Origin: Kiritimatiellales bacterium
GTDB lineage: Bacteria > Verrucomicrobiota > Kiritimatiellia > Kiritimatiellales > Pontiellaceae
Assembly (NCBI GenBank): GCA_003246265.1
Contig: QKAU01000073.1
Coordinates: forward strand, 1 to 41,989
DNA length: 41,989 nt
Direction: 5' to 3'
The notes below the pieces were generated by a model. The model was given only the letters and a program-made list of their open reading frames with translations. It was not told the DNA's origin and did no database searches. The position numbers and the translations under genes are program-made. Each line of letters starts with the position of its first letter. Within the stretch, counting starts at the first letter, position 1. Positions 1-41,989 of this stretch are shown here, piece after piece.

Positions 1-1032
1 GACGTGCGCATCTACAAGCGCGCCTTGTCCGCCGGCGAGGTTGCCGGGTTGTTCAATGGAGTGGTGGAAAATCCCCCCTGCCCGCTGCCCGACTGGCTGG
101 CTGTGGTCCCGCTTGAAGGCGCCATTGCCGCAGGATCGAATGTTGAAGTGGCCGTGACCTTCCTGGCAACGAATCGAGTTGCCGGCGACTTTGCCAGCCA
201 CGGGCTTGCCCTCTACAGCTCTGGCAAGGAATGTCCGGAACAGGAGATCCCCCTCTCCATGTGGGTGGCCCCGTCGTCGCCCGTCATCATGGACGAACCG
301 CATTGTAGTTTCGGCAAGGCCAACGAGCTTGCCTGGACTGGGCAGGGCGGGCCGGTGCAGTACTGGCTGGAGGGTATTGCGATCGAGCATTGCGCCCCCG
401 CCAATGGCCTGTGCTGCGATGCGGGCCATGGGAAGCCGGTTCCGCCGGGCTGGGCCAATACCAACCGGTTCAGCGGGGATCCGGAACTGTGGAACCGCCT
501 GTCCGGCTGGATCGCCTCGACCAACCATATCTTCTACGACCTGTGCCTCAACACAAAGTACCAGTACCGCGTGAAAGCCGGCGTGGCGACGGGTATCGGG
601 TGGCTGGAGAGCACGTGGTCGGCTCCGGTGGCATCCTGCCAGATTCCTCACGTCCGCAACGGACGGGCGATCGTGGTTCCGGCAGGATGGACGGAACGCT
701 ACTTTGGCCCGGCCGAAAACATCGATCTCCATGGCGACAGCGATGGCGATGGCCTGTGCGACCTGGATGAATATATCACGGGGCACGATCCCCGCAACGG
801 CCGGTCGGCGTTCACGCTCCACGGACGCAAGGATGGCTTGGGAGCAGGGTACGTGCTGGAATGGGACAGCGTGCCCGGCCGGAAATACAACATCTACTGG
901 AGCCCTTCGTTGACGGAAGCATTCCAGCTCATCGCCGGGGAGGTCCGGTATCCGCAGAAGGAATTCATCCATGCGATCCAGGACGGTTCGTCGGGCGGGT
1001 TCTATCGGATCGAGGTGCTGCTGGACGAGTAG
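1..1032 (+). CDS. Secreted LamG-type multidomain protein, C-terminal part
   Basis: The reading frame is open from the first base, so the 5' end lies outside the window; 343 codons are visible. The first residues (VRIYKRALSAGEV) match the last strand of LamG/concanavalin-like jellyroll domains. A Cys-containing region that could be fibronectin-III-like follows at about residues 90-215. A DxDxDG calcium-binding stretch (GDSDGDGLCDLDE, about residues 245-257) resembles thrombospondin type 3 or dockerin-like repeats. The last 60 residues contain a module with YNIYWSPSL and ending FYRIEV. A related module is present in the beta-helix protein at 37852-40647. The protein is probably extracellular or cell-surface, but no enzymatic domain is visible in this fragment, so its substrate cannot be inferred. 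An intrinsic terminator follows. The LamG and secreted assignment is good; the precise role is unknown. Confidence 0.75.
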   Translation, partial: DVRIYKRALSAGEVAGLFNGVVENPPCPLPDWLAVVPLEGAIAAGSNVEVAVTFLATNRVAGDFASHGLALYSSGKECPEQEIPLSMWVAPSSPVIMDEPHCSFGKANELAWTGQGGPVQYWLEGIAIEHCAPANGLCCDAGHGKPVPPGWANTNRFSGDPELWNRLSGWIASTNHIFYDLCLNTKYQYRVKAGVATGIGWLESTWSAPVASCQIPHVRNGRAIVVPAGWTERYFGPAENIDLHGDSDGDGLCDLDEYITGHDPRNGRSAFTLHGRKDGLGAGYVLEWDSVPGRKYNIYWSPSLTEAFQLIAGEVRYPQKEFIHAIQDGSSGGFYRIEVLLDE

Positions 1033-1081
1033 CCAGGATCCTTTCCGGCTGGAGAGCGCGGCCGGGTCCGCACGTCGGAAA

Positions 1082-1109
1082 CCTCCACGGGAAGCCGTGG
1101 GGGTTTTTT
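1082..1109 (+). terminator. Intrinsic terminator after the LamG-type gene
   Basis: A nine-pair stem (arms CCTCCACGG and CCGTGGGGG, one G-U pair) with a GAAG loop is followed directly by TTTTTTA. It lies about 50 nt after the stop codon at 1032. Confidence 0.85.
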
Positions 1110-1133
1110 ATTGGCGCATCCGATTTTTGCCGC

Positions 1134-1162
1134 TTGCCTTTGGCCGGGCATGATCGTAAACC
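1134..1162 (+). promoter_or_regulatory. Possible promoter of rlmI
   Basis: TTGCCT (1134-1139) is separated by 17 nt from TAAACC (1157-1162), after the terminator and about 28 nt before the rlmI start. The match is weak; it is proposed mainly because a promoter is expected here. Confidence 0.3.
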
Positions 1163-1189
1163 CCGCAGGCTTTGCAACAGGGGACGGTT

Positions 1190-2365
1190 ATGGACTTTGC
1201 CGAAGTGCACTTGAAGAGGGGGCGCGACGAAGCGGTGGCCGAGAAGAGCCCGTGGATCTTCTCCGGCGCGATCCATGCCGTGCGGGAGTTCGAGCATGAC
1301 GGCCAGCCTTGCAAGGTATTCCTGGGCGACAGGATCGTGGCCACAGGCTACATCAACACCCAAACCAATATCGCCGTGCGCGTGCTGGAGTATGCGGACG
1401 TGGAGATCGACCGGGCCTTTCTGTGCCGGAGGCTGGAAACCAGCCGGACCATGAAGGAGACTCTCCTGCAGGGTAGTACGGATGCCTATCGGCTGGTCCA
1501 TGCCGAGGGCGATCTCCTGCCGGGGCTGGTCGTGGACCGCTATGGCGACTATCTGGTGGTGCAATCCTCGACGGCCGGCATGGACGCGCTGCGAAAGGAT
1601 CTGGTTCCGGTGCTGGTCGACCTGTTCCGGCCCATGGGCATACTGGAAAAGAGCACGTCGACCTCGCGCAAGACGGAAGGGCTGGAGGAGGTGCGGCAGG
1701 TGCTTTACGGCGAGGTGCCGGACGAGGTGGTGATCACGGAGCACGGCCTGCGGTACGTGGTCGACCTTGCAGGCGGGCAGAAGACGGGCTTCTTCCTCGA
1801 CCAGCGCGAAAACCGGCGGATCATTGCGCAGCACGCCGCCGGGCGCACCGCGCTCAACGCCTACTGCTACTCCGCAACCATCGGCCTCTGCATGCACAAG
1901 GCAGGGGCCGCCTCCGTGCACAATGTGGATCTGTCAGAAGGAGCGCTTGCGCTGGCGGCCCGCAACTATGCCCTGAACGGAATCGCCCCGGGCGAGGATG
2001 AATTCCAGGTGGCCGATGTAAAGGACTTCCTGGCGGAGATGCCGGACGACCGATACGACCTTGTCGTGCTCGATCCACCCAAGTTCACGGCTTCGAAGCG
2101 CACGGTCGGCGCGGCGATCAAGGGCTACAAGCACATCAACATGCTGGCCTTGCGCAAGATCCAGCCCGGCGGGCTCCTCTTCACCTTCTCCTGTTCGGGG
2201 CTGGTCGACATGGAGCTCTTCCGCAAAATCGTCTTCTACGCCGCCAAGGATGCCGGCCGCGATGCCCGCATCGTCAGGGCCCTCTCCGCCGACGTCGACC
2301 ACTGCCTGTCGGTCTACCACCGGGAAAACGAATACCTCAAGGGGCTGATGCTTTACGTGGCCTAG
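1190..2365 (+). CDS. rlmI: 23S rRNA (cytosine-C5)-methyltransferase RlmI family
   Basis: Predicted class I SAM-dependent methyltransferase of the RlmI/RlmO family (391 aa), which methylates a cytosine (m5C1962 in E. coli) of 23S rRNA. The N-terminus has a PUA-like RNA-binding domain (GRDEAVAEKSPWIFSGAI), followed by the RlmI-type linker (LLPGLVVDRYGDYLVVQ). The SAM fold has motif I in NAYCYSATIGLCMHKAGA, the acidic loop VDLS, motif IV DPPKFT and the Cys motif FSCSG expected for a cytosine-C5 enzyme. I chose ATG 1190, preceded by AGGGGACGG, over an upstream TTG at 1172 that would add six residues. The gene stands alone between a terminator and the leu leader promoter. Family assignment is strong; the exact cytosine is inferred from the family. 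Confidence 0.9.
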   Translation: MDFAEVHLKRGRDEAVAEKSPWIFSGAIHAVREFEHDGQPCKVFLGDRIVATGYINTQTNIAVRVLEYADVEIDRAFLCRRLETSRTMKETLLQGSTDAYRLVHAEGDLLPGLVVDRYGDYLVVQSSTAGMDALRKDLVPVLVDLFRPMGILEKSTSTSRKTEGLEEVRQVLYGEVPDEVVITEHGLRYVVDLAGGQKTGFFLDQRENRRIIAQHAAGRTALNAYCYSATIGLCMHKAGAASVHNVDLSEGALALAARNYALNGIAPGEDEFQVADVKDFLAEMPDDRYDLVVLDPPKFTASKRTVGAAIKGYKHINMLALRKIQPGGLLFTFSCSGLVDMELFRKIVFYAAKDAGRDARIVRALSADVDHCLSVYHRENEYLKGLMLYVA

Positions 2366-2388
2366 GCCCAGTTTCCGCGCATTGCCCG

Positions 2389-2418
2389 TTGACAGCCCTG
2401 CGCCGCCGGGCGTAGGTT
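2389..2418 (+). promoter_or_regulatory. Promoter of the leu leader and leuA
   Basis: A consensus -35 TTGACA (2389-2394) is followed, after 18 nt, by TAGGTT (2413-2418), or after 17 nt by GTAGGT. It starts 24 nt after the rlmI stop. If the -10 is right, transcription starts near 2425, only a few bases before the leader ATG at 2429. The leader mRNA would then be nearly leaderless. Confidence 0.5.
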
Positions 2419-2428
2419 GCCCCGCGTC

Positions 2429-2506
2429 ATGGAACACAAAGCCAACAACCTGCTACTGGGCCTGCTGCTCGCTGGGAACGATCCTGCGATACCGGTTTGC
2501 CGCTAG
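2429..2506 (+). CDS. leuL: Leucine-rich leader peptide of leuA (attenuation)
   Basis: A 25-codon ORF, ATG 2429 to TAG 2504-2506, whose core reads NNLLLGLLLAG: six Leu codons within seven (CTG CTA CTG GGC CTG CTG CTC, 2450-2470). It ends 24 nt before an intrinsic terminator, and the next gene is leuA, the first committed enzyme of leucine synthesis. This is the layout of ribosome-mediated attenuation leaders. When charged tRNA-Leu is scarce the ribosome should stall on the Leu run, freeing downstream RNA to form an antiterminator. No good Shine-Dalgarno is visible (CGTAGG about 10 nt upstream is weak). An in-frame TTG lies at 2417. The peptide itself probably has no other function. The ORF and codon run are seen directly; regulation is inferred. 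A tRNA-Leu(CAG), which reads CUG, is encoded at 28607. Confidence 0.85.
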   Translation: MEHKANNLLLGLLLAGNDPAIPVCR

Positions 2507-2542
2507 GTTGCTGAACGAACCTTTTGAAGAGCCTCCGCAGGA
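2482..2542 (+). promoter_or_regulatory. Candidate antiterminator pairing in the leu leader
   Basis: TCCTGCG (2482-2488), immediately after the Leu codon run, is perfectly complementary to CGCAGGA (2536-2542), which includes half of the terminator's 5' arm. A ribosome stalled on the Leu codons leaves 2482-2488 largely free. A ribosome at the stop codon (2504) covers it, which favours the terminator. A further small hairpin (AGGTT at 2504-2508 with AACCT at 2517-2521) lies inside the loop. The pairing is seen; its use as an antiterminator is inferred. Confidence 0.6.
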
Positions 2543-2564
2543 GAAACCCTGCGGAGGCTTTTTG
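2531..2564 (+). terminator. Attenuator terminator upstream of leuA
   Basis: Perfect ten-pair stem GCCTCCGCAG (2531-2540) with CTGCGGAGGC (2549-2558), eight-base loop, then TTTTTG. It lies between the leader peptide and leuA with no other gene it could end, so it is best read as a conditional terminator. Confidence 0.9.
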
Positions 2565-2658
2565 TTTGCGGGCGGTAGCCCGCCGGGGTTTTTGAAGGAA
2601 AGAAATGGATAAGGAACAACGGGGTTGTTTAGACTGCGCCCCATTTAGGAGAGAAAAC

Positions 2659-4335
2659 ATGAATGTGCCGAAATACCGGATACCGGAGATGATCGACCTT
2701 CCCGACCGCCAGTGGCCGGCGAAGAACGTGACCCGCTCGCCCCAGTGGTGCTCGGTCGATCTGCGCGACGGCAACCAGGCCCTCCCCAACCCGATGGACC
2801 CCGACCAGAAGCTCGAGTACTTCAGGTTGCTCTGCGACATCGGCTTCAAGCAGATCGAGGTCGGGTTCCCTTCCGCCAGCCAGGACGACTTCGACTTCTT
2901 CCGCAGGCTGATCGAAGAGGGTCTCGTTCCGGACGATGTCTTCATCATGGGCCTGACCCAGTGCCGGCCGCACTTGATCGGGCGCACTTTCGAAGCGTTC
3001 AAGGGCTGCCGGCGCGGGATCGTCCATGCCTACATCGCCCCCTCCGACCTCCATATGAAGCAGGTGTTCGGCATGGATCGACCGCATCTCGTCGATACCG
3101 CCGTGGCCGCCACGAAGCAAATCCGGGAGCTCGCCGACCGGATGCCGGAGTCGGATATCCGCTACGAGTTCTCCCCCGAGGAGTTCACCGACACCGATGT
3201 CGACTTCTCGCTCGAACTCTGCACGGCGGTCTTCGAGGCGTGGGGCAAGGCGACACCGGAAAAGCCGCTGATCATGAACCTTCCCGCCACGGTCGAGCGG
3301 CGGCCGCCCAACCACTATGCCGACATGATCGAATGTTTCTGCCGCCGCTTTCCGCGGCGGGACAGCATCGTCGTTTCGCTCCACGCCCACAACGACCAGG
3401 GCATGGGCGTGGCGTCGGTCGAGCTGGGGCTCATGGCGGGGGCCGACCGCGTCGAGGGCACGCTGTTCGGCCATGGCGAGCGCACCGGAAACGTGGATCT
3501 GGTCACCTGCATCAACAACCTCTATTCGCGCGGCATCGACACGGGCATGGATTTCTCCAACCTTGCCGACATTGCCGCGACGGTGGAGCGGTTGACCGGC
3601 ATGCCGATCTACTATCGGCAGCCCTATGCCGGCGAATACGCGTTCACCGCCTTCTCCGGCTCTCACCAGGATGCCATCAACAAGGGGATCCACAAGCTGT
3701 CCGAGGCGCCGGAGCGCTTCGGCATGGGGTGGAAGGTGCCCTACCTCCACATCGATCCCGCAGACATCGGCCGCAGGTTCGAACGGCTTATCCGGATCAA
3801 CTCCCAGTCCGGCAAGGGGGGGATTGCCTGGGTATTGGAGCAGGACTTCGGCATCGAGATCCCGAAGGCGATGCAGCCGGAGCTCGGGAAGCATGTCCAG
3901 GCCTACAGCGAATCGGTCGGCCGCGAAATCAGCGGACAGGAGGTCTACGAAGTCTTCCAGAACGAGTTTGTCGCGCCCCAGGGGCCCTACGAGCTCGTCG
4001 GCTACTGGCCGCGCCCCGACGAGAAGGATCCGACCTTCATCCATGGAGAGGTCAAGCTCTCCATCGACGGCGAGCCCAAGACGGTCGTGGCCGACGGGAA
4101 CGGGCCGATTTCGGCGTTCGTCAACGCGGTCAAGACGGTGGTCGGCTTCGATATCGCCGTGGACGACTACCACGAACAGGCGATCGGCAAAGGAGCCGAT
4201 GCGCAGGCGCTGGCCTATGTTCCGCTGAAGATAGCCGGGAACGGCGTGCTCTTCGGAGTCGGGGCCGATTCGAACATCGACCAGGCCGCGGTCCGCGCCA
4301 TTGTTGCCGGCCTCAACCGCATCGCGAAGAAATAA
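2659..4335 (+). CDS. leuA: 2-isopropylmalate synthase
   Basis: Catalyses condensation of acetyl-CoA with 2-oxoisovalerate, the first committed step of leucine synthesis (558 aa). The TIM-barrel catalytic domain shows DLRDGNQA (residues 34-41, metal-binding Asp) and HAHNDQG (about 242-248, metal-binding His residues), then LFGHGERTGN. A C-terminal regulatory domain of about 130 residues is present (GEVKLSIDGEPKTVVADGNG), the site of leucine feedback in the family. The length and the NVPKYRIPEM-type N-terminus match the longer LeuA class (yeast/actinobacterial type). ATG 2659 is chosen over ATG 2605 because AGGAGA sits 6 nt upstream. Preceded by the leucine attenuator; aroE follows after 76 nt and may be co-transcribed. 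Confidence 0.97.
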   Translation: MNVPKYRIPEMIDLPDRQWPAKNVTRSPQWCSVDLRDGNQALPNPMDPDQKLEYFRLLCDIGFKQIEVGFPSASQDDFDFFRRLIEEGLVPDDVFIMGLTQCRPHLIGRTFEAFKGCRRGIVHAYIAPSDLHMKQVFGMDRPHLVDTAVAATKQIRELADRMPESDIRYEFSPEEFTDTDVDFSLELCTAVFEAWGKATPEKPLIMNLPATVERRPPNHYADMIECFCRRFPRRDSIVVSLHAHNDQGMGVASVELGLMAGADRVEGTLFGHGERTGNVDLVTCINNLYSRGIDTGMDFSNLADIAATVERLTGMPIYYRQPYAGEYAFTAFSGSHQDAINKGIHKLSEAPERFGMGWKVPYLHIDPADIGRRFERLIRINSQSGKGGIAWVLEQDFGIEIPKAMQPELGKHVQAYSESVGREISGQEVYEVFQNEFVAPQGPYELVGYWPRPDEKDPTFIHGEVKLSIDGEPKTVVADGNGPISAFVNAVKTVVGFDIAVDDYHEQAIGKGADAQALAYVPLKIAGNGVLFGVGADSNIDQAAVRAIVAGLNRIAKK

Positions 4336-4411
4336 GTGGACCACGAAGCCTGCCCGTCCTTCGTTCCCGCACGTCGGAAAGGGGGGCGGGGAGGATGTTA
4401 AGGAGTTGGAA

Positions 4412-5272
4412 ATGAATCTGAGCGGCCATACCAAACCGTTTGCCGTGCTGGGGCATCCGATCGGGCACACCCTTTCGCCGGTGATGCACAACGCCTCGAT
4501 GCGGGAACTCGGCTTCGATGGGATCTATCTCGCACTCGATGTCCATCCCGACCGCCTGATGGAAGTGCTGCCTGCGATGCAGCTGATGGGCTTTGCGGGC
4601 GTGAATCTGACGGTGCCCCACAAGGAGGTTGCCTTCAGGGGGTTGGACCGGCTCGACGAAAGCGCGGAATTGCTCGGGGCTGCCAATACGGTGCAGTTCA
4701 CGGAGTCGGGGATGGTCGGCCACAATACCGACGGCTACGGCTTCCTCAAGGCTTTGGATGAATCCTTTGGGAAGAGGGTCGCGGGCGATGTGGTGTTCGT
4801 GCTAGGTTGTGGCGGGGCGGGGCGGGCCACGGCGTTGATGGCCGCCAGGGAAGGGGCCCGTTCGCTGGTGCTGGCCGACATCGATGCGGGGCGCGTCGCA
4901 CGCCTGGAAGCTGAGACCAGGGCTTTGGCGCCGGATGTAGCCATTGTCACTGCACTGGATCGGTCTAGCCAAATCGAGCTGTGCCGCACGTGTGATCTCG
5001 TGGTGCAAGCCTCGCCGGTCGGCATGAAGCGGGAGGATCCCTCCTTGCTGCCTATCGAAGCCTTCCGCGCCGGTCAGCGGGTTTTTGACCTCATCTACAT
5101 GTATCCCGAAACCACCCTGCTGGCCACCGCCCGCCAAGCTGGCGCGGAAATTGCGAACGGACTGGGGATGCTGCTGCACCAGGGGGCGCGCGCCTTTGAA
5201 ATATGGACCGGCGAGGAACCGTCCGTCCCGGCGATGCGCAAAGCCCTGGAGGATGCGGTCTACGGGAGCTGA
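4412..5272 (+). CDS. aroE: Shikimate dehydrogenase (NADP+)
   Basis: Reduces 3-dehydroshikimate to shikimate in the chorismate pathway (286 aa). The substrate-binding domain has GHPIGHTLSPVMHN and NLTVPHKE, with catalytic Lys71 and the paired Asp at NTDGYG (Asp107). The Rossmann NADP loop is VLGCGGAGRA. The C-terminal NGLGMLLHQGARAFEIWTG is a family hallmark. ATG 4412 has a clear AAGGAG at 4400-4405. The gene ends 2 nt before the prepilin peptidase ATG, so the two are probably co-transcribed. Chorismate synthase lies separately at 13534. Confidence 0.97.
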   Translation: MNLSGHTKPFAVLGHPIGHTLSPVMHNASMRELGFDGIYLALDVHPDRLMEVLPAMQLMGFAGVNLTVPHKEVAFRGLDRLDESAELLGAANTVQFTESGMVGHNTDGYGFLKALDESFGKRVAGDVVFVLGCGGAGRATALMAAREGARSLVLADIDAGRVARLEAETRALAPDVAIVTALDRSSQIELCRTCDLVVQASPVGMKREDPSLLPIEAFRAGQRVFDLIYMYPETTLLATARQAGAEIANGLGMLLHQGARAFEIWTGEEPSVPAMRKALEDAVYGS

Positions 5273-5274
5273 CG

Positions 5275-6090
5275 ATGAGTTTTGTGGATGGGTACTTCAC
5301 GCTGGTGGTATTCCTTTTCGGGGCGTGCTGGGGCAGCTTCCTGAATGTCTGCATCTACCGCATCCCGGCCGAGCTTTCCGTGGTCAAGCCGCGCTCCCGC
5401 TGTCCGAAGTGCCTGACCAACCTGGCGTGGAAGGACAACATCCCGATTTTCGGATGGCTCGCGCTAGGCGGGAAATGCCGCTACTGCAAAGCCCCGATAT
5501 CGCCGCGCTATCCGTCGATCGAGCTGGTTGCGGCCCTGCTGTTCACCTGGGTCTGGCTGCTCCATCCCTACGAGCTGCGGGTGGTCCCGTACTGGACCAT
5601 GGTGTTCGGCCTCCTGCTGGGCAGCATGGTCGATTTCGACGAGATGTGGATCCCCGACCGCTGCACCATCGGGGGAATGATCGCCGGCCCCGTCTTCAGC
5701 TTCCTCGTCCCCTCCATGCACGGCGCGGACACCCACATGGGAGGTCTGCTCCAATCGCTGCTGGGCCTGGCGGTCGGCTTCGGCTCGCTCTGGTTGGTTT
5801 CGGTGATCGGCAAGCTGGTCCTGAAGAAGGATGCCATGGGTTTCGGCGACGTGAAACTGATGGGGGCCCTCGGGGCGTTCCTGGGATGGCAGTCGATCAT
5901 CTTCATCGTGTTCGTCTCTTCGCTGCTCGGGACGATTGTCGGGGTAAGCCTGATCGCCGCCGGGAAGAAGGAGTGGCAGAGCAGGATTCCGTTCGGGCCC
6001 TATATTTCGCTGGCGGCGATCATCTGGCTGCTGGGAGGATTCAACCTCTGGGCGTGGTACGTCGACTGGATCCGGAGCACCGCCTATTAA
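5275..6090 (+). CDS. pilD: Prepilin peptidase / N-methyltransferase
   Basis: Inner-membrane aspartic protease (271 aa) that cleaves and N-methylates type IV prepilins or type II secretion pseudopilins. The N-terminus has FGACWGSFLNVCIYR and a four-cysteine zinc module (Cys43/Cys46 and Cys68/Cys71) of the bifunctional methyltransferase form. The catalytic Asp residues are in MVDFDEMWIPD (Asp120) and GFGDVKL (Asp192). Several membrane segments follow, and IPFGPYI is typical of the C-terminus. The start lies 2 nt after the aroE stop. No pilin or secretion genes are in the window, so which system it serves is unknown. An alternative family name would be GspO. Confidence 0.95.
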   Translation: MSFVDGYFTLVVFLFGACWGSFLNVCIYRIPAELSVVKPRSRCPKCLTNLAWKDNIPIFGWLALGGKCRYCKAPISPRYPSIELVAALLFTWVWLLHPYELRVVPYWTMVFGLLLGSMVDFDEMWIPDRCTIGGMIAGPVFSFLVPSMHGADTHMGGLLQSLLGLAVGFGSLWLVSVIGKLVLKKDAMGFGDVKLMGALGAFLGWQSIIFIVFVSSLLGTIVGVSLIAAGKKEWQSRIPFGPYISLAAIIWLLGGFNLWAWYVDWIRSTAY

Positions 6091-6102
6091 CGGTTATTTG
6101 TC

Positions 6103-6132
6103 GTTGGCCATCACCTGGCCAACGTGCTATCC
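6103..6132 (+). promoter_or_regulatory. Perfect inverted repeat at a possible promoter of the aldo/keto reductase
   Basis: Arms GTTGGCCA (6103-6110) and TGGCCAAC (6116-6123) are perfect complements around a 5-nt centre. TTGGCC inside the left arm is 17 nt from CTATCC (6127-6132), a plausible weak -35/-10 pair. No T-run follows, so it does not look like an intrinsic terminator. It could be an operator, but no cognate regulator is identified. Confidence 0.4.
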
Positions 6133-6154
6133 AATTCCCCTCTGGAGGTGAGCA

Positions 6155-7045
6155 ATGGATGGTTTTACCCGCCGGGGCGTTTTCGTCCCCATGCTTGGCG
6201 GCGCCGCGCTGGCCACCGCATCGACCCAGGGAGCAACGCCTCCATCCCCGCCCGTGGTCACGCTGGGTTCCACCGGAATCGCCATGTCGAGACTCGGGTT
6301 CGGGACCGGTGTGCAGGCGGCCCGCAAGACTTCGGCCATGACCCGCAAGGGTTTCGGTCGGTTTGTCGACCTCTTCAGGCACTGTTACGACCGCGGCGTC
6401 ACCTTCTTCGACCTGGCCGACTGGTATGGTTCGCACCCTTACTGCCGCGAAGCGCTGCGCTCCATTCCCAGGGACAAGGTGGCCATCATGACCAAGCTCT
6501 GGTGGCGGTCCGACTCGTCTAACCCCGCCGGGCTTTCGGCCGAGCACCGACGCCGTTCCGCCCAGGCGGCCATGGAACGGTTCCGTTGGGAACTCGACAC
6601 CGACTACATCGACATGCTTTTGCTCCACTGCCTGGTCAAGAAGGATTGGGTCGCGGAAATGCAGCCCTATATGGATGTTCTGGATGAGGAAAAGGCCGCC
6701 GGGCGCATCAAGGCGGTTGGGGTTTCGTGCCACGACTTCGGCGCCATGCAGACGGCCGCCGCGCTTCCGTGGGTCGATGTGATGCTTGCACGCATCAATC
6801 CCTTCGGGGTCAAGTGCGATGCCTCGCCGGAAGAGGTGCTTGCGCTGCTGCGGCAGGCCAAGGCCAATGGCAAGGCGATCCTCGGCATGAAGATCTTCGG
6901 CGAGGGGCAGCTGGTTGATCGTCGCGAGGAATGCATGAAGTATGCGCAGGAGTGCGGGGTGCTCGATGCCATGACCATCGGAGCGGTCTCCCCGGAGCAG
7001 ATCGACGAAAACCTGGCCCTGATGGCCCGCTATCCTGCGGCGTAG
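6155..7045 (+). CDS. Tat-exported aldo/keto reductase
   Basis: NAD(P)H-dependent oxidoreductase of the aldo/keto reductase superfamily (296 aa), substrate unknown. The N-terminus carries a twin-arginine signal (TRRGVFVPMLGGAALATAS, residues 5-23), so the folded enzyme with cofactor is probably exported. The barrel shows the usual tetrad: Asp and Tyr in FFDLADWYG (about 84-92), Lys in MTKLWW and His in MLLLHC. The C-terminal segment GAVSPEQIDENL is typical of the family. ATG 6155 has a strong GGAGGTG upstream at 6144. It stands alone, flanked by an inverted repeat and a weak terminator. The Tat translocase is encoded in this window at 14635-16172. Confidence 0.88.
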   Translation: MDGFTRRGVFVPMLGGAALATASTQGATPPSPPVVTLGSTGIAMSRLGFGTGVQAARKTSAMTRKGFGRFVDLFRHCYDRGVTFFDLADWYGSHPYCREALRSIPRDKVAIMTKLWWRSDSSNPAGLSAEHRRRSAQAAMERFRWELDTDYIDMLLLHCLVKKDWVAEMQPYMDVLDEEKAAGRIKAVGVSCHDFGAMQTAAALPWVDVMLARINPFGVKCDASPEEVLALLRQAKANGKAILGMKIFGEGQLVDRREECMKYAQECGVLDAMTIGAVSPEQIDENLALMARYPAA

Positions 7046-7080
7046 GCATCCACGGCCGGCATGCCGGACCAGGTGCGCCG

Positions 7081-7103
7081 AAGGGTTCACGGCCCTTTTT
7101 GTT
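7081..7103 (+). terminator. Short intrinsic terminator after the aldo/keto reductase
   Basis: AAGGG (7081-7085) pairs with CCCTT (7093-7097), with T-rich TTTTTGTTT downstream. The stem is short. A palindrome, CCGGCATGCCGG (7056-7067), lies just before it. Confidence 0.45.
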
Positions 7104-7143
7104 TCCCGCCGCCGAGGCATTTGTGGCAGATTGCCGCCCGGCC

Positions 7144-7938
7144 ATGAGGATTCCTTTCACCAAGATGCACGGGGCGGGCAACGACTTCATTGTCGTCGAC
7201 GACCGGGAAGGCGCGTTCCCCCTGTCCGACAAGGAGTTCATCCGGCGGATCTCCGCGCGGCGCACCGGCATCGGCTGCGACGGCATCCTGCTGGTCCAGC
7301 CCTCGGAAACCGCCGGGCTGCGGATGCGCTTCATCAATCCCGACGGCGGCGAACAGGCGATGTGCGGCAACGGAGCCCGTTGCTTTGCCCGATGGGTTTG
7401 CGACCGGAAGCTTGCGCAGGCATCCATGGCGTTCGAAACCGGTGCGGGTCTGGTCGAGGCCGAGGTGTCGGGTATGCAGGTGCGGATCGGGTTGACGGCG
7501 CCCAAGGATGCCCGGCTGGATATGGAGCTAGATTGCCCTTGGCCGGTCGATTTCGTCGATACGGGCGTGCCCCATGCGGTGGCTTGGGTACCAGATGTGG
7601 GCGCGGTCGACCTGTCGCACTGGGGGCGCCTGTTGCGCCACCATTCCCGCTTCGCCCCGAACGGGACGAACGCCAATTTCGCCCGGGTGGAGGAGGATGG
7701 CTCGCTGGCGGTGCGAACCTACGAGCGCGGGGTGGAGGCGGAGACGCTGGCGTGCGGGACGGGCGCGGCAGCCGCGGCGGTGCTTGCCAGCATGAGGGGG
7801 TGGGTCTCATTGCCGGTGACCGTGCATTGCGCCGGAGGGCACGATCTGGTAATTGAAACGCTTCTGGGAAGGACCACGCTCGCCGGCGGCGCGGCCTATG
7901 TGTTCGACGGGGAGGTTGAATATGGAGATCGGGTTTAG
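7144..7938 (+). CDS. dapF: Diaminopimelate epimerase
   Basis: Converts LL- to meso-diaminopimelate for lysine and peptidoglycan synthesis (264 aa). Both catalytic cysteines are visible: Cys74 in AMCGNGAR and Cys204 in LACGTGA. The N-terminal MHGAGNDFIVVD and the HPxNP-like INPDGGE are family hallmarks. ATG 7144 follows a short leader without a strong Shine-Dalgarno. The last 17 nt overlap the start of folK, indicating translational coupling. It heads the run dapF-folK-panB-panC. Confidence 0.97.
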   Translation: MRIPFTKMHGAGNDFIVVDDREGAFPLSDKEFIRRISARRTGIGCDGILLVQPSETAGLRMRFINPDGGEQAMCGNGARCFARWVCDRKLAQASMAFETGAGLVEAEVSGMQVRIGLTAPKDARLDMELDCPWPVDFVDTGVPHAVAWVPDVGAVDLSHWGRLLRHHSRFAPNGTNANFARVEEDGSLAVRTYERGVEAETLACGTGAAAAAVLASMRGWVSLPVTVHCAGGHDLVIETLLGRTTLAGGAAYVFDGEVEYGDRV

Positions 7939-8425
7939 CCTAGGGTCGAACCTGTACAACAGGAAACGGTTGCTCATGCAGGCGAAGAACCTCCTGCTCT
8001 CCGCGCCCCGGACGCGCTTTGTCGACCAGTCGCCCATCTACGAGACGACCCCCGTCGACGTGAAGCCGGAGCATCGGGACAAGGCCTATCTCAATTCGAT
8101 CCTGGTCGTGGAGAGCGAGCTTCCGCTAGAGAGCTGGATCTCCTACATCGGCAAGATCGAGCACAACCTCGGGCGCGAACGTTCCGATGACCGGAATGCC
8201 CCGCGCCCCATCGATATAGATATCATCTATGCCGGCGGGCAGATCGTCGACGGGGACGACCTCGAAGTGCCGCATCCGCGCTGGGCCCTGCGTCGTTTCG
8301 TGGTCCAGCCCCTGTGCGATGTCCGTCCCGACATGGTGATCCCGGAGACGCACAAGCCGGTCCGCGAAATCCTCCGCACCCTGCCGCCGGACCACGGGAT
8401 GAGCCTATTCGAGGAAAAGTGGTGA
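7922..8425 (+). CDS. folK: 6-hydroxymethyl-dihydropterin pyrophosphokinase
   Basis: Transfers pyrophosphate from ATP to 6-hydroxymethyl-7,8-dihydropterin in folate synthesis (167 aa). Visible signatures are FSLGSNL near the N-terminus, the loop with IYETTPV, the metal and ATP motif RNAPRPIDIDIIY and PHPRWALRRFVVQPL. ATG 7922 lies inside the end of dapF and its stop is 2 nt from the panB start, so it is embedded in a cotranscribed cluster. A folate enzyme beside pantothenate genes is plausible because PanB uses methylene-tetrahydrofolate. Confidence 0.95.
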   Translation: MEIGFSLGSNLYNRKRLLMQAKNLLLSAPRTRFVDQSPIYETTPVDVKPEHRDKAYLNSILVVESELPLESWISYIGKIEHNLGRERSDDRNAPRPIDIDIIYAGGQIVDGDDLEVPHPRWALRRFVVQPLCDVRPDMVIPETHKPVREILRTLPPDHGMSLFEEKW

Positions 8426-8427
8426 GC

Positions 8428-9219
8428 ATGAAATGGACGGCCGGCAAGTTGAAGGAGCTCAAGGGCGGACGGAAGATCGCCATGCTTACGGCGTACGATG
8501 CGCTCACGGCATCCATCGTGGACGCGGCCGGAATTCCCGCCATTCTCGTGGGAGATTCTCTCGGCATGACCGTACTGGGCTACGAGACCACGCTGCCCGT
8601 GGCCATGGAGGAAATGCTGCACCACACGGCGGCGGTTGCGCGCGGGGTGCGCGAGGCGCTGGTGGTTGCCGACATGCCGTTCATGTCGTACCAACCCTCC
8701 GTGGCCCTGGCCCTGGAGAACGCCGGGAGTTTCGTCAAGGAGGCCCATGCCGACGCGGTGAAGATCGAAGGCGGGGCCTTCCGCGCGGAAACCATCGAGG
8801 CGCTCGTCCGCAACGGGATCCCGGTGCTGGGGCATATCGGCCTGACGCCGCAGAGCATCAAGGCGATGGGCGGCTACAAGGTGCAGGGACGGAGCTCGGA
8901 GGAGGCTCGCCGGCTGATGGACGACGCCATGGCGGTGGAGCAGGCGGGGGCTTTCGCCCTTGTGCTCGAGTGCATGCCGCCGGCGCTCGGCGAAGCCATT
9001 TCGAAGTCGCTCTCCATTCCGACCATCGGCATCGGGGCGGGGGCGGGATGCGATGGCCAGGTACTGGTCTTCACCGACTTGCTCGGCATGTCGGGGCGGC
9101 CGGTGCCCAGGTTTGTCAGGAAGTACGCCGAACTCCATCCTCTCATGGCTTCCGCCGTCGCCGCCTACAGGGAGGATGTGGAGTCGGGGAGCTTTCCGTC
9201 CGACGAACATGCCTACTGA
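8428..9219 (+). CDS. panB: 3-methyl-2-oxobutanoate hydroxymethyltransferase
   Basis: Makes ketopantoate from 2-oxoisovalerate and methylene-tetrahydrofolate, the first step of pantothenate synthesis (263 aa). Signatures: MLTAYDALTASIVDAAG, ILVGDSLGMTVLGY (metal-binding Asp), DAVKIEGG (catalytic region), GHIGLTPQS and IPTIGIGAG. ATG 8428 lies 2 nt after the folK stop; an overlapping GTG at 8422 is an alternative start. panC follows after 2 nt. Confidence 0.97.
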   Translation: MKWTAGKLKELKGGRKIAMLTAYDALTASIVDAAGIPAILVGDSLGMTVLGYETTLPVAMEEMLHHTAAVARGVREALVVADMPFMSYQPSVALALENAGSFVKEAHADAVKIEGGAFRAETIEALVRNGIPVLGHIGLTPQSIKAMGGYKVQGRSSEEARRLMDDAMAVEQAGAFALVLECMPPALGEAISKSLSIPTIGIGAGAGCDGQVLVFTDLLGMSGRPVPRFVRKYAELHPLMASAVAAYREDVESGSFPSDEHAY

Positions 9220-9221
9220 CC

Positions 9222-10067
9222 ATGGAGATTATCCGTACACCGCAGGAGATGCAGCGGCGCGCCCTGGAGTTGGAGCGGGCGGGGCACATGGTCGGGTTCG
9301 TCCCTACGATGGGGTTTCTCCACGACGGCCACCTCTCCCTGATGCACCTTGCGCGTTCGCGTTGCGACGTACTGGTGGCAAGCATCTTCGTCAATCCGGC
9401 GCAATTCGGGCCCAACGAGGATCTCGATGCCTACCCGCGCGATTTTGCGCGCGACGAAGCGCTGTGTGAAGCGGCGGGTGTCGACATCGTCTTCTATCCC
9501 GAACCGGCCTCCATGTATGCATCCGACGCCAGCGTATGGATCGACGAAACGCGGCTCTCTCAGGGATTGTGCGGTGCATCCCGGCCGGGCCATTTCCGGG
9601 GGGTCTGCACGGTGGTGGCCAAGCTTTTCAACCTGGTGCGTCCCGATGTGGCGGTGTTTGGGGAGAAGGATGCCCAGCAGTTGCGCATCATCGAGCGCAT
9701 GGTGCGCGATCTCGATTTTCCCGTGGAGATCGTGCGCGGTCCCACGGTGCGCGAAGCCGATGGACTGGCGATGAGTTCGCGGAACAAGTATCTCGACGCA
9801 TCGCAGCGTCGCGATGCGCTCTGCCTGAAGCGTTCGCTCGACGAGGTGACGGACATGGTGCGGCAGGGCGAACGCCAGGTGGCCGTGCTGCGCGATGCCA
9901 TGGCCGATGGGATCGGAAAAGTAGCGGCCGCGGCGATCGACTATATCGAATTTGTCGACGACGCCACGCTGGTGCCCGTGCAGCTTGTGGAAGGGCGCAC
10001 GCTGGTGGCCATGGCTGTAAAGATCGGCCCCACCAGGCTCATCGACAACGCCGTGCTGGAACCCTAG
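9222..10067 (+). CDS. panC: Pantothenate synthetase (pantoate-beta-alanine ligase)
   Basis: ATP-dependent ligation of pantoate and beta-alanine to pantothenate (281 aa). The nucleotidyltransferase fold shows VPTMGFLHDGHLSL (HxGH-like ATP motif), IFVNPAQFGPNEDL, FGEKDAQQL and the KMSKS-equivalent MSSRNKYL. It starts 2 nt after panB and closes the cluster. After the stop there is a T-run (10102-10108) but no convincing stem. No panD or panE is seen in the window. Confidence 0.97.
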   Translation: MEIIRTPQEMQRRALELERAGHMVGFVPTMGFLHDGHLSLMHLARSRCDVLVASIFVNPAQFGPNEDLDAYPRDFARDEALCEAAGVDIVFYPEPASMYASDASVWIDETRLSQGLCGASRPGHFRGVCTVVAKLFNLVRPDVAVFGEKDAQQLRIIERMVRDLDFPVEIVRGPTVREADGLAMSSRNKYLDASQRRDALCLKRSLDEVTDMVRQGERQVAVLRDAMADGIGKVAAAAIDYIEFVDDATLVPVQLVEGRTLVAMAVKIGPTRLIDNAVLEP

Positions 10068-10121
10068 TCCGCTCAGTCTGAAACGGTTGCGGTGGATGCG
10101 CCTTTTTTTGGATATTTTTGT

Positions 10122-10149
10122 TTGAATGGCCCATGCTCCTGATTACATT
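10122..10149 (+). promoter_or_regulatory. Probable promoter of tRNA-Cys and gcvH
   Basis: TTGAAT (10122-10127), 16 nt, TACATT (10144-10149), ending 26 nt before the tRNA. The same transcript may continue into gcvH because no terminator lies between. Confidence 0.5.
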
Positions 10150-10175
10150 GAGGGCCGCTTTTTGGGGATACCCAG

Positions 10176-10249
10176 GGTGCGGTAGCCAAGTGGTTAGGCA
10201 CTGGATTGCAAATCCATGAACACCGGTTCGAGTCCGGTCCGCACCTCCA
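10176..10249 (+). tRNA. tRNA-Cys (GCA)
   Basis: 74 nt including an encoded CCA. The acceptor arms GGTGCGG and CCGCACC pair fully. The D arm is GCC/GGC, the anticodon loop is TTGCAAA (GCA, Cys) and the T arm is ACCGG/CCGGT around TTCGAGT. The outermost anticodon-stem pair (C27-U43) is a mismatch. gcvH begins 21 nt downstream. Confidence 0.97.
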
Positions 10250-10270
10250 ATCTTTTCCAGGAGACCAGCC

Positions 10271-10654
10271 ATGTTGATTCCTCAGGACCTGTTCTATTCC
10301 AAGACCCACGAGTGGGTTTCCCTCGATGGCGACGTGGCGACGGTCGGCATATCCGATTTCGCGCAGAGCCAGCTCTCGGACCTTACCTTCGTTGAACTGC
10401 CCGACGTGGGTACCGATTTCAGCGTGGGCGACGAAGCCGCCGTGGTGGAATCCGTGAAGGCCGCCGCCGATGTCTACGCGCCGGTCTCCGGCGAAGTGGT
10501 GGCCGTCAATGCAGACCTCGAAGAGAGTCCGGAACTGATCAACCAGGATCCCTACGGCAAGGGATGGCTCTTCAAGATCAGGATTTCCGAGGAGTCCGAA
10601 CTCGACGCCATGCTCGATGCCGATTCCTACGAGGATCTCTGCCCCGGCGCATAG
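10271..10654 (+). CDS. gcvH: Glycine cleavage system H protein (lipoyl carrier)
   Basis: Small lipoyl-carrier protein (127 aa) that shuttles the aminomethyl group in glycine cleavage. In many bacteria it is also the first acceptor of octanoate or lipoate. The lipoyl domain has THEWVSLDGDVATVGISDFAQ and the modified Lys63 in ESVKAAADVY. AGGAGA precedes the ATG. It lies directly between tRNA-Cys and lipB. The enzyme that octanoylates it is the next gene, which supports a carrier role. No gcvT or gcvP is seen here, so the rest of the cleavage system, if any, is elsewhere. Confidence 0.97.
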   Translation: MLIPQDLFYSKTHEWVSLDGDVATVGISDFAQSQLSDLTFVELPDVGTDFSVGDEAAVVESVKAAADVYAPVSGEVVAVNADLEESPELINQDPYGKGWLFKIRISEESELDAMLDADSYEDLCPGA

Positions 10655-10697
10655 CGTCGCCGTTCACTGCGCGTGCGCGCACCCAAACGGGGGTGGC

Positions 10698-11405
10698 ATG
10701 GCCTGGTCCGTCAGTTTTGCCCAGCCGGTTCCCTATGCGCAGGGGCTGGCGATGCAGTACCGCCTGTTGCAGGCCCGCCAGGACGGGGCCATTCCCGATA
10801 CCGTGCTCATCCTGCAGCATACGCCTGTCGTAACGCTCGGCAACCGCGGCCGCGACAACTATCTCCTCAAGAGCGAAGAGGGGTACCGCGCTATTGGCAT
10901 CGAACTCCACCATGCCGAGCGCGGCGGCGACGTCACCTTCCATGGCCCGGGCCAGTGGGTGCTCTATCCGATCCTCCATCTCGGCGACAGCCTGACCGAT
11001 TCGCATGGCTATCTCAACAATCTTGAAGAGATTGCCATCTGCGCCTTGGGCGACTACGGCATCCATGGTTTCCGGCGCGCAGGCAAGTCGGGGGCGTGGA
11101 CGGATGCCGGCAAGATCGCTGCGATCGGCTTCCGGTTGAAGAAGTGGGTCTCGTTCCACGGCATGAGCTTCAACGTCTGCAACGACCTCTCCGGCTTCCA
11201 AACCATCGTGCCCTGCGGACTCGTGGGCGAACCGGTCGCCACCATGAAAACCATCCTTGGCAGCGCCTGCCCGCCGCTGGAACGGGTGCGCGACTCCCTG
11301 CTCAACCATTTTTCCACAGTCTGCAACCGCGATCTGGAGCGGTACGATGCAGACGGGAAGCTTCCGCCCGCACTGGAATCGCTGGTCCTTGGCCTAGGGA
11401 TGTGA
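10698..11405 (+). CDS. lipB: Octanoyl-[ACP]:protein N-octanoyltransferase
   Basis: Transfers octanoate from acyl carrier protein to lipoyl domains, the first step of de novo lipoate synthesis (235 aa). Signatures: HTPVVTLGNRG, ERGGDVTFHGPGQ (residues 74-86), GKIAAIGF with catalytic Lys139 and VPCGL with catalytic Cys173. ATG 10698 is preceded by GGGGGTGG; an upstream in-frame extension to 10617 looks non-coding. It follows gcvH by 43 nt, probably as one unit. It is convergent with surE (27-nt gap, small GGCGC/GCGCC hairpin at 11412-11431). Confidence 0.95.
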   Translation: MAWSVSFAQPVPYAQGLAMQYRLLQARQDGAIPDTVLILQHTPVVTLGNRGRDNYLLKSEEGYRAIGIELHHAERGGDVTFHGPGQWVLYPILHLGDSLTDSHGYLNNLEEIAICALGDYGIHGFRRAGKSGAWTDAGKIAAIGFRLKKWVSFHGMSFNVCNDLSGFQTIVPCGLVGEPVATMKTILGSACPPLERVRDSLLNHFSTVCNRDLERYDADGKLPPALESLVLGLGM

Positions 11406-11432
11406 ACGAGATGGCGCCCGGAACCCTGCGCC

Positions 11433-12203
11433 TCAAGCCGAGCGATATTCCTCGTTCCACGCTTCGACCTGCCCCATGCACTGCTTTGCGGTGAGGTCGA
11501 TGTGGATCGGGGTGAGGGCGACATAGCCTTCCTTGACGAGGCGTTCATCGGTGGCGGCATTGTCGTCGAGCATCTTCATGTCGCCGTCGAGCCAGTAGTA
11601 TTTGTTGCCGCGCGGGTCGTGGTGCTCCGTGAACTTTTCGATGAAGCGGGACCGGCCCATCTGTCCGGCCCGGATGCCCTTGATTTCGCCGAAGGGGAGG
11701 TTGGGGATGTTGACGTTCAGCAGGACCCCGTCGGGCAGGGGGTTCGCCGCGACCTTCGCCACGATGTCGGCCGCGATCCGGGCGGCGGTCTCCCACTGCG
11801 GGTTCCGGTAGGTGCACAGGGAGAAGGCAATCGCGGGCACACCCAGGATAGCCGCTTCGCTGGCGGCGGACACCGTGCCGGAGTAGAGCACGCTGATGCC
11901 GGTGTTGGAACCGAGGTTGATGCCGCTGACGACCAGGTCCGGGGGGTCGTCCTTGTGCAGGAAGCTGACGGCGAGCTTGACGCAGTCGGCCGGCGTTCCG
12001 TCCACCGCAATGCCCGAGAAGCCGTTTCCCTTGTCGACCGGCATGGTCCGGATGGGGTCGAAGATGGTGATGGCATGGCCCGCCGCACTGCGCTCGGTGT
12101 CGGGGGCGACCACGTGCAGTTCCGCAAGGTCGGCGATGGCCCCGTGGAGCACCGCGATGCCCCGCGCATGGATGCCGTCGTCGTTGCAAAGCAGGATCTT
12201 CAT
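11433..12203 (-). CDS. surE: 5'/3'-nucleotidase SurE
   Basis: Metal-dependent phosphatase of nucleoside monophosphates (256 aa). The N-terminal MKILLCNDDGIHA carries the metal-binding Asp8-Asp9 pair; further family motifs are APDTERSAAGHAIT, VDGTPADCVKLA, VVSGINLGSN and YSGTVSAASEA. The C-terminus (ALTPIHIDLTA) is typical. It lies 21 nt after the TPR gene in the same direction and is probably co-transcribed with it. No strong Shine-Dalgarno is visible. Confidence 0.96.
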   Translation of the reverse strand: MKILLCNDDGIHARGIAVLHGAIADLAELHVVAPDTERSAAGHAITIFDPIRTMPVDKGNGFSGIAVDGTPADCVKLAVSFLHKDDPPDLVVSGINLGSNTGISVLYSGTVSAASEAAILGVPAIAFSLCTYRNPQWETAARIAADIVAKVAANPLPDGVLLNVNIPNLPFGEIKGIRAGQMGRSRFIEKFTEHHDPRGNKYYWLDGDMKMLDDNAATDERLVKEGYVALTPIHIDLTAKQCMGQVEAWNEEYRSA

Positions 12204-12224
12204 GCGGCGGTCCGTGCGCAGGGG

Positions 12225-13304
12225 CTAGCGCTTGCGCTCGAGGGATTTGATCATCACCTGGAAATCCTCGTTCTGGCGCAGGCGGTCGAACTCCTCCTCG
12301 TTCATCCAGCCAAGGGCGTAGTCGGGGTCGGTCAGCTGCGTCGCCCGCTGGAACGCGGCGATGGCGGCTTCGCTGTTGCCGAGCTTGTTTTCGACGCGCG
12401 CCAGCAGGAAGTAGAGGCTGGCGACATCGGTGATCTCCTCGGCAAGGGTGCGCAGCTCTTGGGCGGCGACTTCCCAGTTGCCGACCTTGGTGAGGTAGAG
12501 CGCGAAGTCGTAGCGCGTATCCTTGTCGAGGGGGCGGTGGTCGAGGTACTGCTCGTAGGCGTCGGTGGCCAGCTTGACCTTGTCGGTCTTCTTGTAGAGG
12601 ATGGCGAGGTTCTTGAGCGCCTCGGGATAGGCGGGCTTCAGTTCCAGCGCCCGCTTGAGGTACTTTTCGCTCCGGTCATAGGATTCGGCATCGATGCAGG
12701 CTGCTCCGAGATTGTTGAGCACCTCGGGCGACAGTTCCGTTTCGGGGGCGTCCTCCAGCAGGGCGAGGGCCTTGTCGAACTGCTTGAGCTTGAAGTAGGC
12801 CATGCCCAGCGGGACGCGCACGCCCTCGAGGTCGGGCAGGATCTCCAGCGCGTTTTCATAGAATTCCGCCGCTTCGCCGAACTCGCCCACGCCGAAGGCC
12901 TGTTCGGCGAGGATGATGTTGAAGGCGGCCTTTTTGATCCAGCCAGTATCGAAAGGGCGCTGGCCTTCGCCGTTCCAGGTGGGGTCGCCATAGCTGCGTC
13001 CGAAGTCGAGCACCCATTGCGACTCCTGCGGCAGCGAGTAGCGCGGAATATATTCCTGGGTAATGGGGGTGGGTTCGGCGGATTGCCGGAGAATGTCGAT
13101 GTATTCGCGGACGACCACATAGACCAGTGCTACCGATAGGACCAGGATGGTCATTCCCAGCACGAAGTTGGTGAACTGGTGGCGGCGGATTTCCCGCTTG
13201 CGCTCCTCGATGATTTCGTTCGAAACCTGCGGGGTGTAGTCGTCGCGCGCCGTGCGGTCGGTCGAATAGATGTCCTGCAGGTGCTGCCGTTTTTCCGTAT
13301 TCAT
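12225..13304 (-). CDS. Membrane-anchored tetratricopeptide-repeat protein
   Basis: 359 aa from the ATG at 13304, which has GGGGAAA upstream; an extension to 13373 is open but less likely. One membrane helix at residues 46-65 (NFVLGMTILVLSVALVYVVV) is preceded by a charged segment, suggesting a cytoplasmic N-terminus and an exported C-terminus. From about residue 115 there are at least five TPR-like helix pairs, for example EFGEAAEFYENALEILPD and SYDRSEKYLKRALELKPA. The layout fits a scaffold, possibly for envelope complexes, but the partner is unknown. Upstream of surE; the 5' region is divergent from aroC. Confidence 0.75.
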   Translation of the reverse strand: MNTEKRQHLQDIYSTDRTARDDYTPQVSNEIIEERKREIRRHQFTNFVLGMTILVLSVALVYVVVREYIDILRQSAEPTPITQEYIPRYSLPQESQWVLDFGRSYGDPTWNGEGQRPFDTGWIKKAAFNIILAEQAFGVGEFGEAAEFYENALEILPDLEGVRVPLGMAYFKLKQFDKALALLEDAPETELSPEVLNNLGAACIDAESYDRSEKYLKRALELKPAYPEALKNLAILYKKTDKVKLATDAYEQYLDHRPLDKDTRYDFALYLTKVGNWEVAAQELRTLAEEITDVASLYFLLARVENKLGNSEAAIAAFQRATQLTDPDYALGWMNEEEFDRLRQNEDFQVMIKSLERKR

Positions 13305-13390
13305 GCTGGCGTGTTTCCCCGTGTTGGCGTAGAGGGGCGGATTGTCCACAAAGCCCCCCGGATTGCAAACCAAATGTGCCCGCCCGTCGC

Positions 13391-13432
13391 CGCGGCGGAT
13401 GCGCCGCGAGGCGGAAGTTTCCGCCGGTTTTT
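13391..13432 (+). terminator. Double hairpin with T-run between divergent genes
   Basis: Two perfect seven-pair stems in tandem: CGCGGCG/CGCCGCG (13391-13408), then GGCGGAA/TTCCGCC (13410-13425), followed by GGTTTTT. Read on the plus strand it looks like an intrinsic terminator. No plus-strand gene ends nearby, so it may insulate aroC from antisense read-through. It lies upstream of the aroC -10. Confidence 0.5.
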
Positions 13433-13454
13433 AGTCCAATACGCGGGAACGGGG

Positions 13455-13463
13455 TGCTATAAA
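13455..13463 (+). promoter_or_regulatory. Extended -10 promoter of aroC
   Basis: TGCTATAAA is an extended -10 element (TGnTATAAA). No good -35 is seen at the usual spacing, which is common for extended -10 promoters. It predicts a 5' leader of about 64 nt. Confidence 0.45.
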
Positions 13464-13533
13464 ACCGAGCTTTGGACCTGAGGTCTGCGGACGATGTGCG
13501 CGGACCGGGGAATCCGCCAGGAAAGGATGCACC

Positions 13534-14619
13534 ATGTCGAGTACATTTGGAACGCTGTTCAAGGTCTCCACGTTCGGAGAGTCGCACGGCAAGGCTGTCG
13601 GGGCCATCGTCGACGGCTGCCCGGCCAACTTCTCGCTGTGCGAATCCGACATCCAGCCCCAGCTCTCCCGCCGTCGGCCGGGGCAGAGCGACATGACCAC
13701 GCCGCGCGACGAAGCCGACCAGGTCACCATTCTTTCCGGCGTCGAGAACGGCAGGACGCTCGGCACCCCGATCGGCCTCATGGTCAACAACCGCGACCAG
13801 CGGCCCGGCGACTACGGTGAGATGAGCAACGTGCCGCGCCCGTCGCATGCGGATTTTACCTACCAGATGAAATACGGCAACCGCGCCTCCAGCGGCGGAG
13901 GCCGCTCCAGCGCACGCGAAACCATCGGCCGCGTCGCCGCAGGCGCCATTGCCGAGAAGATCCTCTCCGAACGCTACGGCACCCGCATCACCGCCTGGGT
14001 CAGCTCCGTCGGCGATATCGACGCCCGGGATCTGGCGGGCGAGGGCGTGGCGCGCGAGCAGGTGGATGCCAACATCATCCGCTGTCCCGACGAGGCGGCC
14101 GCGCGGCGCATGATCGAGCTGGTGGCGGCTACGCGCGACCGAAAGGATTCGGTGGGCGGCGTGCTGACCTGCGTTGCCGAGAACATTCCGGTCGGACTGG
14201 GCGAACCTATCTTCGACAAGTTCGAGGCCAAGCTGGCCCAGGCCATGCTCTCCATCCCCGCCACGAAGGGGTTCGAGATCGGTTCCGGCTTCGCCGGCGC
14301 GCGCATGTTCGGCTCCAGCCACAACGATCCCTTTCTCCGCCGGCCGGACGGGAGCCTGGGGACGGCGACGAACAACAGCGGCGGCGTGCAAGGCGGGATC
14401 ACCAACGGGGAACCGGTGGTCTTCCGTGTGGCGTTCAAGCCCCCGGCCACCATCGGGCTGGCGCAGGAGAGCGCCACCTTCGCCGGCGAGCCCGCCGTGC
14501 TGGAGGCCAAGGGGCGGCATGACCCGTGCGTCGTTCCGCGCGCCGTGCCCATCGTGGAGACCATGACGGCGCTGGTGCTGTTGGATTTCGTGTTGCGCCA
14601 GGCCTATCGCAACGCCTGA
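13534..14619 (+). CDS. aroC: Chorismate synthase
   Basis: FMN-dependent conversion of EPSP to chorismate (361 aa). The N-terminus has [18 protein letters not shown] and [27 protein letters not shown] is the conserved substrate/FMN region, [14 protein letters not shown] follows, and [24 protein letters not shown] is seen near the C-terminus. AGGAAAGG precedes the ATG. tatB follows after 15 nt, so the tat genes may be transcribed with aroC. Confidence 0.98.
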
Positions 14620-14634
14620 GCAGGCGGGAATGCC

Positions 14635-14991
14635 ATGTACAGCGCCTCCCCCCATATCGCGTTCATCGGTCCCGGCGGCCCCGAGTTTATCGTCGTGTTG
14701 CTGGTGCTGCTGATGATGTTCGGGGCCAAGGATGCCCCGCGCATCCTACGCAAGTTCTACGATATCCTCAACCAGGTCCGCCGCACGGCCGACCAGTTCA
14801 AGCGCGAGGTGCTCTACAGCGACCTGGACCGCAACGAGGCAACGACACCCGGGGCCGGGGATGAGGGTGAATACGACGCCTATGGCGCCGACTACGCTTG
14901 CCCGGAGGATTCCGCCGCCGAAGCGGCGCGCGCAGAGGGGGCGGCGGAAAACGACCCTTCGGCGGAGGAGGGCGATGTTCCAAAGGATTAA
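14635..14991 (+). CDS. tatB: TatB-like twin-arginine translocase subunit
   Basis: 118 aa. A short membrane helix (about residues 15-29, Glu17 near its start) runs into a hinge FGAKDAP and an amphipathic helix (RILRKFYDILNQVRRTADQFKREV, 36-59). A long acidic, presumably disordered tail follows. The length and the helix after a non-KLP hinge favour TatB over TatA; the better TatA is at 15945. With TatC it would form the twin-arginine receptor. Its 3' end overlaps the tatC start by 17 nt. Confidence 0.8.
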   Translation: MYSASPHIAFIGPGGPEFIVVLLVLLMMFGAKDAPRILRKFYDILNQVRRTADQFKREVLYSDLDRNEATTPGAGDEGEYDAYGADYACPEDSAAEAARAEGAAENDPSAEEGDVPKD

Positions 14992-15940
14992 ATCGCTGGG
15001 CACCCGGTTCCGCTACGATGACAGCGAGATGCCCTTCCTCAGGCATCTCGAGGATTTCCGCAAGATGGTGATCCGCTGCTTCGTGGCGCTGGTGGTCGGC
15101 TTCCTCGCCTGCCTGCCCGTGGCCGACCGGCTGATCGGCGTGCTGCGCGCCCCGGCGGAACCGTATGTCGAAAAGAGCACCGAAGCCACCCTGCGGGCGT
15201 CCGAACTGCGGCTGCGCATCCCGGTGGAGGCGCTCGCCGCCCCTCGGCAGGACGAGGGAGGCGAAGCCTACTACGAGGTGCCGGCCGAGCTGCTCCTGCC
15301 CGGCTCCGACGCCGCGCCGCAGGGCGTGATCCGCCTGCAGTTCTCGGAGCCGGCCGCCGCCATCAAGATGTGGCTTTCGGTCGCCTTCTTCGGCGGCCTG
15401 CTGCTGAGCCTGCCCGCACTGGTCTTCTTCATCGGCCTCTTCGTGATGCCCGGCGTGCGCGACGCGGAACGCAAGGTGATGACCCGCATCGCACTCTTTT
15501 CCGGGGGCCTGTTCATCCTCGGGATCGCCATGGGCTACAAGATCACCCTGCCATTGGCGCTGGGGCTGATGCTCAAGATCGGCGGGACGCTGGGCGGGGA
15601 GTCGATCTGGTTCTACAACCGCTACATCGCCTTCACGCTGCAGCTGCTCCTCGGCTTCGGTCTCGCCTTCCAGCTTCCGGTGGTGATCCTGATCCTTGGC
15701 AAGATGGGGCTGGTCGATGCCCGGATGCTGCGGGAAAAGCGCCGGCACATGATCGTGGCGTTGCTGGTGCTGGCCATGATCCTCACGCCGCCGGACGTCA
15801 TGACCCAGCTTCTGATGGCGGCTCCCTTGATTTTACTCTACGAGTTCTGTATATGGTTCCTCTACTTCAGCGGGAACCGCGGGGCACCGGTGGACGGGGC
15901 CGGACAGGACGTGGACGATAAACCACAAACCGAGGACTAG
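14975..15940 (+). CDS. tatC: TatC, Sec-independent translocase core
   Basis: Multispanning receptor for twin-arginine signal peptides (321 aa, clearly longer than the usual 240-260). The N-terminus MPFLRHLEDFRK corresponds to the conserved HLxELR motif but with Asp at the Glu position (Asp27; Glu15 in E. coli). The second signal-binding Glu appears kept (Glu165 in DAERKV). The first periplasmic loop is enlarged: about residues 51-131 between the first and second membrane helices. The later helices (ILGIAMGYKITLP, FGLAFQLPVVILILG, ILTPPDVMTQLLMAAPL) are typical. ATG 14975 lies inside tatB; tatA follows after 4 nt. Confidence 0.95.
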   Translation: MFQRIKSLGTRFRYDDSEMPFLRHLEDFRKMVIRCFVALVVGFLACLPVADRLIGVLRAPAEPYVEKSTEATLRASELRLRIPVEALAAPRQDEGGEAYYEVPAELLLPGSDAAPQGVIRLQFSEPAAAIKMWLSVAFFGGLLLSLPALVFFIGLFVMPGVRDAERKVMTRIALFSGGLFILGIAMGYKITLPLALGLMLKIGGTLGGESIWFYNRYIAFTLQLLLGFGLAFQLPVVILILGKMGLVDARMLREKRRHMIVALLVLAMILTPPDVMTQLLMAAPLILLYEFCIWFLYFSGNRGAPVDGAGQDVDDKPQTED

Positions 15941-15944
15941 GACG

Positions 15945-16172
15945 ATGCAAACGTTGGCAATCGGAATGCCGGGCGGATCTGAACTGCTGGTGATCCTTTT
16001 CGTAATCCTGCTGCTGTTCGGGGCCAAGAAGCTGCCCGAGCTTTCCCGCGCGCTGGGCAAGAGCCTCGGGGAATTCAAGAAGGGGCAGCGCGAAGGCGCC
16101 GAACCCGATCCCGTGGACAAGTCCGACACGAAGAGCATCGAATCGCCCGACAAGAACGGCAAGGGCGAGTAG
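15945..16172 (+). CDS. tatA: TatA, twin-arginine translocase pore subunit
   Basis: 75 aa, a classic TatA: helix GGSELLVILFVILLLFG (residues 10-26, Glu13 near the N-terminal end), hinge AKKLPEL and amphipathic helix SRALGKSLGEFKKG (34-47), then a charged tail. It oligomerises to form the protein-conducting assembly with TatBC. It starts 4 nt after tatC and ends 5 nt before the CPBP protease gene. At least one Tat substrate, the reductase at 6155, is encoded in the window. Confidence 0.95.
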   Translation: MQTLAIGMPGGSELLVILFVILLLFGAKKLPELSRALGKSLGEFKKGQREGAEPDPVDKSDTKSIESPDKNGKGE

Positions 16173-16177
16173 GCGCG

Positions 16178-17008
16178 ATGGAAAAGCAGTGCGTCGTGCC
16201 GACTCCCGAAGAGGAGCGCGAGAACTCCCGGGCCGTGATCGCCCACGCCTTGCCCTTCGCCATCTGGCTCACGATGTTCGTCTGGTTCGAGGGCTACAAC
16301 GCACGCACCCTCGGCGGACTTGCCGTCCTGGCCCTGTTCCGCCCCTGGCGCTGGTATCCCCGGTTCAACTGGCGGCACCTGCCTGCCGCCCTGGGGGTGG
16401 GCATCCTCATCTTTTTCGTGTGGGTAGGGCTGGAAACTCCGTGGGCCAGGGAGAAGGTGCCCGCGGTTGCCGAATGGTACGATCGGCTTCTGGTGGAGCC
16501 CCTGAAACCGTTCAAGACGCGCGAGCTCCACGAAATCCCCATTGCGGCGGAATCCCCGGAGGTCCGGGAGGCCTGGGCGATGGGGGAAGAGGTCGAGCGG
16601 ACCAGGCTTCCCTTCGAGGTCATCGAGGAAGGTCCGTTCATCGGACTGCACGAATACGATCCGCGGGTCACGGGCTGGTGGGTGTTCTGGGTCCACATGT
16701 TCGGGACATCGGTGGTCATAGCGATCATCGAAGAGTTCTTCTATCGTGGCTTCATGTACCGCTGGATGCTCGGAAGTCCCTTCTTCAAGCTCGATGCCGG
16801 CGTGCTGAACTGGCCGATGCTCCTGCTCATTTCGCTGTTTTTCAGCGTCTCGCATTTCGAGATCGGCGCGGCCATCATCTGCGGCATCTGCTACGGGCTC
16901 CTCTACATCAAGACGCGCGATATCTGGGCCTCGATCATCGCCCACGGAACCACCAATTTCCTGCTGGGCCTCTACGTCGTGAAATACAACGCCTACCAGT
17001 TCTGGTAG
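16178..17008 (+). CDS. CPBP-family intramembrane metalloprotease (CAAX protease-like)
   Basis: 276-aa integral membrane protein of the CPBP (Rce1-like) family. The glutamate motif is IIEEFFYRGF (about residues 182-191), followed by a second-motif His in SVSHFE and a third in HGTTNF. The arrangement fits an intact metalloprotease site. A hydrophilic segment of about 70 residues lies between the N-terminal helices and the catalytic core. It resembles the CAAX-protease-related proteins found in exosortase-encoding genomes, but no exosortase is in the window. It directly follows tatA, so it may act on membrane or exported proteins (inference). Substrate unknown. Confidence 0.85.
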   Translation: MEKQCVVPTPEEERENSRAVIAHALPFAIWLTMFVWFEGYNARTLGGLAVLALFRPWRWYPRFNWRHLPAALGVGILIFFVWVGLETPWAREKVPAVAEWYDRLLVEPLKPFKTRELHEIPIAAESPEVREAWAMGEEVERTRLPFEVIEEGPFIGLHEYDPRVTGWWVFWVHMFGTSVVIAIIEEFFYRGFMYRWMLGSPFFKLDAGVLNWPMLLLISLFFSVSHFEIGAAIICGICYGLLYIKTRDIWASIIAHGTTNFLLGLYVVKYNAYQFW

Positions 17009-17043
17009 GCTTGGGCGGCGTCCGGTTTCGTGCCAGAAACCGC

Positions 17044-17073
17044 TTGCATCCGGGGCCGCGCCTGACCTATCTT
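17044..17073 (+). promoter_or_regulatory. Probable promoter of tRNA-Ser
   Basis: TTGCAT (17044-17049), 18 nt, TATCTT (17068-17073), ending 21 nt before the tRNA. Confidence 0.45.
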
Positions 17074-17094
17074 CGCGCCTCTTCGATTAGCAAC

Positions 17095-17187
17095 GGAAAG
17101 GTGGCTGAGTGGCTTAAGGCAGCGGTTTGCTAAACCGCGGTACTGGGTTAACCGGTACCGGGGGTTCGAATCCCCCCCTTTCCGCCA
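17095..17187 (+). tRNA. tRNA-Ser (GCT)
   Basis: 93 nt with encoded CCA. The acceptor arms GGAAAGG and CCTTTCC pair fully. The anticodon stem GCGGT/ACCGC holds loop TTGCTAA (GCT). A long class II variable arm (GGTACTGGG and its complement) is present, and the T arm is GGGGG/CCCCC around TTCGAAT. Confidence 0.97.
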
Positions 17188-17193
17188 TTTTTA

Positions 17194-17220
17194 AAACCGC
17201 CGGGCACCCCCCGGCGGTTT
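17194..17220 (+). terminator. Hairpin after tRNA-Ser
   Basis: Perfect eleven-pair stem AAACCGCCGGG/CCCGGCGGTTT, 7 nt after the tRNA. The downstream T-run is only three bases. On the opposite strand the stem is followed by TTTT-rich sequence, so it could work in either direction. Confidence 0.5.
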
Positions 17221-17228
17221 GCCTGTCC

Positions 17229-17322
17229 AAGAGGGATGGGAACCCCCGGGTTCGACGCGAAGCGGGGCTTTCGCTTGCCGAAAGCGGTGACCAACGGGAA
17301 CGGCAATCCCCCCTCTTTTTTT
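17229..17322 (+). ncRNA. Candidate structured RNA ending in an intrinsic terminator
   Basis: An outer stem AAGAGGG (17229-17235) with CCCTCTT (17311-17317) encloses two further hairpins: GAACC/GGTTC near 17240-17253 and a perfect seven-pair GCTTTCG/CGAAAGC (17267-17285). A T-run continues to 17322 and the right arm is C-rich. No protein reading frame is convincing here. The stretch matches no RNA family I recognise. It could be a small RNA, or a leader or attenuator of the remnant gene that follows. The complementarity is seen; the existence of a transcript is inference. Confidence 0.35.
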
Positions 17323-17356
17323 ACCAGTTCAGTTGCCAAGGTGTTTGTAGGTTTAG

Positions 17357-17689
17357 GTCATCCAGCGCTGCCACCACGCCTTTCTTCTCGAAAGCAACGA
17401 TCCCGAAGATCGTGAGCATTCCGAAGAGGCCGACCAGATCCGCGAAGTCCTCATCCACGGAAACTATCTGTCAAAAAAGGACATCGAAATCTGTGCCGCC
17501 TTCGACTGGCAGAACTTCGAGGAGCTGGAAATGCACACCAACGCCCCCAGCATCGAATCCCTATATCAAACACTGCGCTCCACCCCCTCGCCGGATGTGC
17601 CCCCGTGCGCTCCGCGCTTGCCTTCGCGGACCTTTTTTCGTGCCTTTGAGGCGGGGCGGAACTACTCTTTTCCCCCATGGCATCCGTAG
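17357..17689 (+). pseudogene. Gene remnant without start codon
   Basis: Between tRNA-Ser and priA one frame stays open for 110 codons directly after a TAG (17354-17356). Its first 75 codons look protein-like: HHAFLLESNDPEDREHSEEA, then REVLIHGNYLSKKDIEICAA and DWQNFEELEMH. There is no in-frame start before that block and no upstream continuation, so it reads like the C-terminal fragment of a decayed gene. The local composition is lower in GC than neighbours (TATCTGTCAAAAAAGGACAT). The last 30 codons overlap a terminator and the priA start and are probably not coding. I do not recognise the family. An alternative is a small gene with an unusual start or a frameshift upstream. Confidence 0.45.
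17611..17638 (+). terminator. Intrinsic terminator upstream of priA
   Basis: TCCGCG (17611-17616) pairs with CGCGGA (17625-17630), eight-base loop, followed by CCTTTTTT. It may end transcription coming from the tRNA-Ser/remnant region. Confidence 0.6.
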
Positions 17690-19908
17690 CAAAAGTGGTG
17701 GTGGAGATATCGCTGGACCGGGAGTTCGACTACCGGATCCCGGTGCCTTTGCTGGGAACCATCAAGGTCGGATCACAGGTCGTCGTTCCGTTCAAGTCGC
17801 GCGAACTGCGCGGATTCGTCGTCGGGCTTTCCGATCACTCCGCCTTCGGGGAGCAGCTCAAGGAAATTGCCGGGGTGGTGGGGGAAAAAGCCCTGATTCC
17901 ACCGGCGGTCATGAAGCTGGCCTATTGGATCGCCGACTACTATTGCGCGCCCATCGAACACGCCGTCCGGACGGTCCTGCCCAGCGCCGTCCGCAAGCGC
18001 GGCGCCCAGCACAAGACGCAGCTGGTGGTGGCCCTGAACGTCGCCGCGTCGCTTTCGGACGATGCGGCTGGACGCGATGCGGGTGCCGCGTCCACGTTGT
18101 CCGCCAAGCAGGAAACGATCGTTGAAATCCTGCGGCAGCACGGGTCCATGCCGCTCTCCGACCTCAAGGAGCGGGCAGGGTGTTCCGAGTCGCCGGTGCG
18201 GACGCTGGAGAAGCGCGGCGCCGTGCGGATCGAGGAGTCGACCGTTCTGCGCGACCCGCACGCCGGCGTGGAGCTCATCAGGTCGAAACCGTTCGGCCTG
18301 ATGAAGGAGCAGCAGGCGGCCCTCGACCTGGTCTGTGCATCGATGGATCGCGACAAGCCCGGAACCGTCCTGCTGCACGGCGTGACCGGCAGCGGCAAGA
18401 CCGAGGTCTACCTGCAGGCGATCCAGCATGCGCTGGACCAGGGCCGCGGGGCGATCGTCCTGGTCCCCGAGATCTCGCTGACGCCGCAGACGGTCGATCG
18501 CTTCCGGGCCCGTTTCGGCGATTGCGTGGCGGTGCTGCATTCGAGCCTCTCCGATGGCGAGCGGCACGACGAGTGGCACCGGATCCGCAACGGCGAGGCG
18601 CGGATCGCCATCGGTGCGCGCTCCGCGCTGTTCGCCCCGGTCGAGCGGCCGGGCCTCGTTGTCGTCGACGAGGAGCACGAACCCACCTACAAGCAGGACG
18701 AGTCGCCGCGCTACAACGCCCGCGATGTCGCCGTCATGCGAGGCCATCTGGAAAACTGCTGCGTGGTGCTTGGTTCCGCGACGCCTTCGCTGGAATCGTT
18801 CCACAATGTGCGGGAGGGGCGTTACGAGCTTGTCCGCATGCTGCAGCGGGTGGACGACCGCTCGATGCCGCTGATGCGGGTGGTCGACATGCGGTTGGAG
18901 GCCGAGAAGGAGGGGCGGCCGCACATCTTTTCGGCCGAGTTGGTGGAGGCGATCTACGACCGACTCGATGCCCGGGAGCAGGTGATCCTCTTCCTCAACC
19001 GGCGCGGCTTTTCGTCATCGCTGCAATGCGAACGGTGCGGCTTCGTAGCCGAGTGCGCGGCGTGCAGCATCTCCATGACCTACCACAAGCGGGCGCACAA
19101 GCTGCTCTGCCACGTCTGCGGCGCGGAGGAAAAGGTTCCGGAGCGCTGCCCCGACTGTTCCGATCCGGCGTTCAAATACGCGGGCATGGGTACCGAACGG
19201 ATCGAGGAGGTGCTGGAGAAGCTCTGCCCGAAGGCAAGGGTTGCCCGGATGGATTCCGACACGATGCGTGGCAAGGATGCCTACCGCACGGTGCTCGACC
19301 GTTTCCGCACCGGCAAGATCGACATCCTGCTCGGGACGCAGATGATCGCCAAGGGGCTCGATTTCCCGAATGTCACGCTGGTGGGGGTGCTCCATGCCGA
19401 CCTCTCGCTCCACGTGCCCGACTTCCGGGCCGGGGAGCGGACCTTCCAGCTGCTGACGCAGGTTGCCGGCCGGGCTGGCCGCGGCGAAAAGGCGGGCGAG
19501 GTGATTGTCCAGGCCTACACGCCGCACCATCCCGCCATCCAGGCGGCGCAGGACCTGGACTATGACGGCTTCTGCACCCAGGACCTGGAGTTCCGCCGCG
19601 AACTCGGCTATCCGCCCTTTTCCCATCTGGCGCTGCTGACCTTCAAGGGGGCGGACGAGGGGCTGGTGGCGTCGGTCGCCGATCGCTTCGCCAGCCTTCT
19701 TTCATCGGTGCTGCCCTCTTCGGTGGTGCAGTCTCCGCCGGTTCCCGCTCCGCTGGCCCGCGCGAAGGGGCTATATCGCTACCAGGTCATGCTGCGGTGC
19801 GGGCATACGGTCAAGATGACGAAGCCGGTGCGGCATGTGCTGTCGTCCTTCAAGGTGCCGAAAACGGTCTCCTGCACGGTGGATGTGGACGCCCTGTCGT
19901 TGCTGTAG
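17677..19908 (+). CDS. priA: Primosomal replication protein N' (PriA helicase)
   Basis: 3'-to-5' superfamily 2 helicase that restarts stalled replication forks (743 aa). The N-terminal DNA-binding domain begins KVVVEISLDREFDYRIP. Helicase motifs: Walker A HGVTGSGKTEVYLQAI, Walker B VVDEEHEPTYKQDESPRYNARD and VVLGSATPSLES. The two-zinc cysteine cluster is CERCGFVAECAAC and CHVCGAEEKVPERCPDC. Motifs V/VI follow (LLGTQMIAKGLDFPNVTLV, QVAGRAGRG). ATG 17677 gives the usual N-terminus; no strong Shine-Dalgarno is seen. It is convergent with the minus-strand operon ending at 20026. Confidence 0.98.
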   Translation: MASVAKVVVEISLDREFDYRIPVPLLGTIKVGSQVVVPFKSRELRGFVVGLSDHSAFGEQLKEIAGVVGEKALIPPAVMKLAYWIADYYCAPIEHAVRTVLPSAVRKRGAQHKTQLVVALNVAASLSDDAAGRDAGAASTLSAKQETIVEILRQHGSMPLSDLKERAGCSESPVRTLEKRGAVRIEESTVLRDPHAGVELIRSKPFGLMKEQQAALDLVCASMDRDKPGTVLLHGVTGSGKTEVYLQAIQHALDQGRGAIVLVPEISLTPQTVDRFRARFGDCVAVLHSSLSDGERHDEWHRIRNGEARIAIGARSALFAPVERPGLVVVDEEHEPTYKQDESPRYNARDVAVMRGHLENCCVVLGSATPSLESFHNVREGRYELVRMLQRVDDRSMPLMRVVDMRLEAEKEGRPHIFSAELVEAIYDRLDAREQVILFLNRRGFSSSLQCERCGFVAECAACSISMTYHKRAHKLLCHVCGAEEKVPERCPDCSDPAFKYAGMGTERIEEVLEKLCPKARVARMDSDTMRGKDAYRTVLDRFRTGKIDILLGTQMIAKGLDFPNVTLVGVLHADLSLHVPDFRAGERTFQLLTQVAGRAGRGEKAGEVIVQAYTPHHPAIQAAQDLDYDGFCTQDLEFRRELGYPPFSHLALLTFKGADEGLVASVADRFASLLSSVLPSSVVQSPPVPAPLARAKGLYRYQVMLRCGHTVKMTKPVRHVLSSFKVPKTVSCTVDVDALSLL

Positions 19909-19939
19909 GCGGGGCTAGGGTGGTTTGCGAATGGGATGC

Positions 19940-19962
19940 CGCTGCCGATTTCACTGGCAGCG
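19940..19962. repeat. Inverted repeat in the convergent gap after priA
   Basis: CGCTGCC (19940-19946) and GGCAGCG (19956-19962) form a perfect stem with a nine-base loop, between priA and the minus-strand operon end. No T-run on either strand, so a factor-dependent or structural 3' end is more likely than an intrinsic terminator. The rest of the gap (19909-20025) shows nothing recognisable. Confidence 0.4.
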
Positions 19963-20025
19963 ACGGCTGTCCCCAGTCGTCCACGGACCGCGCTACCCAT
20001 TGACGGCACTCAACCGTTGTCTGCT

Positions 20026-20394
20026 CTAGCGCAGGCTCTCTTCCGCTTCCCGAAGCGTGCGGAAGATCCGCACATGCGCCCCCTTTTCGTTGGCGAGGCG
20101 CCGGCCGAAATCGTTGATGGCCCCGTCGGACAGGGTTTCATCGCAGAAGGCGATCTGGACGTCGCGGAGCACCGATCCCTGGAGGTCGCCGATGAGATCG
20201 AACATCTCCTCCTCGGAGACGGAGCCGATCAGCTGTTCCTGGACCAGCAGTTTTTCCGCGCCAAGCTCTTCGACCTTGTCCGCGATCTCGTTCCAGTAGC
20301 TCAGGCTGGCGGCAAAGCTGTCGCGCCCCGAAATCCGGACGAACAGGCAGGTATCGCGTTCTTCGAAATACAATCGATAATCCAAATGCTCCAT
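20026..20394 (-). CDS. Small STAS-like protein
   Basis: 122 aa, alternating hydrophobic strands and helices: CLFVRISGRDSFAASLSYWN, then KLLVQEQLIGSVSEEEMFDL, DVQIAFCDETLSDGAINDF and HVRIFRTLREAEESL. The pattern resembles STAS/SpoIIAA-like proteins of unknown role found in many bacteria (medium confidence from pattern only). No catalytic motif is obvious. Last gene of the minus-strand operon, 6 nt after the PfkB kinase. A 12-base palindrome TTTAGATCTAAA (20394-20405) straddles the junction. It could be a regulatory binding protein, but that is speculation. Confidence 0.6.
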   Translation of the reverse strand: MEHLDYRLYFEERDTCLFVRISGRDSFAASLSYWNEIADKVEELGAEKLLVQEQLIGSVSEEEMFDLIGDLQGSVLRDVQIAFCDETLSDGAINDFGRRLANEKGAHVRIFRTLREAEESLR

Positions 20395-20400
20395 TTAGAT

Positions 20401-21315
20401 CTAAATTCTGCACATATCCTTGAACTTTGCAACACGTTCTTCGATCTGGTCCCGGTCGAGGCGCACGAGGCGGTCGAGGCTGAACTCCTCGACGCCGAAG
20501 GAGGCGACAATGCTGCCGTAGACCATGGCCTGGCGGATGGCCTCCTTGTCGGTGCGCCCCGAAGCGGCGAGCGCACCCATCAGTCCGCCGGCGAAGGTGT
20601 CGCCCGCCCCGGTAGGATCCTTGAAGCCCTCCAGCGGGTAGGCGTGGAGCAGGAAGACCTCCTCCTGCGAGAAGAGCATCGAGCCGTTGCCTCCCTTCTT
20701 GATCAGCACGTATTGCGGCCCGAGCGCGAGCAGGGAGCGTGCGGCCTTCGCGAGGCTGCCTTCGCCTGTGAAGAGCTGGGCCTCCGACTCGTTGAGCGTA
20801 AGCATGTGGCACTTGCCGACCACCTTCTCGAGGTCGGGCCGGTCGATGTTGATCCAGAGATCCATGGTGTCGATCAGGATGAACTTCGGGTCGCGCACCT
20901 GCTCGAGGACGTGCAACTGCAGGGCGGGGTGGATGTTGCCGAGGAAGAGGTAGGGGGCCTCACGGTAGCTTTCGGGAAGTTCGGGGGAGAAGCGTTCGAA
21001 TACGTTGAGCTCGGTGGCAAGGGTGCGGCGGTGGTCCATGTTGGCCTCGTAGACGCCCGACCAGCGGAAGGTCCTGCCCTCCACGGTCTGGAGTCCTTCG
21101 AGGTCGATGTCCATGTTCTTCCAGGTTTCGCGGAATGCACCGGGAAAGTCGCTGCCCACGACGCCGACCATGCCGGTGTGGGTGAAGAAGGAGGCTGCAG
21201 CGCAGGCATAGCTGACGGAACCGCCGAGGATCTCCTCGCGTTTCTCGGCTGGCGTTTCGATGGTGTCGATTCCGATGGAACCTACGATGGTGAGTTGGAC
21301 GGCGGGAGGGGTCAT
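20401..21315 (-). CDS. PfkB-family sugar kinase
   Basis: 304 aa from the ATG at 21315, which has GGAGA upstream. Ribokinase/PfkB fold: N-terminal VGSIGIDTIETP, GGSVSYACAAASFF and the anion-hole and catalytic-base motif PTGAGDTFAGG near the C-terminus. IDTMDLWI and LNESEAQLF are typical of the substrate-lid region. The natural substrate (ribose, adenosine, another sugar or a nucleoside) cannot be read from sequence. It lies 13 nt after the HAD-UbiA gene. Its placement next to a possible lipid-linked pentose pathway is suggestive only. Confidence 0.9.
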   Translation of the reverse strand: MTPPAVQLTIVGSIGIDTIETPAEKREEILGGSVSYACAAASFFTHTGMVGVVGSDFPGAFRETWKNMDIDLEGLQTVEGRTFRWSGVYEANMDHRRTLATELNVFERFSPELPESYREAPYLFLGNIHPALQLHVLEQVRDPKFILIDTMDLWINIDRPDLEKVVGKCHMLTLNESEAQLFTGEGSLAKAARSLLALGPQYVLIKKGGNGSMLFSQEEVFLLHAYPLEGFKDPTGAGDTFAGGLMGALAASGRTDKEAIRQAMVYGSIVASFGVEEFSLDRLVRLDRDQIEERVAKFKDMCRI

Positions 21316-21328
21316 GGGGGTCTCCGGG

Positions 21329-22750
21329 TTAGATGGCGAGCAGCAGGGCGGCGGCGCCCAGCGCGACGACGAGATAGGTTTGCGGATCCCTGGCGGCGAA
21401 GTCGAGCGGATCGTCGTGCATGCGGCCGCGCCATGCAAGGTGCCAGATGCGGGTGATCCAGTAGAGCAGCAGGGGGCAGAAGATCCATAGGAGCTCCGGC
21501 AGGCGGTAGAGCTGCGCCACCTTCTCGCTGCCGAGATAGAGCATGAAGACGAAGACGGAAATGTAGCCGCTGGCGCCGCCGAAGGCCAGGAGGAGCGGCA
21601 GGTCGCCCGTCCGGTAGCCGCGCTCGCGCTGGGGATCGCTACCGGTGGAAACCGGTTCCATCTCGCGCAGCTCGGCCACGCGCTTGACGAGCGCCAGGCT
21701 CAGGAAGAGGAAGATGGCGAATTCGATGAACCACCCCGATGCGGGCGTTGCGGTGGCCATGGCCCCCGCAACGATGCGCAGGGAGTAGAGCACGGCCAGT
21801 AGCAGGACGTCGGCGACCGGCACCTGCTTCAGCTTCCACGAGTAGAGCGTCGTGGCCAGGTAGTATGCCGCCAGCGTCCAGGCAAAGGCGGACGGAAGTA
21901 GCAGGCAGAGGCCGAGGCTGACCAGCACGAGGCAGGGCGCGAGCAGGGCCCCGGCGGCGACCGGCAGGTCGCCGGAGGCCAGCGGGCGCCGGCATTTGCG
22001 CGGATGGTGCTGGTCGGCGCTCAGGTCGAAGAGGTCGTTCAGGACATAGATGGCCGATGCCGCCAGGCCGAAGGCAAGGAAGGCGACGGCGGCATCCCGG
22101 AGCGCCGCCACCTCGGTGAACCGGTGGGCAAGGAGCATGGGGGAGAATACCAGCAGGTTCTTGAGCCATTGCTGGCAGCGCAGGGTCTTGGCCAGCATCA
22201 GGCCCGTCGGGCGCCGGTCCTCGAAGATGCGGACGGCCTTGGCGCCGACACCCCGCCTGGCGGCCGGGGTGGGGTTGACGAGGATGGCCTCCTCGGCGGC
22301 ATCCCAGATCGGCAGGTCGGCCTCGTCGTTCCCCGCATAGGCGAACCGGGGGAAGCGCGACAGGATGGCTTCGAGCTTGCGCACATGGCGCAGGTTGGTG
22401 TCCCCGTTGCTGGCAAGGATTTCATCGAAGAGGCCGAGGTGCCCGGCGACGGCGACGGCCGTGCGATGGTTGGAGGCGGTGGCAAGCACCAGCGTTCGGC
22501 CCGCGGCGCGTTCGGCCTGCAGCCATTCCAGGAAGGGTTGGTTGTAGGGCAGTGCCGCGGCGTCCAGCGACACCCGCTGCATGACCTGGTCCTTGAGATG
22601 CGCCTTGCCCCTGGCCATCCATCCCGGAAGCCGCAGCAGGCTCGCCGGGTTTCTTCGCAGCAGCAGGAAGAGGGCCTGGTGCAGGGTATCGATCTTGGAA
22701 AGCGTGCCGTCCAGGTCGACGCACAGGGGAATGGGTCCGCTACTGCTCAT
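21329..22750 (-). CDS. HAD phosphatase fused to UbiA-family prenyltransferase
   Basis: 473 aa. Residues 8-180 are a HAD hydrolase: motif I CVDLDGTLSK (Asp12, Asp14), motif II LATASN and motif IV AGNDEADLPI. From about 190 the protein is a polytopic UbiA prenyltransferase with the polyprenyl-phosphate/Mg motif NDLFDLSAD (238-246), then a second Asp-rich part near the C-terminus. The closest functional precedent is decaprenyl-phosphate phosphoribosyltransferase (Rv3806c), a UbiA enzyme whose product is dephosphorylated by a separate phosphatase. A fusion could do both steps (inference). The adjacent PfkB kinase would fit a sugar-lipid role. The start has no strong Shine-Dalgarno. Confidence 0.85.
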   Translation of the reverse strand: MSSSGPIPLCVDLDGTLSKIDTLHQALFLLLRRNPASLLRLPGWMARGKAHLKDQVMQRVSLDAAALPYNQPFLEWLQAERAAGRTLVLATASNHRTAVAVAGHLGLFDEILASNGDTNLRHVRKLEAILSRFPRFAYAGNDEADLPIWDAAEEAILVNPTPAARRGVGAKAVRIFEDRRPTGLMLAKTLRCQQWLKNLLVFSPMLLAHRFTEVAALRDAAVAFLAFGLAASAIYVLNDLFDLSADQHHPRKCRRPLASGDLPVAAGALLAPCLVLVSLGLCLLLPSAFAWTLAAYYLATTLYSWKLKQVPVADVLLLAVLYSLRIVAGAMATATPASGWFIEFAIFLFLSLALVKRVAELREMEPVSTGSDPQRERGYRTGDLPLLLAFGGASGYISVFVFMLYLGSEKVAQLYRLPELLWIFCPLLLYWITRIWHLAWRGRMHDDPLDFAARDPQTYLVVALGAAALLLAI

Positions 22751-22803
22751 GGCTGGGATCGACGATTAACGATTGATGCCGGGTTGGCCAGTTCCAAATC
22801 GGG

Positions 22804-23211
22804 TCAACTCCTTCCGCGGCCCACGTGGACCTGCCACTGTCCGCTGCGGATCTTCTGTTCGATCCGGCGCTTGAGCCATAGGCGGATGCGGGTCCTGAGC
22901 CGGGGGATGAGCAGGGCGAAGCCCACCGAGTCCGTAACCAGTCCGGGGGTGACCAGCAAGGCGCCGGCCAGCAGGATCATGACGCCGTCGATCATCTGCG
23001 GCGCGGGGAGGCGCCCCTCGGCCATTTCGCGCTGGATGGCAAAGAGGATCGAGATGCCCTGGCGACGCACCAGCATGGCGCCGGCCACGCCGGTCAGCAG
23101 GACCAGCCCGACCGTCGGCACGAATCCGACCAGGCCGTGCAGCTTGAAGAGCAGCGCGAGCTCCAGGACCGGCAGAGCGATGAAGAGTACGATAAGGGCT
23201 TGCAGCGGCAT
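22804..23211 (-). CDS. fxsA: FxsA-family membrane protein
   Basis: 135 aa, four hydrophobic segments (LIVLFIALPVLELALLF, LVGFVPTVGLVLLTGVAGAM, GVMILLAGALLVTPGLVTDS) with a basic C-terminal tail. The motif GALLVTPGLVTDSVGFALL is the FxsA signature. E. coli FxsA suppresses F-plasmid exclusion of phage T7; its native role is unclear. 15 nt downstream of the PpiD-like gene, so probably co-transcribed. Confidence 0.9.
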   Translation of the reverse strand: MPLQALIVLFIALPVLELALLFKLHGLVGFVPTVGLVLLTGVAGAMLVRRQGISILFAIQREMAEGRLPAPQMIDGVMILLAGALLVTPGLVTDSVGFALLIPRLRTRIRLWLKRRIEQKIRSGQWQVHVGRGRS

Positions 23212-23226
23212 GGCGGATGCCCGGCC

Positions 23227-24909
23227 CTAGGACTCGCCGTTGGCCGGATTCTTCGTCAGGTCTTCGAATCCCGCCTCCTCGAGGAGCGATTCCTGCCAGG
23301 CATTGGCAAGCTGCATGGCCTTCTCGTTGCGGATGGCGGAGACCAGCTCGTCGCGCATGGCGGGCAGGGTGGCCACCTCGTCGCCGGGCTCCTTTCCGGC
23401 CACGTAGGCGAGCAGGTATTCGTCGTCGGTCGGGATCAGGTCGACCAGTGTTCCTGCATCGTGAAGCAGGGTTGCGCCCATGAGTTCGCGGGCGTGGGGA
23501 TCGTCGAGGCGGGTCGTGGCGTCGAACGGACCGAGCGTCGTGGGCTGCATACCGTAGACGGCAATGGCGTCCACAAAGGTGGTTCCTCCCTTGAGAGCCT
23601 CATCGATCCTGGCGTGCACCTCGTCCGCCTTTTCGATATAGGCCTGCTCCGCGGCGGCGATGCGGGCCGATTCCATGGCATCCGCCTTGACGATGTCGAA
23701 GGCCGGCAGGAAGGGTTCGAGCTTCTTGTCGAGGGCGATGACGTACACGAAATCGCGTCCGACGACCGGGTCGCTGTAGTAGTGGGTCTCGTCCTTCTGC
23801 AGGCCGAACGCGGCGCGGGCGAAGGGCGCGGTCGGATCGACGCCCTTGACGGAATCGGTGGCGGAGAATGCGGGCGTGTTGGCCACGATCTTCAGGCCGG
23901 CCGCAGCCGTCACCTGGTCGAAGTTTGCCGACGCATCGGCGAGCTTGGCCACGATGGCGTCGGCGGCGTTGAAGGCCTCCTGGCGGGCGAGGGTGGCGGT
24001 GATTTCCGCGGCGATTTCGCCCCGGACCTCCTCAAGCGGCTTGTACGCCGGCAGGGCCCCTTCCGGGGCATCCGGTGCGGCGGGCAGGCGGAAGCGCTGC
24101 TTGTTTCCTTCATAGGCCGAGACGATCATCTCGTCGGTAACGACCACGCTGTTGGTGTAGCCGGCCACGGGAAACTGGACGTACTTCACGATCGCCTTTT
24201 CGGGCATGCGGAACTGCTCGGGATTCTGCTCGTAGTAGCGGCGCGCATCCTCCTCGGAGACCTGGGGTGCCGCGACCAGGTTGCGGGGAATGGAGGCGTA
24301 GGCAACCGTGAGCTTGTCGCTGTAGAGGTGGAACGCCCGGCGGACTTCCTCGTCGGTGACCAGCGCCCCTTCGGCCGCCATGCTGGCGGCCTTGTTGATA
24401 AGCACGTTTTCAGCCATCATGGCTTCAAAGCCCTGGGCGGTCATGCCGGCGCGGGGCAGGAAGCCGGCAACGAAGGCATCGTAGGCGTTCTTGTCGAACT
24501 GGCCCGTCTGGCGGTTGCGGAAGAGGGGCTGGGACTGGATGGAGGCGACCACCTGGTCCGGGGTTGCGGTCAACCCCATCTTGTGGGCCTTCCGGAGCGT
24601 GGCGAGTCGCTGCCACGCCGCATGGTGGAGTATGCCGTGTATCTCATCGTTGATGTTGATGGCCCGGCCGGTCATCATGGAATACATGACATAGACGCGC
24701 TGGTAGGCCTGGCCGAACTCGGCGCGGCTGACGTTCTCTCCGTAGAGCCGGCCGGCGATCTCCGCCTTCTCGTGCATGCGCGCCTGTTGCCTGGACCCGC
24801 GGGAGCCGGTGTAGACGCTGACGAAGGCGATGCTGATGAAGATGGCGAATACCAGCCAGACGGTCTTGTTGTGGATAATCTTGTTGAATTTGGAAATCAT
24901 CATTGCCAT
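23227..24909 (-). CDS. SurA/PpiD-like periplasmic chaperone
   Basis: 560 aa. One N-terminal membrane helix (TVWLVFAIFISIAFVSVY, residues 16-33), then a SurA-N-like helical domain: GENVSRAEFGQAYQR, ILHHAAWQRLATLRKAHKMG, FDKNAYDAFV. Later segments (VSEEDARRYYEQNPEQFRMP, EVRGEIAAEITATLARQEAF, HYYSDPVVGRDFVYVIALDK) follow the PpiD pattern. A recognisable parvulin rotamase core is not obvious, so it may act only as a holdase or chaperone for exported proteins. The ATG at 24909 is followed by two more in-frame ATGs; AGGAC lies upstream. First gene of the minus-strand operon, behind a good promoter. Confidence 0.8.
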   Translation of the reverse strand: MAMMISKFNKIIHNKTVWLVFAIFISIAFVSVYTGSRGSRQQARMHEKAEIAGRLYGENVSRAEFGQAYQRVYVMYSMMTGRAININDEIHGILHHAAWQRLATLRKAHKMGLTATPDQVVASIQSQPLFRNRQTGQFDKNAYDAFVAGFLPRAGMTAQGFEAMMAENVLINKAASMAAEGALVTDEEVRRAFHLYSDKLTVAYASIPRNLVAAPQVSEEDARRYYEQNPEQFRMPEKAIVKYVQFPVAGYTNSVVVTDEMIVSAYEGNKQRFRLPAAPDAPEGALPAYKPLEEVRGEIAAEITATLARQEAFNAADAIVAKLADASANFDQVTAAAGLKIVANTPAFSATDSVKGVDPTAPFARAAFGLQKDETHYYSDPVVGRDFVYVIALDKKLEPFLPAFDIVKADAMESARIAAAEQAYIEKADEVHARIDEALKGGTTFVDAIAVYGMQPTTLGPFDATTRLDDPHARELMGATLLHDAGTLVDLIPTDDEYLLAYVAGKEPGDEVATLPAMRDELVSAIRNEKAMQLANAWQESLLEEAGFEDLTKNPANGES

Positions 24910-24953
24910 GGGTTGTCCTCTCTCCTTCCAGTCTTTGTGAAAACAACCCGCGC

Positions 24954-24982
24954 ACCGTAGCGATTACACCCTGACGGGTCAA
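24954..24982 (-). promoter_or_regulatory. Promoter of the ppiD-like/fxsA/HAD-UbiA operon
   Basis: On the minus strand: TTGACC (complement of 24977-24982), 17 nt, TACGGT (complement of 24954-24959), about 45 nt before the start codon. Confidence 0.6.
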
Positions 24983-25158
24983 TTGGGAAGTCGAGCGTTT
25001 CGGCGGGCCCTCCCGCACCTTCCAACAGGATAGTGCGAGCCCGGGGGAGACCGGGCCGGACGAGGCTTCCGGCGGCGAACCCGGCGCGGGCTTCCGCAAG
25101 CCGAATGGCCCGAGGCATTCCGGTTTTGCCGGGGTTCTGGAAGCCTGCCGTTTCGCTC

Positions 25159-25188
25159 TTGCCCCTGCTTATAAAATGGCCTATAAGG
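25159..25188 (+). promoter_or_regulatory. Possible promoter of the HTH gene
   Basis: TTGCCC (25159-25164), 18 nt, TATAAG (25183-25188), 33 nt before the ATG. A second TATAAA at 25170 lacks a -35. Confidence 0.35.
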
Positions 25189-25221
25189 CAGTCGTTTTAG
25201 TAGCAAGTTAAGGAGTGGTAC

Positions 25222-25659
25222 ATGTCGTTCATCAACGAATTGAAAGCGGAGATCGTCCGCCAGGCGCGCAAGGAGATCAAGAAGGAGCTGGAGCCGGTGA
25301 AGCGGGTCAATGCCAGCCAACGCAAGTTCATTGCCGACCTCCGCAGGGAGATCAATGCCCTGCAGAAGGAGATCGCACTGGTTCGGAGGACGGTGCCCGA
25401 CGAGGTTCGGCCGGACGTTGCCGACGATAGCCGACAGGGTTTCTGGATGACCGGCAAGGGCGTGCGCTCGCTGCGCAAGCGGCTGGGTATCACCCAGACC
25501 GATCTGGCCAAGCTGGCCGATGTCACCCAGCAGACGGTCGTCCGCTGGGAAAAGGCCGAGGGCAAGGTTCCTTTCCGTGGCGAGGCCACGATTGCGCGCA
25601 TGCAGGAGTTGCGCACCATGAACAAGCGGGCGGCCCAGGAGAAACTTGCCGCCGACTGA
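25222..25659 (+). CDS. Coiled-coil XRE-family DNA-binding protein
   Basis: 145 aa. Residues 1-57 are highly charged with heptad-like spacing (ELKAEIVRQARKEIKKELEP, then RREINALQKEIALVRR), probably a dimerising coiled coil. Residues 80-113 form an XRE/HTH_3 domain: LRKRLGITQTDLAKLADVTQ with QQTVVRWEK. AAGGAG precedes the ATG. A strong terminator follows, so the gene is a monocistronic unit. No toxin or phage gene neighbours it, so it is not evidently an antitoxin or prophage repressor. Its targets are unknown. Confidence 0.85.
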   Translation: MSFINELKAEIVRQARKEIKKELEPVKRVNASQRKFIADLRREINALQKEIALVRRTVPDEVRPDVADDSRQGFWMTGKGVRSLRKRLGITQTDLAKLADVTQQTVVRWEKAEGKVPFRGEATIARMQELRTMNKRAAQEKLAAD

Positions 25660-25686
25660 CCGCCTGGACCACGTGTTCCGGGGCGC

Positions 25687-25714
25687 AAGGGGGAGACGGA
25701 AGGTCTCCCCCTTT
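25687..25714 (+). terminator. Intrinsic terminator after the HTH gene
   Basis: Perfect eleven-pair stem AAGGGGGAGAC (25687-25697) with GTCTCCCCCTT (25703-25713), loop GGAAG, then TCTCG. The T-run is short but the stem is very stable. Confidence 0.75.
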
Positions 25715-25754
25715 CTCGTGCTGTCGTGGAATCCCTATAAGGCGGGGTTTGGAC

Positions 25755-25782
25755 TTGAGTCGGAAAGGCAAACCTCTATGGT
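25755..25782 (+). promoter_or_regulatory. Promoter of hom-lysC
   Basis: TTGAGT (25755-25760), 16 nt, TATGGT (25777-25782), giving a leader of about 27 nt to hom. Confidence 0.5.
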
Positions 25783-25815
25783 TGCGCGTCGGTTTTGAGC
25801 AACGGGAACGGATCT

Positions 25816-27117
25816 ATGAAGGAAATTCGCATCGGTATTCTCGGTTTCGGCACGGTCGGGGCCGGCGTGGTGGAAGGCATCCGCAAGAACGGGGCATTGA
25901 TGGCCGAACGGACCGGCATCGTCCCGGTGATTGCCAAAATCGCCGATCTCGACATTGCGACCGACCGCGGCGTCGAAGTCCCGAAAGGCGTGCTGACGAC
26001 CGACGCGATGTCGGTGATCGCCGACGAGAAGATCGATCTGATTGTCGAACTGGTGGGCGGGACCACCGTGGCGCGTACCTTTACGCTGGAGGCCCTGCGC
26101 CGCGGCAAGCCGGTCGTGACGGCCAACAAGGCGCTGCTGGCCGACCATGGGGAGGAGATCTACCGCACGGCCGCGGAATGCGGGGTCGGCATCTACTACG
26201 AAGCCGCGGTCGGCGGCGGCATCCCGATCCTCCGGGCCCAGCGCGCCGGCCTGATCGGCAACCGCATCGAAAGCATCTACGGCATACTCAACGGTACCTG
26301 CAACTATATCCTTACGCGCATGGAACGCGAAGGCCTGCCGTTCGATTCCGTGCTGGCCGATGCCCAGAAGCTCGGCTATGCCGAAACGCCGCCCGATCTC
26401 GACATCGACGGGATCGACACTGCGCACAAGGCCGTCATCCTGGCCTCGATGGCCTACGGAGCCCCCGTGCCGATGTCGGCCTGCCCGACGCGCGGCATCC
26501 GGGGGCTCGCCGCCCAGGAGATGGCCAACGCGGACGAGCTCGGCTACCGCATCAAGCTGCTGGCCATCATCAAGGACAACCAGGGCGAGGTCGAACTCTC
26601 CGTCGAGCCGGCGCTGGTGCCCCAGGAGCACATGGTCGCCTCGGTTAGCGACTCCTTCAACGCCGTCTTCGTGAAGGGCGACATCGTGGACGACACGATG
26701 TACTACGGCCGCGGGGCGGGGCGCATGCCGACCGGCAGCGCCGTCATCGGCGACATCATGGAGGCGGCGGCCGACAAGCTCAACGCGGTCGGGATCCCGG
26801 TCAGCGTTTCGATGATGCTGCAAAGGGCGGCGCTGGACTACTGCCCGTCCGTGAACATCGTCAAGCGGTGCTACATCCGGCTCTGCCTCGAGGACAAGCC
26901 CGGGTCGATGGCACAGGTCATGGCCATCTTCGGGCGGCACAACATCAGCATCGCCTCGGTGGTCCAGAAGGAACGCCATGAAACGGGCTATGCGCCGGTG
27001 GTGGTCCTGACACAGAAGGCGAAGGAGTCCGAATTCTCCGCCGCCATGGCCGAGATCGAGGCGTTGGAGGTCTCGTGCTGCCCCCCGGTCCGCATGCGGC
27101 TCGAGGATTTCGCATAA
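25816..27117 (+). CDS. hom: Homoserine dehydrogenase
   Basis: Reduces aspartate semialdehyde to homoserine for threonine and methionine (433 aa). The NAD(P) loop is GILGFGTVGAGV, the catalytic Lys is in VTANKALLAD, and IYGILNGTCNYILTRM and GYAETPPDLDIDGIDTAHK form the substrate site. Residues about 352-430 are a C-terminal ACT domain (RLCLEDKPGSMAQVMAIFGR), expected for threonine feedback. ATG 25816 is supported by GGGAACGGA upstream; a TTG at 25795 is an alternative. lysC, the enzyme two steps earlier in the pathway, follows after 50 nt, so they are probably one operon. Confidence 0.97.
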   Translation: MKEIRIGILGFGTVGAGVVEGIRKNGALMAERTGIVPVIAKIADLDIATDRGVEVPKGVLTTDAMSVIADEKIDLIVELVGGTTVARTFTLEALRRGKPVVTANKALLADHGEEIYRTAAECGVGIYYEAAVGGGIPILRAQRAGLIGNRIESIYGILNGTCNYILTRMEREGLPFDSVLADAQKLGYAETPPDLDIDGIDTAHKAVILASMAYGAPVPMSACPTRGIRGLAAQEMANADELGYRIKLLAIIKDNQGEVELSVEPALVPQEHMVASVSDSFNAVFVKGDIVDDTMYYGRGAGRMPTGSAVIGDIMEAAADKLNAVGIPVSVSMMLQRAALDYCPSVNIVKRCYIRLCLEDKPGSMAQVMAIFGRHNISIASVVQKERHETGYAPVVVLTQKAKESEFSAAMAEIEALEVSCCPPVRMRLEDFA

Positions 27118-27167
27118 CCCCGGTCCGACGGGCAACCCATTTTCCCACGTAGACAGGAAGGATATCG

Positions 27168-28529
27168 ATGAAGGTCGTCAAGTTTGGTGGTTCCTCCGTA
27201 GCCAATGCGGAGCAGGTGCTGAAGATCATCGCCATTGTTGTGGCCGACGCGGAGCGACGCATCGTGGTGGTTTCGGCCCCCGGCAAGCGCCATGGGGGCG
27301 ATATCAAGGTGACCGACCTGCTGATCGCCCTGGCCAAGGCCGTCATCGCCGGCTCCGACCACGAAGGCGCGTTGCAGGCCGTGGTGGAGCGCTATGCCGA
27401 GATCCAGCGCGATCTCGGTCTTCCGGGACAGGTCGTGGCGGAGGTCGAGGCCGACCTGCGCGAGCGCATCGCGAAGCGCGGCGGCAACAACCTCCAGTTC
27501 CTCGACACCATGAAGGCGGCCGGCGAGGACAACAGCGCCCGCGTGATCGCGGAGGCGTTCCGCAAGCAGGGCCACGCCGCCCGGTACGTCAACCCCGGCG
27601 AGGCGGGGATGCTGCTCTCCGACGAGTTCGGCAATGCCGAGGTGCTTCCTGAATCCTACGGAAAGCTGGCGGCGCTGCGCGACGTGTCGGACATCGTGGT
27701 CTTCCCCGGATTCTTCGGCTCCACGCGGGCCGGCGAGGTGGCCACCTTCCCGCGCGGCGGGTCCGACATCACCGGAGCCATCCTGGCCGCGGCCGTCGCG
27801 GCCGACGTCTATGAAAACTTCACCGATGTCGATTCGGTCTACGCCATGGATCCGCGCATCATGCCCGGAGCCCCGGCGATCGACCGCATGACCTACCGCG
27901 AAATGCGCGAACTCTCCTATGCGGGGTTCGGCGTCTTCCACGACGAGGCGATCGTTCCGGCGGTGCGCGCGCACATCCCGATCAACATCCGCAACACCAA
28001 CCGTCCGGAGGCCCCCGGCACGATGGTGGTGCCGGAGCGCAAGTACGAGCAGGCCGAGGTGGTCGGCATCTCCAGCGCCGACGGTTTCTGCGCAATCTAC
28101 ATCGACAAATACATGATGAACCGCGAGGTCGGCTTCGGTCGCCGCCTGCTGCAGATCCTCGAGGAGGAGGACATCTCCTACGAGCACACCCCGTCGGGGA
28201 TCGACAACCTGTCCATCATCCTCCAGTCCGCCGAGCTGGGCTCCGACAAGGAGAAGATCGTCGTTGCGCGGATCGCGGCGGAACTGGCCCCCGACAACAT
28301 CACGGTCGAGCACGGCATGGCCCTGCTCATGGTCGTGGGCGAGGGGATGCACTATGCCGTCGGCATGGCCGCGCGCGCCACGAAGGCCTTGGCCGAAGCG
28401 GGTGTGAACATCGAGATGATCAACCAGGGCGCCTCCGAAATCAGCATGATGTTCGCCGTCAAGGAGCCTGATCGCAAACGGGCCGTCCATGCGCTGGGGA
28501 GCGAATTCTTCGGCCGGCTGGGCGCGTAG
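27168..28529 (+). CDS. lysC: Aspartate kinase
   Basis: First enzyme of the aspartate family pathway (453 aa). The N-terminal VVKFGGSSVAN is the kinase signature; FPRGGSDITGAILAAAVAAD and VYAMDPRIMPGA form the catalytic and aspartate-binding region. Two ACT regions lie at the C-terminus, including VGEGMHYAVGMAARATKALA and VNIEMINQGASEISMMFAV, for allosteric control. The length fits the single-polypeptide aspartate kinase III or YclM class. AGGAAGG precedes the ATG. Downstream of hom; both genes feed threonine, methionine and lysine. Confidence 0.97.
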   Translation: MKVVKFGGSSVANAEQVLKIIAIVVADAERRIVVVSAPGKRHGGDIKVTDLLIALAKAVIAGSDHEGALQAVVERYAEIQRDLGLPGQVVAEVEADLRERIAKRGGNNLQFLDTMKAAGEDNSARVIAEAFRKQGHAARYVNPGEAGMLLSDEFGNAEVLPESYGKLAALRDVSDIVVFPGFFGSTRAGEVATFPRGGSDITGAILAAAVAADVYENFTDVDSVYAMDPRIMPGAPAIDRMTYREMRELSYAGFGVFHDEAIVPAVRAHIPINIRNTNRPEAPGTMVVPERKYEQAEVVGISSADGFCAIYIDKYMMNREVGFGRRLLQILEEEDISYEHTPSGIDNLSIILQSAELGSDKEKIVVARIAAELAPDNITVEHGMALLMVVGEGMHYAVGMAARATKALAEAGVNIEMINQGASEISMMFAVKEPDRKRAVHALGSEFFGRLGA

Positions 28530-28561
28530 GCGCCCGGGCGATCTTTTTTGGAGTTCGGGCG

Positions 28562-28590
28562 TTGACTCGCCATGGGGGCGTGGGTATACA
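28562..28590 (+). promoter_or_regulatory. Promoter of tRNA-Leu
   Basis: TTGACT (28562-28567), exactly 17 nt, TATACA (28585-28590), 16 nt before the tRNA. The clearest sigma70-type promoter in the window. Confidence 0.75.
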
Positions 28591-28606
28591 TTCCGCCCTT
28601 TCCATC

Positions 28607-28693
28607 GCACCGGTGGTGAAATTGGTAGACACGCAAGATTCAGGTTCTTGTGCCAGCAATGGCGTGATGGTTCGAATCCATTCCGGTGCACCA
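28607..28693 (+). tRNA. tRNA-Leu (CAG)
   Basis: 87 nt with encoded CCA. The acceptor arms GCACCGG and CCGGTGC pair fully. The anticodon stem CAAGA/TCTTG holds loop TTCAGGT (CAG). The variable arm is long and the T arm is GGTTCGAATCC-type. It reads CUG, the codon used four times in the leu leader peptide at 2429. Confidence 0.97.
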
Positions 28694-28698
28694 CTTTG

Positions 28699-28726
28699 AA
28701 GGCCCGCTCCGCCGAGCGGGCCTTTC
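28699..28726 (+). terminator. Terminator after tRNA-Leu
   Basis: Perfect eleven-pair stem AAGGCCCGCTC (28699-28709) with GAGCGGGCCTT (28714-28724), loop CGCC, then TCC. Confidence 0.75.
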
Positions 28727-28760
28727 CGTTCCTCCACGGCTTGAAATCGGTCGAAAACGA

Positions 28761-28789
28761 TTTCCAGCCCCGCCCGAAACCGGTATGTT
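28761..28789 (+). promoter_or_regulatory. Promoter of the long GreA gene
   Basis: TTTCCA (28761-28766), 17 nt, TATGTT (28784-28789). The in-frame ATG at 28785 falls inside the -10 element, which argues that translation starts at 28818. Confidence 0.5.
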
Positions 28790-28817
28790 CCCCGCTCGTT
28801 TTCAGGAGAATGGATCA

Positions 28818-30935
28818 ATGGATTTGGAAGCTATCAACGACGAATGGTTTGCGAAGCTGGCGGCGGCGGACGAGCTGGACGCCGACGAGTTGGCTGAGGC
28901 GCTCGACGGATTGGCGGCGGCCGGCCGCGGCGCGGAGGCGGTGGCGGGGGCCCAGGCGGTCTTCCGCTCCCTGGCCGAGGCGGAGCGGGCCGACGACGCG
29001 CTCATGGTGCTCGAGTGGCTGGCCGCCAAGCGCGGCGTGGTGGAGGATGTGAAGGGCTCCATCGAGCGGCTCTTTTCCAAGGACCGCAATGCGCTCAAGC
29101 TGATCGAACCCGCCGGCTTCGGCGACGGCGTTCCGCTGGCTACCTGCTTCAGCCGGATGCGCCACCTGCGCTCGCTGAAGACCGGCATGCTCTGCTACAA
29201 CGAGACCTGGGGATTCGGCATCATCGAGAACATCGACTACTTCTACCAGCAGGTCGAGGTCGATTTCGAACGCAAGGGGGAGCACGAGCTGTCCTTCGGC
29301 TATGCCTCGGAGGCACTCGAGGTGCTGGACGGGAAGCACCTCCTGGCGATCAAGCACAACGATCCCGCCGGCCTGGAGAAGATGATCGAGGAAGATCCGT
29401 CCGAAGTGGTGCGTATCGCGCTGCGCAGCTACGGGAACATGTCCGTCGCCCGGCTCATGGAGAAGCTGATCCCCTCCATCCTGCCCGAAGCCGGATGGAA
29501 GAAGTTCTGGGAGGGCGCGCGCCGCGGCCTGAAGGAGGACGCTTCGGTGGAGATTCCCAAGAAGCGCTCCGAAAACATCGTCATGCGCAAGAAGAAGCTG
29601 GAGTACAACGACGAATGGCTGGCGCTGCTGCGCGACGAACGGGACATCGAACTCCTCTTCGACCGCTTCAAGGAGATTCTCGACCGCAAGATCGGCACCG
29701 CCTCTGACTTCGCGCGCGACCTGCTGGCCGAGCGGCTGGCCTTCATCATCAAGGGTGCACCCTCGGCGAAGCCGGAATGGAAGGCGGAAGGATTCATCTA
29801 TGCCCGGCAGTTTGGCATCGAACCTGCCGGCGTCGATACCGCCCGCATGATCCACGACCTGATCGACGGCGACCTGGTCACCGTGTTCGAGCGGTTGCCC
29901 TCCAACCAGTTGCAGACCCTGCTTTCGATCTTCTTCGACCATGACCGCGAGGCCGTCATCGCCACCTTGAGGGAGGTCATCCCCGTGGTAGGCCATCCGG
30001 TCCTGAACGAAATCATGGCCTCCCTGATCGCCAACGGCGCCGAAGAGGAGGTGCGCGGCATCATGTCGACCGCCCTCGCGCGCCGGACCGCCAGCGCGCC
30101 CATGCTGCTGTGGTGCCAACGCTCCCCCGAAATGGTGGCGAAGTGGGGGTTGATCTCCAAGGGGGACCTCGCCTTCCGGATCCAGGAGGTGCTGGAGGTC
30201 GACAGCGCGGGGGCGATGCTCCGGGCCCAGAACCAGTTGCGCGAACGCTTCCAGCAGGAGGGGTGGCTGCACGACGTCATGGGGGCCATGGGTCCCCAGC
30301 AGCGGCGCGACTTCATGCGCCGCATCCACGAGGGGAACGGGTGGGAACTGCTGGACCGGAAGTCGATCATCGCCAAGATCCTACGCAAGTTCCCCGACCT
30401 GCAGGACATCATCGTTCCAACGTCTTCGGCCGCGCCGAAGAAGAAGGAGGTCCCGCTGACCTCGCACCGCAGCTACGCCGAACGGCAGCGCCAGCTCGAG
30501 CGCATCATGACGGTGGAGATCCCGGAAAACTCGAAGGAGATCGAGTTGGCGCGCAGCTATGGCGACCTGCGCGAAAACGCCGAGTTCAAGTATGCCAAGG
30601 AGCGCCAGGGGCTGCTCATGGCGCAGGCCGGGCAGCTGGCCGCCGACCTGGAAAAGGTCAAGCCGACCGACTTCGCAGGCGGGTTGTCGGACGAGGTGGT
30701 CGTGGGGTGCGGCGTCGAGCTCGCCTACGACACCGGAACGACCGAAACCTTCTTCATTCTCGGCGTATGGGACCAGAACGAGGCACTCTCCATCATCTCT
30801 TCCGAGACCCGGCTGGCCAAGGCGCTGATGGGGCGGAAGGCGGGCGAGCGCGTAGAGATCCCCGCCGGGGAATGCACGCTCCGGACCATTCTGCCGCTCT
30901 CCGGCGAAGTGCGCGCCTGGATTGCGCCGCAATAG
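28818..30935 (+). CDS. greA: Long GreA-family transcript cleavage factor with N-terminal extension
   Basis: 705 aa, about 4.5 times the length of ordinary GreA (near 158 aa). The last 155 residues are a GreA/GreB module: a coiled-coil finger with the acidic tip in YGDLRENAEFKYAKERQG (about 580-597, Asp and Glu that coordinate Mg in the RNA polymerase channel) and a C-terminal FKBP-like globule. Residues about 121-170 (LKTGMLCYNETWGFGIIENI and following) resemble a small beta-barrel of the CarD or Tudor kind. The rest of the first 540 residues is mostly helical without a recognised domain. Chlamydial GreA is similarly long, so this appears to be a PVC feature. AGGAG precedes ATG 28818. Role: rescue of backtracked RNA polymerase, with the extension's job unknown. 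Confidence 0.88.
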   Translation: MDLEAINDEWFAKLAAADELDADELAEALDGLAAAGRGAEAVAGAQAVFRSLAEAERADDALMVLEWLAAKRGVVEDVKGSIERLFSKDRNALKLIEPAGFGDGVPLATCFSRMRHLRSLKTGMLCYNETWGFGIIENIDYFYQQVEVDFERKGEHELSFGYASEALEVLDGKHLLAIKHNDPAGLEKMIEEDPSEVVRIALRSYGNMSVARLMEKLIPSILPEAGWKKFWEGARRGLKEDASVEIPKKRSENIVMRKKKLEYNDEWLALLRDERDIELLFDRFKEILDRKIGTASDFARDLLAERLAFIIKGAPSAKPEWKAEGFIYARQFGIEPAGVDTARMIHDLIDGDLVTVFERLPSNQLQTLLSIFFDHDREAVIATLREVIPVVGHPVLNEIMASLIANGAEEEVRGIMSTALARRTASAPMLLWCQRSPEMVAKWGLISKGDLAFRIQEVLEVDSAGAMLRAQNQLRERFQQEGWLHDVMGAMGPQQRRDFMRRIHEGNGWELLDRKSIIAKILRKFPDLQDIIVPTSSAAPKKKEVPLTSHRSYAERQRQLERIMTVEIPENSKEIELARSYGDLRENAEFKYAKERQGLLMAQAGQLAADLEKVKPTDFAGGLSDEVVVGCGVELAYDTGTTETFFILGVWDQNEALSIISSETRLAKALMGRKAGERVEIPAGECTLRTILPLSGEVRAWIAPQ

Positions 30936-31027
30936 CCTTCCAACGGGGGATGCGGGAAGGAAGAGGCCGGGCCCTGCGCGGTATGCGGGTCGCCCGAGCC
31001 CATGCCGGATGCGTATAAGGAGGTCGC

Positions 31028-33595
31028 ATGGACCAGGGCAATGCGGACATGGAACACGACGAAGCCGGAGGGACCGGTACCGGGGCCGACAGCGAATCGA
31101 CGATCGAATTGGGCCGCATCAAGGTCATGCTGGCCTCCAAGATCGGGAATTCGGCCGCGCACTACGACGACCTGAAGCCGCTCGGGAAGGGATCGTTCGG
31201 CGAGGTCCATGAAGCGCGCGATACGCTCCTGGGCCGCGACGTGGCGATCAAGTCGATCAAGCCGTCCTACCGCGACGAAGGGCAGGTGGTGGAGCGGTTC
31301 CTGAAGGAGGCGCGGGGCACCGCCCAGCTCGAGCATCCCAACATCATGCCGGTGCACGAAATGGGCGTGCACGCGGAGCTCGGCATCTACTTCACGATGA
31401 AGAAGATCGAGGGCGAGAACCTCAAGGAGATCCTCGACCGCCTTGAATCCGGCACCTCCCTCTATCTCGGGAAATACCCGCTCAACCACCTGCTTGAAAT
31501 CTTCATCGCGGTCTGCAACGGGGTGGCCTTCGCCCACAGCCGCGGGGTCATCCATCGCGATCTGAAGCCCGCCAACGTGATGATCGGGGAGTTCGGCGAG
31601 GTCCTGATCCTCGATTGGGGGCTGGTGAAGAAGCTGGGCGAGGCCGAGGAAGGTTCCCACGGGATCCGGCTGGACATGGAGGAGCTCGACGGCGGCTGGC
31701 GGACCATGGACGGTGCCGTTTCGGGTACGCCCAACTACATGGCGCCCGAACAGGCCCAGGGCATGATCGATGAAATCGGCTTCCACAGCGACATCTACAG
31801 CCTGGGCGCAATCCTCTACCATATCCTCGCGCATGTGCCGCCCTTCGAAAAGGCGCCCTTGCGCAACCTGCTCGAAAACGTCAAGACCGGCCGGTTCCAG
31901 CCCCCCCGGAAGCGCAAGCCCGGGCTGAAGATCCCCCGCGAACTGGAGGCCGTCTGCCTGAAGGCGATGTCGCGCAACCCGCTCAACCGCTACCGGACGG
32001 TGGAACGGCTTGCGGCGGACGTCCGCAACTATATCGGCCACCACGACGTCAGCGCCTACAAGGCACCGCGGCATGTCCGCTTCTGGAAGGGCTGCCGGCG
32101 CAACCCCGTCAAGGCGAGCGTCGCGGCGGCGGTGCTGGCGGCGCTGGGCATCGGCTATGCGACGCAGCGCGCGATGGCGTTCGGCATCTACCGCAACATG
32201 CTGGCCCAGGCCTCCGAAATCCGCGGGGAGGCGGAAGCCAGGGTGGCCGAGGCCAAGGGAGCGTACGAGGCGCTGGAACGGCTGCGCAGCCAGACGACGC
32301 TGCGCGACAAGTCGGAGGAGGAGCTGGCGCTGGAAGAGCGCCTGGAGAGCCTCGCGAGGCTGATCGACCGCCGGTTCACCCTGGCGGCCAGCTACTTCGA
32401 GCGGATGCCCCAGGAATACCGGCTGGCGCGCAAGGTCCGGGATGGATTCGCGGAGATCATGCGGCAACGGATCGAATTCGCGCTCCACTGCGGCCAGTAC
32501 GAGACCGCCCGGCAGTGGTATGAAACGGTCATCGACTACTACAAGGCGCTCCGGCTCGATCCCTCTCCGGAATCGGCGGCCTACCTCGCAGGGGTGCGCA
32601 ACCGCATCATTGGCGACGGACGGCTGCGGATCACCTGCGACGGCGGGATCGACGAGGTGGTCGTATGGCCGCTGCTCGAAGATGGACCACGGATCGTCCT
32701 CGGCGATGCGGTTGAACGCAGCCGCGAGTTGCCGCTCGACCTGCCGGCCATCCGCAAGGGATCGTATCTCGTAATGGCCACCCGGTCGGATGGCGGGTTC
32801 CAGTCCTATCCGGTGCTGGTCGGCCATGGCGAGGAGCGGACCCTCGACCTGCAGCTTCCGCCTTCGCAACCGGAGGGGATGGTGTACGTCCCGGGCGGGC
32901 CGTTCATCTGCGGCGGGGTGGAGTCCCGCTTCTACCGCCGCCATGCGGCCGAGCTGCCCGCCTTCTTCATCCGGCAGCATGAGGTGACGGTGGCCGAATA
33001 TCTGGAGTTCTGGAAAGGAGTCGACGATCCCGGGAACAGGGAGGCCTTCATGGCCCGCATCCAGTACGACCAGCGCGACCGCCGGTTCCACGACCTGTGG
33101 GATGCCGACGGCAACCTGCTCGATGCGCGGATCGGCGAAACCTTCCCGATCGTCGGGATCACGCTGGATGCCGCCAGGGCATTCTGCGACTGGAAAGGGC
33201 TCCAGCTGGGCGCCACCATCCGCCTGCCGACGGCCGACGAGTGGGAAAAGGCGGCGCGCGGCGTCGACGGTCGCACCTATCCCTGGGGCAACGGCTACGA
33301 CGACACGGCCAACCTGGCCCTGACGAAGCACAACCAGAAGGGGAAGGAAAAGTATTCGCTGTTCGCCCCGCCCGGCAGCTTCAAGCGCGACGTTTCCGTC
33401 TTCAACGCCTACGACATGGGCGGCAATGTGCGGGAGATGACCTCGACGCCGCTGCCTGGAAGCGAAAGCTTCTTCCAGCTCAAGGGGGGGAGCGCCTCGA
33501 CGCCGGCCACCTTCCTGCCCTGCTGCTATGCCTCCGACACCCCGGTCGCCCCGAGCGATGTCGGCTTCCGCTATGTCATGGAGATTCCCCGATGA
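31028..33595 (+). CDS. Ser/Thr protein kinase fused to FGE-sulfatase-like domain
   Basis: 855 aa. Residues 46-335 form a PknB-type kinase: glycine loop LGKGSFGEV (52-60), Lys75 in VAIK, catalytic HRDLKPAN (176-183), DWG in place of DFG (196-198) and GTPNYMAPE (233-241). A hydrophobic stretch at 361-377 (weak membrane segment) leads to a coiled coil. From about 615 a formylglycine-generating-enzyme-like (SUMF1) domain begins with PEGMVYVPGGPFICGG and contains RLPTADEWEKAARG and YPWGNGYD. Such domains are often ligand-binding rather than enzymatic in bacteria. A near-perfect Shine-Dalgarno AAGGAGGT lies just upstream. It overlaps the HemF homologue by 4 nt (ATGA). Ligand and phosphorylation targets are unknown. 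Confidence 0.92.
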   Translation: MDQGNADMEHDEAGGTGTGADSESTIELGRIKVMLASKIGNSAAHYDDLKPLGKGSFGEVHEARDTLLGRDVAIKSIKPSYRDEGQVVERFLKEARGTAQLEHPNIMPVHEMGVHAELGIYFTMKKIEGENLKEILDRLESGTSLYLGKYPLNHLLEIFIAVCNGVAFAHSRGVIHRDLKPANVMIGEFGEVLILDWGLVKKLGEAEEGSHGIRLDMEELDGGWRTMDGAVSGTPNYMAPEQAQGMIDEIGFHSDIYSLGAILYHILAHVPPFEKAPLRNLLENVKTGRFQPPRKRKPGLKIPRELEAVCLKAMSRNPLNRYRTVERLAADVRNYIGHHDVSAYKAPRHVRFWKGCRRNPVKASVAAAVLAALGIGYATQRAMAFGIYRNMLAQASEIRGEAEARVAEAKGAYEALERLRSQTTLRDKSEEELALEERLESLARLIDRRFTLAASYFERMPQEYRLARKVRDGFAEIMRQRIEFALHCGQYETARQWYETVIDYYKALRLDPSPESAAYLAGVRNRIIGDGRLRITCDGGIDEVVVWPLLEDGPRIVLGDAVERSRELPLDLPAIRKGSYLVMATRSDGGFQSYPVLVGHGEERTLDLQLPPSQPEGMVYVPGGPFICGGVESRFYRRHAAELPAFFIRQHEVTVAEYLEFWKGVDDPGNREAFMARIQYDQRDRRFHDLWDADGNLLDARIGETFPIVGITLDAARAFCDWKGLQLGATIRLPTADEWEKAARGVDGRTYPWGNGYDDTANLALTKHNQKGKEKYSLFAPPGSFKRDVSVFNAYDMGGNVREMTSTPLPGSESFFQLKGGSASTPATFLPCCYASDTPVAPSDVGFRYVMEIPR

Positions 33596-34614
33596 CGCGG
33601 GTGCCCGCCTCCTCGCCCCGTGCCGCGCAGGCCCTCGGCCTGGTCGAATCGCTGCAGGCCCGGTTTGTCGGCGCCCTGGAAACCCTGGGCGGGAAACCGT
33701 TCGGTCTCGTGGAGTGGTGGCGCGACGACGGACGGCATGGCGGAGGCTGCCGCTACGGCATCGGGGAGAGCGACCTGCTGGCCCGCGCATCGGTCAATGT
33801 TTCGCAGGTCCACTATGACGACGAGCCGGAACGCCGGCTGGCCTCCGCTTCGGCCATCTCCACCATCGTGCATCCTTCGCATCCCCGGGCCCCGTCCGTC
33901 CATATCCACGTCAGCTGGACGGAGCAGAAGGAGGGCCACGGCTACTGGCGCATCATGGCCGACCTGAATCCGTCGCTACCCGATCCCGGGCAGACGGCCG
34001 CCTTCGTTGCAGCCCTGCGGCGTGCGGCACCCGCGCAGTTCGACGAGGCTGCGGCCCAGGGCGACCGCTACTTCTTCATCCCCGTCCTCGGACGGCACCG
34101 GGGCGTCGCCCATTTCTACCTGGAAAACTTCCATTCGGGCGATTTTCCGGACGACCTTGACCTGGCCCGCAGGGTGGGGGAGGCGGCGATCGACGCCTAC
34201 ATCGCCCTGCTGGCCGGAGCCGTGCGCGGGGCGGCCCCTCCCACGGAGGCGGAGAGGGCGGCGCAGCTCGCCTACCACACGCTCTACTTCTTCCAGGTGC
34301 TGACGCTGGACCGCGGCACCACGATGGGCCTGCTGGTCCACGACCAGAACGACGTGGGGGTGCTTGGGTCGCTGCCGCCCCGCATCGACAAGAACCTCCT
34401 GGCCTCGTGGCGGTCCCGCATGCCGGAGCCGCAGGACCGGCTGCTCGACCGGCTGCTCGCCACGCTGCCGAATTCCGGCACCTGCGGCATCGACGATCCC
34501 CTAAAGCAGCAGCTTGCCGAGGCGGTCCGGCTCCACTACCGGCAGTTTCCGGCGGCGCTCGACCTGCAGGCCTCGGGCAACTCGGTTCCGCCCACCGTCG
34601 ACAACCACCGCTAG
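33592..34614 (+). CDS. Divergent coproporphyrinogen III oxidase (HemF family)
   Basis: 340 aa, similar in length to the aerobic HemF enzymes that decarboxylate coproporphyrinogen III. Recognisable segments are ARASVNVSQVH, HPSHPRAPSVHIHVSWTE (for HPxNPxxPTxHxNxRYF), RIMADLNPSLPD, LDRGTTMGLL and GSLPPRIDKN. The usually invariant IFFDDL is replaced by HFYLENF, and RYVEFNLLYDRGT is only partly kept. The order and spacing of motifs support homology, but whether it is still an oxidase is uncertain. Its ATG overlaps the kinase stop, so the two are translationally coupled. No other haem gene is in the window. Confidence 0.72.
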   Translation: MTRVPASSPRAAQALGLVESLQARFVGALETLGGKPFGLVEWWRDDGRHGGGCRYGIGESDLLARASVNVSQVHYDDEPERRLASASAISTIVHPSHPRAPSVHIHVSWTEQKEGHGYWRIMADLNPSLPDPGQTAAFVAALRRAAPAQFDEAAAQGDRYFFIPVLGRHRGVAHFYLENFHSGDFPDDLDLARRVGEAAIDAYIALLAGAVRGAAPPTEAERAAQLAYHTLYFFQVLTLDRGTTMGLLVHDQNDVGVLGSLPPRIDKNLLASWRSRMPEPQDRLLDRLLATLPNSGTCGIDDPLKQQLAEAVRLHYRQFPAALDLQASGNSVPPTVDNHR

Positions 34615-34656
34615 GCCGCACCACCCGGCGGCAGGGGATTCCGGCGCGTTTCAAAC

Positions 34657-34684
34657 TTGGCATCCTCGCCCGAGCCTCTATGTT
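34657..34684 (+). promoter_or_regulatory. Promoter of mscS
   Basis: TTGGCA (34657-34662), 16 nt, TATGTT (34679-34684), about 34 nt before the ATG. Confidence 0.55.
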
Positions 34685-34717
34685 TGACGGCCAAGCAACG
34701 GGAAGGAGTCCGCCAAG

Positions 34718-35791
34718 ATGATGGAGAAGGAAGTCTTTGCAGGCATCACCTGGGGCCAGGTCCTCGTGCTGCTCGGCTGGGTGCTGGGTACGATGCTGCT
34801 CGGGAAGCTTGTGCAGGTCGTGCTCGGCAACATCGGCAAGCAGAAGCGGGTCGAGGGAAAGCCCATCGTGCAGGTGGTGCTGAAGGCCCTCGCCAAGCCG
34901 GTTCCCTTCCTGTTCTTCACGGTGGGCCTGCGGCAGGGCATGCGCGTGTTCGCCTTCGACCCGGCGGTGGCCGGCATCGTGTACGACGCCTTCGCCGTGC
35001 TCTACACCATCGCCGCCGCGTTCTTCGTCTATTCGCTGGTCGACGTGGTCGACTACGGCATCGCGCATGTCGCCTCCCGCACGCAGACGAAGATGGACGA
35101 CATGCTGGCCCCCATGGTGCGCAAGAGCCTGCGCGTCGTCATCGTCATCCTCGCGCTGGTGCAGGTGGCGCAGATCCTGAGCGACAAGCCGATCACCTCG
35201 ATCATTGCCGGCCTCGGCGTCGGCGGCCTGGCCGTTGCGCTGGCGGCGCAGGAGACCATCAAGAACTTCTTCGGTTCGCTGGTCATCTTCGCCGACAAGC
35301 CGTTCGAGCTGGGCGACCGCATCGTGGTCGGCGGGCACGACGGCTCGGTGGAGGAGGTGGGGTTCCGCTCGACACGCATCCGCACGCTCGACGGCCACCT
35401 GGTCACGGTCCCCAACGGGGAGCTGGCCAACCTGATGATCCAGAACATCGGCAAGCGGCCCTACATCAAGCGCGTCATGAACGTGGCGATCACCTACGAC
35501 ACGCCCCCCGACAAGGTGCGCCGGGCCGTCGACATTCTCAAGGAGCTGCTCGACAACCACGAGGGGATGCATGCCGACTTCCCCCCGCGGGTATTCTTCA
35601 GCGATTTCAACGACAGCTCCCTGAACATCCTGGCCATCTACTGGTACCACCCGCCGGAGTACTGGAAGTATCTGGAGCATGCCGAGGCGCTCAACATGGA
35701 ACTGCTGCGCCGCTACAACGAGGCGGGCATCGAATTCGCCTTCCCGACCCGGACGCTCCACGTGAAGAACCTCGGCGGGAGCGCAGACTGA
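34718..35791 (+). CDS. mscS: Small-conductance mechanosensitive channel MscS family
   Basis: 357 aa, inner-membrane tension-gated channel that protects against osmotic downshock. Three to four N-terminal helices precede the pore helix GLGVGGLAVALAAQETIKNF, the Gly/Ala-rich TM3 signature of the family. The beta domain follows (KPFELGDRIVVGGHDGSVEE, STRIRTLDGHLVTVPNGELA) and then the C-terminal alpha/beta vestibule. AAGGAG lies 9 nt before ATG 34718; the second ATG at 34721 is possible. It has its own promoter and a downstream hairpin. Confidence 0.95.
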   Translation: MMEKEVFAGITWGQVLVLLGWVLGTMLLGKLVQVVLGNIGKQKRVEGKPIVQVVLKALAKPVPFLFFTVGLRQGMRVFAFDPAVAGIVYDAFAVLYTIAAAFFVYSLVDVVDYGIAHVASRTQTKMDDMLAPMVRKSLRVVIVILALVQVAQILSDKPITSIIAGLGVGGLAVALAAQETIKNFFGSLVIFADKPFELGDRIVVGGHDGSVEEVGFRSTRIRTLDGHLVTVPNGELANLMIQNIGKRPYIKRVMNVAITYDTPPDKVRRAVDILKELLDNHEGMHADFPPRVFFSDFNDSSLNILAIYWYHPPEYWKYLEHAEALNMELLRRYNEAGIEFAFPTRTLHVKNLGGSAD

Positions 35792-35815
35792 GCCCCGCAA
35801 CCCTGCGCGGGGCTC
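35790..35815 (+). terminator. Hairpin at the end of mscS
   Basis: Perfect nine-pair stem GAGCCCCGC/GCGGGGCTC beginning in the stop codon. No T-run follows, so its terminator activity is uncertain. Confidence 0.4.
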
Positions 35816-35823
35816 CTCCGGGA

Positions 35824-35852
35824 TTGGCATGCCGGGGCGGCGAAGGTATAAG
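35824..35852 (+). promoter_or_regulatory. Promoter of hisI and the phosphohexomutase gene
   Basis: TTGGCA (35824-35829), exactly 17 nt, TATAAG (35847-35852), 23 nt before hisI. Confidence 0.65.
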
Positions 35853-35875
35853 GATCGTTTTCAAAGGAGAGACGG

Positions 35876-36292
35876 ATGAGCAGCAAGGAACTGGAAGAGG
35901 GATTGGAGCTTGCGCTGGACTGGAACAAGCTGGAGAAGGCCGTGGCCGGCACCAAGGGGATCATTCCCGTGGCGGTGCAGAACGCCGATACCCGGGAGGT
36001 GGTCCTGGTGGCCTACATCAACCAGCTGGCCTTCGAGGAGTCGATCAGGCGCCGCATGCTGGTGCTCTGGAGCAGCTCCCGGCAGGAGCTTTGGGTGAAG
36101 GGGCTGACTTCGGGCGAAACCTTCGAGCTGCTGGAGGCCTACGTCAACTGCGAGCAGAACTCGCTGCTTTTCATCGTGCGTCCCAACCGCGGCGGCATCT
36201 GCCATACCAAAAACAGGAAGGGCGAACCCCGCAACTGCTACTACCGGCGGATCAACCTCGACACGATGGCGCTCGAGAACATCGACGAATAA
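35876..36292 (+). CDS. hisI: Phosphoribosyl-AMP cyclohydrolase
   Basis: Third step of histidine synthesis (138 aa, HisI domain only, no HisE fusion). The zinc ligands are visible in CEQN (Cys92), GICHT (Cys109, His110) and RNCYYRRI (Cys121). The motif usually written DxDxD, which binds Mg, reads NCEQNS (91-96) here, a variant I believe occurs in other bacteria. KGLTSGETFE is typical. AAGGAG precedes the ATG. The phosphohexomutase gene follows after 13 nt. Other his genes are not in the window. Confidence 0.9.
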   Translation: MSSKELEEGLELALDWNKLEKAVAGTKGIIPVAVQNADTREVVLVAYINQLAFEESIRRRMLVLWSSSRQELWVKGLTSGETFELLEAYVNCEQNSLLFIVRPNRGGICHTKNRKGEPRNCYYRRINLDTMALENIDE

Positions 36293-36305
36293 CCGGGCGG
36301 CCATC

Positions 36306-37763
36306 ATGAAGACGACGATCAACGAGCTGATGCAGCGGAGCGGCGTGAAGTTCGGCACCAGCGGGGCGCGCGGACTGGCCGACGCCATGACCGCCCCGGT
36401 ATGCCACGCCTATGCCAAGGGCTTCCTCCAGTATCTCGAAGCGGACGGGCAGCTCAAGCGTCGGGGTGAGCCGGTGGCCATCGCCGGAGACCTGCGGCCC
36501 AGCACCGGGCGCATCATGGGAGCCGTGGCCAGGGCCGCGACCGACCTGGGCTACGCGCCAGTCAACTGCGGCCGCATTCCGTCGCCCGCCGTCGCCCTCC
36601 ATGGGCTGGAGCGCGGCTGTCCGGCGATCATGGTCACCGGCAGCCACATCCCTGCCGACCGCAACGGCATCAAGTTCAACAAGTGCACCGGGGAGATCCT
36701 GAAATACGACGAGGAGCAGATCCGCCAGCAGGTGGTCGAACTCGACGAGGCGCTTCCCGGCGGCAGAGGGCTGGATCTGCCGGAAGAGGAGATCGACGCG
36801 CGGATCGACTACGTGAACCGCTACCTGCGGACCTTTCCCGAAGGGTGCCTCAGGGGGAAGAAGATCGGCATCTACCAGCACTCGGCCGTCGGGCGCGATG
36901 TGCTGATCGAGATCTTCTCCGGCCTAGGTGCCGACGTGACGCCGCTGGGCTTCTCCTCAACCTTTGTCCCGGTCGACACCGAGGCCATCCGCGAAGAGGA
37001 TGTCGTGCTGGCCCGGGAATGGGCGGCAGAAAACGGATTCGATGCGATCATTTCGACCGACGGCGACAGCGACCGGCCGCTCATCAGCGATGAAAACGGC
37101 GAGTGGCTCCGCGGCGACGTGGCGGGCATCCTGGCCGCCCGCTATCTCGGGGCGGATTCGGTCAGCACGCCGGTAAGCTGCAATACCGCCCTCGAGAAGT
37201 GCGGCTGGTTCGGCGACATACGCCGCACGAAGATCGGTTCCCCCTTCGTGGTGGCCTCCATGATCGATGCGGCGTTCGCCGGCTGCCAGGGCGTGGTGGG
37301 CTACGAGGCCAACGGCGGCTTCCTGACCAACTCCGATTTCGAGATCGGCGGAAAGACGCTGCGTGCGCTGCCAACGCGCGACGCGGTGCTGCCGATCCTC
37401 TCGATCCTGCTGCTGTCGATCCGGGAGCGGAAACCCGTATCCGGCCTGCTCGCCGGGCTGCCGCAGCGGTTCACCGCCAGCGGGCGCATCCAGGATTTTC
37501 CGACCGAAGAGAGCCGCAAGATCATCGAGCGGTTCGACGACGCCAAAGCCATCGAGTCCGTATTCGGCGAAACCTTCGGTCCGGTGGAATCCATCGACAC
37601 TACCGACGGGCTGCGCGTGGTGTTCAGAAGCCAGGAAGTACTGCACATGCGCCCCTCCGGCAACGCCCCCGAATTCCGCTGCTACAACGAGGCCGGGAGC
37701 GAGGAGCGGGTGCAGGCCATGCAACGCATTGCCATGGAAATCCTGCTGAAGCTCAAGGGCTAG
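36306..37763 (+). CDS. Phosphomannomutase / phosphoglucomutase family
   Basis: 485 aa alpha-D-phosphohexomutase. The active-site phosphoserine loop is MVTGSHIPADRNGIKF, the Mg loop is STDGDSDRPL, the sugar-specificity loop is VGYEANGGF and the phosphate-binding loop is RPSGNAPEFR. It interconverts hexose 1- and 6-phosphates; the GYEANGG loop suggests mannose and/or glucose. It follows hisI by 13 nt, possibly as one transcript, although the two pathways are unrelated. After the stop there is only a weak CCGGA/TCCGG hairpin. Confidence 0.92.
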   Translation: MKTTINELMQRSGVKFGTSGARGLADAMTAPVCHAYAKGFLQYLEADGQLKRRGEPVAIAGDLRPSTGRIMGAVARAATDLGYAPVNCGRIPSPAVALHGLERGCPAIMVTGSHIPADRNGIKFNKCTGEILKYDEEQIRQQVVELDEALPGGRGLDLPEEEIDARIDYVNRYLRTFPEGCLRGKKIGIYQHSAVGRDVLIEIFSGLGADVTPLGFSSTFVPVDTEAIREEDVVLAREWAAENGFDAIISTDGDSDRPLISDENGEWLRGDVAGILAARYLGADSVSTPVSCNTALEKCGWFGDIRRTKIGSPFVVASMIDAAFAGCQGVVGYEANGGFLTNSDFEIGGKTLRALPTRDAVLPILSILLLSIRERKPVSGLLAGLPQRFTASGRIQDFPTEESRKIIERFDDAKAIESVFGETFGPVESIDTTDGLRVVFRSQEVLHMRPSGNAPEFRCYNEAGSEERVQAMQRIAMEILLKLKG

Positions 37764-37851
37764 CATCACGGCTTGACCGGACTGAACAGATCCGGCCACG
37801 ACAGGCACTTGATGCTCGACGCCAGCATGCCTTCCTTCGTATGTTAACGTT

Positions 37852-40647
37852 ATGAGTGCCCGTTTCCCTTGGCCTGCGTTGCCTGTCCGTCCCTGGAGAT
37901 CGCTCTGTTTCCGCTTGGTCGCCGTGGGGGCTATCTGCCTGCCTGCCGGCGCCGTGGAGTACCATGTCTCGGCCCTTTCGGGTAGCGATCTCGGATCCGG
38001 CAGTGCGGCCGATCCCTTCGAAACAATCCAGAAGGCCGCCGGAGCAATGGTTCCCGGCGACGTCTGCATCATCCACGAGGGGAGCTATGGCGAAGAGGTG
38101 ACGCCGGCGCGCGACGGGGTCGTCTTCCGGTCGGCGCCGGGCGAGACGGTGGTGGTTTCGGGCTTTGAGCGGGTGACGGGCTGGACCCTCTACAGTGGCG
38201 ACATCTACCAGGCCAGCCTTGGCTTCAGCGATCTGGGGGACCGGAACCAGGTGCTCTACGACGGACAAATGATGAATCTGGCCCGCTGGCCCAACAAGAC
38301 GAACTTCAACCCATTCGATCTCGAGGCCCCGGTGGCATGGGGAACCACCTCGTCGGTCTCCGTCGCGGGCCTCCCCGCATGGAACTGGGGCAACGGGGGC
38401 GTGGTCTGGTTCCTAGGGAAGAGCCGTTGGACCTCGTGGCGGGTCCCGGCCACCGGCGCGGTGGCGGGAACCGTCTACTTCAACACGCTCCCTGCCGCAT
38501 GGGACTATGCAGGGCAGCATAGTCCCGCCAACGGCGGCGAGGTGATCCTGATGAACCTCCTCGAGGCGCTGGACAGCGAGGGGGAGTGGTATATCAATCG
38601 CGCCACCGACAAGGTCTACTTCGATGTGCCGGGCGCGGGAGATCCGGACAGCGCCCCGCATCCCGTGCTGGTCCGGGCGCGCACGCGGGTGTTCAACCTG
38701 TCCGGCAGGACGGGCGTCGTCCTCAGCGGATTGCAGATCGAAGGAGGAACGGTCGACCTCAAGGGCGCCAACGGATGCGTGGTGAAGAACTGCCGCATCT
38801 ACTTCGGCAACCACACCATTGCCTCCACCAGCTCCTTCCAGGTCAACGATGCCAGCATCGATATGAACGACAGCACGTTCGACTGCCGCATCTGGCGCAA
38901 CGACATCCAGTGGGGGGCCGGAAACGGAATCATCCTGAAGGGAACCGGCAACCGCATCGACAACAACCACATCGGGAATTTCAACTACATCGGCAGCTAT
39001 GCCACGGCGCTCTCCTTCCGGGGGGGCGCAAACCAGGTTACCCGGAACGAGATCTTCAATGCCGGCCGCGATGCCATCAACGGGGGCGGGAGCGCCAGCG
39101 ACCTGGGCTACAACGATATCCACCACTCCAACATGATCAACGACGACTGCGGCGGCATCTACACCTGCTGCGGCAACTCCTACAATTTCACGCGGATCCA
39201 CCACAACTGGTTCCACGATATCTCCTCCCGCGATACGCCGGGCCTTGTCAACAGCTACAAGGGCGCCGGAGTCTATCTGGACAATACGAGCAGGGAGGTC
39301 ATCGTGGATCACAACGCGATGTGGAACCTGGAGTGGTCGTGCATCCAATTCAACTGGGCGGGCGAGGATCTGCTGCTCTACAACAACACCTTGTGGAGCG
39401 GCGGCGCCCATGGCCGGTCGATCGGCTGGTGGCAGAACGGATATTCCATCAGCAACGTCCCGCTCTGGAACACCTTGGCCAACGACGCCCAATTCGTCTC
39501 CACCGACCTGCAGAACAACATCCTGTATGCCATGGGTACCGATCCGTTCGAGGATCTGGACGGAACGAACTTCATGCCCGGGGCAGGTACCGCGCCGATC
39601 GATGCCGGGCGGCTGATCCCGCCCTTCACGGATGGCTTCGCCGGAGCCGCCCCGGATGCGGGGGCCTATGAGCGTGGCGGGGCCTACTGGATTCCCGGTC
39701 CCGACTGGGTGGTCGGCCAGGCCGTGACCGACGAGCAGTACCGGCCTCTGCTCGGGTTGTTCGTCTCCCTGGGTGCGGGAACGCTGGAAATCGAGGATCT
39801 CAGCCCGTTCGCCGACTACCGGATCGAGGTCTCGACCAATCTGATGTCCGGATGGACGCCGGTCCACGGCTTTGCGGCCCCCTTCGATGGAACCTATACC
39901 TATGCCGACGGGAGCCGGGCCGAACAGGAAATCTTCTACCGCGTGGTGGAACAGCTCCCCACCGATCCGCCGGTCGGCGGCTGGCCGCTGGTGCCGCTGT
40001 TCGACCTGGACTTCACGGCGGGCGAAGGGTTTGCCGATGGACAGGATATCAACGGCGTACTGGGGATAAGCGCCCAATCCACATGGGATGCCGGAGGCAC
40101 GTCCGGCGATGGGTATGCAACCTCCACGGGACAGTGGCAGCGAGCGAAGAAGGGCTCGGGATTCGCGCTGGAGGTGGGGGACTCGGTGGCGATCGAAACC
40201 ACGCTGCGACTGGTCGATGCGGACGGCACCTGGTCGGACGCCGACAATTTCAAGATCGGTTTTGCGGAGGTCGGCGTGCATTCCGGCGCCGATACGCCCT
40301 CCATCGGCTCCACCATCCACACCCTGGCGGACGGCGGCTACTGGTTCGGAGGGGATGCGGCGGCAAACCGACTATACGTCGCGGCGGCGGATGCAGGGGA
40401 CTGGATCCGCTTCACCCAGACCATCACCCGCAGCGCGACCGCCAACACCTTCTCCGGCAGGATCTCGGCCACGAACCTGACGGATGGCGTCGACCTGGGT
40501 GCGACGGAGGCGTCGTGGACGCAGTCCTCGGCCGACGGTTCCTGGGGCGGCAGCATGGCGGCGAGCTTCCGTACATGGGGAAACACCCGGGCGACGGCCC
40601 TGCAGATCGACCGATGGACCGTCAGGATTCCGGACGCAAGTCCCTAG
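37852..40647 (+). CDS. Secreted right-handed beta-helix protein, possible polysaccharide-active enzyme
   Basis: 931 aa. Signal peptide at residues 1-34 with likely cleavage after PAGA. The start of the mature protein (EYHVSALSGSDLGSGSAADP, TIQKAAGAMVPGDVCIIHEG) is typical of parallel beta-helix glycoside hydrolases or lyases such as GH141-like or DUF1565 proteins. Residues about 280-600 are repeated strands rich in Asn and Gly (NHIGNFNYIGSYATALSFRG, DNNH, HHNWFHD). A short YRIEVSTNLMSGW/FYRVVE module follows near 655-702, related to the end of the protein at 1-1032. About 220 residues of jellyroll-like sequence close the protein. No Shine-Dalgarno is visible; a TATGTT hexamer lies 7 nt upstream. 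Substrate not determinable. Confidence 0.8.
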   Translation: MSARFPWPALPVRPWRSLCFRLVAVGAICLPAGAVEYHVSALSGSDLGSGSAADPFETIQKAAGAMVPGDVCIIHEGSYGEEVTPARDGVVFRSAPGETVVVSGFERVTGWTLYSGDIYQASLGFSDLGDRNQVLYDGQMMNLARWPNKTNFNPFDLEAPVAWGTTSSVSVAGLPAWNWGNGGVVWFLGKSRWTSWRVPATGAVAGTVYFNTLPAAWDYAGQHSPANGGEVILMNLLEALDSEGEWYINRATDKVYFDVPGAGDPDSAPHPVLVRARTRVFNLSGRTGVVLSGLQIEGGTVDLKGANGCVVKNCRIYFGNHTIASTSSFQVNDASIDMNDSTFDCRIWRNDIQWGAGNGIILKGTGNRIDNNHIGNFNYIGSYATALSFRGGANQVTRNEIFNAGRDAINGGGSASDLGYNDIHHSNMINDDCGGIYTCCGNSYNFTRIHHNWFHDISSRDTPGLVNSYKGAGVYLDNTSREVIVDHNAMWNLEWSCIQFNWAGEDLLLYNNTLWSGGAHGRSIGWWQNGYSISNVPLWNTLANDAQFVSTDLQNNILYAMGTDPFEDLDGTNFMPGAGTAPIDAGRLIPPFTDGFAGAAPDAGAYERGGAYWIPGPDWVVGQAVTDEQYRPLLGLFVSLGAGTLEIEDLSPFADYRIEVSTNLMSGWTPVHGFAAPFDGTYTYADGSRAEQEIFYRVVEQLPTDPPVGGWPLVPLFDLDFTAGEGFADGQDINGVLGISAQSTWDAGGTSGDGYATSTGQWQRAKKGSGFALEVGDSVAIETTLRLVDADGTWSDADNFKIGFAEVGVHSGADTPSIGSTIHTLADGGYWFGGDAAANRLYVAAADAGDWIRFTQTITRSATANTFSGRISATNLTDGVDLGATEASWTQSSADGSWGGSMAASFRTWGNTRATALQIDRWTVRIPDASP

Positions 40648-40770
40648 CCCGGACGTATCGGATGGCCGGAAGGCCACCCTCTCTCCCGACGGCGCGCACT
40701 ATTGGGTCCATGATCGCGGCAACCCTTGCGACTGCGCATTATCTCGAACCTTTGCTTTAATTTTGCGGGT

Positions 40771-40781
40771 ATACAGTGTAT
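40771..40781. promoter_or_regulatory. Short palindrome upstream of trpE
   Basis: ATACA-G-TGTAT is a perfect 5-bp-arm palindrome overlapping a TATACA -10-like hexamer (40770-40775), 33 nt before trpE. It might be an operator. No Trp-codon leader peptide is present in 40648-40813, and nothing else is seen in that gap except a TGGCC/GGCCA hairpin (40663-40676). Confidence 0.3.
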
Positions 40782-40813
40782 TGCGTGGGGCTGTTTTAAC
40801 CGCGAGATTCAGC

Positions 40814-41989
40814 ATGGCCGTTGTACCCGACAGGCAAACATTCTTGGAACAGGCGAAAAAGGGCAACCTTGTGCCGGTGTGGAAGGAGATCCTCGCCGAC
40901 CAGGAGACGCCGGTTTCGGCCTACGAGCGCATCCGCACCTATCTGCGCCAGCGCGAACACGCCTCGCACACCTACCTGCTGGAAAGCGTGGAGGGGGGCG
41001 AGAAGATCGGGCGCTACTCCTTCATCGGGGGCACCCCGCGCACCATCCTTCGCGCCTATGGACGGCGCGTCGAAATCTCCAGCAACGGCGATGCGCCGCA
41101 GGTGGTCGAGGATATCGATCCGCTCGAGGCCCTGCGCCTCCACATGCAGCAGTTCACCCCGGTATTCGACGACCCGTCCCTGCCCAGGTTTGTCGGCGGG
41201 GCGGTCGGATTCCTCGGCTACGACGTGGTGTCGGTCTTCGAGCCCCGCGTGCCGGTGATCCCGAACGACGAGATCGGCAACCCCGACATGGTGTTCATGG
41301 TGACCGACGGCCTGGTGGTGTTCGACCGCGTCAAGCATACCCTCAAGGTGGTCGCCAACGCCCACATCGACGGCGATCCCGATGCGGCCTACGACAAGGC
41401 CCTGCTCCAGATCGACCAGCTTTGCGAAGCGCTCCGCACGCCGGTCGATCGCGTCCTCATCGATACCCACGATGCCGTGGAACCGATCGAACCGGTATCC
41501 AATACGACCCGCGAGGAGTTCTCCGGAATGGTGGAAAGGGCGAAGGAGTACATCCGGGCCGGCGACGTCATCCAGGTGGTCCTTTCCCAGCGGTTCGAGG
41601 TCGACAACGAGGCCGATTCGCTCGATGTCTACCGCGCGTTGCGCTCCATCAACCCTTCGCCCTACATGTTCTGCCTCGACATGGGCGGCAGCTCCATCGT
41701 CGGGACCTCGCCGGAAATCCATGTGCGTTGCGAAGACAAGCGGGTCGAGGTGCGCCCCATCGCCGGAACCCGGCCGCGCGGCCGGACGCAGGAGGAGGAC
41801 CTGGCGCTGGAAGCCGAACTGCTCGCCGATCCCAAGGAGCGTGCCGAGCACATCATGCTGGTGGACCTTGGTCGCAACGACATCGGTCGCGTGTGCGGTT
41901 TCCAGAGCGTGGCGGTTCCCGACCTGATGGTCATCGAGCGCTACAGCCATGTCATGCACATCGTGTCCGACGTCACGGGACGGCTGGCC
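40814..41989 (+). CDS. trpE: Anthranilate synthase component I, 3' end outside the window
   Basis: 392 codons are visible and the frame is open at the last base, so the gene is cut by the window edge. It converts chorismate, with ammonia from TrpG, to anthranilate. The N-terminal regulatory part has the tryptophan-binding LLESVEGGEKIGRYSFIGG; the chorismate-binding core shows VIQVVLSQRFEV, RSINPSPYMFCLD, IVGTSPEIHVRC, PIAGTRPRGRTQEED and VDLGRNDIGRVC, which separate it from PabB. Upstream sequence is AT-richer than usual. The Shine-Dalgarno is weak (CGAGA). The rest of the trp genes, if linked, lie beyond 41989. Confidence 0.96.
   Translation, partial: MAVVPDRQTFLEQAKKGNLVPVWKEILADQETPVSAYERIRTYLRQREHASHTYLLESVEGGEKIGRYSFIGGTPRTILRAYGRRVEISSNGDAPQVVEDIDPLEALRLHMQQFTPVFDDPSLPRFVGGAVGFLGYDVVSVFEPRVPVIPNDEIGNPDMVFMVTDGLVVFDRVKHTLKVVANAHIDGDPDAAYDKALLQIDQLCEALRTPVDRVLIDTHDAVEPIEPVSNTTREEFSGMVERAKEYIRAGDVIQVVLSQRFEVDNEADSLDVYRALRSINPSPYMFCLDMGGSSIVGTSPEIHVRCEDKRVEVRPIAGTRPRGRTQEEDLALEAELLADPKERAEHIMLVDLGRNDIGRVCGFQSVAVPDLMVIERYSHVMHIVSDVTGRLA

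Follow-up and report, generated by a model that had tools for sequence, protein, structure and literature searches.

A leucine-rich leader and a terminator precede leuA

The window, by which we mean the whole analysed stretch of 41,989 nucleotides, was placed in Kiritimatiellales, near Pontiella. The original prediction had assigned it to a probable PVC bacterium, rightly so since Kiritimatiellales lies in PVC. Upstream of leuA, the gene for 2-isopropylmalate synthase, we read the following features:

2389..2394, + strand: -35 box TTGACA of promoter P1 (read directly; TTGAC stands before 25 of 26 aligned leaders)
2413..2418, + strand: -10 box TAGGTT (18 nt after the -35 box; TATGTT in most relatives)
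2429..2506, + strand: leader peptide ORF MEHKANNLLLGLLLAGNDPAIPVCR, 25 codons plus the stop TAG (sequence; coding-like evolution in its own frame only)
2450..2470, + strand: putative regulatory Leu codons CTG CTA CTG GGC CTG CTG CTC, six Leu in seven codons (sequence)
2469..2477, + strand: strand 1, the 5' arm of the protector, overlapping the last Leu codon (consensus fold; 96.9% of cells paired, 16 leaders)
2482..2492, + strand: strand 2, the 3' arm of the protector and 5' arm of the antiterminator, core TCCTGCG at 2482-2488 (alignment pair counts, constrained folding)
2531..2542, + strand: strand 3, the 3' arm of the antiterminator (core CGCAGGA, 2536-2542) and 5' arm of the terminator (2531-2541) (alignment, folding)
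2548..2563, + strand: strand 4, the 3' arm of the terminator, CCTGCGGAGGC, plus TTTTT (sequence; three pairs with compensatory changes)
2647..2653, + strand: leuA Shine-Dalgarno AGGAGAG (sequence; kept in relatives)
2659..4335, + strand: leuA, 2-isopropylmalate synthase, 558 aa, yeast/Actinobacteria form (NCBIfam profile matches)

All coordinates of the original prediction were correct on direct reading, and the 25-codon ORF with its six Leu in seven codons is present where it had been placed. The proposed antiterminator segment TCCTGCG (2482-2488) is indeed complementary over all 7 nt to CGCAGGA (2536-2542). The terminator, described as a perfect ten-pair stem with a T-run, is perfect and followed by TTTTT (2559-2563), but its arms, GCCTCCGCAGG (2531-2541) and CCTGCGGAGGC (2548-2558), form eleven pairs. 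Both pairings are confirmed in the sequence; a third one, the protector hairpin joining 2469-2477 with 2482-2489, had been overlooked. Considering both strands of the 42 kb window, the leader is the sole ATG ORF of 10-45 codons with at least six Leu in seven, and 20 dinucleotide shuffles of the whole window contained no such ORF. The RNA from 2420 to 2570 has a folding z of -3.75.

The leuA product scores 717.5 bits against NCBIfam PRK03739.1 (cut-off 455) and 660.1 bits against TIGR00970 leuA_yeast, slightly below the cut-off of 697.4; its ATG at 2659, with AGGAG 5' of the start, was read directly. The leader's upstream neighbour is a methyltransferase-like gene that ends at 2365 on the same strand as the hairpin, and aroE, not leuBCD, lies 3' of leuA. 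A second GC-rich hairpin (GCGGGCGGTAGCCCGC) with GGGGTTTTT is located at 2568-2590, directly 3' of the terminator.

The element accompanies leuA in relatives

Two covariance models, R1 built from 16 leaders of the window's genus and R2 from 10 leaders of a sister family, were used to search 288 genomes of the class; the relatives are mostly metagenome bins. R1 matched 20 genomes of the genus (a broken copy in genome G020 among them) and 11 of the sister family, once each and before leuA. R2 recovered most of these places, and the model from either family detects the other. Intact strong copies, one per genome, are found in 19 genomes of the genus, the window included, and in 11 of the sister family. 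No convincing copy was found elsewhere in the 288 class genomes, the remaining matches being weak (E about 0.002 or higher) and taken as chance. The leader consensus reads M(K/R)NEFNN(L/R)LLGLLL(L)AGNDPVEAVCL in the genus and MxxxFNSLELLLLAGETLREFCAC in the sister family, each followed by the stop.

The original prediction had proposed to compare the leuA upstream regions of related genomes. Among genomes with a judgeable leuA start and upstream region, the element is kept in 19/22 of the genus and 11/12 of the sister family, and Leu run, antiterminator and terminator stay together in these 30 of 34 genomes. The four judged genomes without an intact leader are G011 and G016, which are small and without an R1 match (G016 was judged from the model alone), G034, where leuA lies directly behind its upstream gene, and G020. 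Loss of the Leu run with retention of the hairpin, which had been named as the observation that would speak against a leucine sensor, is absent as a class but was seen once, in G020 (locus L047). Here a single deletion, starting immediately behind the -35 box and reaching the last leader codons, has left the residual ORF MEEETCL with its stop, while the terminator remains; this is a broken copy rather than a member of some hairpin class that lacks the leader peptide. The gene upstream of it ends like prephenate dehydratase. Two further genomes, G005 and G012, carry a small cupin-like gene between the putative attenuator and leuA (in G005, L096 about 1666-2031), and this gene is presumably under leucine control too.

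A simple scan of the 400 nt upstream of ilvB and trpE in the same genomes revealed no conserved similar leader, so of the three genes tested leuA alone seems to be subject to attenuation. The trpE gene of the window (40895-41986) runs past the window end, and neither it nor the trpE of relatives is preceded by a Trp-rich leader.

The leader evolves as a coding sequence with an unusual choice of Leu codons

The rough ratio of nonsynonymous to synonymous changes in the leader frame is 0.33 in the genus and 0.39 in the sister family, compared with 0.59-1.68 in shifted frames (0.99 and 0.59 in the window's genus). Insertions and deletions in the ORF are whole codons, and as many as five different codons are used in the Leu columns. 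Of the 108 leader Leu codons of the genus, 42 (39%) are CTA, vs 3 of 550 (0.5%) in the adjacent leuA genes and 30 of 1052 in the ORFs of the window. For the sister family, CTT, CTC and CTA together account for 43/58 leader Leu codons vs 8/317 in leuA genes. This preference for Leu codons that leuA avoids points to codon reading.

Three mutually exclusive pairings are conserved

All 26 aligned leaders contain three mutually exclusive pairings: protector 1:2, antiterminator 2:3 and terminator 3:4. The terminator is conserved in every one of them, and in the 16 leaders of the genus its main stem is 99.2% paired. The protector is 96.9% paired in the genus, with a G-C/A-U exchange at one pair, and the corresponding hairpin of the sister family is 100% paired; the antiterminator reaches 87.5% and 97.5%, respectively. 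When the strands were slid as a control, pairing dropped to 33-61%. Of the compensatory changes that the original prediction had suggested looking for, the terminator has them, at three pairs, but covariation of the antiterminator in the genus consists of G-U changes, with no double changes. Shuffle controls for 1:2 and 2:3 did not reach significance because most columns hardly vary, and support for these two helices therefore comes from conservation and from the folding test below. The window's own 2:3 helix is a short version, with 7 contiguous pairs (9 in the constrained fold); compared with shuffles its energy is unusual at 1%, its pair count (18%) is not.

A further helix, joining CAACAACC (codons NNL) to GGTTGTTG behind the stop, was considered and is not claimed for the window's genus, where it is 85% paired, with several breaks and no compensatory change. 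Its sister-family equivalent is 95% paired and has one double change.

A ribosome on the last Leu codons frees the antiterminator in folding tests

For the folding test, nucleotides that a ribosome would hold were masked, and in the stalled case strand 4 was taken as not yet made. With the ribosome on the last Leu codons, 8-14 antiterminator pairs formed in 26/26 leaders; with the ribosome absent or at the stop, none of the 26 formed any, and the full-length RNA gave the terminator with 11-14 pairs. For 23 of the 26 leaders, no more than 2% of shuffled spacers gave an energy this low, although these 26 tests are not independent as the leader sequences are related.

The last Leu codon and strand 2 are separated by 12 nt in 16/16 leaders of the genus and 11 nt in 10/10 of the sister family, despite differing ORF lengths. 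A ribosome has been reported to cover up to 12 nt downstream of a stop codon (PMC4833913), and the spacing of 11-12 nt matches this reach.

The leader mRNA probably begins at or near the AUG

The TTGACA promoter that had been proposed before the leader holds up: its -35 box is present, and its weak -10 box (TAGGTT, 3/6 consensus matches) is supported by a conserved position in relatives. The weakness of this box explains why a simple promoter scan does not call P1. The leader ATG follows the -10 box by 10 nt in 16/16 leaders of the genus and by 9-14 nt in the sister family. Transcription usually starts 6-9 nt after the -10 box, and the 5' end in the genus would consequently lie 0-5 nt upstream of the AUG, too close for a Shine-Dalgarno sequence to fit in between. 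The leader mRNA of the genus is thus probably leaderless, judging from this spacing; leuA, unlike the leader ORF, has a Shine-Dalgarno sequence.

Proposed mechanism and alternatives

Taken as a whole, the locus very probably controls leuA by ribosome-mediated transcription attenuation, with charged leucyl-tRNA as the signal that is sensed. The conserved Leu run, antiterminator and terminator upstream of leuA support the same reading in the original prediction. More specifically, the transcript from P1 would have its 5' end very close to the leader AUG. With ample leucine, the ribosome would pass the Leu run to the stop and either cover strand 2 or leave it in the protector 1:2; strand 3 could then pair with strand 4, and RNA polymerase would terminate before reaching leuA. 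If charged tRNA-Leu runs low, the ribosome would stall at 2450-2470 and open strand 1, exposing strand 2 beyond its leading edge, such that strands 2 and 3 could form the antiterminator and the polymerase would continue into leuA.

Other readings account for parts of this picture. Lying 170-200 nt behind the methyltransferase gene and on the same strand, the hairpin might be the 3' terminator of that gene, next to an ORF that is rich in Leu by chance. This is extremely improbable, as the element accompanies leuA while the upstream gene varies (methyltransferase-like in the window, unrelated and membrane-protein-like in G005), a promoter stands between upstream gene and hairpin, the ORF is conserved as codons and shuffling yields no such ORF. 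Conservation of the peptide past the Leu run (FNN...AGNDPVEAVCL; FNSLELLLLAGETLREFCAC) would be expected if the nascent peptide, in the manner of TnaC or ErmCL, arrested the ribosome rather than a lack of charged tRNA-Leu. The C-terminus, however, is conserved because its codons encode RNA strands 1 and 2. In G032 (L024, a single-contig genome) the stop comes directly after LLLLAG and strand 2 persists as untranslated RNA, the RNA strands being intact; the C-terminus of the peptide is thus dispensable, which is evidence that the tail matters as RNA. Together with the use of Leu codons that leuA avoids, this makes peptide arrest very unlikely. T-boxes precede leuA in two Deltaproteobacteria (PMC2494555), and a T-box or another ligand-binding riboswitch could in principle control leuA here as well. 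We give this next to no credence: none of the leader, T-box and riboswitch families in Rfam passes its gathering threshold in the window, no T-box appears at E up to 5 within 2300-2700, and the conserved element fits in 136 nt, over half of them coding.

A weightier alternative, though still an unlikely one, grants that the attenuator is real but makes it minor, most leuA transcription being driven by a second promoter behind the terminator. Immediately upstream of the leuA Shine-Dalgarno, 19/19 aligned loci share a block of the form ATGGA-N18-CGGGGTTGTTTAGATTA..CCCC (about 2605-2653 in the window) that includes an invariant TANNNT and stays beside leuA where the leader is lost or displaced. 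It may be such a candidate promoter; attenuation would then govern only part of leuA transcription. Yet the block may instead be an operator or a hairpin, its GGGG-N14-CCCC stem has no covariation support, it is not evident in the sister family, and an attenuator without effect would hardly persist in 30/34 genomes.

Read as a ribosome-mediated attenuator, the locus represents a well-supported case of amino-acid attenuation in Kiritimatiellota. Its natural variants (the truncated peptide, the broken copy and the gene inserted between leader and leuA) help to dissect the mechanism. Because attenuation needs a ribosome close behind RNA polymerase, the element is also a ready reporter of transcription-translation coupling, and it is usable as a reporter for leaderless initiation in PVC bacteria.

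Relation to known leucine leaders

The Rfam family Leu_leader (RF00512) had no gathering-level match in the window and was not listed even at E up to 5; the best leader match was His_leader (RF00514), with 30.9 bits vs 49 needed. The leuL leader of Salmonella and E. coli, to which RF00512 corresponds, combines a Leu-rich peptide with protector/antiterminator/terminator logic and an intrinsic terminator before leuA. The leader described here has in common with it the Leu-rich peptide, the three-way hairpin logic, the terminator before leuA and the use of the rare codon CUA, but no sequence relation is detectable, the AUG lies near the likely transcription start without a Shine-Dalgarno sequence, and leuA is of the yeast/actinobacterial form, followed by aroE rather than leuBCD. 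The Salmonella leu attenuator uses CUA, and for E. coli this codon was predicted to be the most suitable one (PMC1183508).

Actinobacteria have leucine leaders before leuA and leuS, including the LEU element, a pseudoknot in which the Leu-codon run and the leuA Shine-Dalgarno form the base stem (PMC1262725), and LeuL1 of Streptomyces lividans, MRFGLLLLSCRGEGL, is a leaderless leucine leader (PMC8079986). A short Leu-rich leader before leuA, probably leaderless, is shared with these. The actinobacterial leuA leader, however, is described as a pseudoknot and is without a typical terminator, whereas here a classical terminator switch is found and about 180 nt separate the Leu run from the leuA Shine-Dalgarno. 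LeuL of Campylobacter jejuni, located before leuABCD, has 28 residues with five Leu codons, all of them rare (CUA, CUC, CUG) (PMC3847290); rare Leu codons are common to both, while phylum, operon and sequence differ. The ilv-leu operon of Staphylococcus aureus has experimental support for Leu-dependent terminator read-through behind a leader peptide (PMC5794164). Leader peptide and terminator behind it are again shared, but that attenuator controls ilv-leu, has Ile codons as well and belongs to another phylum.

Naville and Gautheret, 2010 stated that leader-peptide systems had to their knowledge been demonstrated in no groups other than Proteobacteria and Actinobacteria, to which they added Firmicutes (PMC2965389). 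The description of leucine leaders as known mainly from Proteobacteria and Actinobacteria was accordingly slightly narrow, given the published Firmicutes examples (PMC5794164, PMC2965389). As for the suggestion that the element is undescribed in its phylum, we found none like it in Rfam, and the open-access papers searched yielded no such leader from Kiritimatiellota, Verrucomicrobia or Planctomycetes (the survey Lopatovskaya 2010 lies outside that scope). The mechanism is thus classical, textbook attenuation, and the element, within that scope, is a new member.

Leucine leaders in other PVC lineages

Related leuA loci labelled Phycisphaerae or Planctomycetota, labels that derive from metagenome bins, also carry Leu-rich leaders, for example MIRQRNSLSLLLLLGLLLR followed by a stop. 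Eight Phycisphaerae-labelled leaders were aligned (L059 89-219, L061 1014-1144, L062 385-508, L064 2832-2966, L065 1235-1368, L067 1903-2034, L071 2806-2940 and L084 2832-2960). In this set the start region ATGATCCGTCAG acts as strand 1. Strand 2 overlaps with the stop codon, and strand 3 continues into a terminator-like hairpin, with no clear T-run in two of the eight (L064 and L071). Taken together, the helices of these eight leaders are 93.2% paired and have double changes at 9 pairs, and none of 500 shuffles matched either the paired percentage or the covariation score. In the seven that were folded, a ribosome placed on the Leu codons gave the 2:3 helix. From these alignments and folds, Phycisphaerae-labelled leuA genes carry a second, differently wired putative attenuator.

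We see an even chance that there was more than one origin, or rewiring, of classical leucine attenuation in PVC, with a protector on the last Leu codon and an mRNA starting at the AUG in Kiritimatiellales, and with the start region ATGATCCGTCAG pairing with the stop-overlapping strand in Phycisphaerae. If functional in Planctomycetota, such leaders would need tight transcription-translation coupling, which is debated there given the unusual cell organisation.

Two other kinds of Leu-rich leader were noticed before leuA. Those of L057, L058, L063, L066, L085 and L086 have a common L-R-L-T/S-like core (CGACTTA or similar), followed by terminators. Those of L078, L080, L081 and L082 (Lentisphaeria) are of the MYTYGTxLLxERLLLLSLRLxGAAVSS type with no obvious terminator hairpin and T-run, and perhaps act by translational control.
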